Below, piece by piece: positions 1-64,000 of a stretch of 64,000 bases of DNA. Numbering within the stretch: position 1 is the first letter of the stretch; the number at the start of each line of letters is the position of its first letter. The notes under the pieces are model-generated. The model did not search any database. It was not told where the DNA came from and saw only the letters and a program-made list of their open reading frames with translations. Source of the DNA: Thiomicrorhabdus sp. Kp2 (lineage in GTDB: Bacteria; Pseudomonadota; Gammaproteobacteria; Thiomicrospirales; Thiomicrospiraceae); the NCBI RefSeq assembly GCF_000478585.1, contig NZ_ARWI01000001.1, forward strand, positions 1,488,001 to 1,552,000, in the 5' to 3' direction. The position numbers were made by a program, and so were the translations under genes.

Positions 1-118
1 CATGAATGGGCACTTGCATGGCTTTTTGTTTTTCAACTTCAATCACCAATGTTTCGCGCTCTTTATGTAAATACGAACCTTGCTTAGTAATATAAAGACT
101 ATTCTGCAATTTTTTCAT
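1..118 (-). CDS. cas1: CRISPR-associated endonuclease Cas1, type I-C (N-terminal fragment)
   Basis: The first 39 codons read MKKLQNSLYITKQGSYLH and continue with an ERETLVIEVE stretch, then run off the left edge. This matches the opening of type I-C Cas1, the integrase that inserts new spacers. The start overlaps the last 20 bases of cas4, so the two are translationally coupled. Only the N-terminal beta-rich part is visible; the catalytic Glu/His/Asp residues lie outside. The identity rests on this short match plus its fixed position after cas4 in I-C operons. Confidence 0.85.
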   Translation of the reverse strand, partial: MKKLQNSLYITKQGSYLHKERETLVIEVEKQKAMQVPIH

Positions 119-737
119 TAGCACACTCCTGATAAATCGCTTTTACATAGGCACTACTATGGTCTTGAAATGTCAGCTTTGGATTACACAAATCATAAAG
201 TGAACAGGCCTGGCACTTTTTGCTGTATTTAGCTTTTGGTGTTTTGCCAGAATTGAGTAGGTCTTTTGTTGCCTCAATCACGGCTATCGTTTCAGCACGC
301 AGTTCAGAAGAAATTTCAACTTGAAAACGGTGACGAGTTTGCCAATACCAAATGGCGCCATGTGGAACCTCTAATCCCAGCATCTCTTCTAAACAAAGTG
401 CTTGGGCACAAAGCTGTATTAAATCAATATTTTCTTGTTTCTCTTTACCACGTTTATACTCAACTGGAAAACATACTCCTGTGGCAATATCAACTTCCAC
501 CAAATCAAGCTTTCCAGTTAAACCTAAAGAAGGGGCAGATACCTCCACCCCACGCTCATACCGAATCCCTTTACGGGATTCGGGTAAACCATGGTCTACC
601 CGCTGATGTAGTTGCTGACCTTGTGCCGTAAGCCAGTTTTCTGACCAGGCCTGCTCATTATGAATCAGCGCACACTGGCGAGGACAAAACGCATAATGCT
701 GCAAGGCGGACAAAGGAATCAGACGGGTGTCACTCAC
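99..737 (-). CDS. cas4: CRISPR-associated exonuclease Cas4, type I-C
   Basis: A 212-residue PD-(D/E)XK nuclease of the Cas4 family, which trims prespacers and selects PAM-containing ends before Cas1-Cas2 integration. Visible are the N-terminal Cys pair C18/C22 in FCPRQC, the nuclease core KLDLVE followed by VEYKRGK (Asp, Glu and Lys of the active site), and a C-terminal cluster C175-x2-C178-x5-C184. C22 or C18 with the three C-terminal Cys would ligate the Fe-S cluster. It starts with GTG two bases after cas7 and overlaps cas1. It is a stand-alone Cas4, not a Cas4-Cas1 fusion. It appears intact. Confidence 0.95.
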   Translation of the reverse strand: MSDTRLIPLSALQHYAFCPRQCALIHNEQAWSENWLTAQGQQLHQRVDHGLPESRKGIRYERGVEVSAPSLGLTGKLDLVEVDIATGVCFPVEYKRGKEKQENIDLIQLCAQALCLEEMLGLEVPHGAIWYWQTRHRFQVEISSELRAETIAVIEATKDLLNSGKTPKAKYSKKCQACSLYDLCNPKLTFQDHSSAYVKAIYQECANEKIAE

Positions 738-739
738 GG

Positions 740-1609
740 CTAAAAAACCTCTAAGGCTTCAACGCCCATAGAAACTAACCCGTCTTTATCAAAGTGAATC
801 GCATAGTCTGCAAACTCACTTGCAGGTGTACCCGCCTCCCCTTTAACTCGCTCGACTGTCACACGCTCAAATAGCTTATGCGCTGGGGCACTCCCCAAGG
901 CGTTGTCATGTTTAAAGACAATCAATTTTCTTGCAGACATTTCACCGCGTGCAGCAGAATGATCGTGCTCAAACATCATTTCCAATGACTTCCAAACTTT
1001 TACTAAATCTGAATTTGAAAAACCTGTTTTTTCGGCTAATTTTGCCGAAATAAAGCCATGAACTCGATATAAACCATAAGGTACGATATGTTTACGTCCC
1101 ATTGTCCGCTCTTTTTCTAAATCCTTTTCATTGGTAACCGCCATACGAGTAATCGAAATTTCCAATGGAATAATTGGGTCAATAGATTTGGCAAAGGCCA
1201 GTTGCATAGGGCCACGAACTTGCCCTGAATTTACCTCTGTGGTCATAACAGCCCCAAAAGCTCGAACATCAAAGAAATTGGCACACATCCAATCGGTCAC
1301 TTCTTTAGCCTTTTGCTGATCTTTGGGGAGTTTTTTGGCTTCTGGCGTAATTTCTAATGCGTCATAAGCTTTTTTGTTCTGTAAGTTTAAAACGCTTTTT
1401 TCTTGTACATAAATGTCGTAACCAGGCGTATTCTCTTCACTTAGTTGAATGAAATTACGAATTTTACGTTTAAGGCTCACATCCGTTACCAAGCCTTTAC
1501 TGGATTCAGGGTCTAGGCGTGGCATATTGCCCGCATCTGGATCACCATTTGGATTACCGTTGGTTACGTCAAAAAAGTATACAAATTCATAGCGGTTTTG
1601 GATGGTCAT
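740..1609 (-). CDS. cas7c: Cascade backbone subunit Cas7, type I-C (Csd2)
   Basis: 289 residues of the Csd2/Cas7c family, which forms the helical backbone of the type I-C Cascade along the crRNA. The opening segment YEFVYFFDVTNGNPNGDPD is the family's typical first strand and loop, and further in are DVRAFGAVM and the basic segment ERTMGRKHIVPYGLY. Its ATG shares one base with the cas8c stop codon. Length is usual for the family and no frameshift is seen. Confidence 0.95.
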   Translation of the reverse strand: MTIQNRYEFVYFFDVTNGNPNGDPDAGNMPRLDPESSKGLVTDVSLKRKIRNFIQLSEENTPGYDIYVQEKSVLNLQNKKAYDALEITPEAKKLPKDQQKAKEVTDWMCANFFDVRAFGAVMTTEVNSGQVRGPMQLAFAKSIDPIIPLEISITRMAVTNEKDLEKERTMGRKHIVPYGLYRVHGFISAKLAEKTGFSNSDLVKVWKSLEMMFEHDHSAARGEMSARKLIVFKHDNALGSAPAHKLFERVTVERVKGEAGTPASEFADYAIHFDKDGLVSMGVEALEVF

Positions 1610-3426
1610 TATTCTTCTCCTTCAGAGCGTGTTTGATTAGTGTCATTTGAATCTTGTTGGGCAAAACGAGCGTTTTTTTGTTGGTAATAACCAATCGCAA
1701 AACGACCTTGGTTTTCGATAGAAAAATGGCGCGGGAATTCACTTGGCAATTTCGCCATTATTTCACTCAGCTCTTTTTCTAAATTAAAAGCCAATCCAGC
1801 TTTATCTTTACGGATCTTTGAAAAATGATGTTTACTGCCAGAGAGCAATCTTGGATAGACTGAATAAGGCACGGTGGATGCCGATGCATAATATTTGTCG
1901 GTAATGGTCGCATTCACCTTATCGCCCAAAGCTAAGCGTTGAATATTTTCAAGCAGCGCAAATAAGCGACCTAATAAATAGGCGGAGTTAGTATTGTTTT
2001 CATCCAAACTCATGGGAATCTCCTCTTTGATGAGTTGTTTTCTAAAATCTCTTTGCAAAATGGCTTTGACCATCGCAACACGTAAACCGCTGATATCACC
2101 ATCCGCTCGAAATCGAGCTAATAATTGAGCCAAAATAGCCTGAGGGTAGCGTTGTCCTGTAATAATCGAGCGCATCAATTCGCCCGCTAAATGTGCAGGC
2201 ACATCATCTATTTTGGGTTTACTGCCTTCTCTATGGGGTACCAACTGCAATAACAAACGCCAAACCGACGGCGGCGTTTTCCATGGCAAAGGGTTCAAAC
2301 TTAAATCTTGAAAATGTTCTGACAAGCGTTGCTGAATGTGTGCAAAATCGGTTTGTAGCCAAAACCGAATCGACAAGCGCGCGGCGTTGGGCGCAAGACC
2401 CAAAATATAAAACTGGGTGCTTGGCTCGATATCAGGGGCAATTTCAGACATTGGACGGCCTTTTGCGAGTTTTTCTAATGCGGCATGCAATTGAGTGGTT
2501 TCGCTGTCGTCCGACGCGGCGGGCGGATTAAAGGCAAAGTTAAAAAAGTTTTCTGCTTTTTGAGCTTGCGCCACATCTTCAGCCACAGCCCAAAAAACGA
2601 CGGTGGTATCTCCTAGGCTGATGCTTTGATTATTTTCTCGACGCAATAAATAATTTAAAGCGGTGGTGTAGGCAAAGGCTGACGTTTCTGATATGGGTGC
2701 ATTGTCACCTTGGTCTTTACCATACGAGTTAAAAGACTCTTTATTAAAAGAGACTATTGAAACACCTGAACTTTGCCCACCAGACACCCCTTTTATGGCG
2801 GGATGCAAGCGTGCAATTGGGGCAGATTTTCCAGATATCAGACACATAGCCTCCTGACTGTCGTCATCAGGTTTGAGCAAAGTATCCCATAGTGATTTGG
2901 CCTCTTCTGATTCATGGATATAATGTTGTTCACCATCTAATTGAAAAACGACATTGGCATCTAACACTTCAGTTTTAAGCCTAGATACTGAAGCCCATTC
3001 TGGTTGCCAAATCTCCAAAAACCGTCTTAAAGCCACCAGGCCTGGTTGTTTTGCTTCTAGTAAAAGCGACAGATGCTCATTTTTAAAGACTTCAAAGGTC
3101 GCTAAAGATAAATCAAACACAGCCTTACTTTTTTTATCCTTAGGCAACGCGATCCCTAATACATAGGCGGTTTTATCCCATAAAAAATTCGGTTTAATGC
3201 CAGAGGTTCGCTTGGCTGGCCTTGGCACATTCATTAATTTTGGTTTCGGTTTTTTTTCATCGGTTAGGTGTGGAATCACATCGACCAATTCACCTGCTTC
3301 GGAAAGCACCAAAACATAGCCGATTTTTTCTTCACTAAAGCCATAGGCGGGGACTTTTGCACCTGTAATTGGGTCGGGATTATTGGCAAGGCGTTGATAA
3401 TATTGCTGAAGACTAGAAAGCATCAT
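1609..3426 (-). CDS. cas8c: Cascade large subunit Cas8c, type I-C (Csd1)
   Basis: 605 residues, the usual size of Csd1/Cas8c, the large Cascade subunit that reads the PAM and recruits Cas3. In type I-C the small subunit Cas11c is generally translated from an internal start within this gene, so the C-terminal third may also be made separately; no clear internal start was singled out here. It overlaps cas5c by 4 bases (ATGA type) and cas7c by 1 base. The C-terminal tail is charged and low in complexity. Family assignment rests on position, length and recognisable segments such as PVYGF-like YGFSEEKIGYVL and the CLISGKSAPIARLHP region. Confidence 0.93.
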   Translation of the reverse strand: MMLSSLQQYYQRLANNPDPITGAKVPAYGFSEEKIGYVLVLSEAGELVDVIPHLTDEKKPKPKLMNVPRPAKRTSGIKPNFLWDKTAYVLGIALPKDKKSKAVFDLSLATFEVFKNEHLSLLLEAKQPGLVALRRFLEIWQPEWASVSRLKTEVLDANVVFQLDGEQHYIHESEEAKSLWDTLLKPDDDSQEAMCLISGKSAPIARLHPAIKGVSGGQSSGVSIVSFNKESFNSYGKDQGDNAPISETSAFAYTTALNYLLRRENNQSISLGDTTVVFWAVAEDVAQAQKAENFFNFAFNPPAASDDSETTQLHAALEKLAKGRPMSEIAPDIEPSTQFYILGLAPNAARLSIRFWLQTDFAHIQQRLSEHFQDLSLNPLPWKTPPSVWRLLLQLVPHREGSKPKIDDVPAHLAGELMRSIITGQRYPQAILAQLLARFRADGDISGLRVAMVKAILQRDFRKQLIKEEIPMSLDENNTNSAYLLGRLFALLENIQRLALGDKVNATITDKYYASASTVPYSVYPRLLSGSKHHFSKIRKDKAGLAFNLEKELSEIMAKLPSEFPRHFSIENQGRFAIGYYQQKNARFAQQDSNDTNQTRSEGEE

Positions 3427-4103
3427 TGTGCAACCTCCTCAGCATAAAAAGGTGGCACTTCAATCACGCCATTTTGCATTTGTGCTCTAAAGAATTTAGG
3501 CGTGTTTTGATTGGCAAAATCAATGTCATGCAACATCCATCCCAAGTCTTTTGATTCATTTGCAAGTTCAGAGTTTGGAAAGTTTTCATCAGACTCAATT
3601 AATGAAAAATAAGCTGGGAATTCGCGATTTCCTAGACAGGGCTGGTGAAAATACTGCCCTTTGCGTGCACGGCGATTGAAAATATCAAGATGCTTGCCCA
3701 CCGAATCTTCCTGACCCACCTTATCGGTTAGTTCAAAATGCGCTTCAATAATGTAACCGACATCACGCAACAAGGTCGTAGCTCTTTGTTGACGATTATC
3801 ACCCTCATCAATCAAAAACCCTAAGTCTTGAGTCGATTTTCGTTTCATTGCGCCACTGACTTTAGAGGTGGATATTTTGCAGTTACCCAATTCATTACGC
3901 CGAATCGACTCAAACCGTATCGGATTCAGCACATGAATTTTATCTATCTGCCAGCGAATCGCAGGTTTCCAATGTATCGCTTCTAAAATACCGCGCGCGG
4001 CAGAAGGCGTAATGACATCGTAAGATACCCGTTCCACCTTCATCTCAGGCCTGGTAAAACACGCATAGTCACCCCATACATGCAATTTAATGCCATAAGC
4101 CAT
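3423..4103 (-). CDS. cas5c: Cascade subunit and crRNA-processing nuclease Cas5, type I-C (Cas5d)
   Basis: 226 residues. In type I-C, which lacks Cas6, this RAMP protein cuts the pre-crRNA and stays bound to the 5' handle. The N-terminus contains the family signature RPEMKVERVSYDVITPSAA followed by RGILEAIHWKP. It is preceded by a 56-base gap after cas3 and overlaps cas8c. No cas6 gene is seen nearby, consistent with Cas5c doing the processing. It appears intact. Confidence 0.94.
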   Translation of the reverse strand: MAYGIKLHVWGDYACFTRPEMKVERVSYDVITPSAARGILEAIHWKPAIRWQIDKIHVLNPIRFESIRRNELGNCKISTSKVSGAMKRKSTQDLGFLIDEGDNRQQRATTLLRDVGYIIEAHFELTDKVGQEDSVGKHLDIFNRRARKGQYFHQPCLGNREFPAYFSLIESDENFPNSELANESKDLGWMLHDIDFANQNTPKFFRAQMQNGVIEVPPFYAEEVAQ

Positions 4104-4159
4104 TTTCTACCTCCTTCTTTGGGATTAGATATACGCCTATCGCTAGACGACTTAATTTG

Positions 4160-6433
4160 TTAAAAAACCGACGATTCCGCGCTGATAAAAGTTGGATTAT
4201 TCCAACTCATGCCAAATTCGGCATCGTATATTTCATTGTTAAGCAGCTGCCAAAACTGATCTTCAAACCGATGTGGCGCAATGGTTTCTAAAACCCCAGC
4301 CATTTTTAAAGCCTCAAACCCTTTTTGTGGAATTTGCACAATGTAGGGTTGCAATTTTCTTAAGGTTTGGCTGACGTTTTCAGTCACTGCTAATTCGCTA
4401 ATCAGGGCTTTTGCCTCTTCATCACGCCCAATAAAAATCGGACACATAAAGCTTTCAATCATGCAAAATTCTTTGGCAATATTTTGAAAAGGAAAGCTCA
4501 ATTTGTTTGCATGATCTTGGCAAGTTTTAAGCAAGTTTTTCTTATCCAGTTCATCACCTTTACGCCAATAAACTTCATCAAAATAGTCTTTAATGGCTAG
4601 TTGCCCGAGCAGGTTATCGTGATTTCGACGCAGCACCGTACGCATTCCCGCTGCTAAAGAATCCAGCTCTGGCGGTGTTTTCCAATCGGGGGTACTAAAT
4701 ATCCACACATGACTGTCTTCTTTTAAATACTTACGCTCACGATTGCAACGCCCTGCGGCTTGAGCAATGGAGTCCAGTCCCGCTTCGGCGCGCATCACAC
4801 ACGGAAAATCCACATCCACGCCCGCTTCAATCAATGAAGTTGAAATAACACGGCAGGCCTGGTTATTTTTAAGCCTTTCTCGAATCACCTCTAAGGTTTG
4901 CATACGATGTGCGGGATACATCAACGTGGTCAGGTGAAAAACGCCTGCTAGCTTTTGGTCTTTAAGCTTTTGAAAAAGTGATTGGGCGTGACGACGATTA
5001 TTAACAATGGTCAAAATCTGCGGTTGATCTTGAATTTTTTGTACCAGCTGGTCATCAGTTAAAGCCCCAAGATGGCTAACGCTCACCAAACTGAGTTGGT
5101 CATACAGAGCTTGCGGATTAGGTGCAATTTCGCGCACATTTTCGATTTCAAACCCCAGCTTGAAATCGGGCGCATTTAAAGCTGGTTGAGTCGCTGTGCA
5201 TAACACGACTGTACATTGGTAATTTCGAGCCAGTTCATCAATTGCTGCCATCACGGGGCGCAAAAATTTCAGCGGTAACGTTTGCGCTTCATCTAGGATA
5301 ATCACGCTGCCGCTGATATTGTGGAGTTTGCGACAACGCGAAGTTCTATCAGCAAATAAAGATTCAAAAAACTGCACCGCTGTAGTAACCACTATGGGCA
5401 TATCCCAATTTTCCATTGCTAATTTGAGCTTATCCTGTGTTTTTTCATCTCTAATATTACGATCATCAAAATTACTGTGGTGCTCCAAAACAGCAGTTTC
5501 GCCTAAATCTCCAAATGCCTCACGAAAAACCTTGGCATTTTGTTCAATTATGCTAGTAAAAGGAATCACATAAATAACACGTCGCAAGTTATGAGCCAGC
5601 GCATGGTCTAAGGCAAACGCCATCGAGCTAAGCGTTTTACCACCTCCTGTAGGTACCGTTAAAGTGAACAGGCCTGGCTCTAAAATAGCTTTTTCTCTAG
5701 CGCTAGCAAGAATATCTTGGCGCAATTTATTAACTAGTTGCGTGTTATCGCTGGACTGTTGCTTATCCTTCAAATAATGATCCAAGTTATTTTTAAGTTC
5801 TGCTAGAGTTGGATAATCACCCCGTAATAGCGGTTTATTTTCTAATTCTTTGTAAAAGGTATCCGTATCGATAAAGTCTGCATCAACCAAGCACGAAAAA
5901 ATCATGCGTATTAAAAACGCAAATTGAAAGCCATGAAAAATCGCTTGCGGATGGAATTGTAGCTTGGGTGTCAAAGCCTCAAGCGGTGGCAAGGAGAGTT
6001 CAGATTTCCAAATATCATCCAACTGACATAACTCTTTACCAAAGGATTGTTTAAGACGCTCTTCAAGCGTTCTACGCCCTTCCCCCTCAAGGGAGCCATT
6101 GGCTAAACCTGCATGATGCCCCGCAATGACAAACGATAAAATCTTAAACCAAGGTTCAGGCAGTATGTCTTTAGCAATAATCGCCCCCGCGGTTGCGTGA
6201 TCCACTTTATGGGGTGAACCTTCGAGCCTTGCTTGAAATTCGTATGTGTACTTACCTAAGTCATGTAACAAACCTGCCATGTATGCTAACTTTGATGCTT
6301 TAAAATAACGAGCATTATGTTTAGAAATTTCAGCAACTGTCTTTAAGTGATCATTTAAAAGTTGCCAGTCTGATTTATCTGCACTCATACCAGAATGAGC
6401 GTAGTACGTTGTTTGTTTAGCTGTGACTTGCAT
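4160..6433 (-). CDS. cas3: CRISPR-associated helicase-nuclease Cas3, type I-C
   Basis: 757 residues with an N-terminal HD nuclease and a C-terminal superfamily 2 helicase, the processive effector recruited by target-bound Cascade. The HD domain shows H29 and the HD pair H57-D58 in GLLHDLGK, with H79 further on. The helicase has Walker A TVPTGGGKT near residue 262, the DEAQ box in VIILDEAQTLP near residue 377, a TATQPAL motif III and the motif VI segment QAAGRCNRE. It is the first gene of the operon, so the promoter and any operator should lie in the short gap between it and the WYL regulator. Confidence 0.95.
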   Translation of the reverse strand: MQVTAKQTTYYAHSGMSADKSDWQLLNDHLKTVAEISKHNARYFKASKLAYMAGLLHDLGKYTYEFQARLEGSPHKVDHATAGAIIAKDILPEPWFKILSFVIAGHHAGLANGSLEGEGRRTLEERLKQSFGKELCQLDDIWKSELSLPPLEALTPKLQFHPQAIFHGFQFAFLIRMIFSCLVDADFIDTDTFYKELENKPLLRGDYPTLAELKNNLDHYLKDKQQSSDNTQLVNKLRQDILASAREKAILEPGLFTLTVPTGGGKTLSSMAFALDHALAHNLRRVIYVIPFTSIIEQNAKVFREAFGDLGETAVLEHHSNFDDRNIRDEKTQDKLKLAMENWDMPIVVTTAVQFFESLFADRTSRCRKLHNISGSVIILDEAQTLPLKFLRPVMAAIDELARNYQCTVVLCTATQPALNAPDFKLGFEIENVREIAPNPQALYDQLSLVSVSHLGALTDDQLVQKIQDQPQILTIVNNRRHAQSLFQKLKDQKLAGVFHLTTLMYPAHRMQTLEVIRERLKNNQACRVISTSLIEAGVDVDFPCVMRAEAGLDSIAQAAGRCNRERKYLKEDSHVWIFSTPDWKTPPELDSLAAGMRTVLRRNHDNLLGQLAIKDYFDEVYWRKGDELDKKNLLKTCQDHANKLSFPFQNIAKEFCMIESFMCPIFIGRDEEAKALISELAVTENVSQTLRKLQPYIVQIPQKGFEALKMAGVLETIAPHRFEDQFWQLLNNEIYDAEFGMSWNNPTFISAESSVF

Positions 6434-6478
6434 GATTTAATTATTCCAATTTTTCTATAACTTCAACATATCACACAC

Positions 6479-6499
6479 CAGTGACAAAACCTGTCACTG
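6479..6499. promoter_or_regulatory. Inverted repeat upstream of cas3, candidate operator or terminator
   Basis: CAGTGACA (6479-6486) and TGTCACTG (6492-6499) form perfect 8-base arms around AAACC. The site straddles the end of the WYL gene (stop at 6494) and sits 46-66 bases upstream of the cas3 ATG, in the region where a cas promoter would be. It lacks a long T-run on the minus strand after the second arm, so an operator for the adjacent regulator is as likely as a terminator. Function is inferred. Confidence 0.4.
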
Positions 6500-7456
6500 T
6501 GAATACTTCTCTAGTGCTTCTTTGAGTTTTTGTTTTATTTTTTCTTGTAATTCAATGGGTTGCAGGACTTTTGCGTGTGCGCCGTATTTTAAAATGTCTT
6601 GTATGAGTTCTTGGTCTTGGTTGTAGGGTAGTGTGAGTAGGTAATTGCCGTTTTTATCCCATTGGCTTTGTTGTTGTGGGTGCCAGTTTTCGTATTGCAC
6701 CCAGCGGGCGATGTAGGGTGTAAATTGAATAACAGCTTGGTTATTGGCTTGACCTGCAAAAATTCCGTAGCTGGTTTGAAAGTGGTTTTGTAGGGTTTTA
6801 TCGTCTATTTCAATAGCAGGTTCATTGCTTAAATTGGCCTGGTTTATGGCTTCTAGTGAAAAGGTTCTTAGGGCTTGTTTTTGGTGACACCAGGCGTCAA
6901 TTTTCCAGTTATCTTTGTAGCGAACCAGTTGCAGAGGCGAAACGGTTCGGTTTGTAGTTTGATTGTTTTCTCGGCTCCAAAACTTTATTTTTATGCGTTT
7001 ATTTTCGGTTAAGGCGGCGGTAATAGTTTGAAAAACTTGGGGTTGGATGGTTCGGTCGGCAATTTCGATGAGTTTTACTTTTGTGGCGAGATCCGTTTGT
7101 TGGGTTTCGTCTTTAAGTAGCTTGCTCATTCGTGAGATAAGGGTTTCAAGCTGTGTTTTTAATGTGCCTGGTGAGAGTTGGGTGATGATTTGATTGAGTG
7201 TAAATAGGGCTTCTAGTTCTTCTTTGGTAAACCAGTAGTCGTGCAGTTGAATGGCTTGTTTTCTAGATTTATCTAAACCAATCGCATTTTGTAAGATATA
7301 CCATGGACTGCCTTTTGCAGAGTGGTCTTCTATATATCGTCGGATGGTTCGTTCACTGCATTCAAACCTTTGTGCCAGGCTTTGAATGCTAATGGGAAAA
7401 CTCTGTGCCGATTTTAAATACTCTATAAACTGCCTTTGCCTATCTGTTTTGCTCAT
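6494..7456 (-). CDS. WYL-domain transcriptional regulator, probable cas operon regulator
   Basis: 320 residues from the ATG at 7456; an in-frame TTG at 7468 is a less likely start. The N-terminus is a winged helix-turn-helix (IQSLAQRFECSERTIRRYIED). The C-terminus is a WYL-type ligand-binding domain (region around RTVSPLQLVRYKDNWKIDAWC, with KDNW in place of the canonical WYL core), followed by a WCX-like end. WYL proteins commonly control CRISPR-Cas and other defence operons and bind nucleic acid or nucleotide ligands. The gene lies 60 bases upstream of cas3 on the same strand, so it may be co-transcribed with the cas genes or control them. The regulatory role is inferred from position. Confidence 0.85.
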   Translation of the reverse strand: MSKTDRQRQFIEYLKSAQSFPISIQSLAQRFECSERTIRRYIEDHSAKGSPWYILQNAIGLDKSRKQAIQLHDYWFTKEELEALFTLNQIITQLSPGTLKTQLETLISRMSKLLKDETQQTDLATKVKLIEIADRTIQPQVFQTITAALTENKRIKIKFWSRENNQTTNRTVSPLQLVRYKDNWKIDAWCHQKQALRTFSLEAINQANLSNEPAIEIDDKTLQNHFQTSYGIFAGQANNQAVIQFTPYIARWVQYENWHPQQQSQWDKNGNYLLTLPYNQDQELIQDILKYGAHAKVLQPIELQEKIKQKLKEALEKYSQ

Positions 7457-7515
7457 AAAGACTACCAAGAATTGATAATTTACAAGCGTCTTAATATATC
7501 ATTATAAAATCTTGT

Positions 7516-7535
7516 TGCGTAATTATATTTACGCA
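7516..7535. promoter_or_regulatory. Inverted repeat upstream of the WYL regulator
   Basis: TGCGTAA (7516-7522) and TTACGCA (7529-7535) are perfect 7-base arms with a 6-base AT spacer. The site lies 60-80 bases upstream of the WYL start on its coding strand and just beyond the stop of the ABM gene. It could be a regulator binding site for the WYL promoter; it differs from the repeat in front of cas3. Confidence 0.3.
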
Positions 7536-7551
7536 TAAAACTGGTAGGTAT

Positions 7552-7902
7552 TTATATCTTTGGTGAATCGTAATTTTCGGGCTCGTCGCTGTATACGCAT
7601 ACGTTCCAATCGGCGGCTAGACCGTCTTTGGCTAGGCAGTAGGTGTTAAAGAAATCGACTATTTCTTTGCGTTGGCAGTGGGCTTCAAAGGCGGCCATAT
7701 TGGCCCAAATTTCGTTAAATACAATGGGAAAACTGTTCCCTTCTGCAAATGGGCTTTGTATATGGCGGGTTACTCTATATTGAATACAGCCGTCTTCTCT
7801 TACGGTATTGGGTTCTAGGCTTTGTAAGACTTGAAACAGCTCTTTTTCTTTGCCTGGTTTAGGTTGAAATTGGGCTAAACAATAAACTTTGGATGACATC
7901 AT
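7552..7902 (-). CDS. Putative quinol monooxygenase, ABM-domain protein
   Basis: 116 residues from the ATG at 7902, preceded by GAGTG; a GTG at 7908 is the other option. The sequence fits the antibiotic biosynthesis monooxygenase (ABM, YgiN-like) dimeric alpha-beta barrel fold: a first strand VYCLAQFQPKPGKEKEL, a central REDGCIQYRV and a later FNEIWANMAAFEAHCQ. Members oxidise quinols or other small molecules, or are of unknown function; no substrate can be read from the sequence. It is followed by the WYL gene on the same strand. Confidence 0.75.
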   Translation of the reverse strand: MMSSKVYCLAQFQPKPGKEKELFQVLQSLEPNTVREDGCIQYRVTRHIQSPFAEGNSFPIVFNEIWANMAAFEAHCQRKEIVDFFNTYCLAKDGLAADWNVCVYSDEPENYDSPKI

Positions 7903-7982
7903 TAACACTCATTTGATAATAAAAAACTTAGTTTAGGGCTGGCATTGTGGCTCGTCAATCAATTAGCTCAATTAAACACTAA

Positions 7983-8009
7983 CTGACCAGGCCTGGTAAC
8001 TCTTATAAT
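7983..8009 (+). promoter_or_regulatory. Candidate promoter of cmoM, with a CCAGGCCTGG palindrome in the spacer
   Basis: TATAAT at 8004-8009 is a perfect -10 box only 8 bases before the ATG at 8018. The -35 is weak (CTGACC at 7983 or AACTGA at 7981). The 12-base palindrome ACCAGGCCTGGT (7986-7997) occupies the spacer. Transcription would begin near 8016, giving an almost leaderless message; no Shine-Dalgarno sequence is visible. Inferred from sequence only. Confidence 0.4.
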
Positions 8010-8017
8010 GTGTGCTT

Positions 8018-8857
8018 ATGAATAAACCAAAACCATTACAAGACCGTAACTTTGATAAGTTGGTCGATAAATTTGAAGCCAAGGTGTATGACACCATTAA
8101 GGGCGAATGGCGTTTAAAGTTGCTTAAAGAGGACTTACATTCGCTTTGCCAACCATCACAAAACACTGATTCACCAGGCTTTTATACCCCCTTGCGGGGT
8201 GTGGTAAATTTAAAAAGCCACAACCTTAAAGTATGGGATGCAGGCTGTGGTTTTGCGCAGATGAGCCAGTGGTTTGCACAAGCTGGGCATGAAGTGACTT
8301 TATGTGATTTATCGCACCAAATGTTAATGCGTGCTAAACAGAATTTTGCGGCAAATGAATTAACCGCTACCTTTATTGAAGGCCCTGCGCAAGAGGTAGC
8401 TAAAACCTTGCCTGAATTTGATTTGGTGCTGTTTCATGCTGTGTTAGAGTGGTTAGCCCAACCTAAAGAAACCCTGTTTGAAGTGGCCAGCAAGGTGAAA
8501 CCAGGCGGGCATTTATCTTTGCTGTTTTATAACCGCAATTCGGTGGTGATTCGCAATACCTTAAAAGGCGGTTGGCGTTTACCAGGCCTGTTAAAAGATG
8601 AGTATATGGGCAAAGGCAAAAAACTGACGCCACCCAACCCGCAAATTCCTGAAGAGGTCTGTGCCTGGTTGCAAGATTGGGGCTTTGAGATTGAAGTACA
8701 TACGGGCATTAGAGTGTTTAACGACTATATGACACCCGAGGCGCTTGAACAAACCAATCAAGAAGAGTTATTGGCGATGGAATACCGCTATTGCCGTGAA
8801 CCCACTTACCGAAATATGGCACGCTACATTCATCTATTGGTTAAAAAACAGTCATGA
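8018..8857 (+). CDS. cmoM: tRNA 5-carboxymethoxyuridine methyltransferase CmoM
   Basis: 279 residues from ATG 8018. It is a class I SAM-dependent methyltransferase that converts cmo5U34 to its methyl ester in a subset of tRNAs. CmoM-specific segments are recognisable along the whole protein: QDRNFDKLVDKFEAKVY at the start, the SAM motif VWDAGCGFAQMSQWFA, CDLSHQML, the active-site region LFHAVLEWLAQP, SLLFYNRNS, GIRVFNDYM and the C-terminal YRYCREPTYRNMARYIHL. Relatives cmoA and cmoB lie 4.5 and 5.8 kb downstream on the same strand. An upstream GTG at 8012 is an alternative start. Confidence 0.93.
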   Translation: MNKPKPLQDRNFDKLVDKFEAKVYDTIKGEWRLKLLKEDLHSLCQPSQNTDSPGFYTPLRGVVNLKSHNLKVWDAGCGFAQMSQWFAQAGHEVTLCDLSHQMLMRAKQNFAANELTATFIEGPAQEVAKTLPEFDLVLFHAVLEWLAQPKETLFEVASKVKPGGHLSLLFYNRNSVVIRNTLKGGWRLPGLLKDEYMGKGKKLTPPNPQIPEEVCAWLQDWGFEIEVHTGIRVFNDYMTPEALEQTNQEELLAMEYRYCREPTYRNMARYIHLLVKKQS

Positions 8858-8941
8858 TTTAATCTTTTATTTTCATAATCTTAATAACATTAATAAGCTA
8901 ATATAGGTATTAACTACCTAATATTATTGATGGAGTTAGTT

Positions 8942-10969
8942 ATGTTAAATCAAGATTCGTTAAATGCGTTTATTGAAGATTTGTTGCAAGAACTCGAGAA
9001 CGATTTATTACAAAACCCTTCTACAACACACGCCATACAGTCTATTAATGGGTTAACCCGCTTAAAACAAGCAGAAGCGATGTGGCTTACAAAAATTTTA
9101 AGCCGTAATTTAGATGCCAATGATGCCAAATCACTACAAAACATTGGGTTTCAACTTAAAAACACTTATCAACTCAATTTACACGATGTTTTTGAACGTA
9201 TAGAACAAGCACAAAACTACTGTGTCGATAACTTTCATGAAGTACAAAAGTTCTCAGCTAATTTCACAATAACAGAGCTACTAGAAACCTTTAGTAAGTG
9301 CCGTAAAAATATCGCCAACGGCTATTTTCAGGCTTCTACCCAAGAAATCACAGAACGTTTTGAAAACGGCTTTTTTGGTAAAAACCACGCTATGCTCATG
9401 CATCGGAATTGGTTACTTGAGCTAGAAAAACATTTTAAAGATATTAAAAATGCACCTCTGCCTGAAATGGAACACAGTCAATGCAAATTAGGCCGCTGGC
9501 TAAATTCTTTAGAAGCCAAGTTAATTTTGCATTCTGCTGGTGAGTATGCGTTTTCTCTGCGAGGTAATATCTTATTAGCCCATAGAACCTTACATGAAGA
9601 GGCTCAACTGATTAGTTATCACCTTCATAAAACCAATTATTTTAAAGCCATTATTCACTTTGAAATATTAATTAAAGCTTTTTTACTGCTTGATAAATAC
9701 ATTGATGAAGCTGAATTTAACTATCTCTCTAATCCCTATCAAAACTTTATTGAGTTTGTAATTAGTGAAAATAAACATCAAAAAAATTTAGATTACTATT
9801 TTGTAGTGCACTATGGGCTTCTTAGTGAGTTTGATGTAGGTGTTCGTCAAAAGCGTGCCCTGCTTAACAAGTTACAAGATGCCTTTATTGACTACCTAAA
9901 AGATAAGAATATTGACTTTATTTGTTTAAATCACGCTAATAAATTACATGTTGTACTCAGTGAACATGAACAAATAAATTTCAATAGAGTGGAGCCAATT
10001 TCAACCGTTATTAACAACCTGAGTAAGGAATGTGGGGCGCATGCTCTCGACTTTATTTATATTAAATTATTTGAGCTTGACGGTGTTCAATCTGATAATT
10101 TCAGGCACTTTGATGGGCTTCTCAATAAAATGCTAACAGATTCATGTAATGCACAAATATGTGAAGTTGATAACCAAAAAATTCACCACTACTCTAATCT
10201 CGTCCACCACGATATTCTTACCTTGGATGTGGTTCGTGAACATATCCAAAATCGCTCTTTTGTACTGTATTATCAGCCAATAGTAGACCAAACAAACCAA
10301 TGTCAAACGGTCGAATCTTTAATTCGCCTGCCTATTAATAATAAATTGGTTACTGCAGAAGACTTCCTAAATCTTGTTGAGTATTACCACCTTACCTTAG
10401 AAATTGACCAAATCGTTTTCGATCTAATCAAACAAGATATTCCAAAATTAAAAGGCATCACACCGATGATTAATGTCAATATCTATCCTGATTCCTTGGG
10501 CGATAAAGACTTCTTGTTGCAAATTATTAGTTTAGCGGAAGTGTGTAAACAAAATGACATAGTGCTCATGGTCGAAATAACCGAACACGAAACACTTACC
10601 CATGACAATGTGCTGCAAACCCTTAGCCAAAAGCATGGTATTCATTTTGCGATAGATGATTTTGGAACAGGTTATTCCAATCTAGCCAAGCTCGCTGAAT
10701 TGGCTGGTAATAAAACCATTCAAATGGCCAAACTCGATGGCGCCTTAATTGATGGCATTGAAACCAAAGCAGAAAAACTCCATGTTCTAACCTTTATTGC
10801 CGAAATGATTAATAACCTTGGTTTACAGCCCATTATTGCTGAGTATGTTGATAACAAAGAAAAATTGGCAATACTTGAAGACCTTCCAATTGAGTTCTTT
10901 TATCAAGGTTTCTATTTTAGCCCTGCTCTATCACTAGAAGAATTAATTGAAAATTACAGCAAAAAATAA
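8942..10969 (+). CDS. CZB-EAL protein: c-di-GMP phosphodiesterase with a zinc-binding sensor domain
   Basis: 675 residues; ATG 8942 is chosen because GGAG lies 6 bases upstream, over TTG/ATG at 8927/8930. Residues 1-150 are helical and unassigned. Residues 150-228 form a CZB (chemoreceptor zinc-binding) domain: H154, C181 in CKLGRW, and H214-x3-H218. A middle segment (about 265-430) may be a degenerate GGDEF fold. The C-terminus is an EAL domain with ESLIRL in place of EAL, EITEHE, FAIDDFGTGYSN, AKLDG and IAEYVD; the main metal-binding and catalytic acids appear present, so it may be active. No membrane segment is seen. Zinc- or oxidant-controlled c-di-GMP breakdown in the cytoplasm is inferred. 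Confidence 0.85.
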   Translation: MLNQDSLNAFIEDLLQELENDLLQNPSTTHAIQSINGLTRLKQAEAMWLTKILSRNLDANDAKSLQNIGFQLKNTYQLNLHDVFERIEQAQNYCVDNFHEVQKFSANFTITELLETFSKCRKNIANGYFQASTQEITERFENGFFGKNHAMLMHRNWLLELEKHFKDIKNAPLPEMEHSQCKLGRWLNSLEAKLILHSAGEYAFSLRGNILLAHRTLHEEAQLISYHLHKTNYFKAIIHFEILIKAFLLLDKYIDEAEFNYLSNPYQNFIEFVISENKHQKNLDYYFVVHYGLLSEFDVGVRQKRALLNKLQDAFIDYLKDKNIDFICLNHANKLHVVLSEHEQINFNRVEPISTVINNLSKECGAHALDFIYIKLFELDGVQSDNFRHFDGLLNKMLTDSCNAQICEVDNQKIHHYSNLVHHDILTLDVVREHIQNRSFVLYYQPIVDQTNQCQTVESLIRLPINNKLVTAEDFLNLVEYYHLTLEIDQIVFDLIKQDIPKLKGITPMINVNIYPDSLGDKDFLLQIISLAEVCKQNDIVLMVEITEHETLTHDNVLQTLSQKHGIHFAIDDFGTGYSNLAKLAELAGNKTIQMAKLDGALIDGIETKAEKLHVLTFIAEMINNLGLQPIIAEYVDNKEKLAILEDLPIEFFYQGFYFSPALSLEELIENYSKK

Positions 10970-11104
10970 GCTACCAACACCACTTTTGCAACATGGAGCT
11001 AAACCCAAAATTTAAAATCCAATTTTAATGGGGTAAGTATCCAAATCTTTATAAAGTTCGCTAAAATAGTGGTTTAAAATAATAGAACAGAACCTAATCC
11101 CCCC

Positions 11105-11992
11105 ATGAATTCATCCGCCTTAAAACAGATTATTAAACCGCTTTTAAACTTACTTTTTAAATACCCAAAGTTTTTGATTTTAATTCCGCTCATTGGTGGG
11201 CTTTGGTATAGCTATGAGGTGTTTGTTGCGCGCCCTGCCATGGTGTATATGGGCGTACCGCAGGTCAATGCTACGCCACCGCAAACAGGTATTATGACTG
11301 GGTTTTCACACATTTTACGCAACCAAGCTTTTATGCTGGAATACTCTGAAACCTTAAAAAACCCTTTATGGGTCACCTATAAAGTGACTAAAGCCAATTA
11401 TAAAAGTGGCAAACGCCCTTCAGGCTTCTCAAGTGATTGGCGTTCTTACCAACAAGTAAAACATGATGATTACACAGGCTCTGGTTATGATCGTGGACAC
11501 ATGGCACCCAATTATGTGATTGCCAGCCGTTATGGGGTTTCAGCGCAAAAAGAGACCTTTTTAATGACCAATATCACCCCGCAAAAACCTAAGCTTAACC
11601 AAAAATCGTGGCAGCGTTTAGAAGAGGTGATTGCCAATGATTTCTCACAATGGCATGGCGACTTTTGGGTAACCACTGGGCCTATTTTTGATGCAAATCC
11701 TAAAACCTTAAAAAATTCGAGTGTGAAGATTCCTAACGCATTCTATAAAATACTGATTAAACCAACCACACCACAAACCCCAGCGGTTGCCTTAGCGTTT
11801 ATTTTTCCGCAAAATGCGCCAGCTAATGCCAGTTTAATGAAGTTTGTTACCACCATTGATGAGGTGGAACGTTTAACAGGTATCGACTTTTTTGCTGACT
11901 TAGAAGACGATTTTGAAGCACGTATTGAATCGAGCCAAACCCCTGAAGCCTGGCGTTTGCAAGAAGTGGCTAATCGTCCTTCGCGTTATTAA
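11105..11992 (+). CDS. DNA/RNA non-specific endonuclease, membrane-anchored
   Basis: 295 residues. A hydrophobic segment at about residues 17-35 (FLILIPLIGGLWYSYEVFV) should anchor or export the protein. The catalytic core has the beta-beta-alpha-metal motif YDRGHMAPN near residue 130 and the downstream MTNITPQ with Asn-Gln-Lys segment KLNQKSW, typical of the NUC1/Serratia nuclease family that cuts DNA and RNA without sequence preference. It would act in the periplasm or outside. The MltC-like gene starts 44 bases after its stop, so the two may be co-transcribed. Confidence 0.9.
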   Translation: MNSSALKQIIKPLLNLLFKYPKFLILIPLIGGLWYSYEVFVARPAMVYMGVPQVNATPPQTGIMTGFSHILRNQAFMLEYSETLKNPLWVTYKVTKANYKSGKRPSGFSSDWRSYQQVKHDDYTGSGYDRGHMAPNYVIASRYGVSAQKETFLMTNITPQKPKLNQKSWQRLEEVIANDFSQWHGDFWVTTGPIFDANPKTLKNSSVKIPNAFYKILIKPTTPQTPAVALAFIFPQNAPANASLMKFVTTIDEVERLTGIDFFADLEDDFEARIESSQTPEAWRLQEVANRPSRY

Positions 11993-12035
11993 ATTGAGAC
12001 CTTTAAAAAACCACTACTCACATGAAAAAGCGAAT

Positions 12036-13193
12036 ATGAAACAGCCTAAACTTAACCGCAGAAAATTTTTAACTCTAGGATTACCAGGCCTGGGTATTTT
12101 AGGCTTGAGCGGTTGTACGGCTTCTGAAATTCGTCGTGGCATTACCACCAGTCATCAGCTCTATAAGGGCAATGTATCCCAAGCGGTTTCAGCCCAGGTA
12201 CCAGGCCTGGGAATTCCTGAAATAGATAGTGTTGTGCGTAAACAAATTACCCTATTTTTAGATGAAATTGCCAAGAACTGGAGCGATAAAAAAACCGCCA
12301 CACCCAAGGCGTATGTTAAATACACTGATCACTATCAGAGCCGAGCGATTATTGATTTTAACAGTGGCCAAATTCAAGTTGAAACCATCTCAACACAGAA
12401 CCCAAAATTGGCACTTAAAAACGCCATAGCCCAAACCCTGCTTACCCCTGAAGACCCAAGCCAGGTAGATTTATTTAGTGCAGACGCTCCTCCAACAGGT
12501 GCTAAACCGTTTTTATTAGACCTTGTGCAAGACCAGGATAAAAAACAAATACGCTATGCCTGGCGCGCTAACCGTTATGCTGACTATTTAATTAAAACCC
12601 GCTATCGCCAGTTTGCTGATAACGGTAAAACCCGCCATGCCGTAACCTTTAGCATGGTCAATGACTACCAAAACCAACAGAAACTACACTACCAATTTGA
12701 GGTGGTTAAACAGTGTAAACGTTTTGGCATTCAACCCGCGTTGGTGTATGGCATTATCGAAACTGAAAGCAGCTTTAACCCCTATGCAGTGAGTTCTGCC
12801 CCCGCTTATGGATTAATGCAAATTGTGCCGTCCACGGCAGGGCGTGATGTACATCGCCTACTTCATAATCGGGATGGTATGCCCTCCAAAACCACACTGT
12901 TTACCCCTGCACGCAATATAGAGTATGGCACCGCTTATTTGTCTATTTTATTTACTCGTTATCTCAAAGGAATTCGTAATCAAAAATCACAAGAGTATTG
13001 TGTGATTGCGGCCTACAACACTGGCAGTGGCAATGTGTTACAGGCCTTTGACAGCAACCGAGATAGAGCCATCAGTAAAATCAACCGTCTCTCGAGCGAA
13101 CAAGTTTACGCCCATTTAGTACGCAATTTATCCAGTAGTGAAGCGCGTAACTATGTGCAAAAAGTCACCCGTAACAAGTTTAAATACGCTTAA
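12036..13193 (+). CDS. mltC: Membrane-bound lytic murein transglycosylase C family, Tat-type lipoprotein
   Basis: 385 residues from ATG 12036; the longer frame back to 11913 overlaps the nuclease gene and is not supported. The N-terminus NRRKFLTLG has the twin-arginine pattern and is followed by LSGC, a lipobox, so it looks like a Tat-exported lipoprotein. An MltC-type N-terminal domain follows (YVKYTDHYQSRAIIDFNSG), then the SLT catalytic domain with the catalytic Glu in GIIETESSFNP, AYGLMQIVPSTAG and the late AAYNTGSGNV. It would cleave the glycan strands of peptidoglycan from the membrane side of the periplasm. Confidence 0.88.
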   Translation: MKQPKLNRRKFLTLGLPGLGILGLSGCTASEIRRGITTSHQLYKGNVSQAVSAQVPGLGIPEIDSVVRKQITLFLDEIAKNWSDKKTATPKAYVKYTDHYQSRAIIDFNSGQIQVETISTQNPKLALKNAIAQTLLTPEDPSQVDLFSADAPPTGAKPFLLDLVQDQDKKQIRYAWRANRYADYLIKTRYRQFADNGKTRHAVTFSMVNDYQNQQKLHYQFEVVKQCKRFGIQPALVYGIIETESSFNPYAVSSAPAYGLMQIVPSTAGRDVHRLLHNRDGMPSKTTLFTPARNIEYGTAYLSILFTRYLKGIRNQKSQEYCVIAAYNTGSGNVLQAFDSNRDRAISKINRLSSEQVYAHLVRNLSSSEARNYVQKVTRNKFKYA

Positions 13194-13232
13194 AAAAAAC
13201 GTCACCATTTTTTAAAACCGTAGCGCTTTAAA

Positions 13233-13291
13233 AGTATTTTTACGGTAAGTCGAAAAATACTCAAAAATTCAATAAAATAAACACTTACCGT
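13233..13291 (+). promoter_or_regulatory. Structured leader or operator pair upstream of cmoA
   Basis: AGTATTTTT (13233-13241) pairs with AAAAATACT (13253-13261) as a 9-base stem. The first 9 of the 11 loop bases, ACGGTAAGT (13242-13250), are exactly complementary to ACTTACCGT (13283-13291). In RNA this is the geometry of an H-type pseudoknot ending 34 bases before the cmoA ATG. As DNA it is two inverted copies of an ACTTACCGTRAAA-like site. Either reading would make it regulatory; the choice is open. Confidence 0.4.
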
Positions 13292-13324
13292 GAAACAACT
13301 AGCCAATTAACAAATGAGCGCATC

Positions 13325-14062
13325 ATGTTAAAAACCAGCCAAAAAGACACAATTTACGCCCAAGCCCATGAAGCGGTAGGCGCTTTTCAGTTTGATGAAT
13401 CCGTCGTGGCGGTTTTTCCAGATATGATTCAACGCTCTGTACCTGGCTACCAAACCATTTTAACGGGCATTGGCGAACTCACAAAAGAGTACGCCCAGGC
13501 GAATAGCAAATTGTATGACCTAGGTTGTTCACTAGGCGCGGCCGCCCTAACCATGCGCCGTAACATTAAGGTAGCAGGCTGTGAAATTGAAGCGATTGAT
13601 AACTCTGAGGCGATGATTAATCGTGCCACAGAGTATTTACACGCCTATCATTCCGATATTCCAGTAAACCTACATTGCGCCAATATGACCGATGTACCGA
13701 TTGAAAATGCCTCCGTAGTGGTGATTAACTTCACCCTGCAATTTATTGACCCAGAAGAACGTGATGAGTTAGTCAAAAAAATCTACCAAGGCCTTAAACC
13801 AGGCGGTGTACTGATTCTTTCTGAAAAAATACATTTTGAAGATAACAAACTGCAACAGGCCATAGAACATATGCACCTACAATTTAAACGCGCCAATGGC
13901 TATTCAGAACTAGAGATTAGCCAAAAACGCAGCTCCTTAGAAAACGTACTGATTACCGATACCGAAGCCCAACACATTCAACGACTCAATAATGCAGGCT
14001 TTAATTCGGCAGGTATATGGTTTCAGGCGTATAATTTTGCCTCTTTTTTAGCGATTAAATAA
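13325..14062 (+). CDS. cmoA: Carboxy-S-adenosyl-L-methionine synthase CmoA
   Basis: 245 residues. CmoA makes carboxy-SAM from SAM and prephenate; CmoB then uses it on tRNA U34. Recognisable are FQFDESVVAVFPDMIQRSVPGY, the SAM-binding LYDLGCSLGAAAL, EAIDNSEAMI, the central NFTLQFIDP and KPGGVLILSEKI, all in the order expected of CmoA. Start at ATG 13325. A repeat-rich gap separates it from cmoB, so the two genes are neighbours but not tightly coupled. Confidence 0.95.
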   Translation: MLKTSQKDTIYAQAHEAVGAFQFDESVVAVFPDMIQRSVPGYQTILTGIGELTKEYAQANSKLYDLGCSLGAAALTMRRNIKVAGCEIEAIDNSEAMINRATEYLHAYHSDIPVNLHCANMTDVPIENASVVVINFTLQFIDPEERDELVKKIYQGLKPGGVLILSEKIHFEDNKLQQAIEHMHLQFKRANGYSELEISQKRSSLENVLITDTEAQHIQRLNNAGFNSAGIWFQAYNFASFLAIK

Positions 14063-14186
14063 TAGTGAACCACAAAGACACGAAGGCACGAAGTTTTTTT
14101 GATTTTAACACCTGCTTACATAGTTAATGTTTGCCACAAGGCATACCTGGCCTGGTAATTTTAAAATTAACACTGTCATTGCGAAC

Positions 14187-14272
14187 GTAATGAAGCACAA
14201 GCTCTTTAGAGCGAAGAACGCCTTTTAAGGCGACCCATAGGGTGAGCAACGCGAATAATCCATGGCTAAAAC
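14187..14272. repeat. 86-base direct repeat, copy 1
   Basis: Starts GTAATGAAGCACAAGCTC; copy 2 at 14434-14519 differs at about 4 of 86 positions. Flanking TCATTGCGA on the left and TCGCAATGA to the right (about 14308-14316) make the left copy part of a larger hairpin-like unit of about 140 bases, resembling the dispersed intergenic palindromic units of many proteobacteria. Confidence 0.75.
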
Positions 14273-14352
14273 CGCAATGCACGCTATAGATTGCCACGCC
14301 TGCGGCTCGCAATGACATTGAGATTCGGTACAACCACAAATCGTCATCCTCT

Positions 14353-14402
14353 GGCTTGACCAGGGGATCTCATAAGGCAAAGAGAGATTGTCGGGTCAAG
14401 CC
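14353..14402. repeat. Palindromic repeat unit between the two direct repeats
   Basis: GGCTTGACC (14353-14361) and GGTCAAGCC (14394-14402) are perfect 9-base arms. The wider sequence (CGTCATCCTC ... GATAATAACG) matches the general form of the GTCATnCCnGGCTTGACC repeat that is widespread between genes in proteobacteria. This likeness is from memory, not from a search. Confidence 0.6.
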
Positions 14403-14433
14403 CGATAATAACGGGGGTTTGAAAGGCACTAAG

Positions 14434-14519
14434 GTAATGAAGCACAAGCTCTTTAGAGCGAAGAACACCTTTTAAGGCGACCCGTAGGGTGAGCAACGCG
14501 AATAATCCATAGCTGAAAC
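14434..14519. repeat. 86-base direct repeat, copy 2
   Basis: About 95% identical to 14187-14272. The right-hand part (about 14530-14575) keeps CGCAATGACAT but has diverged in between, with an ATTTTTACTTAACC insertion relative to copy 1. Confidence 0.75.
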
Positions 14520-14689
14520 TGAAGTGTTCGCCAGATATTGCCATGCCATTATTTTTACTTAACCCGCAATGACATACAACTTAAATTTCTTCGTGTCTTC
14601 GTGACTTCTCGGCTCTACAGCCGAGTTCTTCGTTTCGTGGTTAAATTTTAATTAAATCAAACATAAAACATTAACAAACAAGGTTTCAC

Positions 14690-15682
14690 GTGAAGCAACA
14701 TTACGATACATTTTGGCAAAAACTTGAAGACGAACGTTTTACTGAATGGAAGCAACAGCTACCCCAGCTAATAGACGATGCACTTCATCCTGAAGGCAAT
14801 GGTAATCTATCACGCTGGTTAAAAGGCCTAGAACAGGTTCGTGCTTTTTCAGGAAACACCGACTTTGACCTGAATCAATCGGCCGTTACCGTTGCTCAAA
14901 ACAGTAACTTAACTGCCCAACAAAAAGTTGAGTTAGAAACCGCTATGCGCGTTTTTCACCCGTGGCGCAAAGGCCCGTTTAAAATTCACGATATTTTTAT
15001 TGATACCGAATGGCACTCAGACTGGAAGTGGGACAGAGTTCGCCCCCATTTAGCCCCATTAAAAGGTCGCAAAGTTTTAGATATTGGTTGCGGTAGTGGT
15101 TACCATTTGTGGCGAATGGCTGGCGAAGAGACGGAGCTGGCGGTGGGTGTTGACCCAAGTCTGTTATTTATGAACCAGTTTTTAGTGCTTAAACACTTTA
15201 TTGGTGAAAAAGTGCCCGCCTATTTCTTGCCATTAACCCTTGAACAACTGCCTATTTCTAAAAAAGGTGGTGCGTTTGATACGGTATTTTCTATGGGTGT
15301 TTTGTATCACCGACGTTCACCTATTGACCATATTTATGAGCTTAAAAACCAATTACTGCCTGGTGGTGAGTTGGTGTTAGAAACCATCGTGGTGCCTGAA
15401 GAGTATGGCCAACTATTAGTGCCAGGTGAACGTTATGCGCAAATGCGTAATGTATGGTTTTTGCCGTCAGTCAAAGAGTTGACTCACTGGCTAGAACGCT
15501 GTGGTTTTTTAAATGTACGTTGCGTCGATTTAGACCAAACCAGCGTAAAAGAGCAGCGCACCACCGATTGGATGACCTGGAACTCATTAGAAACCTTTTT
15601 AGACCCACAAGACCACAATAAGACCATAGAAGGCTACCCCGCGCCACTGCGTGCGGTAATGGTGTGTAATAAACCCAAGTAA
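14690..15682 (+). CDS. cmoB: tRNA U34 carboxymethyltransferase CmoB
   Basis: 330 residues starting at GTG 14690. CmoB transfers the carboxymethyl group from carboxy-SAM to 5-hydroxyuridine at tRNA position 34. The protein shows the CmoB N-terminal domain (DTFWQKLEDERFTEW), RKGPFKIHDIFIDTEWHSDWKWDR, the nucleotide-binding VLDIGCGSGYHLWRM, FSMGVLYHRRSPIDH and DWMTWNSLETFLDP, all characteristic. The start codon is within GGTTTCACGTGAAGCA (14682-14697), a two-mismatch version of parS. Confidence 0.95.
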   Translation: MKQHYDTFWQKLEDERFTEWKQQLPQLIDDALHPEGNGNLSRWLKGLEQVRAFSGNTDFDLNQSAVTVAQNSNLTAQQKVELETAMRVFHPWRKGPFKIHDIFIDTEWHSDWKWDRVRPHLAPLKGRKVLDIGCGSGYHLWRMAGEETELAVGVDPSLLFMNQFLVLKHFIGEKVPAYFLPLTLEQLPISKKGGAFDTVFSMGVLYHRRSPIDHIYELKNQLLPGGELVLETIVVPEEYGQLLVPGERYAQMRNVWFLPSVKELTHWLERCGFLNVRCVDLDQTSVKEQRTTDWMTWNSLETFLDPQDHNKTIEGYPAPLRAVMVCNKPK

Positions 15683-15739
15683 TCTTTTTACGTAATCTAA
15701 ATTATTTTAATCATTTTTACTCATAAAACTCGACTCTTG

Positions 15740-15747
15740 GCCGTTAA
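15740..15747 (+). promoter_or_regulatory. Candidate sigma-28 -10 element upstream of the flagellin gene
   Basis: GCCGTTAA matches 7 of 8 bases of the flagellar sigma-28 -10 consensus GCCGATAA, 70 bases before the TTG start. A TAAA at 15724-15727 could be the -35 but the spacing is about 3 bases short of the usual value. Weak evidence. Confidence 0.3.
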
Positions 15748-15816
15748 CTCTAAAACAGAGATAAAACCCTCAATACTGACAACTCTGGTTTTTTAAAGTT
15801 TTGGAGTATTACAGCC

Positions 15817-17067
15817 TTGCCAACCGTCATTAACTACAATCGCTCTAGTCAGAATGCGGTTAATGTTTTTACCAAAAGTCATTCACATGCCTCTACGGCG
15901 ATGGAGAAGTTATCTTCTGGTAAAAACATTAACAGTGCGTCTGATAACGCTGCGGGCATGGCGGTGCTATCTAAAATGAGTTCTCAACTGAATGGTAACA
16001 CCCAAGCCATTAGAAATATGAATGATGGAATTTCGCTTGCCAAAACCATAGATCAAGGCCTGCAAGAGGTATTTGATATCTATCAACGCATGAGAGAGCT
16101 TGCCGTTCAATCTATGAGCGGAACATACAGTGATGACGATCGTCAACAAATGGATGCCGAATTTCAGGCGATTTATCTCGAAATCGGACATATTGCAGGT
16201 AGCACTAAATTTAATGGTATACCGTTATTTACCCAAGAAGATCAGGTTCGTATTCAAAGCGGCTGGGAAGCAGGTGAGGATAATATCATTGAGATACCGA
16301 CCATTGATTTAATGAATCTAAGCAGTGTAGTAGCACCCCCTCCACCACCTCCTGAAGAATATGACTCATTAGAGTTTGGAGCACCACAGGGTTTTGATGG
16401 AATATTAGTGCTTGGCGACACCTATCAGCTGAATTTAATGGGCATGGAATCACTTACTGTAACCTATGGCGCGATACCGTTGCTCGATATACTTGGGCTC
16501 GCGGTAACCGCGCCCACTGGATCAAGCGCTAACCAGTTAACCGCCAACTTTATTAACGGTAATGCCAATCTCCAAACGGCTGGTTTTTCAGCAACATATA
16601 ACGCAGGAGATGGCTCACTGCTTGTTGAATCGACCAATTGAGATTTAACCTCAGCGGATATTGGCATTAATGTGATTAGTGATGTTGGTGCTGGGTTAAG
16701 CTTTTCAAAAAATGTTGTTCCTGCCCCAGTTGTACCACCCCCGCCACCTCCCACGGGAGATACTTTGGACATTACAACTATGAGTAATGCCCAGCTCTCA
16801 ACACAAACCATTGACGCTCATTTAGAAACTCTCACAGACTATGCGGCTATTATTGGTTCCACAGAAAACCACTTACAGTATCAGTCGTCAAACTTAATGA
16901 ATTTAAATGAATCTACTAGTACGGCTATGTCTCGAATAGCGGACTCTGACTATGCTAAAGAGACCGTTGAGGTTACAAAAAATCAAGTTCTGCAACAAGC
17001 AAGTATGGCGATGCTAGCGCATTCCAATGAGATGCCCGAAAGGTATATTAATACCTTACTTCGTTAA
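15817..17067 (+). pseudogene. Flagellin gene interrupted by an in-frame TGA
   Basis: Reads as one 417-codon frame except for TGA at 16639-16641 (codon 275). The N-terminus (PTVINYNRSSQNAVNVF, LSSGKNINSASDNAAGMAV, IRNMNDGISLAKT) and the C-terminus (LNESTSTAMSRIADSDYAKE, QVLQQASMAMLAHSNEMP) are typical flagellin D0/D1 ends. The start is TTG at the position where other flagellins have Met, with GGAG 10 bases upstream. The variable middle lies between two runs of six prolines (174-179 and 307-312), unusual for a flagellin. The stop would remove the C-terminal D0/D1 needed for filament assembly, so the gene is called broken; sequencing error or readthrough cannot be excluded. No other flagellar gene is nearby. 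Confidence 0.85.
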
Positions 17068-17143
17068 CAACGAATGGCAAGCAGAGAGAACCTTTCTTAA
17101 TGACCAAACACACTTAGACTTTTAAACCCGACCTCTGTTTTTT

Positions 17144-19693
17144 TCATAAACTCGGCTTCTTAGATTTGATTGACCTGCCAGCTTTCTCTTCTAAAGGTTG
17201 TTCTGGCCAGCGATGTTTGGGGTAACGGCCTTTCATCTCTTTGGCGACTTCAAAATAAGAATTTTGCCAAAAATGCGCCAAATCACTGGTTGTTTGTATG
17301 GGTCTTTGTGCGGGAGAGAGTAACTCAAAGGTCAAATTGACCTTACCCCAAGCCAGTTGTGGTGAGCTTAGTTCACCAAACATCTCTTGCAACACCACTG
17401 ACACTTTTGGCCGTTGACCTGAATAATCTATTTTGAGTTTTTTACCACTTGGCGTCATATAGGTTTCGGGAGCTTGAGTATCAATAAGTGCCAGGGCTTC
17501 ATAGGGCAGGCGAGCTTTTAATAGATCCATTAACGCCAAATTTTGTAATGCTTTAACCGAATAAATGCCTTCAATATAGGCAAATAACCAATCGTCAATG
17601 GAAGTTACCAGGCCTGGTAAAGTGAAATCTGGCCACTTTTGAGTGTTTTCTGGATTGTGTTGCATTAACCAAATCACACGATTTAACCAGGCCTGGTTGT
17701 TTTTAGACCAAGGTAGGATTTTTAAATCCGTATCTATAATCGCTTGATGTAAACAGGCCTGTATTTTTGTATTGTCAGGTTGCGATAACGCTTGTTCATT
17801 TAAAACAATCGCCCCGAGTTTAGTTTGCTGTTTACCGACTATCTTTTGGCTCTTTTCTTCAAACCGATAGCTGGCCGATGTTTCAAAACCCAGCATCTCT
17901 TCTAATAGGGTTTGTTCAACCGCTGTGGCTAAGAAGATACGTCCCTCATTACGTTGTCCATCTAAATCGGCAATAGCCAGCCATTCACTATTTTTAAGCT
18001 GATTATATTCTGGCAACACCGCGCCTTTGCCATTACTGAGTAGATAACGGTTTTCTGTGCTCGATAAACTGCGACATTTAGCCACTCGGTCGGGATAGGC
18101 CATGGCCACCAATTTGCCCAGGCTGGTTTGCAGTTGCAATAAAGTGTGTTGAACTGGTTTTTGAATAGCGAGCTGTTTGCCGAGTTTACTGGCGTTGATT
18201 AATAGTTGTTCGGCAATACCTGCTTTAATAGGGTAAGCCTTGAGTGCTTGTTGACGGTTTTCTCGGTAGAGTTGAATGGCAAGTAATCGTGTGACTAAAT
18301 CGGCATCATCTGGCGCATGCAAAAAATGGCTATCGCTCAACACACTCACTAAATCACAGGCCATTGCTTTAATGGAATCAGGTTCATTTTGTAAGCTGGC
18401 CAATAGTGCCGAAAAACGCGGTTCAAGTGTGTAGTTAATCGCTTTAAGCCCTTTAGGAGAAAAGCCGATTTGTGGGTTTATTAAATCTAAACGCTGTAAC
18501 AGAGTAATTGCCGCATCAATATGGGCTTTGGGTGGTGGGGTAAGCCATTCTAACTCGGTAAAGCTTTTTACCCCCCATTGCACGAGTGATAATTGTAATG
18601 AGGCTAAATCGGTAGTGGTAATTTCCTCGGCACTGAATGGTTTAAGGGCTTGTTGTTGACTCTCTGTCCACAACCTAAAACAATGCCCAGCTTGCACACG
18701 CCCTGCTCGTCCCTGGCGTTGTTGGGCGCTGGCTAAAGAGATTCGTTGGGTAATTAAACGAGTCATGCCACTGCTCACATCGTACAGTGAGACACGTTCA
18801 TAACCTGAATCAACCACCGCTGAAATATTTTCAATGGTTAAACTGGTCTCTGCAATATTGGTGGCCAACACCACTTTTTGTCGCCCTGTTTTATCAACGA
18901 GTAATGCTTGTTGTTGCTGCTCTGCTTTAAGCGCGCCATAGAGCGGCAATACAAGATAATTTGCTGAATCTAATTGGTTAGAAAGCGTTTCTAAACTTCG
19001 GTTAATTTCTCCCAGGCCTGGTAAAAACACCAAAACATCGCCATTGGTTTCTTGTAGGGCATTCAGAACAAGTTTATTCAGTTCAGGCAACCATTCGTTT
19101 GCATATTGAGAGTTTACAGGCCTGGTAAGATAGTGCGTATTAACAGGAAAACATCGCCCTTCAGATTCAATAATTGGCGCATTGTCTAAAAACTGGCTGA
19201 CTTTTTGAGTGTCAATCGTGGCGGACATCACCAATATTTTTAACGATTCGTTATAGGCGGTGCGAACCTCTTTACACAACGTGAGACCCAAATCGGCATG
19301 AATGGAACGCTCATGAAATTCATCAAAAATGACTAAGCCCACATCACTCAATTCTGGGTCATTTTGAATTCTACTGGTAAGAATCCCTTCGGTAATAATC
19401 TCTAACCGAGTATCAGCGCCCACTCGTCGTTCATTACGTATTTGATAACCAATGGTTTCACCCACTTTTTCATTAAGCTGTTTAGCCAAAAATTGCGCAA
19501 TCGACTTGGCTGCTAAACGGCGTGGTTCGAGCATTAAAATTTTGCCGTCCGTTTTGCTCAACTGACTTAAAAGGTGTAAAGGCACGGCTGTTGACTTACC
19601 CGCACCAGGCTCAGCCTGCAATATAAGTTGGCCATATTCCACTAGAGCATTAAAAATGGCGGGTAAATAGGAGGATATAGGGAGTAATTTCAC
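17144..19693 (-). CDS. hrpB: ATP-dependent helicase HrpB
   Basis: 849 residues, a DEAH-family (DExH) helicase of the HrpB type. Motifs in order: Walker A QAEPGAGKST near residue 30, MLEPRRLAA (Ia), DEFHERSIHADLGL (motif II with DEFH), VMSATID (III), ATNIAETSLTI (V) and QRQGRAGRVQAGHCFRLW (VI), followed by the HrpB-specific C-terminal domain. The physiological RNA substrate of HrpB is not established. Three CCAGGCCTGG palindromes (17608, 17687, 19012) lie within it. Confidence 0.95.
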   Translation of the reverse strand: MKLLPISSYLPAIFNALVEYGQLILQAEPGAGKSTAVPLHLLSQLSKTDGKILMLEPRRLAAKSIAQFLAKQLNEKVGETIGYQIRNERRVGADTRLEIITEGILTSRIQNDPELSDVGLVIFDEFHERSIHADLGLTLCKEVRTAYNESLKILVMSATIDTQKVSQFLDNAPIIESEGRCFPVNTHYLTRPVNSQYANEWLPELNKLVLNALQETNGDVLVFLPGLGEINRSLETLSNQLDSANYLVLPLYGALKAEQQQQALLVDKTGRQKVVLATNIAETSLTIENISAVVDSGYERVSLYDVSSGMTRLITQRISLASAQQRQGRAGRVQAGHCFRLWTESQQQALKPFSAEEITTTDLASLQLSLVQWGVKSFTELEWLTPPPKAHIDAAITLLQRLDLINPQIGFSPKGLKAINYTLEPRFSALLASLQNEPDSIKAMACDLVSVLSDSHFLHAPDDADLVTRLLAIQLYRENRQQALKAYPIKAGIAEQLLINASKLGKQLAIQKPVQHTLLQLQTSLGKLVAMAYPDRVAKCRSLSSTENRYLLSNGKGAVLPEYNQLKNSEWLAIADLDGQRNEGRIFLATAVEQTLLEEMLGFETSASYRFEEKSQKIVGKQQTKLGAIVLNEQALSQPDNTKIQACLHQAIIDTDLKILPWSKNNQAWLNRVIWLMQHNPENTQKWPDFTLPGLVTSIDDWLFAYIEGIYSVKALQNLALMDLLKARLPYEALALIDTQAPETYMTPSGKKLKIDYSGQRPKVSVVLQEMFGELSSPQLAWGKVNLTFELLSPAQRPIQTTSDLAHFWQNSYFEVAKEMKGRYPKHRWPEQPLEEKAGRSIKSKKPSL

Positions 19694-19834
19694 GATTCTG
19701 TTTTAAACCATACTAAAAAAAGGGATATTGCATTGAATTTATCATATACATGTGTCTACCTCATTGAATTAATTCCCTATTCTATTTTTTTTTGGTACAT
19801 TGAGAGAGATTTAATTACCTGAGCATCCTGCATC

Positions 19835-21007
19835 ATGCAATTTTTATCACACTATTCAGTTAAACAATTTGCCATTGCAGCAGTGATTGGTGCCTTAGTT
19901 GTTACTACATTTGCCACTTTTCAATTTATCTATCTTGTTGGTGTTGTCAAACCACACCTTTATATTTTGCCATTTAGTGTTGGCAGTGTTTCAGGTCTAT
20001 TTATCTCCTATTGGATACAGCGCTTTCAACTGGCACAAAAAAACTTACAAGAAAAAAATGAATATTTAGAGCTGGTGCTAGAAGGCTCAAATTTAGGGTT
20101 ATGGGACTGGTACCCACAAACGAATATTGTGGTTTTTGATGAAAGATGGTGTCAACTTTTAGGTTATAAACTCGCTGAAATAGAACCAACATATAAATCT
20201 TGGGAGAGCCGTGTTCATCCTGATGATTTAGAACAGTGTTCTAAAGATATTCAAAAACACATGGATGGAAAAACGCCATTCTATCGGAATGTCCACCGCA
20301 TGCAACATAAGGGCGGCCACTGGGTTTATATGCTCGACCGAGGTCGAATTGTGAAGAGAGACGCTCAAGGTAAACCATTACGTTTTTCAGGTACTCATAC
20401 CGATATCACTCATCTTAAACAAGTAGAAAAATCATTAGAAAGAAGTAACCTTAAACTCAAAGAACTCTCTTTAATTGATGGCTTAACAGGCCTTAAAAAT
20501 CGCCGTGCGCTCGATCAACAACTTAAACAGTCATGGGGCTTTCTCACTCGCAACCAAACTCCTTTTAGCACTTTAATGCTCGATATCGATTTTTTTAAGC
20601 AGTTCAACGATGAATATGGGCACCTAGCAGGAGATGACTGTTTAAAACAAATTGCCGAAGTACTACAAACGAATGTAAAAAGAACAAATGATATTGCTTG
20701 TCGCTACGGGGGTGAAGAGTTTTTAATTCTCTTTTCAGGGGTTAAGGCTGATCAGGCAGTTGAATTTTCTAACGCAATAAGAGAGCAGGTTGAGGCGTTA
20801 AAAATTCCTCATAACGGCTCTCAATGCAGTAAATATGTCACCCTGTCAATTGGAATAAGCGCTTGTGATAAAACACACTGTAATAGTCCAAAAGATTCCA
20901 TTAGCCAGGCCGACAAAGCACTTTATATGGCCAAACAGCAGGGACGAAATAGGGTCAAATTGTTTGAAGCTGACACGGACAAAGAGAACAATAAAGTAAA
21001 ACCTTAA
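19835..21007 (+). CDS. Membrane-bound PAS-GGDEF diguanylate cyclase
   Basis: 390 residues. Two hydrophobic segments (about 11-34 and 40-60) anchor it in the inner membrane with a very short external loop. A PAS domain follows (about 70-190; SNLGLWDWYPQTN, WVYMLDRGRIVKRDAQGKP). The GGDEF domain (about 205-378) carries the active-site RYGGEEF and, five residues before it, the inhibitory I-site RTND. It should make c-di-GMP and be product-inhibited. It stands alone, with its own upstream gap. Confidence 0.92.
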   Translation: MQFLSHYSVKQFAIAAVIGALVVTTFATFQFIYLVGVVKPHLYILPFSVGSVSGLFISYWIQRFQLAQKNLQEKNEYLELVLEGSNLGLWDWYPQTNIVVFDERWCQLLGYKLAEIEPTYKSWESRVHPDDLEQCSKDIQKHMDGKTPFYRNVHRMQHKGGHWVYMLDRGRIVKRDAQGKPLRFSGTHTDITHLKQVEKSLERSNLKLKELSLIDGLTGLKNRRALDQQLKQSWGFLTRNQTPFSTLMLDIDFFKQFNDEYGHLAGDDCLKQIAEVLQTNVKRTNDIACRYGGEEFLILFSGVKADQAVEFSNAIREQVEALKIPHNGSQCSKYVTLSIGISACDKTHCNSPKDSISQADKALYMAKQQGRNRVKLFEADTDKENNKVKP

Positions 21008-21393
21008 AAAACAACTCACAATCTTCTCTAAAGAGCATCAATAAGCACTGATTCTAGGCAGATACATAACTATACTGAAATTTGTCATCTGTTTTATATA
21101 AGTGATTAATGAATTCTTGATATCAATCAAGAGTTATAGATTGAGCTATTCCATTTACTGTCTTAATAATGAGTATTTAATTATACTAAGAAGCTAACTA
21201 TGTTATTGGTTTTTAAGGCGTAGATTGAAAAATATTCCCTTATTAGCACATAGCAAAAGAACATATTCAAAAACAACCATCAATTTCTACAGAAAAGCAC
21301 CTAACATTGAACTTTGCATATTTAGCATTTTAAAACCAAGGATGATTTTAATGCGCTCTATTAAAAACCTCTTTACAGACAAATAAGGTTCAT
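21008..21393. other. 386-base intergenic region, AT-rich
   Basis: No protein or RNA gene recognised. It contains an FNR-type box (21117-21130) and, near the end, an 11-codon reading frame (21351-21386, MRSIKNLFTDK) with AAGGA upstream and its stop just before the AAGG of the next gene. That short frame resembles the first residues of a chemoreceptor and could be a leader peptide or a remnant; nothing shows it is expressed. Confidence 0.6.
21117..21130. promoter_or_regulatory. FNR/CRP-family binding site candidate
   Basis: TTGATATCAATCAA matches the FNR consensus TTGAT-N4-ATCAA exactly. It lies 264 bases upstream of the GGDEF-EAL-CZB gene. A second perfect match is at 26637. No FNR gene is in the window, so the regulator is inferred. 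Confidence 0.45.
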
Positions 21394-24300
21394 GTGAAGA
21401 AAACCACCTTATATTTACTACCTTTGCTGATATTGCTGGTATTTGCGCAAGGGGTTCATGCATCTCAAAAATTAGTACTTGGCGTTTACCAATACCAGGC
21501 TAAAGCTGCCGTTCAGCAGCAATATCAAGGTTTTGCCAACTACCTTTCTGAAGCCTTACCAAACCATGATGTTGAGCTCAAAGTCTATACTCAAGAAGAG
21601 CTCCTTTCTGCCTTACAAAAAAAACAACTACAACTGCTCTTAGTCAACCCTAGCCTGTATGAAATCCTAAGAAGCAAAGTGGCATTAAATGGTATCACTG
21701 CGACACTACAACTTTTTTATGGTGAACAAGCGCTTGACCAACTAGGCGGGGTTATCTTTACCAAAAAAAATAATACTGAAATACAACAGCTTTCAGACCT
21801 TGTTAACCAACGTATCGCCATTCCATCAAAGAATAATACTGGGGCTTATCGAGTGCCTCTTTATGAGCTATATAAAGCAGGAATTGATTATAAAAAGTTG
21901 GGTTTTATCGAAGTTGGAGATAATGACTCGGTTATTGAATCGGTGTTATCAGGCAAGGCTAATGTCGGTTTTGTTCGCACTGGTATTTTGGAACAGTGGC
22001 TGAACGCTAACAAGCTTAATCTTAATGAAATAAGAATCATAAACCCATTACATCAAGACGAATTTCCTCATATCGTTTCAACAACGCTTTATCCAGAATG
22101 GCCATTTATTATATTGCCAGGGTTGGATGAAAATTTAAATCGTGATATTTCAGTGGCTCTATTTGCTTTAAGAGCCGATAACCCTGCCGCCATACAAGCG
22201 GGGATCGCTGGCTTTGTTGCACCAAGAGATTACTTCCCTTTTGAAAACCTTTTAAGAACGTTAAAACTGACTCCTTTTGACACTCAGCCTGAAATCACTC
22301 CCACAGAGCTATGGCAGCAGTACAAAAACGAAATCACCCTATTCATTGCCTTATTGTTATCGATTACTGGGTTGTTAATCCTCTCAGAAAAACGTAAACA
22401 CCTTATCTCTTTACAAGAAAAGCGCTTAAAAAAGCAAACGTTGATTGATGAAGTTTTATTAGACATACCAAAATATGCAGAGACGATGGATGAAAGCCAG
22501 TTAATGCAATATGCCTTAGATAAAATCGAGAAATTGTCCTCTAGCCCAATTAGTTTTATTCACGCCATTGACCCTAAAAGCGGCTATATAGAACTGATGG
22601 CCTGGTCACACAACACGCTAAAGAACTATTGCCATCTAGAAAACTATGAAACACATTACCCTATTTCAAGCGCTGGGGTGTGGGCAGAAGCGGCGCGCAA
22701 AAAACAGCCTGTTGTCATTAACGATTATGTAACTTATGAAGAAAAGAAAGGCTTACCTGAAGGTCATGCCTTCTTAAAGAGAATGATTTCACTGCCCGTG
22801 ATTGAGCATAATGAAGTGGTATTAATTGCGGGGGTGGGAAATAAGCCAACCGATTATACGCAAGACGACGTCAACACTTTTCAGCTTATCCTAAATGAGA
22901 TTTGGCGAATCGTTAAAGAGCACCGCTCTAATCAACAAATCATGGAACAAAAAAACCAGTTTCAACGCCTTTTAGATGACCTTGGAGAAAGCTATGTGGT
23001 TTTTTCACATAGTGGTCAGGACGGGATTTTAAACTACGTTTCAGCCAGCTTTAGTCAAGTCTTTGAGCAGCCAGTTGAAACCGTATTAAACCGCCCCTGG
23101 TTTACCAATATCGACTGGCTCCCTGAATCCATAGAAATCGCTCAAAAGAGCACCAATCGACTCATCTCACGAGAAAAAACTACGGATACTTTTATCCTAA
23201 AACTCACCTCACCTAAGAGTAAAACCGTCAAAACTCTGCTTGTGCAACACCATGGCGTATATCAAGACGAAAAATTGGTTTCAATTGATGGATTAGTGAG
23301 TGATATTACCAATAAAACGGAATCGGAAATTAGACTCAAACAGGCCGCTACAGTATTTGAGTCCGCTAACGAAGGCATTTTAATAAGTGATAAAAATAAT
23401 CTCATCGTAAGAGCCAATAAGCGCATAGAAGAGATAACAGGCTATTCAGAACAGGAGCTTTTAGGAAAAAACCCCAAAATACTGAGCTCTGGCCTTCAAG
23501 ATAAGTCTTTTTATCAAGATTTATGGCAAACCTTAAACGATACAGGGAGCTGGGAAGGGGAACTTTATAATCGCAAAAAAAATGGTGAACTTTACCCAGA
23601 GCGTTTAAAAATAAACACCGTTTTAGATGATCGTCAAAATACAGCTTACTATATTGGATTACTCTCCGATATTACCTTTGAAAAAGAGCACCAAAATGAA
23701 CTTGAAAAAATGGCGCACTTTGATGCTCTAACGAATTTACCCAATCGCTTTTTACTCTCTGATCGAATTTCTCAAGCAATTCATGCCATTCAACGATCTG
23801 ATGAGATGATTGCGATTTTGTTTATAGACCTTGATGGCTTTAAAGCGATTAATGACACTTATGGACACCAGGCAGGTGATTTTCTTCTTAAAACACTGGC
23901 TGATCGTATTTTAGATTCTATTCGTGAAAGTGATACTGTTGCCCGAATAGGGGGCGATGAGTTTGTAGTGGTCATCTCCAGTACCAAAGACCAACATGAG
24001 TTTTCTGTTATTGAACAGCGCATTCTCGAGGAAACCTCTAGTGAGGTAGTTTATGAAGAACATTCATTACAGGTATCAAGCAGTATCGGTGTTGTTTATT
24101 ACGGACATAACTATGGCAAACACTTAGGCTCTGAACAGCTACTGCGTTTAGCAGACCAAGCCATGTACCAAGCAAAACAACAGGGTAAAAATACCATTCA
24201 ACATTATGAGTGGGATAACATTCAAGATAAAAATGAGCTCAGCCAAGCACTCAACCAAGGTTTATTTGAGCTCTATTACCAACCCAAAGTAAACTGCCAC

Positions 24301-25359
24301 AGTGGTGAAGTAATTTCTCTAGAAGGTTTGATTCGCTGGAATCATCCTCAAAGAGGTCTGGTTGCACCCTTTGAATTTTTGCCACAGATTGAACAGTTTG
24401 GCCTGATGGACAAGCTAAGCGAATTTATTATTCAAGATGGCATACAGTACTTACAAACGATTAACCAAAACCGAACAAATAAAATTGGTATTAGTTTAAA
24501 TATTCATGGCAATAGTTTATTGCATGAAGCGTTTATTAATCATCTATTAGCGAGTTTTTTGGATAGTGAAACAATCTCTCCCAATCAACTTACCCTAGAA
24601 ATCTTAGAAAGCTCTTCTTTAGATAAAGTAGAAAAAATTGCTCATCAAATCAGTCGATTAAAAGAAAAGGGCTTTAAATTCGCGATTGATGATTTTGGCA
24701 CAGGCCATGCGTCCTTAACTTATTTAAAAAACCTACCTGTGAATGAAGTCAAAATTGATCAGGCCTTTATTCGTGAGATCTTTAATGAACCCAATAGTTT
24801 AAGTATTATCGAGGCCATTAAATCGATGGCAGAGGCCTTCAATATATCGGTAATTGCCGAAGGGGTTGAAACAGAACAACACATCGAATTGCTTCTACAA
24901 CTGGGCATTGAGTCTATGCAAGGGTATGCCATCGGTAAACCGATGAGCCGTACACAGACAGATATTTGGTTAAAAGAGTGGAAAGTCAATCCAACTTGGA
25001 AAACGTTAATAGAAATTGCGCCACAAAATAAACAATTGCTTAAAGCACGTTTGGCACATATTGCTTGGGTAAACAAACTTCAAATCGTTATTGCTGACGG
25101 TACAGATGAAAATTTAACCTATGACTATTCACCTAAAAGCTGTGAATTTGGACTGTGGTTACTAAATAAAGGCAAAGAACTCTTGAAGCCTGAAGATTAT
25201 CAAGCAATAGATTATATTCATCAAGAAATTCATAGGTTGGCTAAACAAACAATTGCATCCAGTTTACTCAATATTGAGGAAGATACCCTAGCCCTATTAA
25301 CAGAACTCAAACAAAAAAGTGCCGAGTTAAACAATTATCTTCTAAAGATTGAAATCTAA
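21394..25359 (+). CDS. PhnD-like/GAF/PAS/GGDEF/EAL/CZB multidomain c-di-GMP signalling protein
   Basis: 1321 residues from GTG 21394 (AAGG 5 bases upstream; the preceding ATG is out of frame). In order: signal peptide (LLPLLILLVFAQGVHA), PhnD-like periplasmic binding domain (about 25-285), transmembrane segment (about 311-330, LFIALLLSITGLLIL), GAF domain (about 350-515), two PAS domains (about 525-645 and 650-765), GGDEF (ARIGGDEF with I-site RESD), EAL (LEGLIRW, FAIDDFGTGHASL, VKIDQAFI, AEGVETEQH) and a C-terminal CZB zinc domain (LAHIAW, SCEFGLWLL, HQEIH). Both enzymatic domains keep their key residues, so it may make and break c-di-GMP. The CZB at the far C-terminus is unusual. Ligand unknown. 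Confidence 0.9.
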   Translation: MKKTTLYLLPLLILLVFAQGVHASQKLVLGVYQYQAKAAVQQQYQGFANYLSEALPNHDVELKVYTQEELLSALQKKQLQLLLVNPSLYEILRSKVALNGITATLQLFYGEQALDQLGGVIFTKKNNTEIQQLSDLVNQRIAIPSKNNTGAYRVPLYELYKAGIDYKKLGFIEVGDNDSVIESVLSGKANVGFVRTGILEQWLNANKLNLNEIRIINPLHQDEFPHIVSTTLYPEWPFIILPGLDENLNRDISVALFALRADNPAAIQAGIAGFVAPRDYFPFENLLRTLKLTPFDTQPEITPTELWQQYKNEITLFIALLLSITGLLILSEKRKHLISLQEKRLKKQTLIDEVLLDIPKYAETMDESQLMQYALDKIEKLSSSPISFIHAIDPKSGYIELMAWSHNTLKNYCHLENYETHYPISSAGVWAEAARKKQPVVINDYVTYEEKKGLPEGHAFLKRMISLPVIEHNEVVLIAGVGNKPTDYTQDDVNTFQLILNEIWRIVKEHRSNQQIMEQKNQFQRLLDDLGESYVVFSHSGQDGILNYVSASFSQVFEQPVETVLNRPWFTNIDWLPESIEIAQKSTNRLISREKTTDTFILKLTSPKSKTVKTLLVQHHGVYQDEKLVSIDGLVSDITNKTESEIRLKQAATVFESANEGILISDKNNLIVRANKRIEEITGYSEQELLGKNPKILSSGLQDKSFYQDLWQTLNDTGSWEGELYNRKKNGELYPERLKINTVLDDRQNTAYYIGLLSDITFEKEHQNELEKMAHFDALTNLPNRFLLSDRISQAIHAIQRSDEMIAILFIDLDGFKAINDTYGHQAGDFLLKTLADRILDSIRESDTVARIGGDEFVVVISSTKDQHEFSVIEQRILEETSSEVVYEEHSLQVSSSIGVVYYGHNYGKHLGSEQLLRLADQAMYQAKQQGKNTIQHYEWDNIQDKNELSQALNQGLFELYYQPKVNCHSGEVISLEGLIRWNHPQRGLVAPFEFLPQIEQFGLMDKLSEFIIQDGIQYLQTINQNRTNKIGISLNIHGNSLLHEAFINHLLASFLDSETISPNQLTLEILESSSLDKVEKIAHQISRLKEKGFKFAIDDFGTGHASLTYLKNLPVNEVKIDQAFIREIFNEPNSLSIIEAIKSMAEAFNISVIAEGVETEQHIELLLQLGIESMQGYAIGKPMSRTQTDIWLKEWKVNPTWKTLIEIAPQNKQLLKARLAHIAWVNKLQIVIADGTDENLTYDYSPKSCEFGLWLLNKGKELLKPEDYQAIDYIHQEIHRLAKQTIASSLLNIEEDTLALLTELKQKSAELNNYLLKIEI

Positions 25360-25400
25360 TCACAGAAAAGGGTACCGTCCCTCCATAAACTCATAAAAAA

Positions 25401-25435
25401 ACGCCCTATATTTCTAGGAATATAGGGCGTTTTTT
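25401..25435. terminator. Bidirectional rho-independent terminator
   Basis: ACGCCCTATATT (25401-25412) pairs with AATATAGGGCGT (25419-25430) around TCTAGG, a perfect 12-base stem. T-run at 25431-25435 serves the plus-strand signalling gene; A-run at 25395-25400 serves the minus-strand aminotransferase. Confidence 0.9.
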
Positions 25436-25481
25436 GTAAGCTTTTTAGCTTTTAGGTTTGTATAAATCGGTTACTTTTTGA

Positions 25482-26597
25482 TTACTTACCTAAAACTTCT
25501 TTTAATGCGGCTAAGCAGAACAACACTTTTTCTTTACGAGCACTGTCACCCATTAAACCAATACGCCAAACTTTACCAGCAAGCGCACCTAAACCAGCAC
25601 CAATCTCAAGATTATATTCGTTTAACAGTTTGCCACGTACTTCTGCATCGTCAAACCCTTCTGGAATCACAACTGAGTTAAGCTGAGGTAAACGCTCACC
25701 TTCTGGTACGACAAAATCGATACCCATCTCAGTTAAGCCCTCTTTTAGCTGAGCATGAGCAGCGGCGTGACGTGCATGAGAAGCTTCTAAACCTTCTTCT
25801 TTTAACATCACTAATGATTCATGCAGTGCGTATAGCGTGTTAACAGGTGCGGTATGGTGATAAGCGCGTTTTGCACCTTGTCCCCAGTAACCCATTACTA
25901 GGTTTAAATCCATAAACCAGCTTGGTACACGTGATTCACGGTTACGAACTTTGTCTAGCGCTTTTTCGCTAAAGCTCACTGGTGATAAACCAGGTACGCA
26001 AGAAAGGCATTTTTGAGTACCTGAATAAATTGCATCAATACCCCACTCATCCACTTTAAGCTCAACACCCCCTAAAGAAGTTACCGCATCCACAATCGTT
26101 AAGCAGTTATGGTCTTGGGCAATTTTACAAATCATTTTAGCATCCGATAATGCACCTGTTGAAGTCTCAGCGTGAACAAATGCAACAATCTTAGCATCTG
26201 GGTTGGCTTTACAAGCGTCTTCCACTTTAGAAGGTGTAACAGCTGTTCCCCACTCATCTTCAACTACAATGGCTTCACCACCAAAACGCTCAATGTTCTC
26301 TTTCATGCGACCACCAAACACACCATTGATACATACAATGACTTTATCGCCTGGTTCTACTAAGTTTACAAAACAGGTTTCCATACCAGCAGAACCTGGC
26401 GCAGAAACGGGCATTGTTAGTGCATTTTCTGTCTGAAAAGCGTATTTTAGTAGTTCCTTGATCTCATCCATCATGCCGACAAACGCAGGGTCAAGATGTC
26501 CAATAGTAGGACGAGCCATAGCTGAAAGCACTCTTGGATGAATATCTGATGGTCCTGGCCCCATCAATGTACGAATTGGTGGATTAAAAGATTGCAT
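25482..26597 (-). CDS. Serine/alanine--glyoxylate aminotransferase (class V PLP enzyme)
   Basis: 371 residues of the class V aminotransferase family. MGPGPSDIHPRVLSAM at the start, GHLDPAF, the HAETSTGALSD segment, VDAVTSLGG (Asp that contacts the PLP ring) and the PLP lysine in YSGTQKCLS are visible. These enzymes convert glyoxylate to glycine using alanine or serine as the amino donor. It is divergent from glcDEF across a 101-base promoter region, which supports a role in glycolate/glyoxylate salvage. Serine versus alanine as donor cannot be decided here. Confidence 0.9.
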   Translation of the reverse strand: MQSFNPPIRTLMGPGPSDIHPRVLSAMARPTIGHLDPAFVGMMDEIKELLKYAFQTENALTMPVSAPGSAGMETCFVNLVEPGDKVIVCINGVFGGRMKENIERFGGEAIVVEDEWGTAVTPSKVEDACKANPDAKIVAFVHAETSTGALSDAKMICKIAQDHNCLTIVDAVTSLGGVELKVDEWGIDAIYSGTQKCLSCVPGLSPVSFSEKALDKVRNRESRVPSWFMDLNLVMGYWGQGAKRAYHHTAPVNTLYALHESLVMLKEEGLEASHARHAAAHAQLKEGLTEMGIDFVVPEGERLPQLNSVVIPEGFDDAEVRGKLLNEYNLEIGAGLGALAGKVWRIGLMGDSARKEKVLFCLAALKEVLGK

Positions 26598-26636
26598 ATT
26601 GGTTACCTTTTTTTAATAATAAGAGGTTAGTCAAAG

Positions 26637-26650
26637 TTGATTTAAATCAA
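26637..26650. promoter_or_regulatory. FNR-type box in the divergent aminotransferase/glcD promoter
   Basis: TTGATTTAAATCAA is a perfect 14-base palindrome fitting TTGAT-N4-ATCAA. It is centred about 20 bases upstream of a possible glcD -10 (TATAGT, 26663-26668), over the likely -35, which would suit repression of glcD when oxygen is low. The regulator is inferred. Confidence 0.5.
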
Positions 26651-26698
26651 GTTTTTCACAATTATAGTGTCAAACGCGTGTAATACACAAGGTTAAAA

Positions 26699-28135
26699 AT
26701 GGATGTTATTCAAGCTTTAGAAGAAGCCTTAAACAAAAATTGTGTCCTATCAAGTGAAGAAGCTTGTCGCCCTTATGAGTGTGATGGCTTATCCGCTTAT
26801 CGCCAAAAACCTTTGGCAGTCGTGCTTCCAGAAGATGTAGAACAAGTAAAACAGGTCTTAAAAATCTGCAAGGCTTACAACACCCCTGTTATTACACGTG
26901 GTTCTGGTACTGGGCTAGCTGGCGGAACCCTTCCGCTAGAAAACAGCGTAATCCTTGGACTCTCAAAACTCAATAAAATATTACATATTGACCCTCTGCA
27001 ACGTACTGCGGTTGTGCAACCTGGTGTGCGTAATATCACGGTTTCTGAAATGGCGGCCAAGTATGGTTTGTATTATGCTCCAGACCCTTCATCACAGGTC
27101 GCCTGCTCAATTGGTGGGAATGTGGCCGAGAACTCGGGCGGCGTTCACTGTTTAAAATATGGCCTAACGGTTCATAACGTAACCTCCTTGACCGTATTAG
27201 ATATGGACGGAGAGATTATTCGTTTTGATGAAAAAGACGATGGCCTAGACTTATTGGCTCTATTAAATGGCTCGGAAGGACTATTAGGCGTTATTGTTGA
27301 AATTAAACTCAAGCTTATTCCTAAACCCGAAGCGGCACAGCTGGTTATGGCGGCCTTTAAATCGGTAACTGAGTGTGCCGATGCGGTCACAACCGTACTC
27401 AAACAAGGCATTATTCCAGCAGGCCTGGAGATGATGGATCAATTTTCCATTATCGCCGCTGAAGATTTTGCCAAAGTGGGTTACCCAGTGGATGCCGCCG
27501 CCCTTCTATTATGTGAAGTGGATGGCAGTCACGACCAAGTAAGAGCCGATAGCCAACGAGTAGCGGATATTCTACGTGAAGGTGGCGCTTACGAAATTCG
27601 CATTTCTCAAAATGAAAAAGAGCGTATTGCTTTATGGCAAGGCCGTAAAAACGCCTTTCCAGCAGTAGGCCGTTACTCGCCAGACTATTACTGTATGGAT
27701 GGCACTATTCCACGTAGCCGACTGGCGTTTGTATTGGATGAAATATCCAGATTATCTGAAAAATATGGCTTAAAAGTCGCCAATGTCTTCCACGCGGGTG
27801 ACGGTAATTTACACCCGCTGATTCTTTACGATGCAAACAAACCAGGCGAACTGGAAGAGACTGAAAAATTTGGCGCAGAGATTTTAAGGCTCTGCGTGGA
27901 TGTCGGAGGCACCATAACAGGTGAACACGGTGTGGGTGTTGAAAAACTCGACTCTATGTGTCATCAATATCCAGAAGCTGAGCTAGAGATTTTTCATGGC
28001 ATTAAAAATGTCTTTGATAAGACAGGCCTGTTAAATCCTGGTAAGGCGATACCCACCTTGCACCGCTGTGCAGAACTTGGGCATATGCATGTCCATAATA
28101 ATCAATTGCCACACCCAGAATTGGAGCGTTTTTAA
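26699..28135 (+). CDS. glcD: Glycolate oxidase FAD-binding subunit GlcD
   Basis: 478 residues of the FAD-linked oxidase type 4 family. The PP-loop FAD domain shows TRGSGTGLAGG, the conserved NSVILGLSKLNKI and CSIGGNVAENSGGVHC; the C-terminal half has NVFHAGDGNLHPL and GEHGVGVEK, typical of GlcD. With GlcE and GlcF it oxidises glycolate to glyoxylate at the membrane, passing electrons to quinones. Its stop codon overlaps the glcE start. Confidence 0.95.
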   Translation: MDVIQALEEALNKNCVLSSEEACRPYECDGLSAYRQKPLAVVLPEDVEQVKQVLKICKAYNTPVITRGSGTGLAGGTLPLENSVILGLSKLNKILHIDPLQRTAVVQPGVRNITVSEMAAKYGLYYAPDPSSQVACSIGGNVAENSGGVHCLKYGLTVHNVTSLTVLDMDGEIIRFDEKDDGLDLLALLNGSEGLLGVIVEIKLKLIPKPEAAQLVMAAFKSVTECADAVTTVLKQGIIPAGLEMMDQFSIIAAEDFAKVGYPVDAAALLLCEVDGSHDQVRADSQRVADILREGGAYEIRISQNEKERIALWQGRKNAFPAVGRYSPDYYCMDGTIPRSRLAFVLDEISRLSEKYGLKVANVFHAGDGNLHPLILYDANKPGELEETEKFGAEILRLCVDVGGTITGEHGVGVEKLDSMCHQYPEAELEIFHGIKNVFDKTGLLNPGKAIPTLHRCAELGHMHVHNNQLPHPELERF

Positions 28136-29109
28136 TGTCAATAGAAAGCTCAATTTCTCATTACGCCGACCAAATTAAACAAGCCGCCGTTGATAAAAAA
28201 CTGCTTCAAATAGCTGGAAACCAAAGCAAGGTGCCCATTTATGAAGATGCTGAACTTTTAAGTATTAACGACCATACAGGCATCGTTAGCTACGACCCTG
28301 CTGAACTGGTGGTTACCGTTAAAGCGGGTACCACACTTGCCGATTTGAGTGCCGTGTTAGCCGAAAACAATCAAATGCTGGGTTTTGAACCACCCGAATA
28401 TGGCAACTCCACCATTGGTGGCACTTACGCTTGTGCGTTAACAGGTCCTTCTCGTCCTTTTAGAGGTGGTTTACGTGATTTTGTTTTAGGCACACAACTG
28501 ATTGATGGCCAAGGTCGTGAAATGCGTTTTGGCGGTAAGATGCTGAAAAACGTGGCGGGCTATGATGTCTCTCGCATGTTATGTGGTTCTAAAGGTTCTT
28601 TGGCTTTAGTCACTGAGCTGAGTTTAAAGGTATTACCGCTTTTACCAGAACGCACCTATTGTATTACCATGCCAGAGGGTGAGGCGATTTTGCTGATGAA
28701 TAAAATGCAAGGTACCGCTCTGCCGTTAACAGGCTGTGCCTATTTTGAAGGCAAGTTTTATTATCGAGTGGCAGGTGAACACCCTGAACAAGACAACCGT
28801 GTTGAGGTGAGTGCGTGCAGTAATGATGTATGGAAAACTTTAAACCCATTCCGCCCAAAATTAGAACCAGGTGAAAAGCTGTGGCGTTTGGATGTTGAAA
28901 GTACCAATCCCGCAATAGAAAACACCATTGCCGTAGGAATGGGCGGAACACGCCGTTGGGTTGCGAGTAAGAACAAACCTAATCATCCTTATGTCACACT
29001 GTGGCAGTCACGTTTTGCGCCACGCAATAACGATAAACCTTGTGTTCAAAGGATTAAAAAAGGTTTAAAAGACGTTTTTGACCCTCATCACATTTTTAAA
29101 GATCTATAA
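28135..29109 (+). CDS. glcE: Glycolate oxidase FAD-binding subunit GlcE
   Basis: 324 residues. A shorter paralogue of GlcD with the FAD-domain segments GFEPPEYGNSTIGGTYA, ALTGPSRPFRGGLRDFVLG and MLKNVAGYDVSRMLCGSKG that are characteristic of GlcE. It ends in a short C-terminal domain closing with FDPHHIF. It overlaps glcD by one base and is followed after 15 bases by glcF. Confidence 0.94.
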   Translation: MSIESSISHYADQIKQAAVDKKLLQIAGNQSKVPIYEDAELLSINDHTGIVSYDPAELVVTVKAGTTLADLSAVLAENNQMLGFEPPEYGNSTIGGTYACALTGPSRPFRGGLRDFVLGTQLIDGQGREMRFGGKMLKNVAGYDVSRMLCGSKGSLALVTELSLKVLPLLPERTYCITMPEGEAILLMNKMQGTALPLTGCAYFEGKFYYRVAGEHPEQDNRVEVSACSNDVWKTLNPFRPKLEPGEKLWRLDVESTNPAIENTIAVGMGGTRRWVASKNKPNHPYVTLWQSRFAPRNNDKPCVQRIKKGLKDVFDPHHIFKDL

Positions 29110-29124
29110 GCGACCTGTTTACCT

Positions 29125-30336
29125 ATGCAAACTCAATTACCTAAAGATTTATTAGCCACTGAAACGGGGCAAACGGCCGACAAAATTTTACGCTCTTGTG
29201 TACATTGCGGATTCTGTTTATCCGCCTGCCCAACTTATGGGCTACTGGGCGATGAGTTAGATTCACCACGTGGCCGAATCTACTTAATTAAAAGCGTGCT
29301 AGAGGGTAATGAGGTCACGACTGATACTCTCTCACATTTAGATCGTTGTTTAACCTGTCGTTCATGTGAAACCACTTGCCCGTCTGGGGTTGAGTATGGT
29401 CATTTATTAGATATCGGCCGAGAGATGGCCGAAGAGAAAGGCAACCGTAGCCTTTGGCAAAAAGTAGCACGTTTTACTATTCGTAAAAGCTTAACCACGC
29501 CGTGGTTCTTTAACCTAACCATTAAAGCTATGCCGTTTTTACGTCACTCTAAGGCGGTGCAATTTACAGTAGATGAGCTCACTTTAAAGCAAAACTTGCA
29601 AGACCAAGCGGATGCCATGAAATCGAGCGTATTGCTTATTTCAGGTTGTGTTCAACCCGCTCTTGCTCCAAATATTAATCAATCGAGCATTAAGGTTTTA
29701 AATCGCTTAGGTTTAAATGTCTTAGAAACCCCACAAGAGCAGTGCTGTGGTGCGGTTGATCATCACCTATCAGGCAGTGACGATGCCATCAAAAAAGTCA
29801 AAGCCAATATTGATGCGTGGATTCACTATCTTGACCAAGGTGCCCAGGCGATTATCTCTAATGCCAGTGGTTGTGGCGTGATGATTAAAGATTACGCCCA
29901 TCTATTAAGAGAAGATAGCGAATATGCAGAAAAAGCCAAACGTGTTGCGGAACACACTTTTGATATTGCCGAATTTTTAAGCAAACAAGACTTATCACTT
30001 TTCACAAATTATAAAAATCAAAAGGTCACCTTCCACTCTCCCTGTACTTTACAACATGGTCAGAAGTTACCAGGCCTGGTAGAAGACCTTTTGCGTCGTT
30101 TAGGCTACCGAATCAGTCATGTCACAGACTCGCACCTTTGTTGTGGTTCAGCGGGAACTTACTCGATTTTTCAGCCTAAACTCTCTAAACAACTGCGTGA
30201 TAACAAGCTTAAAAATCTTCAGGAATCCAATCCGCCCATTATTGTAACCGCCAATATCGGTTGCTTAATGCATTTACAAAAAGGCACAAAAACCCCCGTA
30301 AAACATTGGATTGAACTGCTAACAAATGATTCATAA
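29125..30336 (+). CDS. glcF: Glycolate oxidase iron-sulfur subunit GlcF
   Basis: 403 residues. Two ferredoxin-type 4Fe-4S motifs are visible near the N-terminus, CVHCGFCLSACPTYG and CLTCRSCETTCPSGVEYG. Two CCG-domain motifs follow (EQCCGAVDHH and LCCGSAGTYS), as in heterodisulfide-reductase-like electron carriers. It completes glycolate oxidase and connects GlcDE to the quinone pool. A CCAGGCCTGG palindrome lies at 30070. Confidence 0.95.
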   Translation: MQTQLPKDLLATETGQTADKILRSCVHCGFCLSACPTYGLLGDELDSPRGRIYLIKSVLEGNEVTTDTLSHLDRCLTCRSCETTCPSGVEYGHLLDIGREMAEEKGNRSLWQKVARFTIRKSLTTPWFFNLTIKAMPFLRHSKAVQFTVDELTLKQNLQDQADAMKSSVLLISGCVQPALAPNINQSSIKVLNRLGLNVLETPQEQCCGAVDHHLSGSDDAIKKVKANIDAWIHYLDQGAQAIISNASGCGVMIKDYAHLLREDSEYAEKAKRVAEHTFDIAEFLSKQDLSLFTNYKNQKVTFHSPCTLQHGQKLPGLVEDLLRRLGYRISHVTDSHLCCGSAGTYSIFQPKLSKQLRDNKLKNLQESNPPIIVTANIGCLMHLQKGTKTPVKHWIELLTNDS

Positions 30337-30452
30337 CTTTTCACTATATACATCATAAATAGATGTAAACCATTCGCAAAACCCAAGCTATACACTACAT
30401 AAAATTAAAAAACCGGGTAAGCGGCTACAAAAAACGAAGGAAGCTCCAAACT

Positions 30453-32129
30453 ATGTCTGACATTGAAATTGCACAAAATGCCAAGATGAAGCCAATCATT
30501 AACTTAGCGGATGAACTTTTTGGTATTCCCGCTGCTGAGTTAGACCCTTATGGTCACTACAAGGCTAAGCTCTCTTTAGAATATGTAGACAGTCTGTCAC
30601 ACAAAAAAGAGCAAGGTAAACTGATTCTGGTTACCGCCATCAGCCCTACTCCAGCAGGTGAAGGAAAAACCACGACCACGGTTGGCTTGGGTGATGCCTT
30701 AAACCGCATTGGCAAAAAAACCATTATGTGCTTACGTGAGCCATCACTTGGCCCATGTTTTGGTATGAAAGGCGGTGCAGCAGGTGGCGGTTATTCGCAA
30801 GTAGTACCAATGGAAGACATTAACCTGCACTTTACGGGTGATTTTCACGCCATTGGTGTGGCGCACAACTTACTTTCTGCCATGATTGATAATCATATCA
30901 ACCACGGCAATGCTTTAGATATTGACCCTCGCCGCATTAAGTGGAAACGTGTGGTTGATATGAATGACCGCGCCTTGCGTAATATCACCGTCGGTCAAGG
31001 TGGCCCAGCTAACGGCTATTTGCGTGAAGATGGTTACGATATTGTTGTAGCGTCTGAAGTGATGGCAATTCTCTGTTTAGCCACTAACCGTGCCGACTTA
31101 AAAGAGCGTTTAGGGCGCATTATCATTGGTTATAAAACAGACCGTGTTACCCCCGTTTATGCCAGTGATTTAAAAGCACATGGCGCCATGGCCGCTTTAT
31201 TAAAAGATGCCATTAAACCCAATATTGTGCAAACCTTAGAAAACAACATTGCCATTGTTCACGGTGGCCCTTTTGCCAATATCGCTCACGGTTGTAACTC
31301 AGTAACGGCCACCCAAACGGCATTAAAACTGGCTGATTATGCCGTTACCGAAGCAGGTTTTGGTGCCGACTTGGGCGCAGAAAAATTCTTAAATATTAAA
31401 TGTCGTTCCGCCAAATTATCACCGTCAGCCGTTGTCTTAGTGGCCACGGTTCGTGCGCTAAAATTCCACGGTGGTATTGAAAGAGACCACTTAAATCAAG
31501 AGAACTTAGAAGCGCTTGAGAGAGGTTTTGAAAACCTTGAAAGACACCTCTATAACGTCACTGAAAACTTTAAGCTGCCTGCTGTGGTTTGTATAAACCA
31601 CTTTACCTTTGACACGGATGATGAAACCGATTTATTAATCAAAAAGGTCGAATCTTTAGGGGTTAAATGCATTATTTCTAAACACTGGGCAGAAGGTGGC
31701 GCGGGAGCGGAAGAGCTTGCCCATGCCGTGGTCGAGTTAGCTGAAAACCATACAACAGGCTTTGAATATCTCTACGACAGTGAAATGCCATTGTGGGATA
31801 AAATAGAGACCATTGCCACCAGAATGTATGGCGCAAGTGGTATTACCGCAAGTGCAAAAGTTAAGGCTGAAATTGAACGAATTCAACCGCAATATGGTAA
31901 TTTGCCAATTTGTATGGCGAAAACGCAAATGTCATTTTCTACCAACCCAATGTCTAAAGGCGCACCAAGTGGTCACACTGTTGAAATCAGCGACATTAAG
32001 CTCGAAAATGGCGCTGGTTTTATTGTGGCGATCGCTGGCGATATGATGACCATGCCAGGCCTGCCTAAAGTACCAACAGCAGAACGTATTGATATTGATG
32101 ATTCAGGTGTAATTACGGGGTTGTTTTAA
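30453..32129 (+). CDS. fhs: Formate--tetrahydrofolate ligase
   Basis: 558 residues, full length. It makes 10-formyl-THF from formate, ATP and THF. The ATP-binding loop [39 protein letters not shown] and HLTGDFHAI-like [15 protein letters not shown] are diagnostic. Being directly downstream of glcDEF suggests a link to the one-carbon arm of glycolate salvage. A 116-base gap precedes it and may hold its own promoter. Confidence 0.96.
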
Positions 32130-32160
32130 ATCACCAAGAGCCGCGTATATTCACTTACCA

Positions 32161-32183
32161 AGAGGGCTTTAATGCCCTTTTTT
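32161..32183 (+). terminator. Rho-independent terminator after fhs
   Basis: AGGGC (32163-32167) pairs with GCCCT (32174-32178), extended by a G-T and an A-T pair, followed by a six-base T-run. Short stem but well placed 32 bases after the fhs stop. Confidence 0.65.
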
Positions 32184-32276
32184 GTTTTTAATAGTCCACT
32201 ATTTTAAGCCAACATTTCTTAGCTTAATCACCTAATCCGTCTTTTATAAAAAAAATTAAAAACTTAACTTAACAAC

Positions 32277-32292
32277 TGGCATCTTGATTGCT
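32277..32292 (+). promoter_or_regulatory. Candidate sigma-54 promoter of the chemoreceptor gene
   Basis: TGGCATCTTGATTGCT fits TGGCAC-N5-TTGCW except for one base in the -24 box, with the required spacing of GG and GC. Transcription would start near 32303, 47 bases before the ATG at 32350. Confidence 0.4.
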
Positions 32293-32349
32293 AAGCTAGA
32301 GTAATAAACGTAATTTATTTAAAAGCACACATTGAACAGGAAAGCCGTT

Positions 32350-35300
32350 ATGCGTAACAATCAGCCCGTTACCCAACAAGAATATATATTGCCAAAAGAC
32401 ACCTTGCTGGTGTCTCACACAGACCTTCAAGGCAATATTACCTATGCAAACGAAGCCTTTGTTGAAGCGAGCGGCTATCTTTATGAAGAGTTACTTGGGC
32501 AACCTCATAACCTACTTAGACACCCTGATGTTCCCGCTGCTGTTTTTGCTGATTTTTGGGGCACCATTCAGGCGGGTCGCCCATGGCGCCAAATTGTAAA
32601 AAACCGTCGAAAGAATGGTGACCACTATTGGGTAGAGGCCAATGCCACACCGATGTTTGATGAAAACAGTCAAGTCATAGGCTATATGAGTGTGCGAACG
32701 GCGGCAACGAGAGAGCAGATAAGTGGTGCAGAGTCGGCTTATCAAGCGGTGGCAAATGGTGCCGTTAAACTTAAACATGGCGAAGTAGATACTTTATGGA
32801 CAAGATTTAATCCCTTTGCGCATTGGCCACCTTTGGTTACCTTGGTTCCTGCTGTTTTATTAGCGATATCAACCGAGCTATATCAATTGGTTTACGGCAT
32901 TCGTCCTGGTTGGTTAAATAATTCTGTTATTTTTCTAACACTGTTATCAACTATTCACATTATCTATTATTTGAATAGAATCAAACACGCAATCCATGCG
33001 ATAGATGAGATTGCCAATGGACAACTAAAAGGGCAAATTAACACGCATGGTTCTAATACCTCAGGTACCATTAATCGTCGCATTAAAACCCTGCAAATAA
33101 GATTAGGGGCTCAGCAAAATGAAGTTGTTACAACCGCTCGCCGCTCCACTCGTTTAGAAGCGGGATTGGATAACCTTAAAACCAATATTATGTTAGCCGA
33201 TCAGACAGGTACCATCACCTATTTAAATGCATCTTTAAAAGGGCTTCTAAAAGAACTTGAGCCTGCTATTCAAGAAGAAATTCATGACTTCAACTTAGAG
33301 AAGTTAATGGGAAAAAGCGTTGCCTGCTTATTCAAGAAAAACCCACATATCATGGAAAAATTTATCTCCATGAATCAGCAAGAATCCTTTAAATTTGAGT
33401 TTTTTGGTGCGCAACTTCAACTCTTACTAACGCCTATTTATGACCGTAATGGCGAATCGTTAGGGGTGGTCATTGAGTGGCAAGATATTTTCCAAGAACT
33501 GTATGTGCAACAAAGTATCGCTAAACTCGTAGAAGACGCTAATCATGGTCGCCTGCACTCCCGAGTAGGTACAGAGCAACTTGAAGGTTTCTATAAACAA
33601 TTGGCCGAAGATATTAACCACTTAATGGATGGCTTACAAAATACCCTGAAAGACATCTCTATTCTAATTAGTGGCCTTTCAGGTAAAGACCTAACCGTCA
33701 AACCAGAAAATTCACATCAGGGTCAATATGGCTGGACAATTAAAAATTTAGTCAATGGCATTGAATCGCTACGTGACTCTTTTTGCCGTGTTAATAATCA
33801 AGCCGCCGAGGTCACTCAATCCGCAGAGCACGTTGCCAACAGTAACGCGGATTTAGCTAATTCTATTAAACAGCAAAGTCGCCAACTGTTAACCACATCG
33901 TCATCTATGCGAGCTTTAACAGAAACCGTTTCGCAAACCGCAGAACAGGCCACTAAATCGAATGAATTGGCATTACAAACTCAAAGAGATGTCGAACTTG
34001 GCAATCAAAGTATGCAAGAAACCATTCAAGCCATGCAAGAGATTGAGCAGGTTAGTCAACAAATTACAGGAATTGTTTCACTTATTGACAGTATCGCTTT
34101 CCAGACCAACTTATTGGCACTTAACGCCGCAGTGGAAGCTGCTAGAGCGGGTGAACATGGTCGTGGTTTTGCCGTTGTAGCAGGTGAAGTGCGTAATTTG
34201 GCTCAAAAATCGGCCGAAGCGGCCAAAGACATTAAAGGTTTAATTGATACCACTGCAAGCAAGATTTCGCACGGTACAGCTAAGGTCGAAAATACAGGTA
34301 ACTCACTGCAAGAGATTATTAAACAAGTGCATCAAATGTCTGAAAATATCTCTGTTATTACCCAAAACGCCCAGTCACAAGCCAGTCAAATTGAAGAGGT
34401 TAACGGCACTATCCGCAACCTAAATGAAGCCGCTAGCCATAACTCAACACTCATTATGGAAAACTCTTCATTAGCCGATTATTTAAGCGATGTGGCTGAA
34501 AATATGGACGATCTAGTGGGGACTTTTGAACTTGGAGACTGCCAAGTTAGCTCAACAGATTCTAAAAATACCGATAATGGCTCTCTTATTTTGGTTGTTG
34601 ATGACAATATATCCAATTTAAAAGTGGCGACGATGCTATTAGAAAAATCGGGCTATGTAACGAAAACAGCAACCAATGGTCGAGATGCTATTTCTCAATG
34701 CAAACGTTACCAACCTAAAGCCATTTTAATGGATATTGAAATGCCAATCATGAATGGCCTAGAAGCGTCAAAAGCGTTGCGTAACTCAGGTTATAGTCAA
34801 CCAATCCTTGCCTACACAGGCCACTCTAGTGAATACCAGCAGACGATTGAAAAAGCGGGAATGACCACGATTGTTAAAAAACCATTTAAAATCGATGATG
34901 TCATTGAAAAACTGACCTCATATCAAATTCATCCAAATGCAAAATCAAACACGATTATGGAGGCTAAACGCAAACAGATTCTTGAAACATCCAATACAGC
35001 CAAACAATATGCTGAAATGATTACGGCACACCTGGGCTGGAAACAGAAAATTCGCCGCTTTATTGATGGTGCGGATATTGGTGTTACCCAGGAATCTGCA
35101 AGCGATTATACAGCCTGTGCACTGGGTAAATGGTATTACCAAGGTAGTGGGCAACAGCTAATGCATCTACCTATGATGAAACAGTTAGGTGATGAACATA
35201 TGGAAATGCACAAGCTCATAGGGGTCATTATGGACGCCTTTCATATTGATGATTATGAAACCCTTGAAGCCTCTATCCTTAAAATGGATCAGCAAAGTGA

Positions 35301-35355
35301 TAAGGTAGTCGCTATCTTAAATAAATTAATTGAGTATGAAGGTAATCCGTCCTAA
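32350..35355 (+). CDS. Aer-type PAS chemoreceptor with C-terminal receiver and CZB domains
   Basis: 1001 residues from ATG 32350 (AGGAAAG just upstream favours it over TTG 32332). An Aer-like PAS domain (residues 10-120; [27 protein letters not shown]) is followed by two transmembrane segments (about 160-180 and 195-215), a HAMP-like stretch, a second PAS-like domain and the MCP signalling hairpin ([16 protein letters not shown]). After it come a receiver domain (VVDDN, LMDIEMP phospho-Asp, KKPF) and a CZB domain (AHLGWK, CALGKW, HMEMH). Redox or oxygen sensing through PAS with zinc or oxidant sensing through CZB is inferred. The MCP-receiver-CZB order is uncommon. Confidence 0.9.
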
Positions 35356-35403
35356 TTTATTAAGCACACCGTTCAAACACCTAAAATAAAACATCATAAC
35401 CAC

Positions 35404-35430
35404 CATAAACCCCTGTTATAGGGGTTTATG
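35404..35430. terminator. Strong hairpin between the chemoreceptor and moxR genes
   Basis: CATAAACCCC (35404-35413) pairs perfectly with GGGGTTTATG (35421-35430) around TGTTATA. No T-run follows, so it is a possible terminator of non-classical form or a processing structure. Confidence 0.5.
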
Positions 35431-35597
35431 CTTAATGAATTCCCCCTTTCTAAATAAACAGTATAATGTGAAGCATTGTAGAACTCGCAAGAGTCTTTTA
35501 ACGATTCCAATCTATTCAAAAATTGATAAATATCATTTAATAATAAACGTTAATTATTGAACTTTATTTAGCAAATTAATATCGAAAGGATAACAGA

Positions 35598-36578
35598 GTG
35601 TCAGAAGCGGCTTCATCTCAGTTAGCATCACAATTTCAGGCTTTAAGAGCACAAATCAATCAGCATATTATTGGTCAATCTCATTTAACAGAGCGTCTAT
35701 TAATTGCACTTTTGTCAGATGGCCATCTATTGGTTGAAGGGCCACCAGGCCTGGCAAAAACCAAAGCCATTAAAGTGCTTTCAGATATGCTTGAAGGCAG
35801 TTTTCACCGTATTCAATTCACCCCCGACTTGCTCCCTTCTGATATTACAGGTACGGATATTTATCGTCCTGAAACGGGTGAGTTTGTGTTTCAGTCAGGC
35901 CCCATTTTTCATAACCTGATTTTGGCCGATGAAATCAACCGTGCACCCGCCAAAGTGCAGGCCGCTTTATTAGAAGCGATGGCGGAAGGTCAAGTGAGTA
36001 TAGGTAAGCGCAGCTTGCCGATGGAAAAACTGTTTATGGTTATGGCAACGCAAAACCCGCTAGAACAAGAAGGAACCTACCCTCTACCCGAAGCACAGCT
36101 CGACCGCTTTATGATGCATGTGAATGTGGATTATCCAAATTCAGAAAGTGAACATCAAATTTTAGAGTTGGTTGAAAATGAAGCACGTCAAGCGAGTCAA
36201 AAACCAGTTTTTCAAACCATGACTCAAAATGACCTATTTGCAGCACGAGAAGCCATTTTAGAGTTGCACATGGCAGATGCCATTAAAACCTATATTGTTG
36301 AATTGGTTATGGCCACTCGTGAACCTAAACGTTATGGAGAAGCCCTAGATAAATGTATTAGTGTGGGAGTTAGCCCTCGTGCAACCATTGCCCTTTCACG
36401 CTGTGCTCGTAGCCATGCCTGGTTAAGTGGTAAAAACTTTGTAAGCCCTGATGATGTGCAGGCGGTGATTCATGACGTATTTCGTCATCGCCTCATTCTC
36501 GACTTTGAGGCTGAAGCACAAGGGATCACCACAGACGATATCACCGATCAAATTCTTAATTTTGTACCCGCAACCTAA
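35598..36578 (+). CDS. moxR: MoxR-family AAA+ ATPase
   Basis: 326 residues from GTG 35598 (AAGGA upstream). Walker A VEGPPGLAKT, Walker B LILADEINRAPAK and sensor 1 MVMATQNPLEQEGTYPLPEAQLDRF are typical of MoxR. These chaperone-like ATPases act on VWA proteins encoded beside them. First gene of a six-gene operon with DUF58, DUF4381, BatA, BatB/C and BatD, which is linked to stress and envelope maintenance in other bacteria. Confidence 0.93.
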   Translation: MSEAASSQLASQFQALRAQINQHIIGQSHLTERLLIALLSDGHLLVEGPPGLAKTKAIKVLSDMLEGSFHRIQFTPDLLPSDITGTDIYRPETGEFVFQSGPIFHNLILADEINRAPAKVQAALLEAMAEGQVSIGKRSLPMEKLFMVMATQNPLEQEGTYPLPEAQLDRFMMHVNVDYPNSESEHQILELVENEARQASQKPVFQTMTQNDLFAAREAILELHMADAIKTYIVELVMATREPKRYGEALDKCISVGVSPRATIALSRCARSHAWLSGKNFVSPDDVQAVIHDVFRHRLILDFEAEAQGITTDDITDQILNFVPAT

Positions 36579-36605
36579 GCCTGTTGTAGAAGCTCGGTAA
36601 GAATC

Positions 36606-37541
36606 ATGTCAGAAACTAACACACAAGCCTCATCGCTCTATAGTGAACTCTCTGAATTGGTCGCCTTTAGGTTTCACGTGAAACAGAAAAAGCTCAGCCA
36701 TCAACAGAATACCATTGCCACCAATAGTGGTAATCACTTAGCCATTCGTAAAGGACGAGGTATGACCTTTAGCGAGGTTCGTCAATACCAGCCTGGTGAT
36801 GATATACGCTATATTGATTGGCGAGTCACCGCTCGCACTCAAAAACCGCATACCAAAGTGTTTGTTGAAGAACATGAACGGCCAACCATCTTGGTTACAG
36901 AACAGACCCCTCATCTTTTTTTTGGTTCACAGGTTCGTTTAAAAACCGCACAGGCCTTAAATGTCTCAGCAATCTTAGCTTGGATTTCACTGACTCATAA
37001 CGAACGTGTAGGAGGCATCAGTTTCAATCATTTGCAAAGCGTTTGGGTGCCCCCTAAACGCAGTCAGCAAACGGTATTACACCTATTGCAAAAAAGTATT
37101 TCACTGCAAGAGCAGATGAGTAAACCGAGCGCGCCAGATACCCAGGCCTGGGTAGATACTTTAAATCAGCTTCTTAAAGTGAATAAACCTGGAAATAAAG
37201 TCTTTTTAGTGGGCGATATGATGCAATTGGTTGAAAACGCCTCGCCCTTGCTCCATAAATTGAAAAAAAATACCGATGTGACTGCCATTCATATCTACGA
37301 TAATTTAGAGAAAAACCTACCCAAACTGGGTTGGTTAAGCATGACCAAAAGCTTTAGTAGCGACAAACTCGTTAAGCTTGACAGCTTTAGGCTTAAAACC
37401 CGTAAGGCCTATACCAATCTCTATCAAGTCCAGTGGAAAGAGACGCAAGAGGTGTTTTCAAAACTCACCATACCACTGGTAGAAATTGGCACACACCAAG
37501 AACCTTTAATGAGCTTAATTCAACACAAGTTGATTCAGTAG
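36606..37541 (+). CDS. DUF58 domain protein of the MoxR-Bat operon
   Basis: 311 residues. The DUF58 signature GRGMTFSEVRQYQPGDDIRYIDWRVTAR is intact in pieces (RKGRGMTFSEVRQYQPGDD, IRYIDWRVTART). The family has a VWA-like fold and is regularly encoded next to MoxR. No membrane segment. A parS-like site lies in the codons for RFHVKQ (36670-36685). Confidence 0.92.
   Translation: MSETNTQASSLYSELSELVAFRFHVKQKKLSHQQNTIATNSGNHLAIRKGRGMTFSEVRQYQPGDDIRYIDWRVTARTQKPHTKVFVEEHERPTILVTEQTPHLFFGSQVRLKTAQALNVSAILAWISLTHNERVGGISFNHLQSVWVPPKRSQQTVLHLLQKSISLQEQMSKPSAPDTQAWVDTLNQLLKVNKPGNKVFLVGDMMQLVENASPLLHKLKKNTDVTAIHIYDNLEKNLPKLGWLSMTKSFSSDKLVKLDSFRLKTRKAYTNLYQVQWKETQEVFSKLTIPLVEIGTHQEPLMSLIQHKLIQ
36670..36685. 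repeat. parS-like site (15/16)
   Basis: GGTTTCACGTGAAACA differs from the parS consensus TGTTTCACGTGAAACA only at the first base. Within the DUF58 gene. Confidence 0.7.
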
Positions 37542-37553
37542 ATGGTGGCCTAA

Positions 37554-38072
37554 TTGAAAGACTCACAAATTCAAAACGTATTGCTTGAACAGCTACATGA
37601 TATTCAGTTACCCGACCCTATTGGTTGGTGGCCATTGGCGTTTAGTTGGTGGATTTTACTGTTCAGTATCACCTCAATTTTAATTGGTATCGCCTGGTAC
37701 TATTTTGATTTAAAACGCCGCAATATCTACCGTAAAACAGCCATTGGGCAAATTGAAGAGATTGTTAACAATAGCAACCTCAATGATAACGATAAGATCG
37801 CCGCCATTAATGCCACTGTAAAACGGGTCGCATTAACCGCCTATGGCCGATTAAGCACCGCTTCGCTACATGACCAGGCCTGGTTGGATTTTTTATCTGA
37901 AACCGCCAGTTATATTCCGCAGCCTGAACACCTGCAAGAGGTCTTGAATTTGGCTTATAGGCCAAACCATAAAGATGGCATTACCTATTCCCAACATAAT
38001 CTTTCTGCTAAACAGGCCGTGGATATTTGGCAAGAGTATGCAAAAAAATGGATTAAAGGACACCATCAATAA
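37554..38072 (+). CDS. DUF4381 membrane protein of the MoxR-Bat operon
   Basis: 172 residues. No ATG is available after the DUF58 stop that stays open, so TTG 37554 is the best start. The protein opens with LEQLHDIQLPDPIGWWPLA, the DUF4381 hallmark, followed by one transmembrane segment (about 28-48, WILLFSITSILIGIAWYYF) and a cytoplasmic C-terminal part with WLDFLSETASY. Function unknown; it overlaps batA by one base. Confidence 0.85.
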   Translation: MKDSQIQNVLLEQLHDIQLPDPIGWWPLAFSWWILLFSITSILIGIAWYYFDLKRRNIYRKTAIGQIEEIVNNSNLNDNDKIAAINATVKRVALTAYGRLSTASLHDQAWLDFLSETASYIPQPEHLQEVLNLAYRPNHKDGITYSQHNLSAKQAVDIWQEYAKKWIKGHHQ

Positions 38073-39097
38073 TGCAGTGGCAAAACTTATTTGAAACCCT
38101 GAGTAATCTGAGCTTTATTTGGCCTTGGATGGTGGCGTTTTTGCCAGTACCTTGGATTATTCACCGTATTATCAAGCCTGTTAATCAACAACACAGCCCA
38201 CTGCTCGCTCCGCAAATTATTGCAAGAATTGAAGAACAACTCCCTGCTGAAAACCTAGTAGAGGCCAATCAATCTTCAAGCAAAATGCCTGTTTTGGCCA
38301 TTCTACTCTGGTTTATGCTCATTATTGCCGCTACCAGGCCTGTTCTCTATTTAGATGCCACCCCCTTTCAAATGAGCGGTAAAGAGATGATTTTAGCGGT
38401 CGATTTATCGGGCAGTATGCAAAAAGAGGACATGTATTTGGGCGGTGATGAAGTCAATCGCTTAGTGGCGGTAAAGTCAGTCGTCTCTGAGTTTATTGCA
38501 CGTCGTAAAGGTGACCGAATGGGCTTGATTGTTTTTGGAACTCAAGCCTTCTTACAAAGCCCGCTTACCTATGATCTAAACACCGTAAATACTCTGCTTA
38601 ATGAAGCTGAAATTGGAATGGCGGGCAATAACACCGCCATTGGTGATGCCATTGGTTTAACCCTCAAACACCTCTCTAAATCCAAAACAGGTAACAGCGC
38701 CATTTTGATTTTATTAACGGATGGTTCTAATACCGCAGGGCAAGTCAACCCACTTGATGCCGCAGAAAAAGCCAAAGAGATGGAGCTAAAAATTTATACC
38801 GTAGGGGTTGGTAAATTAAAATCTCGCACAGGTTTAGATCTATTTATGACCAATAAGTCTGATATGGACATTGATACCCTCACCAAAATCTCTGACCTCA
38901 CTGGCGGCCAATTTTTTCAAGCCAATGACACCGAGCAGTTAGGTGAAATTTATCAACATATCAATAAACTGGAATCGGTTGAGCACGAAATCTACAGCTA
39001 CCGCTTACGTACTGAATATTATGTTTGGCCACTCAGTGTCGCCCTGCTATTGAGCTTGCTCTTAGCTTGGTCACAACTCAGAAAAATGGGGGCTTAA
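38072..39097 (+). CDS. batA: VWA-domain membrane protein BatA
   Basis: 341 residues. N-terminal transmembrane segments (about 15-30 and 68-86), then a von Willebrand A domain with the MIDAS motif AVDLSGSMQKEDM, the Thr in NNTAIGDAIG and LLTDGSNTAGQ. A C-terminal transmembrane segment (about 313-331) ends the protein. BatA is a typical partner of MoxR, with the VWA domain on the periplasmic side. Confidence 0.9.
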   Translation: MQWQNLFETLSNLSFIWPWMVAFLPVPWIIHRIIKPVNQQHSPLLAPQIIARIEEQLPAENLVEANQSSSKMPVLAILLWFMLIIAATRPVLYLDATPFQMSGKEMILAVDLSGSMQKEDMYLGGDEVNRLVAVKSVVSEFIARRKGDRMGLIVFGTQAFLQSPLTYDLNTVNTLLNEAEIGMAGNNTAIGDAIGLTLKHLSKSKTGNSAILILLTDGSNTAGQVNPLDAAEKAKEMELKIYTVGVGKLKSRTGLDLFMTNKSDMDIDTLTKISDLTGGQFFQANDTEQLGEIYQHINKLESVEHEIYSYRLRTEYYVWPLSVALLLSLLLAWSQLRKMGA

Positions 39098-39100
39098 TCG

Positions 39101-41128
39101 ATGGTTGAACTATTAAACAATATCCACTTTCTGCGCCCTTGGTGGTTTTTAGCCCTGTTGCCTATTGCATGGATTATTTGGCAAATATGGCAAACCAACC
39201 GTAAACAGGGTGCTTGGCATGAGGTCATTGCCCCCAAGTTTAGAACGCTATTACTGGGCGAAAACACCACCTCAGAACCCACAGTAAATGAAAAATTGGG
39301 TTATATCGTTCTTGCTTTTGCTTGGTTTTTTGCGGTCTTGGCGCTTTCGGGGCCTTGGGTAAAATCGGTAGATATTCCTGCCCAAAAATCTCAACAAGGT
39401 ATGGTAATTGTTGTCGATTTATCACTCTCTATGTTAGCCGATGATCTGCCGCCAAACCGTCTGTCACGCGTTAAATACAAACTCACTGATTTACTCAAAC
39501 AGCATCCTGAATACGCTACGGGAATGGTTGCCTATGCAGGCTCTGCACACACCATTAGCCCTATTTCAGAAGATAACCAAACTTTACTTGGTTTATTGCC
39601 AAGCCTTAGCCCAGTGATGATGCCCAAATATGGCGCCAAACCCATAAAAGGGCTAGATTTAGCCGAAAAACTCATTAAGGGCGCTCAAATCACCAATGGT
39701 CATATCATTTGGATTACCGATGATATTGAAGAGAATGAGATCGAACAGGTGTCTCAGTGGGTAAATAATCACTCTGTCAGCATCACGCTATTGACCGTAG
39801 GAACAGAACAAGGAGGAGTCGTTCAAATCCCCAATTATGGTTTGCTCAAAGACAGCAAAGAAAAACTGATTATGCCCCAGGTACCTTTTAATCGTTTTGC
39901 CAAACTCGCCCAACAAACCGATATTAAATGGGTAGAGTTAAGGCCAGAAGATGCCAGTGTGAAGGCACTTCTTCCACCCGTTACGACCTCCAATAGTAGT
40001 CAAACTGACACCACCTTATCTAAAGAGGTTAATCATCCGATGGATATTGGTGCTTACTTCCTGTTTTTTCTTATCCCATTGGTCGCCTTTATTTTTAGGC
40101 GTGGCACTTTATTGAGTCTTTTGGTTATTTCTATTGTTCCTATTGGTTTATTTAACCCTCAGCCGAGCTATGCCATGGATTATTGGGAGCAACTTCCCAC
40201 CCTATTTCAATCGCTTGATCAACAAGGTTACCAGGCCTGGGAAGAGAAAAAATACGCAACCGCAGAAGCTTTTTTTGAGAACCCACAGTGGCGAGCCAGT
40301 GCCATGTATCGCCAAGGAAAATACGCTCAAGCGGCTAAGCTGTATGAACATGATAAAACCCCAAATGGTCACTATAACCGTGGTAATGCACTGGCTTTAG
40401 CGGGTGATTTAGCAGAAGCAAAGAATGCCTATGAAAAGGCATTGCAAATCCAGCCAGACTTTAAAAAGGCCAAAGAGAACCTGGCAATCATTAATAATTT
40501 ACTGACTCAACAACCGCCTAAAGAGAATCAAAATAGCGATAAGGGCAATGCAAACCCTGAAAGCCAAAACGAAAGCGATAAAGAGCAACAACAGAGCCAT
40601 AGCTCCAAAGAAAAACCAAACCCTGAAAACAGCAACAGCGAGAATAATAAACAAAACTCTGCTGATAAAGAATCTATGGACTCCTCTTCTGCTCAACAAG
40701 GTGAAGAAGACAGTGATGCCAATCCACCTAAAGACAGCCAAACTGAACCTGGTTCTCAAGCCCCTAACAATCAAGCCAATCAGCAAACGGCAGAAAATGG
40801 CACAACTGAAGAGGATTTAAATAGCCGTAATGTCTCTGAGGCGGCAACCACGCAAGAGAATAATACTGACGAGGGTAAAAGCGAAGAGAACCAACAAGCA
40901 CTTCAGCCCAATAAATTAGAAGAAAATTCGTCACCTGAAGCTGTGTCGTCATCATCGGCTATTGGTGAAGGCGCACAAAACAGAGAAAAATTATCAGAAG
41001 AAGAACAAGCTAAGCAGGCCTGGTTAAAACAGATACCCGACCAACCAGGCCTGTTTTTAAAACGTAAATTTGAATATCAATTTCAACAAAATCCGCAAAC
41101 GGATGATGCAACCGAGAAACAGTGGTAA
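39101..41128 (+). CDS. batB: BatB-BatC fusion: VWA domain plus TPR and low-complexity tail
   Basis: 675 residues. Two N-terminal transmembrane segments, a VWA domain with MIDAS VVDLSLSMLADD and WITDDIEE, a transmembrane pair (about 310-350), then a TPR repeat (about 390-465; HYNRGNALALAGDLAEAKNA) and a tail of some 190 residues very rich in Asn, Gln, Ser, Glu and Lys (about 466-650). BatB and BatC are separate proteins in some phyla and are joined here. The tail is expected to be disordered in the periplasm. Confidence 0.88.
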   Translation: MVELLNNIHFLRPWWFLALLPIAWIIWQIWQTNRKQGAWHEVIAPKFRTLLLGENTTSEPTVNEKLGYIVLAFAWFFAVLALSGPWVKSVDIPAQKSQQGMVIVVDLSLSMLADDLPPNRLSRVKYKLTDLLKQHPEYATGMVAYAGSAHTISPISEDNQTLLGLLPSLSPVMMPKYGAKPIKGLDLAEKLIKGAQITNGHIIWITDDIEENEIEQVSQWVNNHSVSITLLTVGTEQGGVVQIPNYGLLKDSKEKLIMPQVPFNRFAKLAQQTDIKWVELRPEDASVKALLPPVTTSNSSQTDTTLSKEVNHPMDIGAYFLFFLIPLVAFIFRRGTLLSLLVISIVPIGLFNPQPSYAMDYWEQLPTLFQSLDQQGYQAWEEKKYATAEAFFENPQWRASAMYRQGKYAQAAKLYEHDKTPNGHYNRGNALALAGDLAEAKNAYEKALQIQPDFKKAKENLAIINNLLTQQPPKENQNSDKGNANPESQNESDKEQQQSHSSKEKPNPENSNSENNKQNSADKESMDSSSAQQGEEDSDANPPKDSQTEPGSQAPNNQANQQTAENGTTEEDLNSRNVSEAATTQENNTDEGKSEENQQALQPNKLEENSSPEAVSSSSAIGEGAQNREKLSEEEQAKQAWLKQIPDQPGLFLKRKFEYQFQQNPQTDDATEKQW

Positions 41129-41133
41129 TAGCG

Positions 41134-42867
41134 ATGACACAACCTAAATTAACCTTTATGAGTACACTGACTTTTATTCCGCTTAAAAAACTATTTTTTA
41201 TTTTATGCTTTGCATTCATTGCTAGCACAACCTTTGCAGATTCAATTACCGTAGAAACCGACCGTCAAAATGTTGAGATGGGTGACATTATTACCTTATC
41301 GGTGCAAACGGATTTTCAAACCAAAGGCAGTAATTTAGATTTAAGCCAATTAAAAGACCAGTTTGATGTCATTAACCAACAACAAAGCAATCAAATCGCC
41401 ATTATTAACGGTCAATACTCCTCTTACACTCAATGGCGAATCCAGTTATTACCTAAACAGGCTGGTAACTTAATGATTCCCGCATTTGAGATTAATGATG
41501 TAAAAAGTAAACCCTACCCTATTCATGTCACAGAAGCCGTTTACGCTGATGGCAGTAAACCCTATTTTTTAGAGGCTGAAACAGACAAAACACAAGCTTA
41601 TGTTCAAGAGCAGGTGATTTACACCTTACGTTTTTACCATAAAGGAAGCCTGATTAACGGCAATATTCGTCCACCCAAATTCAATGATGCTTTGGTGGAA
41701 TCTCTTAAAGAACAATCGGTTTTTGGTAAAACCATTAATGGTCAACAATACACCGTGTATGAGTGGCAATATGCAATCTTTCCACAAGCCAGCGGCCAAC
41801 TCAGTATTGCAGGCCCTTCATTCACAGGGTTATTACACCTAAGAACAAAACAAAAAGGGGTGCAAGCCGTTGCAGAACCGACCATTATTAAGGTGTTACC
41901 AGCTGAAAAAAGCCCAGCACCTTATTGGTTGCCTGCCAGCGACGTTACCCTAAGTCAAAAATGGGAAAACGTCCCCAAAGAGATTCAAGTGGGCGACAGT
42001 CTGCGCCGTATTATTACCTTAAATGTTAAGGGTTTAAAAGCATCGCAACTGCCAAATATTACCACCCAAAATGGTACTCATTTTAAAGTCTATGCTGATG
42101 AGGCAAAAACCAGCCAAACCCTTTCTGAAAAAGGTGTTCAGAGCATCAAGCTGATCTCTCAAGCAATCGTAGCAACTCAAGCGGGTACACTCACTCTCCC
42201 AGATGAAAAAATTACCTGGTGGAATACCGAAACGCAAAAATTTGAAGAAGCGATATTAAAAACTGAACCACTTACCATATGGCCAATAGAGAGCAACAAA
42301 AGCAATCAAATACCCGATATTACCCAATCGACCAATATAACCAAAAATACAGAAAATAGCCTCCCAGGTAGCACTCAAAGCTATCAGCAACGCTACCAAC
42401 AAAACGTCTTAAATAACCATGACACCTTACTGTCATTACCTATTTGGGTTTGGCCTCTTTTGGTAGCTATCGTTGTTTCATTATGGCTCATCACCCTACT
42501 GATTTTGCTACGTACCCGTAAGCAAATCAAAGAAGTTAAAAGCCAAATATTGCTAACAGGCACTACCCCGTTAATCGCCACCGAACACACATTCAACCAT
42601 AAGTGGTGTGATATGCCGTTACCCGAGTTCTATAAAGAGCTACTCAGACAACTGCATGATGAGCTGCAAATTAACAGTGTTGATGCCATTCCAATTGAAC
42701 GTTTAAGAAAAGCCATCTTTCAACTAGAAGCCCACCTTTTTGCAGGCGAAAAACTCGGTTACGACACCCAACAAACCATTTGTGATAACTGGGCATCACT
42801 CATCACCCAAAAGAATACAGCGACCAAAAAGAAAGGCGAGTTAAACTCACTTTATAATAATGGGTAA
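41134..42867 (+). CDS. batD: BatD-like protein with oxygen-tolerance domain
   Basis: 577 residues from ATG 41134; GTG 41122 (overlapping batB) and ATG 41158 are alternatives. A signal peptide (LFFILCFAFIASTTFA) precedes the BatD region with repeated beta-sandwich units (VETDRQNVEMGDIITLSV; YVQEQVIYTLRFYH; PKEIQVGDSLRRIITL). A transmembrane helix near the C-terminus (WVWPLLVAIVVSLWLITLLI) leaves a short cytoplasmic tail. Last gene of the operon, followed by a terminator at 43083. Confidence 0.88.
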   Translation: MTQPKLTFMSTLTFIPLKKLFFILCFAFIASTTFADSITVETDRQNVEMGDIITLSVQTDFQTKGSNLDLSQLKDQFDVINQQQSNQIAIINGQYSSYTQWRIQLLPKQAGNLMIPAFEINDVKSKPYPIHVTEAVYADGSKPYFLEAETDKTQAYVQEQVIYTLRFYHKGSLINGNIRPPKFNDALVESLKEQSVFGKTINGQQYTVYEWQYAIFPQASGQLSIAGPSFTGLLHLRTKQKGVQAVAEPTIIKVLPAEKSPAPYWLPASDVTLSQKWENVPKEIQVGDSLRRIITLNVKGLKASQLPNITTQNGTHFKVYADEAKTSQTLSEKGVQSIKLISQAIVATQAGTLTLPDEKITWWNTETQKFEEAILKTEPLTIWPIESNKSNQIPDITQSTNITKNTENSLPGSTQSYQQRYQQNVLNNHDTLLSLPIWVWPLLVAIVVSLWLITLLILLRTRKQIKEVKSQILLTGTTPLIATEHTFNHKWCDMPLPEFYKELLRQLHDELQINSVDAIPIERLRKAIFQLEAHLFAGEKLGYDTQQTICDNWASLITQKNTATKKKGELNSLYNNG

Positions 42868-42895
42868 TTCTATTTGATATAAAAACTTGATTACA

Positions 42896-43032
42896 AACCA
42901 CGAAGGCGTGTAGGTTTAAGAGATTTGACAAGAGTATTCAGTCTATTCAATCACCTTTTAACCTCTCGTTTTAATTTATAAAAATTTGATAAAGGTAGAT
43001 TTTTTATAAACTTAGTGACTTCGTGGTCAATT
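42896..43032. repeat. CACGAAG-type inverted repeat element, copy in the batD/aas gap
   Basis: AAACCACGAAG at 42896 and CTTCGTGGTCAATTT to 43032 are the inverted ends of a 137-base element in the 263-base gap between batD and aas. The ends match those at 14067-14643 and 54694-54907; the inner sequence does not. Confidence 0.6.
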
Positions 43033-43082
43033 TCAAAACCTAATAGTAAAACATCTCAAACTATAAATACCCAAATAAAAAA

Positions 43083-43108
43083 GGCGCTCTAATCAAGCGC
43101 CTTTTTTT
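43083..43108. terminator. Bidirectional terminator between batD and aas
   Basis: GGCGCT (43083-43088) pairs with AGCGCC (43096-43101) around CTAATCA, extended by A-T pairs; T-run follows and A-run precedes. It can end both convergent transcripts. Confidence 0.85.
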
Positions 43109-43130
43109 GTTGTTGAAACCATTAAAAAAC

Positions 43131-45293
43131 CTAACTACTAAAATGGCGTTCTGCTATTTTTTGTACTTCTGGATAGTTGGTTTTACCTGTTCCTAAAATG
43201 GGTACTTGTTCCACTAAAATCACCGTTTTAGGAATCATGAGTTCTGAGACTTGTTTCTCTTTAGCGGCATCGGTTACCGTTTTACGGCTTAGGGTATTGT
43301 CATCGGTTACCAACACTAATTGCTCACCTTTACGCTCATCAGGCACGGCTACAACCACATGGTGACCTTCTGGGCTGGCTAGATTAATATAGGTTTCAAC
43401 GGCGGTAAGAGAGACCATCTCTCCACCAATTTTAGCAAAACGTTTAGCACGGCCTTTAATCCAAACATAACCGTCTTCATCCACATCAACAATATCGCCC
43501 GTATCGTGCCAGCCCTCTTTGGGTGGCTGTAATTTACCTGGTGCATCGGGCATTAAATAGCCCATCATAATATTTGGCCCTTTCACAAACAGACGACCAC
43601 CCTCTTCAATCCCTGGTACGGCTTCAAGACGATATTGCACGTTTGGCACAAACTGCCCTACTGAACCATTTTTGTAGCCCATTGGGGTGTTTACGGCCAA
43701 TACAGGAGTGGTTTCAGTTACTCCGTAGCCTTCAAAGATAGGCTGATGATATTTATCGGCATATAACGTTCTGGTTTCAGGGCGTAAACGCTCAGCACCC
43801 GCTACCAAGGCTTTTAGGCTGTAAAAGTCGTAAGAGTCGGCTTTTCGGGCGTAGCCGCTGTAAAAGGTATCGGTTCCAAAAATAAAGGTTGAATTGGTCT
43901 GATAGACCATCTCAGGCACGATGCCATAATGCACTGGCGAAGGGTATAAGAAGACTTTTGAGCCTTTTAAAATTGGCCAAAGCATCCCTGCCGTTAAGCC
44001 AAAACAGTGGAATGTGGGCAAGGCATTAAAGATTTTATCTTCAGAATAGATATTAAACATAGCGTTGATTTGTTCAATATTATTGATGATATTACTTTGT
44101 GATAATACCACCCCTTTTGGCATCCCTTCAGAACCCGAGGTAAAGAGAACGACCGCTTCAGAATCGGCTGATTTTTTATAACCTGCTAACGATTTTGGTG
44201 AAGTTACCAGGCCTGCTATTTTAGAAAACAGCGTAATTTGAGTGCGAACATCTTCTAAATATAAGAAGTTAACGTTTTCAGATAACCCTTCAATTAGGCC
44301 TTCTATTTCAAAGGCTTCTACAAACTTTTTAGAGGTAATAATGGTTTGCAGTTGTGCGGTTTCACAAGCGGAACGAATTGCGGCTTGGCCAGCTGTAAAG
44401 TTAATCATCGCTGGCACATAGCCATAGGCTTGTAATGCAAAGAAACTGGCTGGCATACCTGCCACATTAGGCAGCATTAAACCAACACGTTGCTCATCTT
44501 TTAAGTTTTTTTGCAGCGCCTTACCTAAAATCACCGAGGCTTGAGTGAGTTTCTTTAAACTCAATTTTTGGTCGTTAATATCCTCAACACAGATCTCTTT
44601 AGCAAAATAGTTCTGTTTTGCAGACACTAAACTGGCAAACAGAGAACGTTCAATCACAGAGGCGCTAAAGCTCGCATCACGTAACAGATTAAAAATAATC
44701 TGTTTGTAGTGTTTATGTTTTTCGTGGCTTTTTAATGATTTTTCTATTGAAACGGTCTGGTAAGGCTGAATATGTAGCTGGATTTTTGGAAACCACATAC
44801 GTTTTATAAAGGCGTATTTGGTGCCATCTAAATAAGAAAAACGGCTGCGAACCGCTCCACTAATATGAACCGGTAAAACGGCCGCCTTAGTTTTATCAGC
44901 AATTAAACCTGTACCTTCATACACTTTCATTAATGAACCTGTGGTGGTGATTCTTCCTTCTGGAAAAATCATACATTGCCGCCCTTTTTTAAGCTCATCA
45001 ATCATATGTTTAGCCGCGTATGGGCTGTGAATATCGACCTTAAAAAAGTGGCTCAGAGATAAAATAAAACGTTCATGCCACTTTTTTGTATGCGAGGTAT
45101 CCACCATAAAGGTGGTTTCTCCTGGTACAAATAGGTCTAATAGCGGGCCATCGAGTAAAGAAACATGGTTGGCAATAATTAAGACAGGACGTTCACTTTT
45201 TAGCGCATTTTGATAGTTTTCAATGCCACTGACTTCTACTCGATAAACCAGTTTGAATAACGTTTTTACAATTAATTTAAACAACCATTTCAT
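43131..45293 (-). CDS. aas: Bifunctional lysophospholipid acyltransferase / acyl-ACP synthetase Aas
   Basis: 720 residues from ATG 45293, chosen for AGGA 7 bases upstream and for the match in length to E. coli Aas; the frame also extends back to 45380. Residues 1-190 are a PlsC-type acyltransferase (ANHVSLLDG for HX4D, FPEGRITTTG). Residues 210-720 are an AMP-forming acyl-ACP synthetase (FTSGSEGMPKGV, EGYGVTETTP, WHDTGDIVDVDEDGYVW, LGTGKTNY). It re-acylates lysophosphatidylethanolamine brought in by LplT, whose gene lies 28 bases upstream of the longer frame. Confidence 0.93.
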   Translation of the reverse strand: MKWLFKLIVKTLFKLVYRVEVSGIENYQNALKSERPVLIIANHVSLLDGPLLDLFVPGETTFMVDTSHTKKWHERFILSLSHFFKVDIHSPYAAKHMIDELKKGRQCMIFPEGRITTTGSLMKVYEGTGLIADKTKAAVLPVHISGAVRSRFSYLDGTKYAFIKRMWFPKIQLHIQPYQTVSIEKSLKSHEKHKHYKQIIFNLLRDASFSASVIERSLFASLVSAKQNYFAKEICVEDINDQKLSLKKLTQASVILGKALQKNLKDEQRVGLMLPNVAGMPASFFALQAYGYVPAMINFTAGQAAIRSACETAQLQTIITSKKFVEAFEIEGLIEGLSENVNFLYLEDVRTQITLFSKIAGLVTSPKSLAGYKKSADSEAVVLFTSGSEGMPKGVVLSQSNIINNIEQINAMFNIYSEDKIFNALPTFHCFGLTAGMLWPILKGSKVFLYPSPVHYGIVPEMVYQTNSTFIFGTDTFYSGYARKADSYDFYSLKALVAGAERLRPETRTLYADKYHQPIFEGYGVTETTPVLAVNTPMGYKNGSVGQFVPNVQYRLEAVPGIEEGGRLFVKGPNIMMGYLMPDAPGKLQPPKEGWHDTGDIVDVDEDGYVWIKGRAKRFAKIGGEMVSLTAVETYINLASPEGHHVVVAVPDERKGEQLVLVTDDNTLSRKTVTDAAKEKQVSELMIPKTVILVEQVPILGTGKTNYPEVQKIAERHFSS

Positions 45294-45407
45294 CTGTTTT
45301 CCTACTTCTAAAACCCATCTTAAAATGAAAACCTCAACATCCTGCTGGCGAGCTATTGCAGGAGGAATTGAAGTCCCCATCTGAACTAATCACCGTTGAT
45401 TAGCCCG

Positions 45408-46730
45408 TTACCTATTTGCTTTAAACCGATTGCGATATAAAACCATGACCACCATCAAATTGAAGATGGCTAATAACATCAACATCTCTAATAAACTGAA
45501 ATCAAAAGAGAAACCAATCATTATTAAGAGTGCCGACAACACCATTAACAGTGCATTCATAATGTTATTTACCGCCACCATTCTAGCACGTAGCAGGCCT
45601 GGTGTATGCGTTTGCAAAAGCGTGTATAAAGGCACAATATACATACCGCCTAATACCGCTAAAATGGCTAGAAACACTAGAGATAAACTGGATGGAAAGT
45701 GGGTAATAAATTCAGTGACTGTGAACAATGTTTCATGTGAAACATTTAATGAAATGGCTGCTTTCTGATTATCTGCAGAAATGCTCCACACGGTTAAAAA
45801 CAGCATCACGGAAATACCTAACAACAAAACCCAATGCCATTTAATATGAGAATGAACGGGCATTAAACGCCCTATTAAAGCCGAACCGATAGCAATACCG
45901 ATTGAAAACAGGGTTAAAAACAGCATCACGACACCATCGTCTGCGTGCAGGTCATATTTGACCAATGCGGGTATTTGACTGAGCATAACCGCACCAATAA
46001 ACCAGAACCAGGAAATGGCTAATACCGAAAAAAACGCAACCTTATGAGTGCGGCTCTCTTGAACGATTTGATAAGTGCTTTTAAACCAGTTCCAATCTAT
46101 TTTTAAGCTCTTATCAAACGGTTTAGTTGGCACAACAAACAGGCTAAACAAGTACCCTAAAATGGCAATAAAAACTACCAGGCCTGCCATAATCCACAAG
46201 CCATCGTCTAATAAAACACCCATGCCCCCCACAATGGTACCGATTAATATCGCCAGAAAGGTTGAGCCACTAAACAGGCCATTGCCCTTCATAAGGTGCT
46301 TATCATTCAATATCTCAGGCAAAATGGAATATTTAATGGGGCCAAAAAATGCCGATTGTGATCCCATCAAAAACAGCGTGATAAACAGTAACCACAGGTC
46401 TTGGCTCAATAAAGCCATTGCACCTAAAAGCATAATTAAAATCTCAGCCAATTTAATCTTTTTAATCAGGAAACTTTTAGGGTAATGGTCAGCAATTTGG
46501 CCAGCAAAAGAAGAGAAGACAAAAAAAGGTAAAATAAAAAGACCTGCCGCTAGGGTAATCAAAAGTCCTGTATCGGTTGCGGAATCAGTCAGCTTAAAGG
46601 TGATAAGCATCACCATCGCATTTTTAAATAGATTGTCGTTAAAAGCGCCTAAAAATTGCACCCAAAACAGAGGATAAAATTGACGATTACATAACAAAAT
46701 AGTAGCGTTTTTTGGGGGTACGTTATTCAT
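45408..46730 (-). CDS. lplT: Lysophospholipid transporter LplT
   Basis: 440 residues with about 12 hydrophobic segments, an MFS protein. The opening FWVQFLGAFNDNLFKNAMVML is the signature of LplT, which flips lysophospholipids inward for Aas. About 40 residues longer than E. coli LplT, mainly in loops. aas follows on the same strand. A parS-like site (45729-45744) falls within the codons for NVSHETL. Confidence 0.92.
   Translation of the reverse strand: MNNVPPKNATILLCNRQFYPLFWVQFLGAFNDNLFKNAMVMLITFKLTDSATDTGLLITLAAGLFILPFFVFSSFAGQIADHYPKSFLIKKIKLAEILIMLLGAMALLSQDLWLLFITLFLMGSQSAFFGPIKYSILPEILNDKHLMKGNGLFSGSTFLAILIGTIVGGMGVLLDDGLWIMAGLVVFIAILGYLFSLFVVPTKPFDKSLKIDWNWFKSTYQIVQESRTHKVAFFSVLAISWFWFIGAVMLSQIPALVKYDLHADDGVVMLFLTLFSIGIAIGSALIGRLMPVHSHIKWHWVLLLGISVMLFLTVWSISADNQKAAISLNVSHETLFTVTEFITHFPSSLSLVFLAILAVLGGMYIVPLYTLLQTHTPGLLRARMVAVNNIMNALLMVLSALLIMIGFSFDFSLLEMLMLLAIFNLMVVMVLYRNRFKANR
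45729..45744. repeat. parS-like site (15/16)
   Basis: TGTTTCATGTGAAACA differs at one central base. Within lplT. Confidence 0.6.
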
Positions 46731-46806
46731 CGCATCTCATTATACTGACATAAAGAGGTTAAGTTTACGTCCTTACCTGTTCGCCATTTAACAAAAAATA
46801 ACAAAA

Positions 46807-47502
46807 TTATATTTTGATGTAATTCCAACCAGAATTTAACCTATTAACCACCGTATCAATAGCAGGCATATCGTGCTTAACCTGCGGCATGATATTAATT
46901 GGTTTACCACTTTGTTTAGCGCGCTCTAAAGCCCTTTTGCAAGCAAGCAAAGCTAAATTATCGTACTTCTCAAGCAGTCGGTTTAATTCAGCACTATTTG
47001 GGTTATTGATATCAAACAGTTGTATGCCATCAGAATTCGATATTAACTCCACTTTTACATCAGTGGCAGCGGATTCCAACAAACTCTCAATCTCTATAAG
47101 TGCCTGAAGCTGTTTTTCTATTGAATCTGAATCTAAATGGACTAAATAGTTGGCTGGCCTATCCTGCTCGATAGCGGGACTCAAGCTATGGTTAACTGTG
47201 TAAACCTTCAATAGGCCTGCACCAAGTAGTAATCCAAAAAATAGAGACGCTACCGCTGCTTTAGGAAAAACCCAACCTTTATCATTGGTCAAATTTTGTT
47301 TATTTATGCTGTCACTATTGGTTTGAGGAATATCTGTTGTATAAGCCAAACGTACCTTATTTTTTACCAGGTTAAACTCTTCTAATTGGGCACGTAATTC
47401 AGGGTCGATTTCTAACGCTTTTTCTACTTCAATGGCCTCATCTCGGCTCAGTTCACCATCTATATAAGCATGTAATTGATAAGTCTCAATTGAGTGATTC
47501 AT
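46807..47502 (-). CDS. Anti-sigma factor with periplasmic DsrE-like domain
   Basis: 231 residues. The N-terminus (YQLHAYIDGELSRDEA) is a typical anti-sigma opening but has no zinc-binding Cys. One transmembrane helix spans about residues 79-101 (FPKAAVASLFFGLLLGAGLL). The C-terminal 110 residues are similar by eye to the two DsrE-family proteins encoded divergently: YLVHLDSDS, VELISNSDGIQLF, ALLACKRAL with C188 (the only Cys), then MP and LNSGWNYIKI. The domain should face the periplasm. It starts 3 bases after the sigma gene, with GGAG in front. Sensing of a thiol, polysulfide or partner protein is inferred; the fusion is not one recognised here as described. Confidence 0.8.
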   Translation of the reverse strand: MNHSIETYQLHAYIDGELSRDEAIEVEKALEIDPELRAQLEEFNLVKNKVRLAYTTDIPQTNSDSINKQNLTNDKGWVFPKAAVASLFFGLLLGAGLLKVYTVNHSLSPAIEQDRPANYLVHLDSDSIEKQLQALIEIESLLESAATDVKVELISNSDGIQLFDINNPNSAELNRLLEKYDNLALLACKRALERAKQSGKPINIMPQVKHDMPAIDTVVNRLNSGWNYIKI

Positions 47503-47504
47503 CT

Positions 47505-48077
47505 CTATCTCCGAAATGGAACGATATTCGATCCACGCTGTTCTATTTGTTTCATACGTTTAACTAAATTCTCTCTACCGCGAGAAATTCTACTCATCAC
47601 TGTGCCGATGGGTGTGCTAGTTATTTCAGCAATCTCTTGGTAACTAAACCCTTGTAAGTCCACCAATGCAATGGCTTCACGTTGCTCAAAAGGTAAGCTT
47701 GCCATCGCTTTAAATAAACACTCTGAATCTTGTTGAGCAATAAATTGTGTCTCACTGCATTCTTGAATAAAGAGCTCATCAATTTCTGTCTCATCAGCCC
47801 ACTGCCAACGTTTATTAAAACGCATTATATCCAAAAAGTGGTTACGCATTATCTTAACTAGAAATGCATCTAAATGCTCCAAACTTTCAATATCTATCGA
47901 CTTTTCTAACACTTTAAGAAAAGTCTCTTGAACAAGATCTTCAGCGACTGACGCCTGATGGCACCAAGCATATGCTAAGCGATATAGGTTTTGATGCTTT
48001 TGTGCTAACAGAGCATTAAGTTGTCGCTTTTTCTTTGTGTCGCCAAACAAGTTTGCAACCTGAGTCATTAATATCAT
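47505..48077 (-). CDS. ECF-family RNA polymerase sigma factor
   Basis: 190 residues. Region 2 (YRLAYAWCHQASVAEDLVQE, FLVKIMRNHFLDIMR) and region 4 (LPFEQREAIALVDLQGFSYQ, EIAEITSTPIGTVMSRISRG) are both intact. Start at ATG 48077; ATG 48068 is possible. It is followed at once by its anti-sigma factor, the usual arrangement, and faces the dsrE-dsrE-porin genes across a 208-base gap, which are the obvious first targets. Confidence 0.93.
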   Translation of the reverse strand: MILMTQVANLFGDTKKKRQLNALLAQKHQNLYRLAYAWCHQASVAEDLVQETFLKVLEKSIDIESLEHLDAFLVKIMRNHFLDIMRFNKRWQWADETEIDELFIQECSETQFIAQQDSECLFKAMASLPFEQREAIALVDLQGFSYQEIAEITSTPIGTVMSRISRGRENLVKRMKQIEQRGSNIVPFRR

Positions 48078-48106
48078 TTTGATGTCTTATTAAAATTAGC
48101 CTTTTT

Positions 48107-48120
48107 TCGATACTAATCGA
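48107..48120. promoter_or_regulatory. Short inverted repeat upstream of the sigma gene
   Basis: TCGAT (48107-48111) and ATCGA (48116-48120) around ACTA, 30-43 bases upstream of the sigma start. Possible operator; weak because the arms are short. Confidence 0.25.
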
Positions 48121-48211
48121 TAAAGTTTTTTTTGTAAAACCTTTTATATATTAGCAAGTTACGATATTAATTATGCTGTTAAGCCAATAAGTTATTTTAT
48201 TTAAAATTAAT

Positions 48212-48237
48212 GGAATAAAACATTTCATTCAAACGTT
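48212..48237 (+). promoter_or_regulatory. Candidate ECF-type promoter for the dsrE-porin genes
   Basis: GGAATA (48212-48217) and CGTTTA (48234-48239 region) are separated by 16 bases, resembling the GGAAC...CGTT form of many ECF promoters. It lies about 50 bases before the first DsrE gene. No equally good copy was found before the sigma gene on the other strand. Confidence 0.3.
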
Positions 48238-48285
48238 TAAAGGTTAAGCGCGCCAAATTTGATTCAACTTTTACAAGGAAGATAC

Positions 48286-48744
48286 ATGCAAAAATTATTT
48301 ACCCAAAACTTAATAGGCCTGTTGCTAAGTCTATTTGTTTGTTTACCAAGTTACGCTGCTCAAAAAGAAGCCCCATTGCCCGATACTTTTGCAGAAAACA
48401 AAGTGGTACTTCAAATTAGCGATAGTGATCCTTTCAAACAAACATTGGTACTCAATGTGGCTGGCAACTTACAAAGATACTATGGAGAACAAAATGTGGA
48501 TATTGAAGTGGTTGCTTTTGGGCCTGGAGTAAGACTGATGTTTGATGGCAATGCCAATACCGACCGCATAAATAACTTGATTGCCCATGGCGTGCGCTTT
48601 AGCGCTTGCGAAAATACCATTGACAATATGGCAAAAAAACTCGGCCATAAACCCAAAATTCAAAACAGTGTCACTACCGTTCCTGCTGGTGCAGGCCGTA
48701 TTTTGCAGCTCAATAAAGCGGGTTGGCAAATTCTTAAACCTTAA
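48286..48744 (+). CDS. Secreted DsrE-family protein 1
   Basis: 152 residues from ATG 48286 (AAGGAAG 4 bases upstream; an earlier ATG at 48259 lacks this). A signal peptide ends near PSYAA (about residue 24). The mature part fits the periplasmic DsrE-like family (COG1416 type): VVLQISDSDPF, VEVVAFGPGVRLM, HGVRFSACENT with C108, then TTVPAGAGRILQLNKAGW. DsrE proteins bind or relay sulfur on a conserved Cys in several systems, but this secreted branch has no known function. Followed after 17 bases by a paralogue. Confidence 0.85.
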   Translation: MQKLFTQNLIGLLLSLFVCLPSYAAQKEAPLPDTFAENKVVLQISDSDPFKQTLVLNVAGNLQRYYGEQNVDIEVVAFGPGVRLMFDGNANTDRINNLIAHGVRFSACENTIDNMAKKLGHKPKIQNSVTTVPAGAGRILQLNKAGWQILKP

Positions 48745-48761
48745 CCTTATGAGAAATCATC

Positions 48762-49250
48762 ATGCATAAAATCAAACAAATATTGCCATTTATTTTCTTA
48801 ATTGCATTGATCAGTCAATCCACACTCATCATGGCGGCAAATGAACGATATGCCAAACAAAAAGTGGTTTATCACATCAACTATGATGACGCCAAAAAGC
48901 AGTCTAGCACATTAAGAAATATTGAAAATCATATCAATGCAGTGGGTGCGGACAATTTAGAAATCCGAGTAGTGTTACATGGCGATGGTCTCTCTTTAAT
49001 CATTAAACCTGAAGCCTTAAACGATGTGCCAAGATTCAAACACGCCAATGCCAATCAAGTGATGGCACAAAAAATTGATAAGTTAAAACTTCAAGGCGTC
49101 AATTTTAATGTGTGTGCAAATACCGTAAAAGGGCGAAATGTAGATACTGAAAAACACCTTTACGATGTATCTAAAGAAGACATAGTGCCAAGTGGTGTGG
49201 CCGAGTTAGCTCATTTACAAAGCCAGGGTTTTACCTACCTTAGACCTTAA
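48762..49250 (+). CDS. Secreted DsrE-family protein 2
   Basis: 162 residues with a signal peptide (LPFIFLIALISQSTLIMAA). The mature domain matches its neighbour in layout: KVVYHINYDD, LEIRVVLHGDGLSLI, QGVNFNVCANT with C118 as its single conserved Cys, then DIVPSGVAELAHLQSQGF and YLRP at the end. It differs enough from protein 1 to be an old duplication. Possible partner or competitor of the anti-sigma DsrE domain. Confidence 0.85.
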   Translation: MHKIKQILPFIFLIALISQSTLIMAANERYAKQKVVYHINYDDAKKQSSTLRNIENHINAVGADNLEIRVVLHGDGLSLIIKPEALNDVPRFKHANANQVMAQKIDKLKLQGVNFNVCANTVKGRNVDTEKHLYDVSKEDIVPSGVAELAHLQSQGFTYLRP

Positions 49251-49326
49251 AGTAAAAGACATATAAACATAAAAAAATAGAACAAAAAATAAAACAAAAA
49301 ACAAGAAATAATCAAAGAGGATTAAC

Positions 49327-50616
49327 ATGTTTAACAAACCATATACCTTCAAAAAATCGGCCATTTTAATGGCATTGACCTGTGCCATGAGTACACAATC
49401 GGTTCAGGCTGCAAACTGGCTGATGCTTCAAGGAACTGAAAAAGCAGATCAAGCACCCAGAGCTAAAGTATGGGGTTTTGCCCAAATTGACTATCAACAA
49501 ACGGATGACACCACCATTCAAGCGGGCCCTAACGCGGGTAAAAAAGCGGCGTTTAACCAAATGCAACCGCAATTAACAACAGCGAGTGGCTTTAATGTAA
49601 AACGTGCACGTATTGGGGTGAGAGGTGCAAACTTTCCTTTAGACAAAAATGTGAACTACTTCCTAATGGCTGAATTTGGTAATAATGGAATTACAACGGG
49701 TGAAAGCGGTTCACAGGGTCAATTAACGGATGCCAGCGTGACGCTTAACCATATTGAAGGGGCACGTGTTCGTGTAGGATTATTTAAAACACCTGGTTCT
49801 GAAGAGTCGTTTAAAGGCATACCCGTTTTCAATTATGTTAATTTTACCAATGGAACAGATCGCCTTTTAATTGAAAGAAAAATTGATACCAGCGGTGTTA
49901 GAACCGATCCCGCTTTTGCGGTACGCGATACGGGAATACAGGTTTTTGACACTTTTAAACAAGGTGACTGGGAGCACAGTTATGCCATTATGTATGGTAA
50001 TGGTAATGGCTTAGCTCTCTCTGATGATGATAAAAACAAAGACCTTTATTTGTATGCTTCTACTGAAAAAGTGTTCAATAACACACAAGGGCCAAGACGT
50101 CAGAGTCTTAAATTATATGCTTGGTCGCAAGATGGTAAACGCACCTATGGAACCGATGAGTACAATCGAGATCGTGCTGGGGTTGGTATGACCTATTTTG
50201 ATGGTAAATATCGTTTGGCGGCAGAGTACTTTACGGCGGACGGAATGATATTTGGTGGCCCAGCAGGTGGTGTAGCTGGTAATCCTTTAACTGTTTTCAC
50301 TGATCAAAAAGCAACAGCTTATCAGCTAGACTTTGGTTATCGCATCAAGCCTAATATTGAATTAAATGCTCGATACGATGTTTTAGATAGTGCAACCGAA
50401 ACAGATATTCAAACGGGCACAAATGGCGATAAACGTCGTTTATTCACCACAACCACTTTAGGTGCTCAGTACTTCTTTAATAAGAAAACATCTGTACGCT
50501 TAAACTACGAAATTCGTAACTTAGAAGCGCCAGATGCCCCTTCGAGCGCACCTGTGCATGATATTTTAGATGGTTTGGATAACCGTGTTTCAGCGCAGGT
50601 TATGATGGTTTTTTAA
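49327..50616 (+). CDS. OprO/OprP-type outer membrane porin
   Basis: 429 residues with a signal peptide (ILMALTCAMSTQSVQAA). The mature chain has alternating beta-barrel character: VWGFAQIDYQQ, FNVKRARIGVRG, YFLMAEFGNNG, RVRVGLFKTPGSEES, and a C-terminal phenylalanine (SAQVMMVF) as in porins. The family includes phosphate- and polyphosphate-selective porins, but the solute here is unknown. It lies 76 bases after the second DsrE gene and ends with a terminator, so it is probably the last gene of that operon. Confidence 0.85.
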   Translation: MFNKPYTFKKSAILMALTCAMSTQSVQAANWLMLQGTEKADQAPRAKVWGFAQIDYQQTDDTTIQAGPNAGKKAAFNQMQPQLTTASGFNVKRARIGVRGANFPLDKNVNYFLMAEFGNNGITTGESGSQGQLTDASVTLNHIEGARVRVGLFKTPGSEESFKGIPVFNYVNFTNGTDRLLIERKIDTSGVRTDPAFAVRDTGIQVFDTFKQGDWEHSYAIMYGNGNGLALSDDDKNKDLYLYASTEKVFNNTQGPRRQSLKLYAWSQDGKRTYGTDEYNRDRAGVGMTYFDGKYRLAAEYFTADGMIFGGPAGGVAGNPLTVFTDQKATAYQLDFGYRIKPNIELNARYDVLDSATETDIQTGTNGDKRRLFTTTTLGAQYFFNKKTSVRLNYEIRNLEAPDAPSSAPVHDILDGLDNRVSAQVMMVF

Positions 50617-50691
50617 AGCTTAACGTTTCAAAAACTTTTTTCGTTGTATTGGATTGTTTAGTATTTCACTGAGATATCAATAAACCAATTT

Positions 50692-50723
50692 GCCTTTACA
50701 CTTTAAGGTGTAAAGGCTTTTTT
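50692..50723 (+). terminator. Rho-independent terminator after the porin gene
   Basis: GCCTTTACAC (50692-50701) pairs perfectly with GTGTAAAGGC (50708-50717), followed by TTTTTT. Confidence 0.88.
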
Positions 50724-50765
50724 GTTTTGGCTGTATGGTCTTGATTAATCTATTTCAATACTTAT

Positions 50766-52829
50766 TTAAGCCGCAATACCACTATGCCTTAATAAAGCGT
50801 CAATCTCAGGTTCACGGCCTCTAAAGCTTTTAAATAGCACCATAGGGTCTATTGAACCACCCGCCGCTAAAATCGTGTTTTTAAAGTGCAATCCTGTTTC
50901 TGAATTTAATATTCCCGTTTCTTCAAACAGACTAAAGGCATCGGCTGACAGAACTTCTGCCCATTTGTAACTGTAATACCCCGCTGCATAGCCACCTGCA
51001 AAAATATGGCTAAAGCTATGTAACGTTCGACTAAAACTCGGTGGTTGCACCACGGCTACTTCATCACGAATTCGTTGGGCAATGTCCAAAATCGCTTCAG
51101 GATTTTCTGGGTTATAGAAGGTGTGTAATTCAAAATCGACCAAGGCAAATTCAATCTGGCGTAACATCATCATGGCAGACTGAAAACCACGGCCTTTTTT
51201 GAGTGCTTGAAACAGTTCGTCGGGCAAGGTTTCGCCTGTTTCAATATGGGCAGAAATGCAGTCTAAACCTTCTCTCTCCCAGCAGAAGTTTTCCATAAAC
51301 TGCGATGGTAGTTCAACGGCATCCCATGGCACACCAGCAATACCCGAGACATCAAGCTGTTCCATTTTGGTAAACAGATGATGAATACCGTGACCAAATT
51401 CGTGGAACAAGGTGGTAACTTCATCGTGCGTTAAACACGCTTCTTTATCGCCAATTGGTGGTGTGAAATTACACACCAAATAGGCTACTGGTGTTTGCAG
51501 TTGACCTTTTGGATGCTGCCAACGAGTAATCGCTGAATCCATCCAAGCACCACCCCGTTTATTTTCACGTGCATACAAATCAAGATAAAAATGTCCCACA
51601 ACATGATTGCTTTCATCGGTTAACTCATAAAACCTAACCTCTTTGTGCCATGTTTCTACATCACGTTTTGCGGTAATCTTAATACCAAAAAGGGTTTGTG
51701 TAATTGAAAACAAGCCCTGTAAAACGGTTTCTACTGGGAAATACGGGCGCAGTTTTTCTTGTGATAATGAGAGTGTTTTATTCTTTAATTTCTCTGAGGC
51801 GTAGGTAACATCCCAAGGCATAAAGTCTTCAATAGCCAGTTCAGCTTTAGCAAACGCTTTTAAAGTGGCTAACTCTTGTTCTGCTTGCGGTTTAGACTTA
51901 ACCGCTAAGTCTCTTAGAAAGCCTAACACCTGCTCAGTCGTCTCTGCCATTTTGGTTGCTAAAGAGTACTCTGCATAATTTTTAAATCCTAGCAGACTGG
52001 CTAGCTGATGACGGTCGGCACGAATAATTTCAATTAATTCACTGTTATCAAACTCAATCTTATCCGCTTGGTCTGATGCACGAGTGCTAAAGGCTTTATA
52101 GACTTCGGCTCGTAGCTCTCTATTCTCTGCATGGGTCATCACCGCTAAATATGAAGGGAAATCTAAAGTGACACACCAGCCTTTTAATGACTTCTGCTCA
52201 GCCAATTGTTGCAATAATCCCATTGCCGATTCTGGCAGGCCTGCCAACTCACTTTCATCTTCAATATGTTTTAACCAGGCCTGGGTAGATTTCAAAACAT
52301 TATTACCAAACTGGCTACTATTTTGCGATAAACGCTGTTTAAGCTCTTTGTACACCGCTTGCTTATCGGCTGGTAGAGCAATACCGCTTAAACGAAAGTT
52401 ACGTAGGGCGTTTTCAATGACTTTTTTCTGAGCCAGGTTGTAATCTTTATATTCAACACTTTGTGAAATAGCATTAAACTTTTTATAAAGACCTGCATTC
52501 TGACCATTTTCTGTGTAGTACTGAGTGACTTTTTCTAAGCAGTTAGTATAAGCCTTATGCCACTCATCACTGTTCATTACCGCATCTAAGTGTCCTACTG
52601 GTCCCCAAACTTTTTCAAAACGGTTATCAATAGCCTCTAGTGGCTCAACAAAATTTTGCCAGGTGGGCTGTTCTGTTGAGGCAACTAACTCATCAATAAC
52701 ATTTTTATTGTCTGTTAAAAGTTGTGAAACAGCGGGTTCAATATGTTCCACGTGAAACGCATTGAATTCTGGAAAATGTGTGTTCGATAAGAAAGGATTA
52801 TTTGAGGTAGAAATTGTGGTTTGTGTCAT
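50766..52829 (-). CDS. prlC: Oligopeptidase A (M3 family metallopeptidase)
   Basis: 687 residues, usual length. The zinc site HEFGHGIHH with the downstream Glu in the WDAVELPSQFMENF stretch is intact, and NPFLSNTHFPEFNAFHVEHIEPAV is the typical opening. The enzyme degrades oligopeptides such as cleaved signal peptides in the cytoplasm. A parS-like site lies in the codons for AFHVEH (52744-52759), and a CCAGGCCTGG at 52275. Confidence 0.95.
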   Translation of the reverse strand: MTQTTISTSNNPFLSNTHFPEFNAFHVEHIEPAVSQLLTDNKNVIDELVASTEQPTWQNFVEPLEAIDNRFEKVWGPVGHLDAVMNSDEWHKAYTNCLEKVTQYYTENGQNAGLYKKFNAISQSVEYKDYNLAQKKVIENALRNFRLSGIALPADKQAVYKELKQRLSQNSSQFGNNVLKSTQAWLKHIEDESELAGLPESAMGLLQQLAEQKSLKGWCVTLDFPSYLAVMTHAENRELRAEVYKAFSTRASDQADKIEFDNSELIEIIRADRHQLASLLGFKNYAEYSLATKMAETTEQVLGFLRDLAVKSKPQAEQELATLKAFAKAELAIEDFMPWDVTYASEKLKNKTLSLSQEKLRPYFPVETVLQGLFSITQTLFGIKITAKRDVETWHKEVRFYELTDESNHVVGHFYLDLYARENKRGGAWMDSAITRWQHPKGQLQTPVAYLVCNFTPPIGDKEACLTHDEVTTLFHEFGHGIHHLFTKMEQLDVSGIAGVPWDAVELPSQFMENFCWEREGLDCISAHIETGETLPDELFQALKKGRGFQSAMMMLRQIEFALVDFELHTFYNPENPEAILDIAQRIRDEVAVVQPPSFSRTLHSFSHIFAGGYAAGYYSYKWAEVLSADAFSLFEETGILNSETGLHFKNTILAAGGSIDPMVLFKSFRGREPEIDALLRHSGIAA
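52744..52759. repeat. parS-like site (near-consensus)
   Basis: TGTTCCACGTGAAACG matches the form TGTTNCACGTGAAACA except for the last base. Within prlC. Confidence 0.7.
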
Positions 52830-52918
52830 AAATGGGTGTCTTTATTTTTTCGTATTAGATTAAATAAGGCTACATAAGTTTGCAGAGCGTATCTGAACAT
52901 TATAGCGTAAACAAAAAG

Positions 52919-52934
52919 TTACCAGGCCTGGTAA
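52919..52934. repeat. CCAGGCCTGG palindrome, extended copy (intergenic)
   Basis: TTACCAGGCCTGGTAA, a 16-base perfect palindrome between yjbQ and prlC. All exact CCAGGCCTGG cores in the window start at 3036, 7987, 12084, 12201, 17608, 17687, 19012, 30070, 35745, 37142, 37874, 40231, 52275, 52922, 56676, 61869 and 63678. Confidence 0.9.
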
Positions 52935-52953
52935 CCCTTGAACCTTTCTGTCG

Positions 52954-53373
52954 TTATTGCCCATGGGTAGTAATCACTAATTGTCTTGAGCCACCCTGGT
53001 TACGATGCTCACACAAGTAGATACCCTGCCATGTACCTAAATTTGGATAGCCATTGGTAATTGGGATATTTAAATCAAACCCTATAATACTGCCTTTTAA
53101 ATGCGCAGGCATATCATCAGAGCCTTCGTAGGTATGGGTGAAGTAAGCCTTATTTTCGGCCACAACATCATTAAAAAAGCTTTCAAAATCATCACGTACA
53201 GAAGGGTCGGCGTTTTCGTTAATCGTAAGAGAGGCAGAGGTATGTTTAATAAGAACATGCATCATGCCAATTTTAATATCCCTTAACTCTGGTAACTGAT
53301 TAATGATTTCATTGGTAATTAGGTGAAACCCTCTCTTTTGTGGTTTGAGGGTAATGGTTTTTTGAATCCACAT
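52954..53373 (-). CDS. yjbQ: YjbQ family protein (UPF0047)
   Basis: 139 residues. HTSASLTINENADPSVRDDFE, YEGSDDMPAHLKGSIIG and the end QGIYLCEHRNQGGSR are the family signature, with conserved His, Asp and Glu thought to bind metal. Members show weak thiamine-phosphate synthase activity; the real role is unsettled. It lies 41 bases after arsJ on the same strand and could be co-transcribed. Confidence 0.92.
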   Translation of the reverse strand: MWIQKTITLKPQKRGFHLITNEIINQLPELRDIKIGMMHVLIKHTSASLTINENADPSVRDDFESFFNDVVAENKAYFTHTYEGSDDMPAHLKGSIIGFDLNIPITNGYPNLGTWQGIYLCEHRNQGGSRQLVITTHGQ

Positions 53374-53414
53374 ACTCTTTCCTGAATTAACCTAGATTTT
53401 TATAAAAAGTTATT

Positions 53415-54599
53415 TTAAGAACTTGGCACACGTAATACTAGAGCCGCAGAAGCTAAAATAAAAACAAATGCAAATAATAAACACGCTTCCATACCAAAAA
53501 CTTGATAGACATAACCTGATAAAACGGTACCAATTAAGCGACCTCCCGCATTGGCCATATAATAAAAACCAACATCTTTAGAGGCACCATCTTCATTAGC
53601 CATTGCAACAATTAAATACGAGTGTACCGCAGAATTTAATGCAAAGAACAATGCAAATAGCGATAGGCCTACAATAATCACGACTTGAGGGTTATCCATC
53701 AACTGCCAAGCCATAATCAACGGAACTAAGGCCAAAGCCACAGCTAACTTCATGGCAGTACTGACTGTAGGATTGTTGTTTTGACTTTTAGCTAGCCCTA
53801 AAATTTTAGGTGTACTCGCCTGAATGATTCCATAGCCAATAATCCATAATGCCATAAACGTACCTACCTCATAGTGGCTCCAGTTCAAAACACTTTGTAG
53901 ATAGATCGGTAGAGCAACCACAAACCAAATATCACGCGCTCCAAACAGAAAGAACCTTGCTGCAGATAACCAGTTAATAGCAGGTGTCTTAGAAAACATT
54001 TCTGTGAACTTGCTTTTGTTCTTAGCTTTACCCAAAGAACCATCTAAAAAGATAAATGAGACGGTTAAAGCTACCGTTAACATCGCAGCCATAATCCACA
54101 TGGCGTTAGCAAAACCAACAAGCTCTAATAGCACTGCCCCTAAAAAGAAACCCACACCTTTCAAGGCATTTTTAGAACCAGTTAAAACACTTACCCATTT
54201 ATATAAAGTGCCATCGGTATCGCTGGCTAGAGATTTAATGCTGCTTTTTGCACTCATTTTATTGAGGTCTTTAGCTATACCTGATAAGGCTTGAGCTAAC
54301 ATCACATAAACCACACCTAACCATTCGTTAGGTACGGTTAACATCAACAAAGCGATTATTTGCAAACTCAACCCAATGTTCATAGTGACATTTAGACCAA
54401 GTCTTGCGCCTAGCCAACCCCCTACTAAATTGGTCACCACACCAAAAAACTCGTAAAACAAAAACAACATAGCAATGGCTAAAGGGGTGTAGCCCAATTG
54501 GTAAAAATAGAGCAATACCAGCATACGTAATGCACCATCCGTTAAGGTAAATGCCCAATAGTTTGTTGTGACAATGCCATACTGTTGTGTTGCATTCAT
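53415..54599 (-). CDS. arsJ: Organoarsenical efflux MFS transporter ArsJ
   Basis: 394 residues with about 12 hydrophobic segments. The opening YGIVTTNYWAFTLTDGALRM and AKDLNKMSAKSSIKSL are characteristic of ArsJ, which exports 1-arseno-3-phosphoglycerate made by the partner GAPDH. The gap gene lies upstream on the same strand, separated by a 342-base repeat-bearing gap, so arsJ may have its own promoter. Confidence 0.9.
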   Translation of the reverse strand: MNATQQYGIVTTNYWAFTLTDGALRMLVLLYFYQLGYTPLAIAMLFLFYEFFGVVTNLVGGWLGARLGLNVTMNIGLSLQIIALLMLTVPNEWLGVVYVMLAQALSGIAKDLNKMSAKSSIKSLASDTDGTLYKWVSVLTGSKNALKGVGFFLGAVLLELVGFANAMWIMAAMLTVALTVSFIFLDGSLGKAKNKSKFTEMFSKTPAINWLSAARFFLFGARDIWFVVALPIYLQSVLNWSHYEVGTFMALWIIGYGIIQASTPKILGLAKSQNNNPTVSTAMKLAVALALVPLIMAWQLMDNPQVVIIVGLSLFALFFALNSAVHSYLIVAMANEDGASKDVGFYYMANAGGRLIGTVLSGYVYQVFGMEACLLFAFVFILASAALVLRVPSS

Positions 54600-54941
54600 T
54601 TTGAAAACCTTTTACTTGATTTTAAAGTAAACAGGCCTGGTGAAATGACTTTCTAACCAGGCCTGTTAATTGGTTGTTCGGATAACAAAAAAAAATTAAC
54701 CACGAAGACACTAAGACACGAAGATTCAAAAAAATGAATAACAACTATTTGATAAACATGGTTCAAATATTAACTCATGTGTCATAAGCTATTTATTTAT
54801 AGAGTTTTAGAAACCATAACCAATTACAATTTGATTGGTTCGTTCATATAAAACAGGGTTTAGTTTTTAAAACTCTTCGTGCTTTCGTGTCTTCGTGGTT
54901 TAAATTTCTTTTTTACCAATCATTAAATACGTTTAGCCATA
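54600..54941. other. 342-base intergenic region between gap and arsJ
   Basis: No gene seen. It holds two CAGGCCTG-core palindromes (about 54632-54641 and 54656-54665) directly upstream of arsJ and the CACGAAG-type element described separately. Confidence 0.7.
54694..54907. repeat. CACGAAG-type inverted repeat element, copy in the gap/arsJ interval
   Basis: AAATTAACCACGAAGACAC (about 54694 on) and GTGTCTTCGTGGTTTAAATT (to about 54907) are inverted ends, the best-preserved pair of the three copies in the window. Inner bases are unlike those of the other copies. Confidence 0.7.
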
Positions 54942-55964
54942 TTAATTAACAATTCGATTGGCATTGGCTACTTTAACCGCCAACTCCATCATTCTAAGGA
55001 CATAACCAATCTCGTTGTCATACCAAGCCAGTAATTTAACTTGAGTGTCATTTACGACCATAGTAGAAGGTGCATCAATCACACTGGAACAGGTTTCACC
55101 TTCATAATCTACTGATACCAGTGGACGTGTTTCAAACCCAAGAATACCTTTTAGGTAAGTTTCTGATGCTTCTTCCAACACCATATTTACTTCTTCAACT
55201 GTGGTTGGTTTTTCCATCTCTAATACTAAGTCTGTTAAAGATGCATTCATTAAGGGTACACGCACCGCAACACCATTTAACTTACCATTGAGTTCAGGAA
55301 AGATGGTTCCAATAGCCGTTGCAGATCCTGTTGAGGTTGGAATTAATGACTCAAAACTTGAACGAGCACGACGTAAATCTTTATGACCATGATCCACTAC
55401 TTTTTGAGTATTGGTTCTATCATGCATGGTGGTAATCATGCCGTGTTTAATACCCAATTTTTCGTGCATCACTTTAATAACGGGTGCAATACAATTGGTT
55501 GTGCATGAAGCCGACGTAATAATAGGGTCTTTACCTGCAACAAAAATATCATCATTAATCCCCATAACGATATTCTTAATACCCTCTTTCATCGGTGCGG
55601 CCACAATCACTTGTTTTACACCTTGATCAAGATAGGGCTGAATGGTTTCAAGTGTTCTAAACTTACCCGTTGATTCTATGACGACATCCACATTCAAATC
55701 ACCCCATTGGGTTTCAGAAACATCTTTATTCATGGAATAGCCGATTACTTGGTCACCCACAATAATTTGGCCATTTTGTTCTATCGCTTCATTGTGCCAA
55801 CGGCCATGTGCCGAATCAAAGTTTAGGAGGTGAGCTGAACCCACCGCATCTGTTGCAATTTCATTGATATGAACAATTTCAATCTCAGGCCAATCAAAAG
55901 CCACACGCATAGCCAAACGCCCCATACGTCCAAAACCATTAATGGCGATTCTTACCTTTTTCAT
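54942..55964 (-). CDS. gap: ArsJ-associated glyceraldehyde-3-phosphate dehydrogenase
   Basis: 340 residues. NAD-binding [13 protein letters not shown], catalytic Cys C154 in SASCTTNC and the C-terminal [12 protein letters not shown] are intact. The segment MHDRTNTQ in place of the usual MHSYTNDQ is typical of the GAPDH branch found with ArsJ, which adds arsenate to glyceraldehyde 3-phosphate. AGGAG precedes the ATG. It lies 36 bases after the thioredoxin-fusion gene in an ars-type operon. A role in glycolysis cannot be excluded. Confidence 0.9.
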
Positions 55965-56000
55965 TATTACCGCTCCTTTAGCGCCAATTCTTGTTTAAAA

Positions 56001-56621
56001 TTACTTTAACCACTCGATTACGTTCTGCTTTGACGGCATTCCGCCAGCATGTACTATTTGCTCATTAATAATCACCGCTGGTGTGCTCATTACCCCATAA
56101 GAAGCAATTTCTGCCACATCTTCAACCTTAGTTACTGTTACTGAAACACCCTTTTCATTCGCAGTTGCTTCGATGAGTTTCACTGTGTTTTCGCAAGTGG
56201 TGCACCCCGTTCCCAATACTTTAATCTCTATTGCAGAACCTCCACAACATGCAGATTTTGAAGATGACGTGTCTGAACAACAGCTCTCTTTTTCATTATC
56301 TGAACAACAATCTGCTTTCTTTGTTTCACGTGAAACATCCTCTCCACAACAAGATGAAGTAGCAGATTTTTCTTCTGATGGAGCACAACAAGTACCCGAT
56401 GTATCAGAAATGCAACAAGCTCCTGTCTTTTCATCATGCGGTAAAAAACGACTCACTGGACACCAACCCGTAAAGGTGGCTTGTAAAGCATTTACCCCTG
56501 CAAACAAGGTTAACCACAACCAAGTTGGTTTTAACAAATCAACCTGCCCTGTAAAATGTGCCAGTAAAACAGGTACAACAATCATCAGTGAGATCATGCG
56601 AATCATAATATTGCCTTTCAT
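56001..56621 (-). CDS. DUF2892-like membrane anchor fused to a Cys-pair-rich linker and a thioredoxin-like domain
   Basis: 206 residues, start ATG 56621 with GGAG 5 bases upstream. Residues 6-55 contain two hydrophobic segments and WCPVSRFL, like DUF2892. Residues 65-128 form a linker with six CC pairs (69-70, 78-79, 91-92, 105-106, 114-115, 125-126). Residues 131-206 are a small thioredoxin fold with redox motif C140-TT-C143 and cis-Pro (STPAVII). The domain resembles the 'redox-active disulfide protein 2' often encoded next to this type of permease. Binding of arsenite or another thiophilic metal by the CC pairs is inferred. A perfect parS (56322-56337) is inside the linker codons. Confidence 0.8.
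   Translation of the reverse strand: MKGNIMIRMISLMIVVPVLLAHFTGQVDLLKPTWLWLTLFAGVNALQATFTGWCPVSRFLPHDEKTGACCISDTSGTCCAPSEEKSATSSCCGEDVSRETKKADCCSDNEKESCCSDTSSSKSACCGGSAIEIKVLGTGCTTCENTVKLIEATANEKGVSVTVTKVEDVAEIASYGVMSTPAVIINEQIVHAGGMPSKQNVIEWLK
56322..56337. repeat. Perfect parS site
   Basis: TGTTTCACGTGAAACA, identical to the widely conserved ParB (Spo0J) binding site. Within the thioredoxin-fusion gene. Confidence 0.85.
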
Positions 56622-56664
56622 AAAGACTCCTTTTTAAACAAATTAAAGACTAATTAAAGTCAGA

Positions 56665-57663
56665 TTAAAGACTTACCAGGCCTGGTAAGTTAAATTGAAT
56701 AAAGTTAAATAAATAACCCACTAAAACAAAAGCGACTGCCAATACGCCCACAAATATGGCTAAAGCTGGCCACTGAATCACCTTTCTTAAAATTAAAAGT
56801 TCAGGTAAAGATAAAGCCGCAATACTCATCATTAAAGCCAAACTGGTACCCAAAGGAACCCCTTTAGAGAGCATCGCTTCAATAATCGGAATGACCCCCG
56901 TGGCATTTGAATATAGAGGTATGCCCAATAACACAGCAGCAGGTACACTCCATAAATTAGACGCGTCTGCTAAATTTTCAGAAACCCAACCTTGTGGAAC
57001 AAATCCATGAAATGCAGCACCCACAGCAATACCTATAAACACCCAATGCCAAATGCGTTTAACAATAACCACCACTTCATTCCAAGCAAAACGATGGCGT
57101 TGTTTAAGTGTGTCAGCAGTAGCTTCTGCTTGTTGCTGTGTATTACGCATTTTAATATCCCATACGTAAGACTCTACCCAACGTTCTGGCTTAAACCACT
57201 CAATAACAACTGAACCAATGTAAGCCACTAACACACCAGCTACTACATACATTAGGGCCACTTCCCAACCTAATAATGAAATCAGCAACACCACTGCAAC
57301 TTCATTTATCATTGGGCTAGCAATTAAGAATGCAAATGTAATCCCCAAGGGAATGCGTGCCTCTACAAAACCAATAAACAATGGTACAGAAGAGCAAGAA
57401 CAAAAAGGGGTAACAGAACCTAAAGTAATAGCAAGGCTACGACCAACCCACTTTGGTTTACCTGCAACAATTTGCCTAATTCTTTCAGTAGAAACAAACG
57501 CCCTAAGCATTCCCATTAAGTAGATTACTACAACCAAAAGAAAGAATATCTTGGTGGTATCCATTACAAAGAACTGTACAGCTGAACCTAGTTGAGAGTC
57601 AGGAGATAACCCCAATAACTGGTAGGAGAACCAATCTCCCAAAACGGTAAAAATTTCAAACAT
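56665..57663 (-). CDS. ArsP/DUF318-type permease
   Basis: 332 residues with about 8 hydrophobic segments. The motif TPFCSCSSVPLF (two Cys likely used for metalloid transport) and ASPMINEVAV are hallmarks of the permease family that includes ArsP, an exporter of trivalent organoarsenicals. Other members handle other metals. First gene of the minus-strand operon, with the C-terminal codons containing the 20-base palindrome at 56671. Divergent from arsR. Confidence 0.88.
   Translation of the reverse strand: MFEIFTVLGDWFSYQLLGLSPDSQLGSAVQFFVMDTTKIFFLLVVVIYLMGMLRAFVSTERIRQIVAGKPKWVGRSLAITLGSVTPFCSCSSVPLFIGFVEARIPLGITFAFLIASPMINEVAVVLLISLLGWEVALMYVVAGVLVAYIGSVVIEWFKPERWVESYVWDIKMRNTQQQAEATADTLKQRHRFAWNEVVVIVKRIWHWVFIGIAVGAAFHGFVPQGWVSENLADASNLWSVPAAVLLGIPLYSNATGVIPIIEAMLSKGVPLGTSLALMMSIAALSLPELLILRKVIQWPALAIFVGVLAVAFVLVGYLFNFIQFNLPGLVSL
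56671..56690. repeat. CCAGGCCTGG palindrome, longest copy
   Basis: ACTTACCAGGCCTGGTAAGT is a perfect 20-base palindrome covering the last codons of the permease gene. Confidence 0.9.
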
Positions 57664-57983
57664 TACAATTCACTCTATATTTTTTTATTGTAAATAGTCG
57701 CTACTTTATTTTTGAATAAACAAGTCCATAAATAGCTTTGCTATCGTTCAAAATTGCAGTTTTAGTGCAATAACAGAGGTTATGCTAACCATATCCTAAA
57801 AATAATAGTTGATACAAAAAACTCTTATAGCAAACTCTAGCAACACATAAATCCGCATAAGCGGATATATTGATATTATTATCATCTTTATGGTAAATTA
57901 CAAGTGAAATAAATCTGACAGTAAAATTAAATTTCTAAAACAGACAAGCCGATTAAAGACAGACACTATAAAAGCAGTAACTT
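57664..57983. promoter_or_regulatory. 320-base divergent promoter region, permease / arsR
   Basis: AT-rich region with no gene seen. It contains ATCCGC-ATAA-GCGGAT (57851-57866), a perfect inverted repeat with 6-base arms about 120 bases before arsR, the best candidate for the ArsR operator controlling both directions. Confidence 0.45.
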
Positions 57984-58325
57984 ATGACCATTGAAAATAT
58001 TAGCCAAACATTTAAAGCTCTATCTGATCCGATTCGCTTAAAAATAATCTTTCTGCTTTTAGAGCGTGAGTCGTTATGTGTTTGTGAAATTGTCGACACA
58101 CTTTGTTTAAGCCAAAGCACGGTATCGAGACATTTGGCTTATCTAAAAAACTCGGGAATTGTAAAGTCTTGGCGAGAAGGTATTTGGATGCATTATTCTT
58201 TATGCCCTGAAAACCTACAAAATATACATCTTGAAAATCTAAAAACGAATCTTCTGGAAACAACAGAAATTGCCTCTCAACTTCAAGAACGTAATAATAA
58301 AAACCCAAGCTGTTCGATTAGCTGA
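57984..58325 (+). CDS. arsR: ArsR-family metalloregulator
   Basis: 113 residues. Winged helix with FKALSDPIRLKIIFLL, the metal-binding motif LCVCEI (C32, C34) and recognition helix LSQSTVSRHLAYLKNSG. The C-terminal tail has one more Cys (NPSCSIS). It would repress the divergent permease/thioredoxin/gap/arsJ genes until arsenite or a related metal binds. A possible operator lies in the shared promoter. Confidence 0.93.
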   Translation: MTIENISQTFKALSDPIRLKIIFLLLERESLCVCEIVDTLCLSQSTVSRHLAYLKNSGIVKSWREGIWMHYSLCPENLQNIHLENLKTNLLETTEIASQLQERNNKNPSCSIS

Positions 58326-58506
58326 CTTCTAATATTTCGAACTAAAATTTTTACAATCTCTTTATTTAAGTTAAAAATCTTTAAAATAAAGCCCACTATC
58401 CTCTTTTTTAATACATACCCTATAGATTGCATTAGGAACAGTGAGAACGTTTAATAAAACACCATTTAAGAGAGTCAATTTTTACTGTCTTTATAAACAA
58501 AATTGA

Positions 58507-60306
58507 TTAATCTACTTTTTCTGAGGCGGAGTTAGCACTTTCTGATTGAATCAATTTTTCAGCCAATTCTAATCGAGCCATTCTTTTTGCTAAGGTATGT
58601 AACTGCTTAAAACCATCAACTAATTGCATCTCATATCGAAAAACCGTTAAACGTTGTTCGGTTGGTTGAAACTTTTTGATCTGATGTTTGAGTGCATCTT
58701 GTATTAATAAATCAATAGTCGGTTTAATAGCTATCACGGACATAGCTGACTCTTTATCTTGTTTATAAATACTCACTAACGCTCTATCAATCGACTTACC
58801 TACCTCATTGGATAGTTGACCAACAAGCTGCAACATCGTTTCACTTGGTTTAGTACTGTTTTGAATCATATTATGTAATACGTTCAAAATATTGGCTTGA
58901 AAACTTTCCAACATCGCTTCAAGTGAATTTAAGACATTAAGCAACTTAAGGTATTGCTCCTGTTCTTCTGGGGTAAGCTCACTCTGACCTAATCGTCCTA
59001 TGTAAGCTAATATTTTTCGTTGGTAACTTCTAAAACGCTGAATATTTAAATCTTCTTTTGAAAGTTTATCCAGATTAGGCTCGCCCACCAACGCAATAAT
59101 GCGTTTATAAAACAACGACTGTTTCTGTTGATAAACTTCTAACTCAAGCTTTACGGCATTCATAGCCATTGATGGCGTACTTAAAAGCGCATCATCAATA
59201 AACTCTGGTTTAAATTCTGCAGTATTTTTTTCGTCATCAACAATTGGGACTATTTTGTGAATAATCCATAGAAATACCGAAATAAAGGGTAGAAATAAAA
59301 TCAGAATAATAAAGTTGAAGAGTGAGTTTGCATTTGCAATCTGCCTAGGAACATTTTCTGATAAATAAGCGATAGCATTCCCACTGGAAGCGGCTTGAGG
59401 TTCGGAAAAAGCGGTTATCGCCATTGCCAAATCTGGGATAAAAGGAATAAATATGAGTACACCTAATATATTGATTAAAACAAGCATATAACCTGTTCTT
59501 TTGGCCTCTCTAGACTTACCGACTGTGGCAATCATAGCGGTAACCGTGGTACCAATATGTGCCCCCATCGCTAAAGCAATACCAGCAGGTAATGTTAAAA
59601 ACCCGTTACTAGCCAAAACAATCACAATACCAATGGTTGCAGAAGAAGATTGCACTAATGCGGTGAATATCAGGGCAACCAAAATACCATAAAGTGGGTT
59701 TTCCATTTCAATCATAAAATTTAGAAATGGCTGATAATTACTTAGAGGCGACATGCCTTCACTCATCACATTCATGCCAAAAAAGATGAGACCTAAACCC
59801 ATTATTAATCTGCCAATCGCAATTTTTTTATTAAGCTTGGCAAAGAAATGAATTATGAATCCTATCGCAATCATCAATAAGGCAAAGTTAGTTACCTTAA
59901 ATGCAATAACTTGGGCTGTAATCGTTGTGCCTAGATTGGCACCCATAAGAATTCCTGTTGCTTGTCCCACCGTCATTAAGCCTGCTGAAACAAACCCAAC
60001 AGTCAATACACTGGTAATGGATGAAGATTGAATAACAGCCGTGACACCAGCGCCTGTAATTGCGCCCATTACACGATTAGTGGTTAGCTTCGCCAATAAA
60101 TTTTTCATCTGGTCACCCGCAACCACAAGTAAACCTTTAATGAGCTGCTCCATGCCATATAAAAATAGAGCCAGCCCACCCGTTAACCACATAAACATAG
60201 TAAACCAATCCAGTTGACCTTCAGTATTGGGTTGAGAGTAGGCAAAAGAACCATAAAAAAGCGTAAATAAACTAATAAGTAAAAGGGAAAACGAGCGGAC
60301 TTTCAT
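58507..60306 (-). CDS. Na+/phosphate cotransporter family protein with PhoU-like C-terminal domain
   Basis: 599 residues. A signal-like N-terminus, then the two Na/Pi repeats in about 8-9 membrane segments (GAGVTAVIQSSSITSVLTVG and FTALVQSSSATIGIVIVLA, with QSSS in each repeat). The last 200 residues are helical and PhoU-like. Imports phosphate with sodium, or may export it under excess as proposed for YjbB. Its place beside the arsenic genes may be chance. Stands alone. Confidence 0.9.
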   Translation of the reverse strand: MKVRSFSLLLISLFTLFYGSFAYSQPNTEGQLDWFTMFMWLTGGLALFLYGMEQLIKGLLVVAGDQMKNLLAKLTTNRVMGAITGAGVTAVIQSSSITSVLTVGFVSAGLMTVGQATGILMGANLGTTITAQVIAFKVTNFALLMIAIGFIIHFFAKLNKKIAIGRLIMGLGLIFFGMNVMSEGMSPLSNYQPFLNFMIEMENPLYGILVALIFTALVQSSSATIGIVIVLASNGFLTLPAGIALAMGAHIGTTVTAMIATVGKSREAKRTGYMLVLINILGVLIFIPFIPDLAMAITAFSEPQAASSGNAIAYLSENVPRQIANANSLFNFIILILFLPFISVFLWIIHKIVPIVDDEKNTAEFKPEFIDDALLSTPSMAMNAVKLELEVYQQKQSLFYKRIIALVGEPNLDKLSKEDLNIQRFRSYQRKILAYIGRLGQSELTPEEQEQYLKLLNVLNSLEAMLESFQANILNVLHNMIQNSTKPSETMLQLVGQLSNEVGKSIDRALVSIYKQDKESAMSVIAIKPTIDLLIQDALKHQIKKFQPTEQRLTVFRYEMQLVDGFKQLHTLAKRMARLELAEKLIQSESANSASEKVD

Positions 60307-60528
60307 AACATCACCTAGTTGGATATTTTGGTCAGTATTCGTTACATAATAACGCGACTTGTAATCTATACAATTAATACTTTATAAGCAGCGATAAAAT
60401 TAAAATAAATTAGTAATAATATTTACTTATCACAAATTATAATTAAATATAATATTAGCAAACGTTAATCTATGTAAAATAAGTAAAAATATTTATTTTA
60501 TTCATAAACGATACTTGGAATTAATTAT

Positions 60529-61116
60529 ATGAAAACAATGACTTGGCTTTCTACAGCCGCATTAACATCCGTAATACTGGCCTCTTCTGTTCAAGCTGCA
60601 CCAGCCCCTTCTGACCCAAAACGTCATACACCACAAGGTTTATATGCTACCGCAGCTGAAACCTATGAAATGATGAAAAAAGACCCTAAGGTTATTTTGG
60701 TTGACGTACGTACTCCTGCAGAATGGCAGTTTGTCGGTTACACCGATATGGCTCAAATTATGATTCCTTCTGTTTTCTTTAAATACGATGGATTTGATGA
60801 GAAAAAGCCACGCTACCGTTCTGTTGTAAACTCAAATTTTGTATCGGAATTTGAAGAAAAAATCGCTGATTTGGATGCCGATGAAGATTCAACCTACGTG
60901 ATTATGTGCCGTTCTGGTGCTACTCGTGCGCAACCAGCCGCCAAAATGTTAGCTCAATACGGCTTTAAAAACGTTTACATTATGACGGATGGTTTTGAAG
61001 GTGGTAAAACCAAAGAGGGTGAGCACAAAGGTTTCCGCTTAAAAGCTGGTTGGAAAGTAAATGGTTACCCATGGACTTACAAAATCAATAAAGAGAAAGC
61101 TTACGTAGAAAAATAA
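60529..61116 (+). CDS. Periplasmic rhodanese-domain protein
   Basis: 195 residues with a signal peptide (LTSVILASSVQAA). The rhodanese domain has DVRTPAEWQFVGY and the active-site loop CRSGATRAQ with C127 as the persulfide-carrying Cys. It could transfer sulfane sulfur in the periplasm. Monocistronic, with an AT-rich 222-base upstream region and a strong terminator after it. Confidence 0.9.
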   Translation: MKTMTWLSTAALTSVILASSVQAAPAPSDPKRHTPQGLYATAAETYEMMKKDPKVILVDVRTPAEWQFVGYTDMAQIMIPSVFFKYDGFDEKKPRYRSVVNSNFVSEFEEKIADLDADEDSTYVIMCRSGATRAQPAAKMLAQYGFKNVYIMTDGFEGGKTKEGEHKGFRLKAGWKVNGYPWTYKINKEKAYVEK

Positions 61117-61141
61117 ATTTTTCAGCTTAATTCTTTATAAA

Positions 61142-61175
61142 GGTTCACTAAACAACCGTTTAGTGGACCTTTTTT
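61142..61175 (+). terminator. Rho-independent terminator after the rhodanese gene
   Basis: GGTTCACTAAAC (61142-61153) pairs with GTTTAGTGGACC (61158-61169) around AACC, with one G-T pair, followed by TTTTTT. A parS-like site begins at once after the T-run. Confidence 0.9.
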
Positions 61176-61190
61176 GTTTCACGTGAAACC
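61175..61190. repeat. parS-like site (15/16)
   Basis: TGTTTCACGTGAAACC, one mismatch at the last base; intergenic, next to the rhodanese terminator. Confidence 0.75.
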
Positions 61191-61202
61191 AGTAAAGTAA
61201 GA

Positions 61203-61805
61203 TTAAGGCCTTGCTAATGTAATATCTGCATAAGAGTAGCTGTAATCATTACCACCAAGCTTACCTATCGAATTGAGTAACTTTGGCTGAATAATATTCT
61301 CTTTTATAATCGCATCATCTACATAAATCGCTACCACATCTAACAATACCAATACACCACCAATAGGTTGTTCAGAAATGGTAATTGTCTCCCTCAAAGT
61401 ACACTCATAACGAACGAGCGCTCCTTTAACACTGGGTGGTTTTACATTTTGGCTCGCCACGGTTTCAATGGCTAGCTCATCAATTTCACTTTGTTCAGAA
61501 GAAAAATTGGCACAAGTTGCATTCATAACATCAATTTGTGAGGCTGATACGATGTGCACCACACACTCTTTAGTAGCTTTAAGGTTAGTGAGGGTATCTT
61601 TAGATAAAACATCTCTTGATGGTACGTTAGTAAACGTTAAAACAGGAGGATTGCAACTTGCGACACTAAAAAAGGAGTACGGCGCTATATTAGTTAGGCC
61701 TTGTGCATTTTGGGTGCTAATCCAAGCGATGGGTCGAGGTATTATCCCACCAGTTAACAGTTGATAGAGTTCAACTGGATTGGCGTTTTGAGTCTCTATA
61801 TACAT
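61203..61805 (-). CDS. Flavin reductase-like FMN-binding protein
   Basis: 200 residues of the DIM6/NTAB flavoprotein family: GGIIPRPIAWISTQNAQG at the start, NIAPYSFFSVASCNPPV and DTLTNLKATKECVVHIV are typical FMN-binding segments. Family members reduce flavins or act as flavoprotein oxidoreductases of unknown substrate. Convergent with the rhodanese gene. Confidence 0.88.
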   Translation of the reverse strand: MYIETQNANPVELYQLLTGGIIPRPIAWISTQNAQGLTNIAPYSFFSVASCNPPVLTFTNVPSRDVLSKDTLTNLKATKECVVHIVSASQIDVMNATCANFSSEQSEIDELAIETVASQNVKPPSVKGALVRYECTLRETITISEQPIGGVLVLLDVVAIYVDDAIIKENIIQPKLLNSIGKLGGNDYSYSYADITLARP

Positions 61806-61865
61806 AAAATTGGCTCTCTAAAGTTAGAAACCCAATTATTATGACATAGATAAATGAAATAAATA

Positions 61866-61881
61866 TTACCAGGCCTGGTAA
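61866..61881. repeat. CCAGGCCTGG palindrome, extended copy (intergenic)
   Basis: TTACCAGGCCTGGTAA between leuA and the flavin reductase gene. Neither neighbour shows another signal at this point. Confidence 0.9.
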
Positions 61882-61959
61882 CTTTCTTGTGGAAAGTGCA
61901 AAACCTAACGCATTAATTTTAATTGAATAAAAAGCCTTTAATTTTGCAAAAGTTTGGAA

Positions 61960-63627
61960 CTAAGCACTTTCATTTAGCCCTTTTAATAAGGCAATCACCA
62001 TGGCTGAAACCGTGTCTTTGGCTTTAGCTACACCCACTGAACGACGGTTATCTATTTGCAAATACACATAAGCCATTGCCTGAGCATTTTTACCTTGTTC
62101 ACCATTAGGGCTATCGTCCAAAGTATGTAATGCGTGTTCAGCATAATCCATAACATCAACAGAATGACCTGTGCGCTTATGCCAAGCATCACACAAAGCA
62201 CTCAGCGTTCCATTGCCTGTACCTTGCCAAACTTCTCCATTAACCTCAATCGATAAGTGCTCTAAATCCCCATCTCTATCAAGCTGGTAATGGTTGATTT
62301 GAATACTGCTGTCTTCCAATTCATACTGTTTAGTAAACGCATTATACAAATCTTTATGGCTGACCACTCCACCCTGCTTCTCGGCTAAAGTTTGAGCAAT
62401 AGGGGCAAAATCTAATTGCACCCATTTTGGTAAATTTAAACCATATTCTTGTGCTAAAACAAAGGCCGAACCCGCTTTACCTGACTGGCTGTTTACACGA
62501 ATAATCGCTTCATAATCACGACCAATATCTTTGGGGTCAATGGGTAAATACGCCACATTCCATGGAGCATCAGGCTTCTGTTTTAATAAACATTTACGAA
62601 TGGCATCTTGATGGCTACCAGAGTAAGCGGTATAAACCACATCGCCAACCCAAGGATGGCGAGGATGGGTTTGTATTTGAGTGACCTCTTCAACCACAGG
62701 TATCCATTGATTTGGATGAGATAGATCTAATTCGGGATCAATACCCTCACTAAATAGATTCATTGCAAGCGTGACAATATCCATATTACCAGTACGTTCG
62801 CCATTACCTAATAAAGTACCTTCAATACGATCTGCACCCGCTAAAAGCGATAACTCTGCAGCGGCCACAGCACAACCACGGTCATTATGGGTATGAATCG
62901 AGATCAGTACAGATTCGCGGTTTTGTAGGTGATTGATAAAATACTCAACCTGGTCGGCAAAACGGTTAGGCGAGGTACTTTCAACAGTGGCTGGTAAATT
63001 CAAAATACATTTTTTATCAGGTGTAGGTTGCCAAACATCCATTACCGCTTGGCAAACTTCTACCGCATAATCTGTTTCAGTTTGCGAAAAACTCTCTGGA
63101 GAGTACTGGAAAACCCATTTTGAACCAGGGCTTACCTTAGACGCTTTAACAGCATATTCTTGAACCCATTTAGCACCCTGAACAGCCATCGCTTTAATCT
63201 CGGCTTGGCTTTTTTCAAAAACGTTTTCACGTTGCACAACAGAAGTGGTGTTATAGACATGAATTACCGCCTGTTTAACACCCTTTAATGATTCATAAGT
63301 TCGCTCAATCAAATGTTCACGAGCCTGTACCAAAACTTGAACCGTCACATCATCAGGGATTAAACCTTCTTCAATCAAACGACGTGTAAAATCAAACTCT
63401 AACTGACTAGCGGACGGAAAACCGATTTCAATCGTTTTAAAACCCATCGCCACTAACTGCTTCCAAAGAGCCAACTTTTGCTCTACGCTCATTGGGTTAG
63501 CTAAGGCTTGGTTACCATCACGTAGGTCGACACTAACCCAAATAGGCGCTTTTTTTAGAAAGTTATTTGGCCACTGGCGATTAGCCAACACTGGCGTTGC
63601 AGTACGATGATATTTTTTTGGATTCAT
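61960..63627 (-). CDS. leuA: 2-isopropylmalate synthase (long LeuA form)
   Basis: 555 residues from ATG 63627 (TTG 63639 is the longer alternative). [12 protein letters not shown] (metal-binding Asp), [29 protein letters not shown] (metal-binding His pair) and [14 protein letters not shown] are visible, then the C-terminal regulatory domain that binds leucine. This is the long form also found in actinobacteria and fungi. It commits 2-oxoisovalerate to leucine synthesis and is feedback-inhibited by leucine. An Lrp/AsnC gene is divergent from it. Confidence 0.94.
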
Positions 63628-63675
63628 GGGTTTTCTCAACAGATTTACAGGTTCGTTTTAATAGCTCTATTGTAT

Positions 63676-63689
63676 TACCAGGCCTGGTA
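63676..63689. repeat. CCAGGCCTGG palindrome in the leuA/lrp divergent region
   Basis: TACCAGGCCTGGTA, 49-62 bases upstream of the leuA ATG. Confidence 0.9.
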
Positions 63690-63787
63690 TATTTTATTGC
63701 AAACAATTCCATAAAATATCAAATAATTAACATTAAATTCTAATATTGATACAATTATTAAAATATTATTTAAATATTGGTGAAAAT

Positions 63788-64000
63788 ATGCAATTAGATA
63801 GCTATGACAAAGCCATTTTAGAAGCGTTACAAAATAACGGTCGTTTAACAAATCAAGAGATTGCCGATCAAATTGGCTTATCCCCTTCTGCCTGTTTAAG
63901 ACGTTTTAAGGCGTTAGAAGAGTCGGGGGTAATTATTGGTTATAGAACCTTGTTGGATTCGAAAAAACTCGGTTTAGACTTATTGGCTTTACTGCATATA
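63788..64000 (+). CDS. Lrp/AsnC-family regulator (N-terminal fragment)
   Basis: 71 codons to the right edge. The Lrp/AsnC helix-turn-helix is complete (LDSYDKAILEALQNNGRLTN, IADQIGLSPSACLRRFKAL) and the ligand-binding RAM domain begins. Divergent from leuA across 160 bases, so leuA is a likely target by position. The C-terminus lies outside the window. Confidence 0.92.
   Translation, partial: MQLDSYDKAILEALQNNGRLTNQEIADQIGLSPSACLRRFKALEESGVIIGYRTLLDSKKLGLDLLALLHI

Follow-up and report, generated by a model that had tools for sequence, protein, structure and literature searches.

Described systems and the present locus

RseA, RsiV, and CnrY/CnrX are class I anti-σ factors with periplasmic sensor domains. 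The locus described here lies in a 64,000-nucleotide stretch of the Thiomicrorhabdus sp. Kp2 genome (hereafter, the window) and follows the same plan: a cytoplasmic anti-σ domain, one membrane helix, and an extracytoplasmic sensing part. Unlike in these regulators, the sensing part is predicted to be a DsrE domain whose single cysteine is invariant, and free homologs of that domain are the probable regulated output.

Comparable in other respects are the sulfite-responsive ECF26 systems (S. meliloti RpoE4, Starkeya novella SigE): there, too, an ECF σ is paired with a co-transcribed anti-σ factor, and a sulfur-metabolizing bacterium responds to a sulfur compound, as we infer for the present locus. 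Excerpts of PMC6527743 give GGAAT (-35) and CGTC (-10) as the ECF26 promoter consensus, ascribe σ release to "an as yet unknown mechanism," and call the means by which anti-σ factors of sulfite-oxidation ECF systems sense sulfite unknown. Many of the loci studied here carry promoters that fit this consensus (PMC6527743, excerpts), with CGTT as the -10 in the window, but the likeness is weak support: GAA and GT motifs recur in many ECF promoters. The targets differ, being sulfite-oxidizing enzymes in ECF26 and a dsrE-dsrE-porin operon here; in the window, no sulfite oxidase genes adjoin the σ gene. Three alphaproteobacterial anti-σ factors, encoded beside similar plasmid-borne σ genes (ECF group unassigned), share the anti-σ domain (E 2e-10 to 4e-15; six sequences searched), and none of the three shows a DsrE domain.

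The other half of the protein recalls the MTH1491/DsrE family (PF02635), which we take to be COG1416-like: the fold and the cysteine position are the same, but the solved members are free proteins, unlike the fused domain here. The DsrE fold is also shared by Allochromatium DsrEFH and E. coli TusBCD, which, as here, have several paralogs encoded together; these are cytoplasmic sulfur-transfer complexes, whereas the present proteins would be exported or anchored in the membrane, with a link to transcription.

The preliminary description of the locus knew of no system of this form, and our search of one open-access library agrees, having found no description of such a system. "DsrE" in PMC3511301 is DsRed in a reference list and provides no link; two papers, PMC10512742 and PMC12563154 (the latter on B. 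subtilis and mercury), contain both DsrE and anti-sigma as whole words, and the excerpts of PMC10512742 treat STAS domains in one section and DsrE in another. Excerpts of PMC7787665 report an abundant porin in the Riftia symbiont and hold nothing on the σ/DsrE-anti-σ/dsrE gene set, nor is the system described in the excerpts of PMC13047784, PMC6934394, and PMC7406223.

All five genes were found where the preliminary description had placed them (Table 1). The σ and anti-σ genes are 2 bases apart, an MFS transporter gene follows the latter, and the divergent operon is dsrE-dsrE-porin.

Table 1. Features of the σ/anti-σ/dsrE locus; positions are those of the window
Feature	Position	Strand	Basis
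Anti-σ factor gene, 231 aa	46807..47502	-	zf-HC2 match and AlphaFold model
Anti-σ residues 1-60, helical anti-σ domain, Cys-free	47323..47502	-	zf-HC2, RseA_N, model helices
Anti-σ residues 82-103, putative membrane helix	47194..47259	-	hydrophobic sequence; model helix, low confidence
Anti-σ residues 116-231, predicted DsrE domain	46810..47157	-	profile comparison, fold, tree
C188 codon, sole cysteine of anti-σ DsrE domain	46939..46941	-	106/106 distinct domains
ECF σ factor, 190 aa	47505..48077	-	Sigma70_r4_2 3.6e-16, Sigma70_r2 6.3e-10
σ70-like promoter TTTACA-N17-TAGTAT, faces σ gene	48110..48138	-	pattern search, candidate
ECF-type promoter GGAATA-N16-CGTTTA, faces dsrE-1	48212..48239	+	pattern search, predicted
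DsrE-1, 152 aa, N-terminal signal sequence, C108	48286..48744	+	sequence, profile
DsrE-2, 162 aa, N-terminal signal sequence, C118	48762..49250	+	PF02635 6.4e-13
Outer-membrane porin, Porin_O_P family	49327..50616	+	PF07396 26.1 bits vs cut-off 20.9
Intrinsic-terminator-like hairpin and T tract, 3' of porin gene	50692..50717	+	11 pairs, TTTTTTGTTT

A predicted DsrE domain on an anti-σ factor

At its N-terminus, the window protein matches zf-HC2 (23.1 bits, Pfam cut-off 22.2) and, under the cut-off, RseA_N (E 0.0022); the AlphaFold model has helices at residues 7-14, 20-32, and 34-56. Two marks of a class I anti-σ factor, an N-terminal domain of the zf-HC2/RseA_N kind and an adjacent ECF σ gene, are present, and the protein probably consists of a cytoplasmic anti-σ domain, one membrane helix, and a periplasmic DsrE domain.

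The last of these parts escapes Pfam: the sequence alone does not match PF02635 at E up to 1, so the assignment to the superfamily depends on comparing profiles and folds. In hhalign, the domain (alignment of 50 sequences) matches DsrE-1 (24 sequences) with probability 99.4 and E 1.5e-21 and DsrE-2 (17 sequences) with probability 98.0 and E 1.8e-13. The anti-σ alignments hold 50 of 54 rows (an N-terminal fragment, L037, and three near-copies were left out), and the DsrE-1 alignment holds the window and 23 of 26 DsrE-1-like sequences (without L066, L081, and L082). Against PDB profiles, the domain matches MTH1491 (E 2.5e-19), and its AlphaFold model (pLDDT block means 89-98 over residues 121-231) superimposes on MTH1491 (1l1s) with Z 18.1 and rmsd 1.6 over 110 residues, on 2pd2 with Z 17.9, on DsrEFH (2hy5_A) with Z 13.2, and on TusBCD (2d1p_A) with Z 12.8. 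A phmmer search of the neighborhood genes with DsrE-1 retrieves several anti-σ orthologs, down to 3e-10, and the fused domains form a single group in the tree (support 99/95). Judged by profile and modeled fold, residues 116-231 are a true DsrE domain. The resemblance to the secreted DsrE proteins, noticed by eye in the preliminary description, is homology according to hhalign and phmmer, and the fold proposed there for the C-terminus is returned by structure prediction and comparison; chance likeness and a non-DsrE fold are excluded by the profile and structure comparisons.

Of the free partners, DsrE-1 scores 20.3 bits, under the Pfam cut-off of 22.7. Both DsrE-1 and DsrE-2 appear to be secreted, judging by eye from their N-terminal signal sequences. 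Another secreted DsrE of the same genome adjoins a multicopper oxidase gene.

Gene order and promoters

Is the arrangement a quirk of a single genome? Many relatives have the same gene set, which excludes this. From 92 relatives, 80 loci were obtained; 17 lack a complete called anti-σ gene, which is fragmented, split, or uncalled in six (L095, L100, L103, L104, L131, L157), while the other 11 have a free DsrE (L158-L168; loci labeled DSR may include anti-σ genes truncated at contig ends), leaving 63 named loci. The co-occurrence that had been proposed as a check is widespread: the σ gene is adjacent to the anti-σ gene in 60/63 (the others are L146, L149, at a contig start, and L154, with overlapping gene calls) and a free dsrE gene lies within the fetched stretch in 58/63. 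A porin gene is present in 36/63, with some contigs ending early. Among 422 flanking genes, no conserved wider neighborhood of sulfur function was found. The largest recurrent neighbor families, one a phosphoesterase, occur at 12 and 10 loci and look lineage-specific by eye.

The pattern GGAAT-N16/17-CGT(C/T) precedes the divergent dsrE in 27/49 loci (shuffles: mean 0.5, largest 2) and the σ gene in 29/63 (mean 0.6, largest 4); an exact match is absent upstream of dsrE in 22/49 and of σ in 34/63. The window has one site of the ECF-type dsrE-1 pattern against 0.03 expected, a site absent from the preliminary description, and CGTT is the -10 throughout its genus. The preliminary description had σ driving the dsrE-porin operon: the recurrent promoter before dsrE lends this support, and σ would be the factor acting on it. 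Across the window's genome, two promoter patterns give 3 and 2 sites, and the reversed controls 4 and 5; being no commoner than these controls, they allow no regulon to be claimed beyond the dsrE site. The σ70-like pattern occurs at three sites in the region, where shuffles give 1.6; all 12 bases of the candidate site recur in L068-L071, and 11/12 in L073, and are absent from the other loci of the genus. Terminator-like sites number four in the stretch vs 1.5 in shuffles.

One cysteine per domain

All 106 distinct anti-σ DsrE domains (counted without the L037 fragment) have one cysteine only, always C188. Also conserved are H122 (103/106), N156 (93/106), and G159 (100/106); in the model, H122 lies within strand 119-123, whereas strand 151-155 is followed at once by N156 and strand 183-187 by C188. 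In the free DsrE proteins, the last 118 residues contain exactly one cysteine in 121/123 distinct sequences. In the alignments, C188 occupies the common position of the superfamily's active-site cysteine, and C188, C108, and C118 fall in one column of the profile alignments, as had been claimed from the window alone. The claimed C-terminal ending proves general (W226 in 106/106 and Y228 in 102/106 domains), but the "later conserved Pro" does not, being Pro in 25/106, with Ser in 44 and Thr in 26.

What is the cysteine for? A metal-binding or structural role could also explain its invariance. It is possible, though rather unlikely, that the anti-σ DsrE domain is mainly a docking site, σ release being set not by direct chemistry on C188 but by the loading or abundance of free, hetero-oligomerizing DsrE proteins. 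The near-constant presence of a free DsrE gene accords with this, as do the heterohexamers that the DsrE family forms (2hy5 DsrEFH and 2d1p TusBCD are among the structural matches) and a promoter that makes free DsrE the main output, consistent with feedback by binding. Yet an unbroken C188 is beyond what a docking surface requires: cysteine-less members exist in DsrE-family complexes, so a domain used purely for docking could afford to lose it.

Restriction to genomes with SoxB or DsrA

The anti-σ factor was detected in 67/369 genomes of the class Gammaproteobacteria (E below 1e-30), present in 40 families of the class sample. G323, which matches SoxB and DsrA, was left out (6e-32, positions 69-215 only); G318, at the start of a contig, is a fragment. 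No anti-σ relative was found in plasmid records at E 1e-3. SoxB or DsrA is matched in 67/67 of the genomes with the anti-σ factor vs 99/302 of the others, and SoxB alone in 65/67 vs 88/302, shared ancestry being allowed for only by a rough family-level test that assumes 181 families, as read off the family labels. The threshold for counting SoxB and DsrA was E 1e-40, at which 148/153 and 111/117 matches, respectively, lie above the curated cut-offs; the E. coli control gives a SoxB match under the cut-off, and G159, counted as SoxB, has a partial gene under the cut-off. With 88 SoxB-matching genomes lacking it, the system is dispensable for Sox-bearing life. The proposed link to reduced sulfur is strengthened by this restriction and by the one-cysteine rule.

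A lone cysteine is open to reaction with metals and oxidants, and C188 might be a general thiol switch or soft-metal site, responding to oxidative stress, mercury, arsenite, or copper instead of sulfur. The multicopper oxidase gene beside another secreted DsrE, and an arsenite response of DsrE/F-like genes of Thioalkalivibrio (PMC6620896, excerpt), would fit such a role. But one cysteine makes an intramolecular disulfide impossible, and restriction to SoxB/DsrA genomes is unexpected of a general stress sensor; we regard this reading as quite unlikely. Still more improbable is that the DsrE fold was kept as a mere scaffold while a sulfur-independent envelope-stress protease cascade triggers release: the below-cut-off RseA_N similarity recalls the RseA cascade, but C188 and W226 are invariant, with H122, N156, and G159 nearly so, the partner genes belong to the same family, and the system goes with sulfur oxidizers.

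A model for sulfur-responsive σ release

We lean slightly toward a mechanism in which a periplasmic single-cysteine sensor of reactive sulfur gates an ECF σ, and this σ turns on periplasmic DsrE proteins and a porin. The architecture and circuit are predicted from sequence; for the signal and its chemistry, we infer that the anti-σ domain is the target of a sulfur species, or of a free DsrE protein, whose action frees σ. The sensing site would be C188 together with H122 and N156, located where neighboring strands end; a reactive sulfur intermediate, formed as sulfur is oxidized in the periplasm, would modify C188. Candidate adducts are sulfane-sulfur, thiosulfonate, and sulfite; tetrathionate has the best biochemical precedent, since it modifies a cysteine of Metallosphaera cuprina DsrE3A to Cys-S-thiosulfonate (PMC4175335, excerpt). 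Modification of the DsrE domain would make the anti-σ factor let go of σ, directly or via cleavage. Starting at the GGAAT-N17-CGT promoter, the freed σ would then transcribe dsrE-1, dsrE-2, and the porin gene; in many relatives, it would also transcribe its own gene. With one conserved cysteine each, the free DsrE proteins of the periplasm may accept or pass on sulfur and reset the sensor, and the porin may provide outer-membrane passage for sulfur anions.

How could such a sensor have arisen? With about even chances, a sulfur-carrying periplasmic cysteine became, via a single fusion event, the input of a transmembrane transcription switch, the sulfur load being read on a tethered carrier and answered with more free carriers.

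Meaning for sulfur-oxidizing bacteria

To our knowledge, little is understood of how sulfur-oxidizing bacteria detect reduced sulfur that has yet to enter the cytoplasm. The DsrE-anti-σ system may be a means by which many of them sense extracytoplasmic sulfur compounds, and it offers C188 as a single residue to test, along with a compact gene set, a promoter short enough for a reporter, and a phyletic distribution that goes with Sox/Dsr. Periplasmic DsrE proteins are thereby proposed as a regulated component of sulfur oxidation. If true, the model would define a thiol-based class of periplasmic sensors for sulfur, carried on an anti-σ factor, undescribed in the open-access literature searched and present in 40 families of the class sample.

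The anti-sigma factor carries a DsrE domain

The source genome (2.73 Mb, one contig), which among named genomes is nearest to Thiomicrorhabdus, carries a unit of five genes within the window (G000:C1:1488001-1552000): an ECF sigma gene, its anti-sigma gene and, divergently oriented, two dsrE genes and a porin gene. Past the anti-sigma gene, at 43131-46730, lie a lysophospholipid-transporter-like MFS protein and then a protein that, judged by its sequence, resembles acyltransferases/AMP-ligases; relatives of the two occur at five (L089-L093) of the 63 anti-sigma loci described below.

Features of the sigma/anti-sigma unit in the window
Feature	Position	Strand	Remark
ECF sigma factor	47505-48077	-	upstream of anti-sigma gene
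Anti-sigma factor	46807-47502	-	starts two bases after sigma gene
Secreted DsrE-1	48286-48744	+	divergent from sigma/anti-sigma pair
Secreted DsrE-2	48762-49250	+	divergent from sigma/anti-sigma pair
Porin, Porin_O_P family	49327-50616	+	downstream of the two dsrE genes
Terminator-like hairpin	50692-50717	+	3' of porin gene
ECF-type promoter facing dsrE-1	48212-48239	+	pattern match; 0.03 expected by chance in the window
Sigma-70-like promoter of sigma gene, TTTACA-N17-TAGTAT	48138-48110	-	identical in loci L068-L071

What is the C-terminal domain of the anti-sigma factor? Pfam finds the N-terminal anti-sigma domain alone (zf-HC2 above the cut-off, RseA_N below it). The preliminary description had likened the remainder, by eye, to the free DsrE proteins, and profile and structure comparisons bear the likeness out. 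A C-terminal profile built from 50 aligned homologues matches DsrE-1 (24 sequences; hhalign probability 99.4, E 1.5e-21) and DsrE-2 (17 sequences; 98.0, E 1.8e-13); against all PDB sequences it finds MTH1491 (1l1s; 2.5e-19) and ST0148 (2pd2; 4.1e-12). The AlphaFold model of the anti-sigma factor (mean pLDDT 85.7) matches 1l1s over 110 residues (Z 18.1, rmsd 1.6), then 2pd2 (Z 17.9), YchN (14.0), DsrE of DsrEFH (2hy5; 13.2) and TusBCD (2d1p; 12.8), the top match outside the DsrE family reaching only Z 7.9; the Foldseek result is consistent with these matches.

Three alphaproteobacterial anti-sigma factors (L213-L215), found beside 3 of the 25 plasmid-borne sigma relatives listed, served as a control. 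In a search of six sequences, all three match the N-terminal profile (E 2e-10 to 4e-15); the DsrE profile lists only one of them, at E 1, and gives better scores to chance matches with the three sigma factors (E 0.0067 to 0.51). This type of anti-sigma domain is thus combined with more than one kind of sensor domain. The periplasmic domains of these three proteins differ from that of the window's factor.

C188 is the sole cysteine of the anti-sigma DsrE domain in 106/106 distinct domains, in which H122 (103), N156 (93), G159 (100) and W226 (106) are also conserved. In the AlphaFold model, H122 lies within strand 119-123, while N156 and C188 directly follow strands 151-155 and 183-187; to judge from these strand ends, H122, N156 and C188 would line one pocket. 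Free DsrE proteins likewise have exactly one cysteine within their last 118 residues (121/123 distinct sequences). With a single cysteine, the domain cannot form a disulfide within itself; a carrier or adduct site would fit.

Distribution and origin

An anti-sigma match is present in 51 of 142 relatives, although at least two of these (G071 and G121) resemble free DsrE by matched range. A single conserved pattern, run against a collection of genomes from 84,980 species, picked out 92 relatives; among the 80 loci examined, 63 have the anti-sigma gene as called. The sigma gene adjoins it in 60 of these 63, a free dsrE lies within the fetched stretch in 58, and a porin gene in 36; four of the five loci that lack dsrE are close to a contig end, and one (L144) is not. 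Hosts include, by name, Thiomicrorhabdus, Sedimenticola, Sulfuricella, Sulfuriferula, Sideroxydans, Thiohalomonas and Thiogranum. The arrangement differs in Sedimenticola, where dsrE lies downstream of the anti-sigma gene in the same orientation (L119, L122, L134, L152, L156).

One genome, G140, has three sigma/DsrE-anti-sigma pairs (L051, L056, L063), the first with dsrE and porin alongside and the last adjoining a groEL-like gene, so named from its sequence. In Thiomicrorhabdus sp. NP51 (L095) and in L037, the anti-sigma gene is split over two reading frames; the split may be genuine or may come from misassembly. Free DsrE proteins of the same family are also encoded by Flavobacteriia and by a small number of other hosts (L158-L168), where the sigma system is absent from the fetched stretch.

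A tree was built from 73 selected DsrE domains (a short alignment of 125 columns); in it, the 32 fused domains form one side of a branch (99/95; 200/200 bootstrap trees), which fits a single fusion. The free neighboring proteins form several groups, all outside this branch; some long branches meet, and the deep forks are tentative.

Association with sulfur oxidation

Among 369 genomes drawn evenly across Gammaproteobacteria, 67 encode the anti-sigma factor at E below 1e-30, and these belong to 40 families. SoxB, counted at E up to 1e-40, is present in 65/67 of them versus 88/302 others (Fisher 6.8e-27), DsrA in 52/67 versus 65/302, and either one in 67/67 versus 99/302; by family, SoxB is found in 39/40 versus 41 of an assumed 141, all comparisons that ignore deeper phylogeny. 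A draw of 398 Pseudomonadota genomes (search E 1e-20) gave three genomes with a full-length match, all gammaproteobacterial, and 11 further genomes with partial matches, none of which begins before profile position 53; these are taken as free DsrE.

The source genome has a second sigma-DsrE neighborhood, of another kind (L083:1658-7819, within G000:C1:2664000-2679000): downstream of soxB and a transposase-like gene (by sequence) lie the genes for a DUF6428 protein whose end is rich in Cys, a SigZ-type sigma factor bearing two Cys at its C-terminus as a pair, and one more secreted DsrE. At L081:7319-9509, a further secreted DsrE adjoins a CueO-like multicopper oxidase.

Promoters

Many divergent intergenic regions share GGAATA-N16-CGT(T/C). 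By manual count, GGAAT-N16..18-CGT points toward dsrE or the divergent gene in 23/30 regions and toward sigma in 8/30. In the larger set, which is partly non-independent because the pattern came from the first locus set and some genomes recur, GGAAT-N16..18-CGT(C/T) precedes divergent dsrE in 27/49 regions (dinucleotide shuffles: mean 0.5, largest 2) and sigma in 29/63 (mean 0.6, largest 4); 18 of the 27 dsrE-promoter loci are, by name, neither from the window's genus nor from the MAGs nearest to it. Across the loci (1.41 Mb, both strands) there are 94 sites, those outside the dsrE and sigma upstream regions about matching the number from equal base frequencies (roughly 32 by our own arithmetic). 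Over the whole source genome, pattern sites are no more numerous than those of a reversed-pattern control.

Since a sigma-70-like site precedes sigma and an ECF-type site precedes dsrE, the window's lineage probably expresses sigma from a housekeeping promoter, and sigma in turn would drive dsrE-porin; in other lineages, it probably drives its own gene as well.

A putative sulfur-responsive circuit

Class I anti-sigma factors with varied sensor domains and DsrE proteins are each known; what is new is that the two are combined, along with the cysteine rule, the promoter and the spread of the combined system. We found no description of a DsrE domain combined with an anti-sigma factor or ECF sigma factor in the open-access literature, nor any large ECF reclassification paper there that treats this domain.

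Most likely, the membrane-tethered periplasmic DsrE domain would sense a sulfur intermediate via C188, the anti-sigma factor would release the sigma factor, and the freed sigma factor would induce the free periplasmic DsrE proteins and the porin. Support for the C188 chemistry comes from M. cuprina DsrE3A, whose cysteine is reported to accept a thiosulfate group from tetrathionate and to be unreactive with the other five sulfur compounds tried in that study (PMC4175335). The circuit gains support from sulfite-responsive ECF26 systems: their reported promoter consensus is the same as that of the DsrE-anti-sigma loci, and the authors describe the way they sense their signal as unknown (PMC6527743). 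Against this weigh the wide occurrence of such motifs among ECF promoters and the ECF26 members that do not respond to sulfite. The main rival, that the free DsrE proteins are themselves the ligand of the tethered domain, has a precedent in hetero-oligomers of the DsrE family. The observations fit sulfur sensing at C188 and this rival alike, and both may apply.
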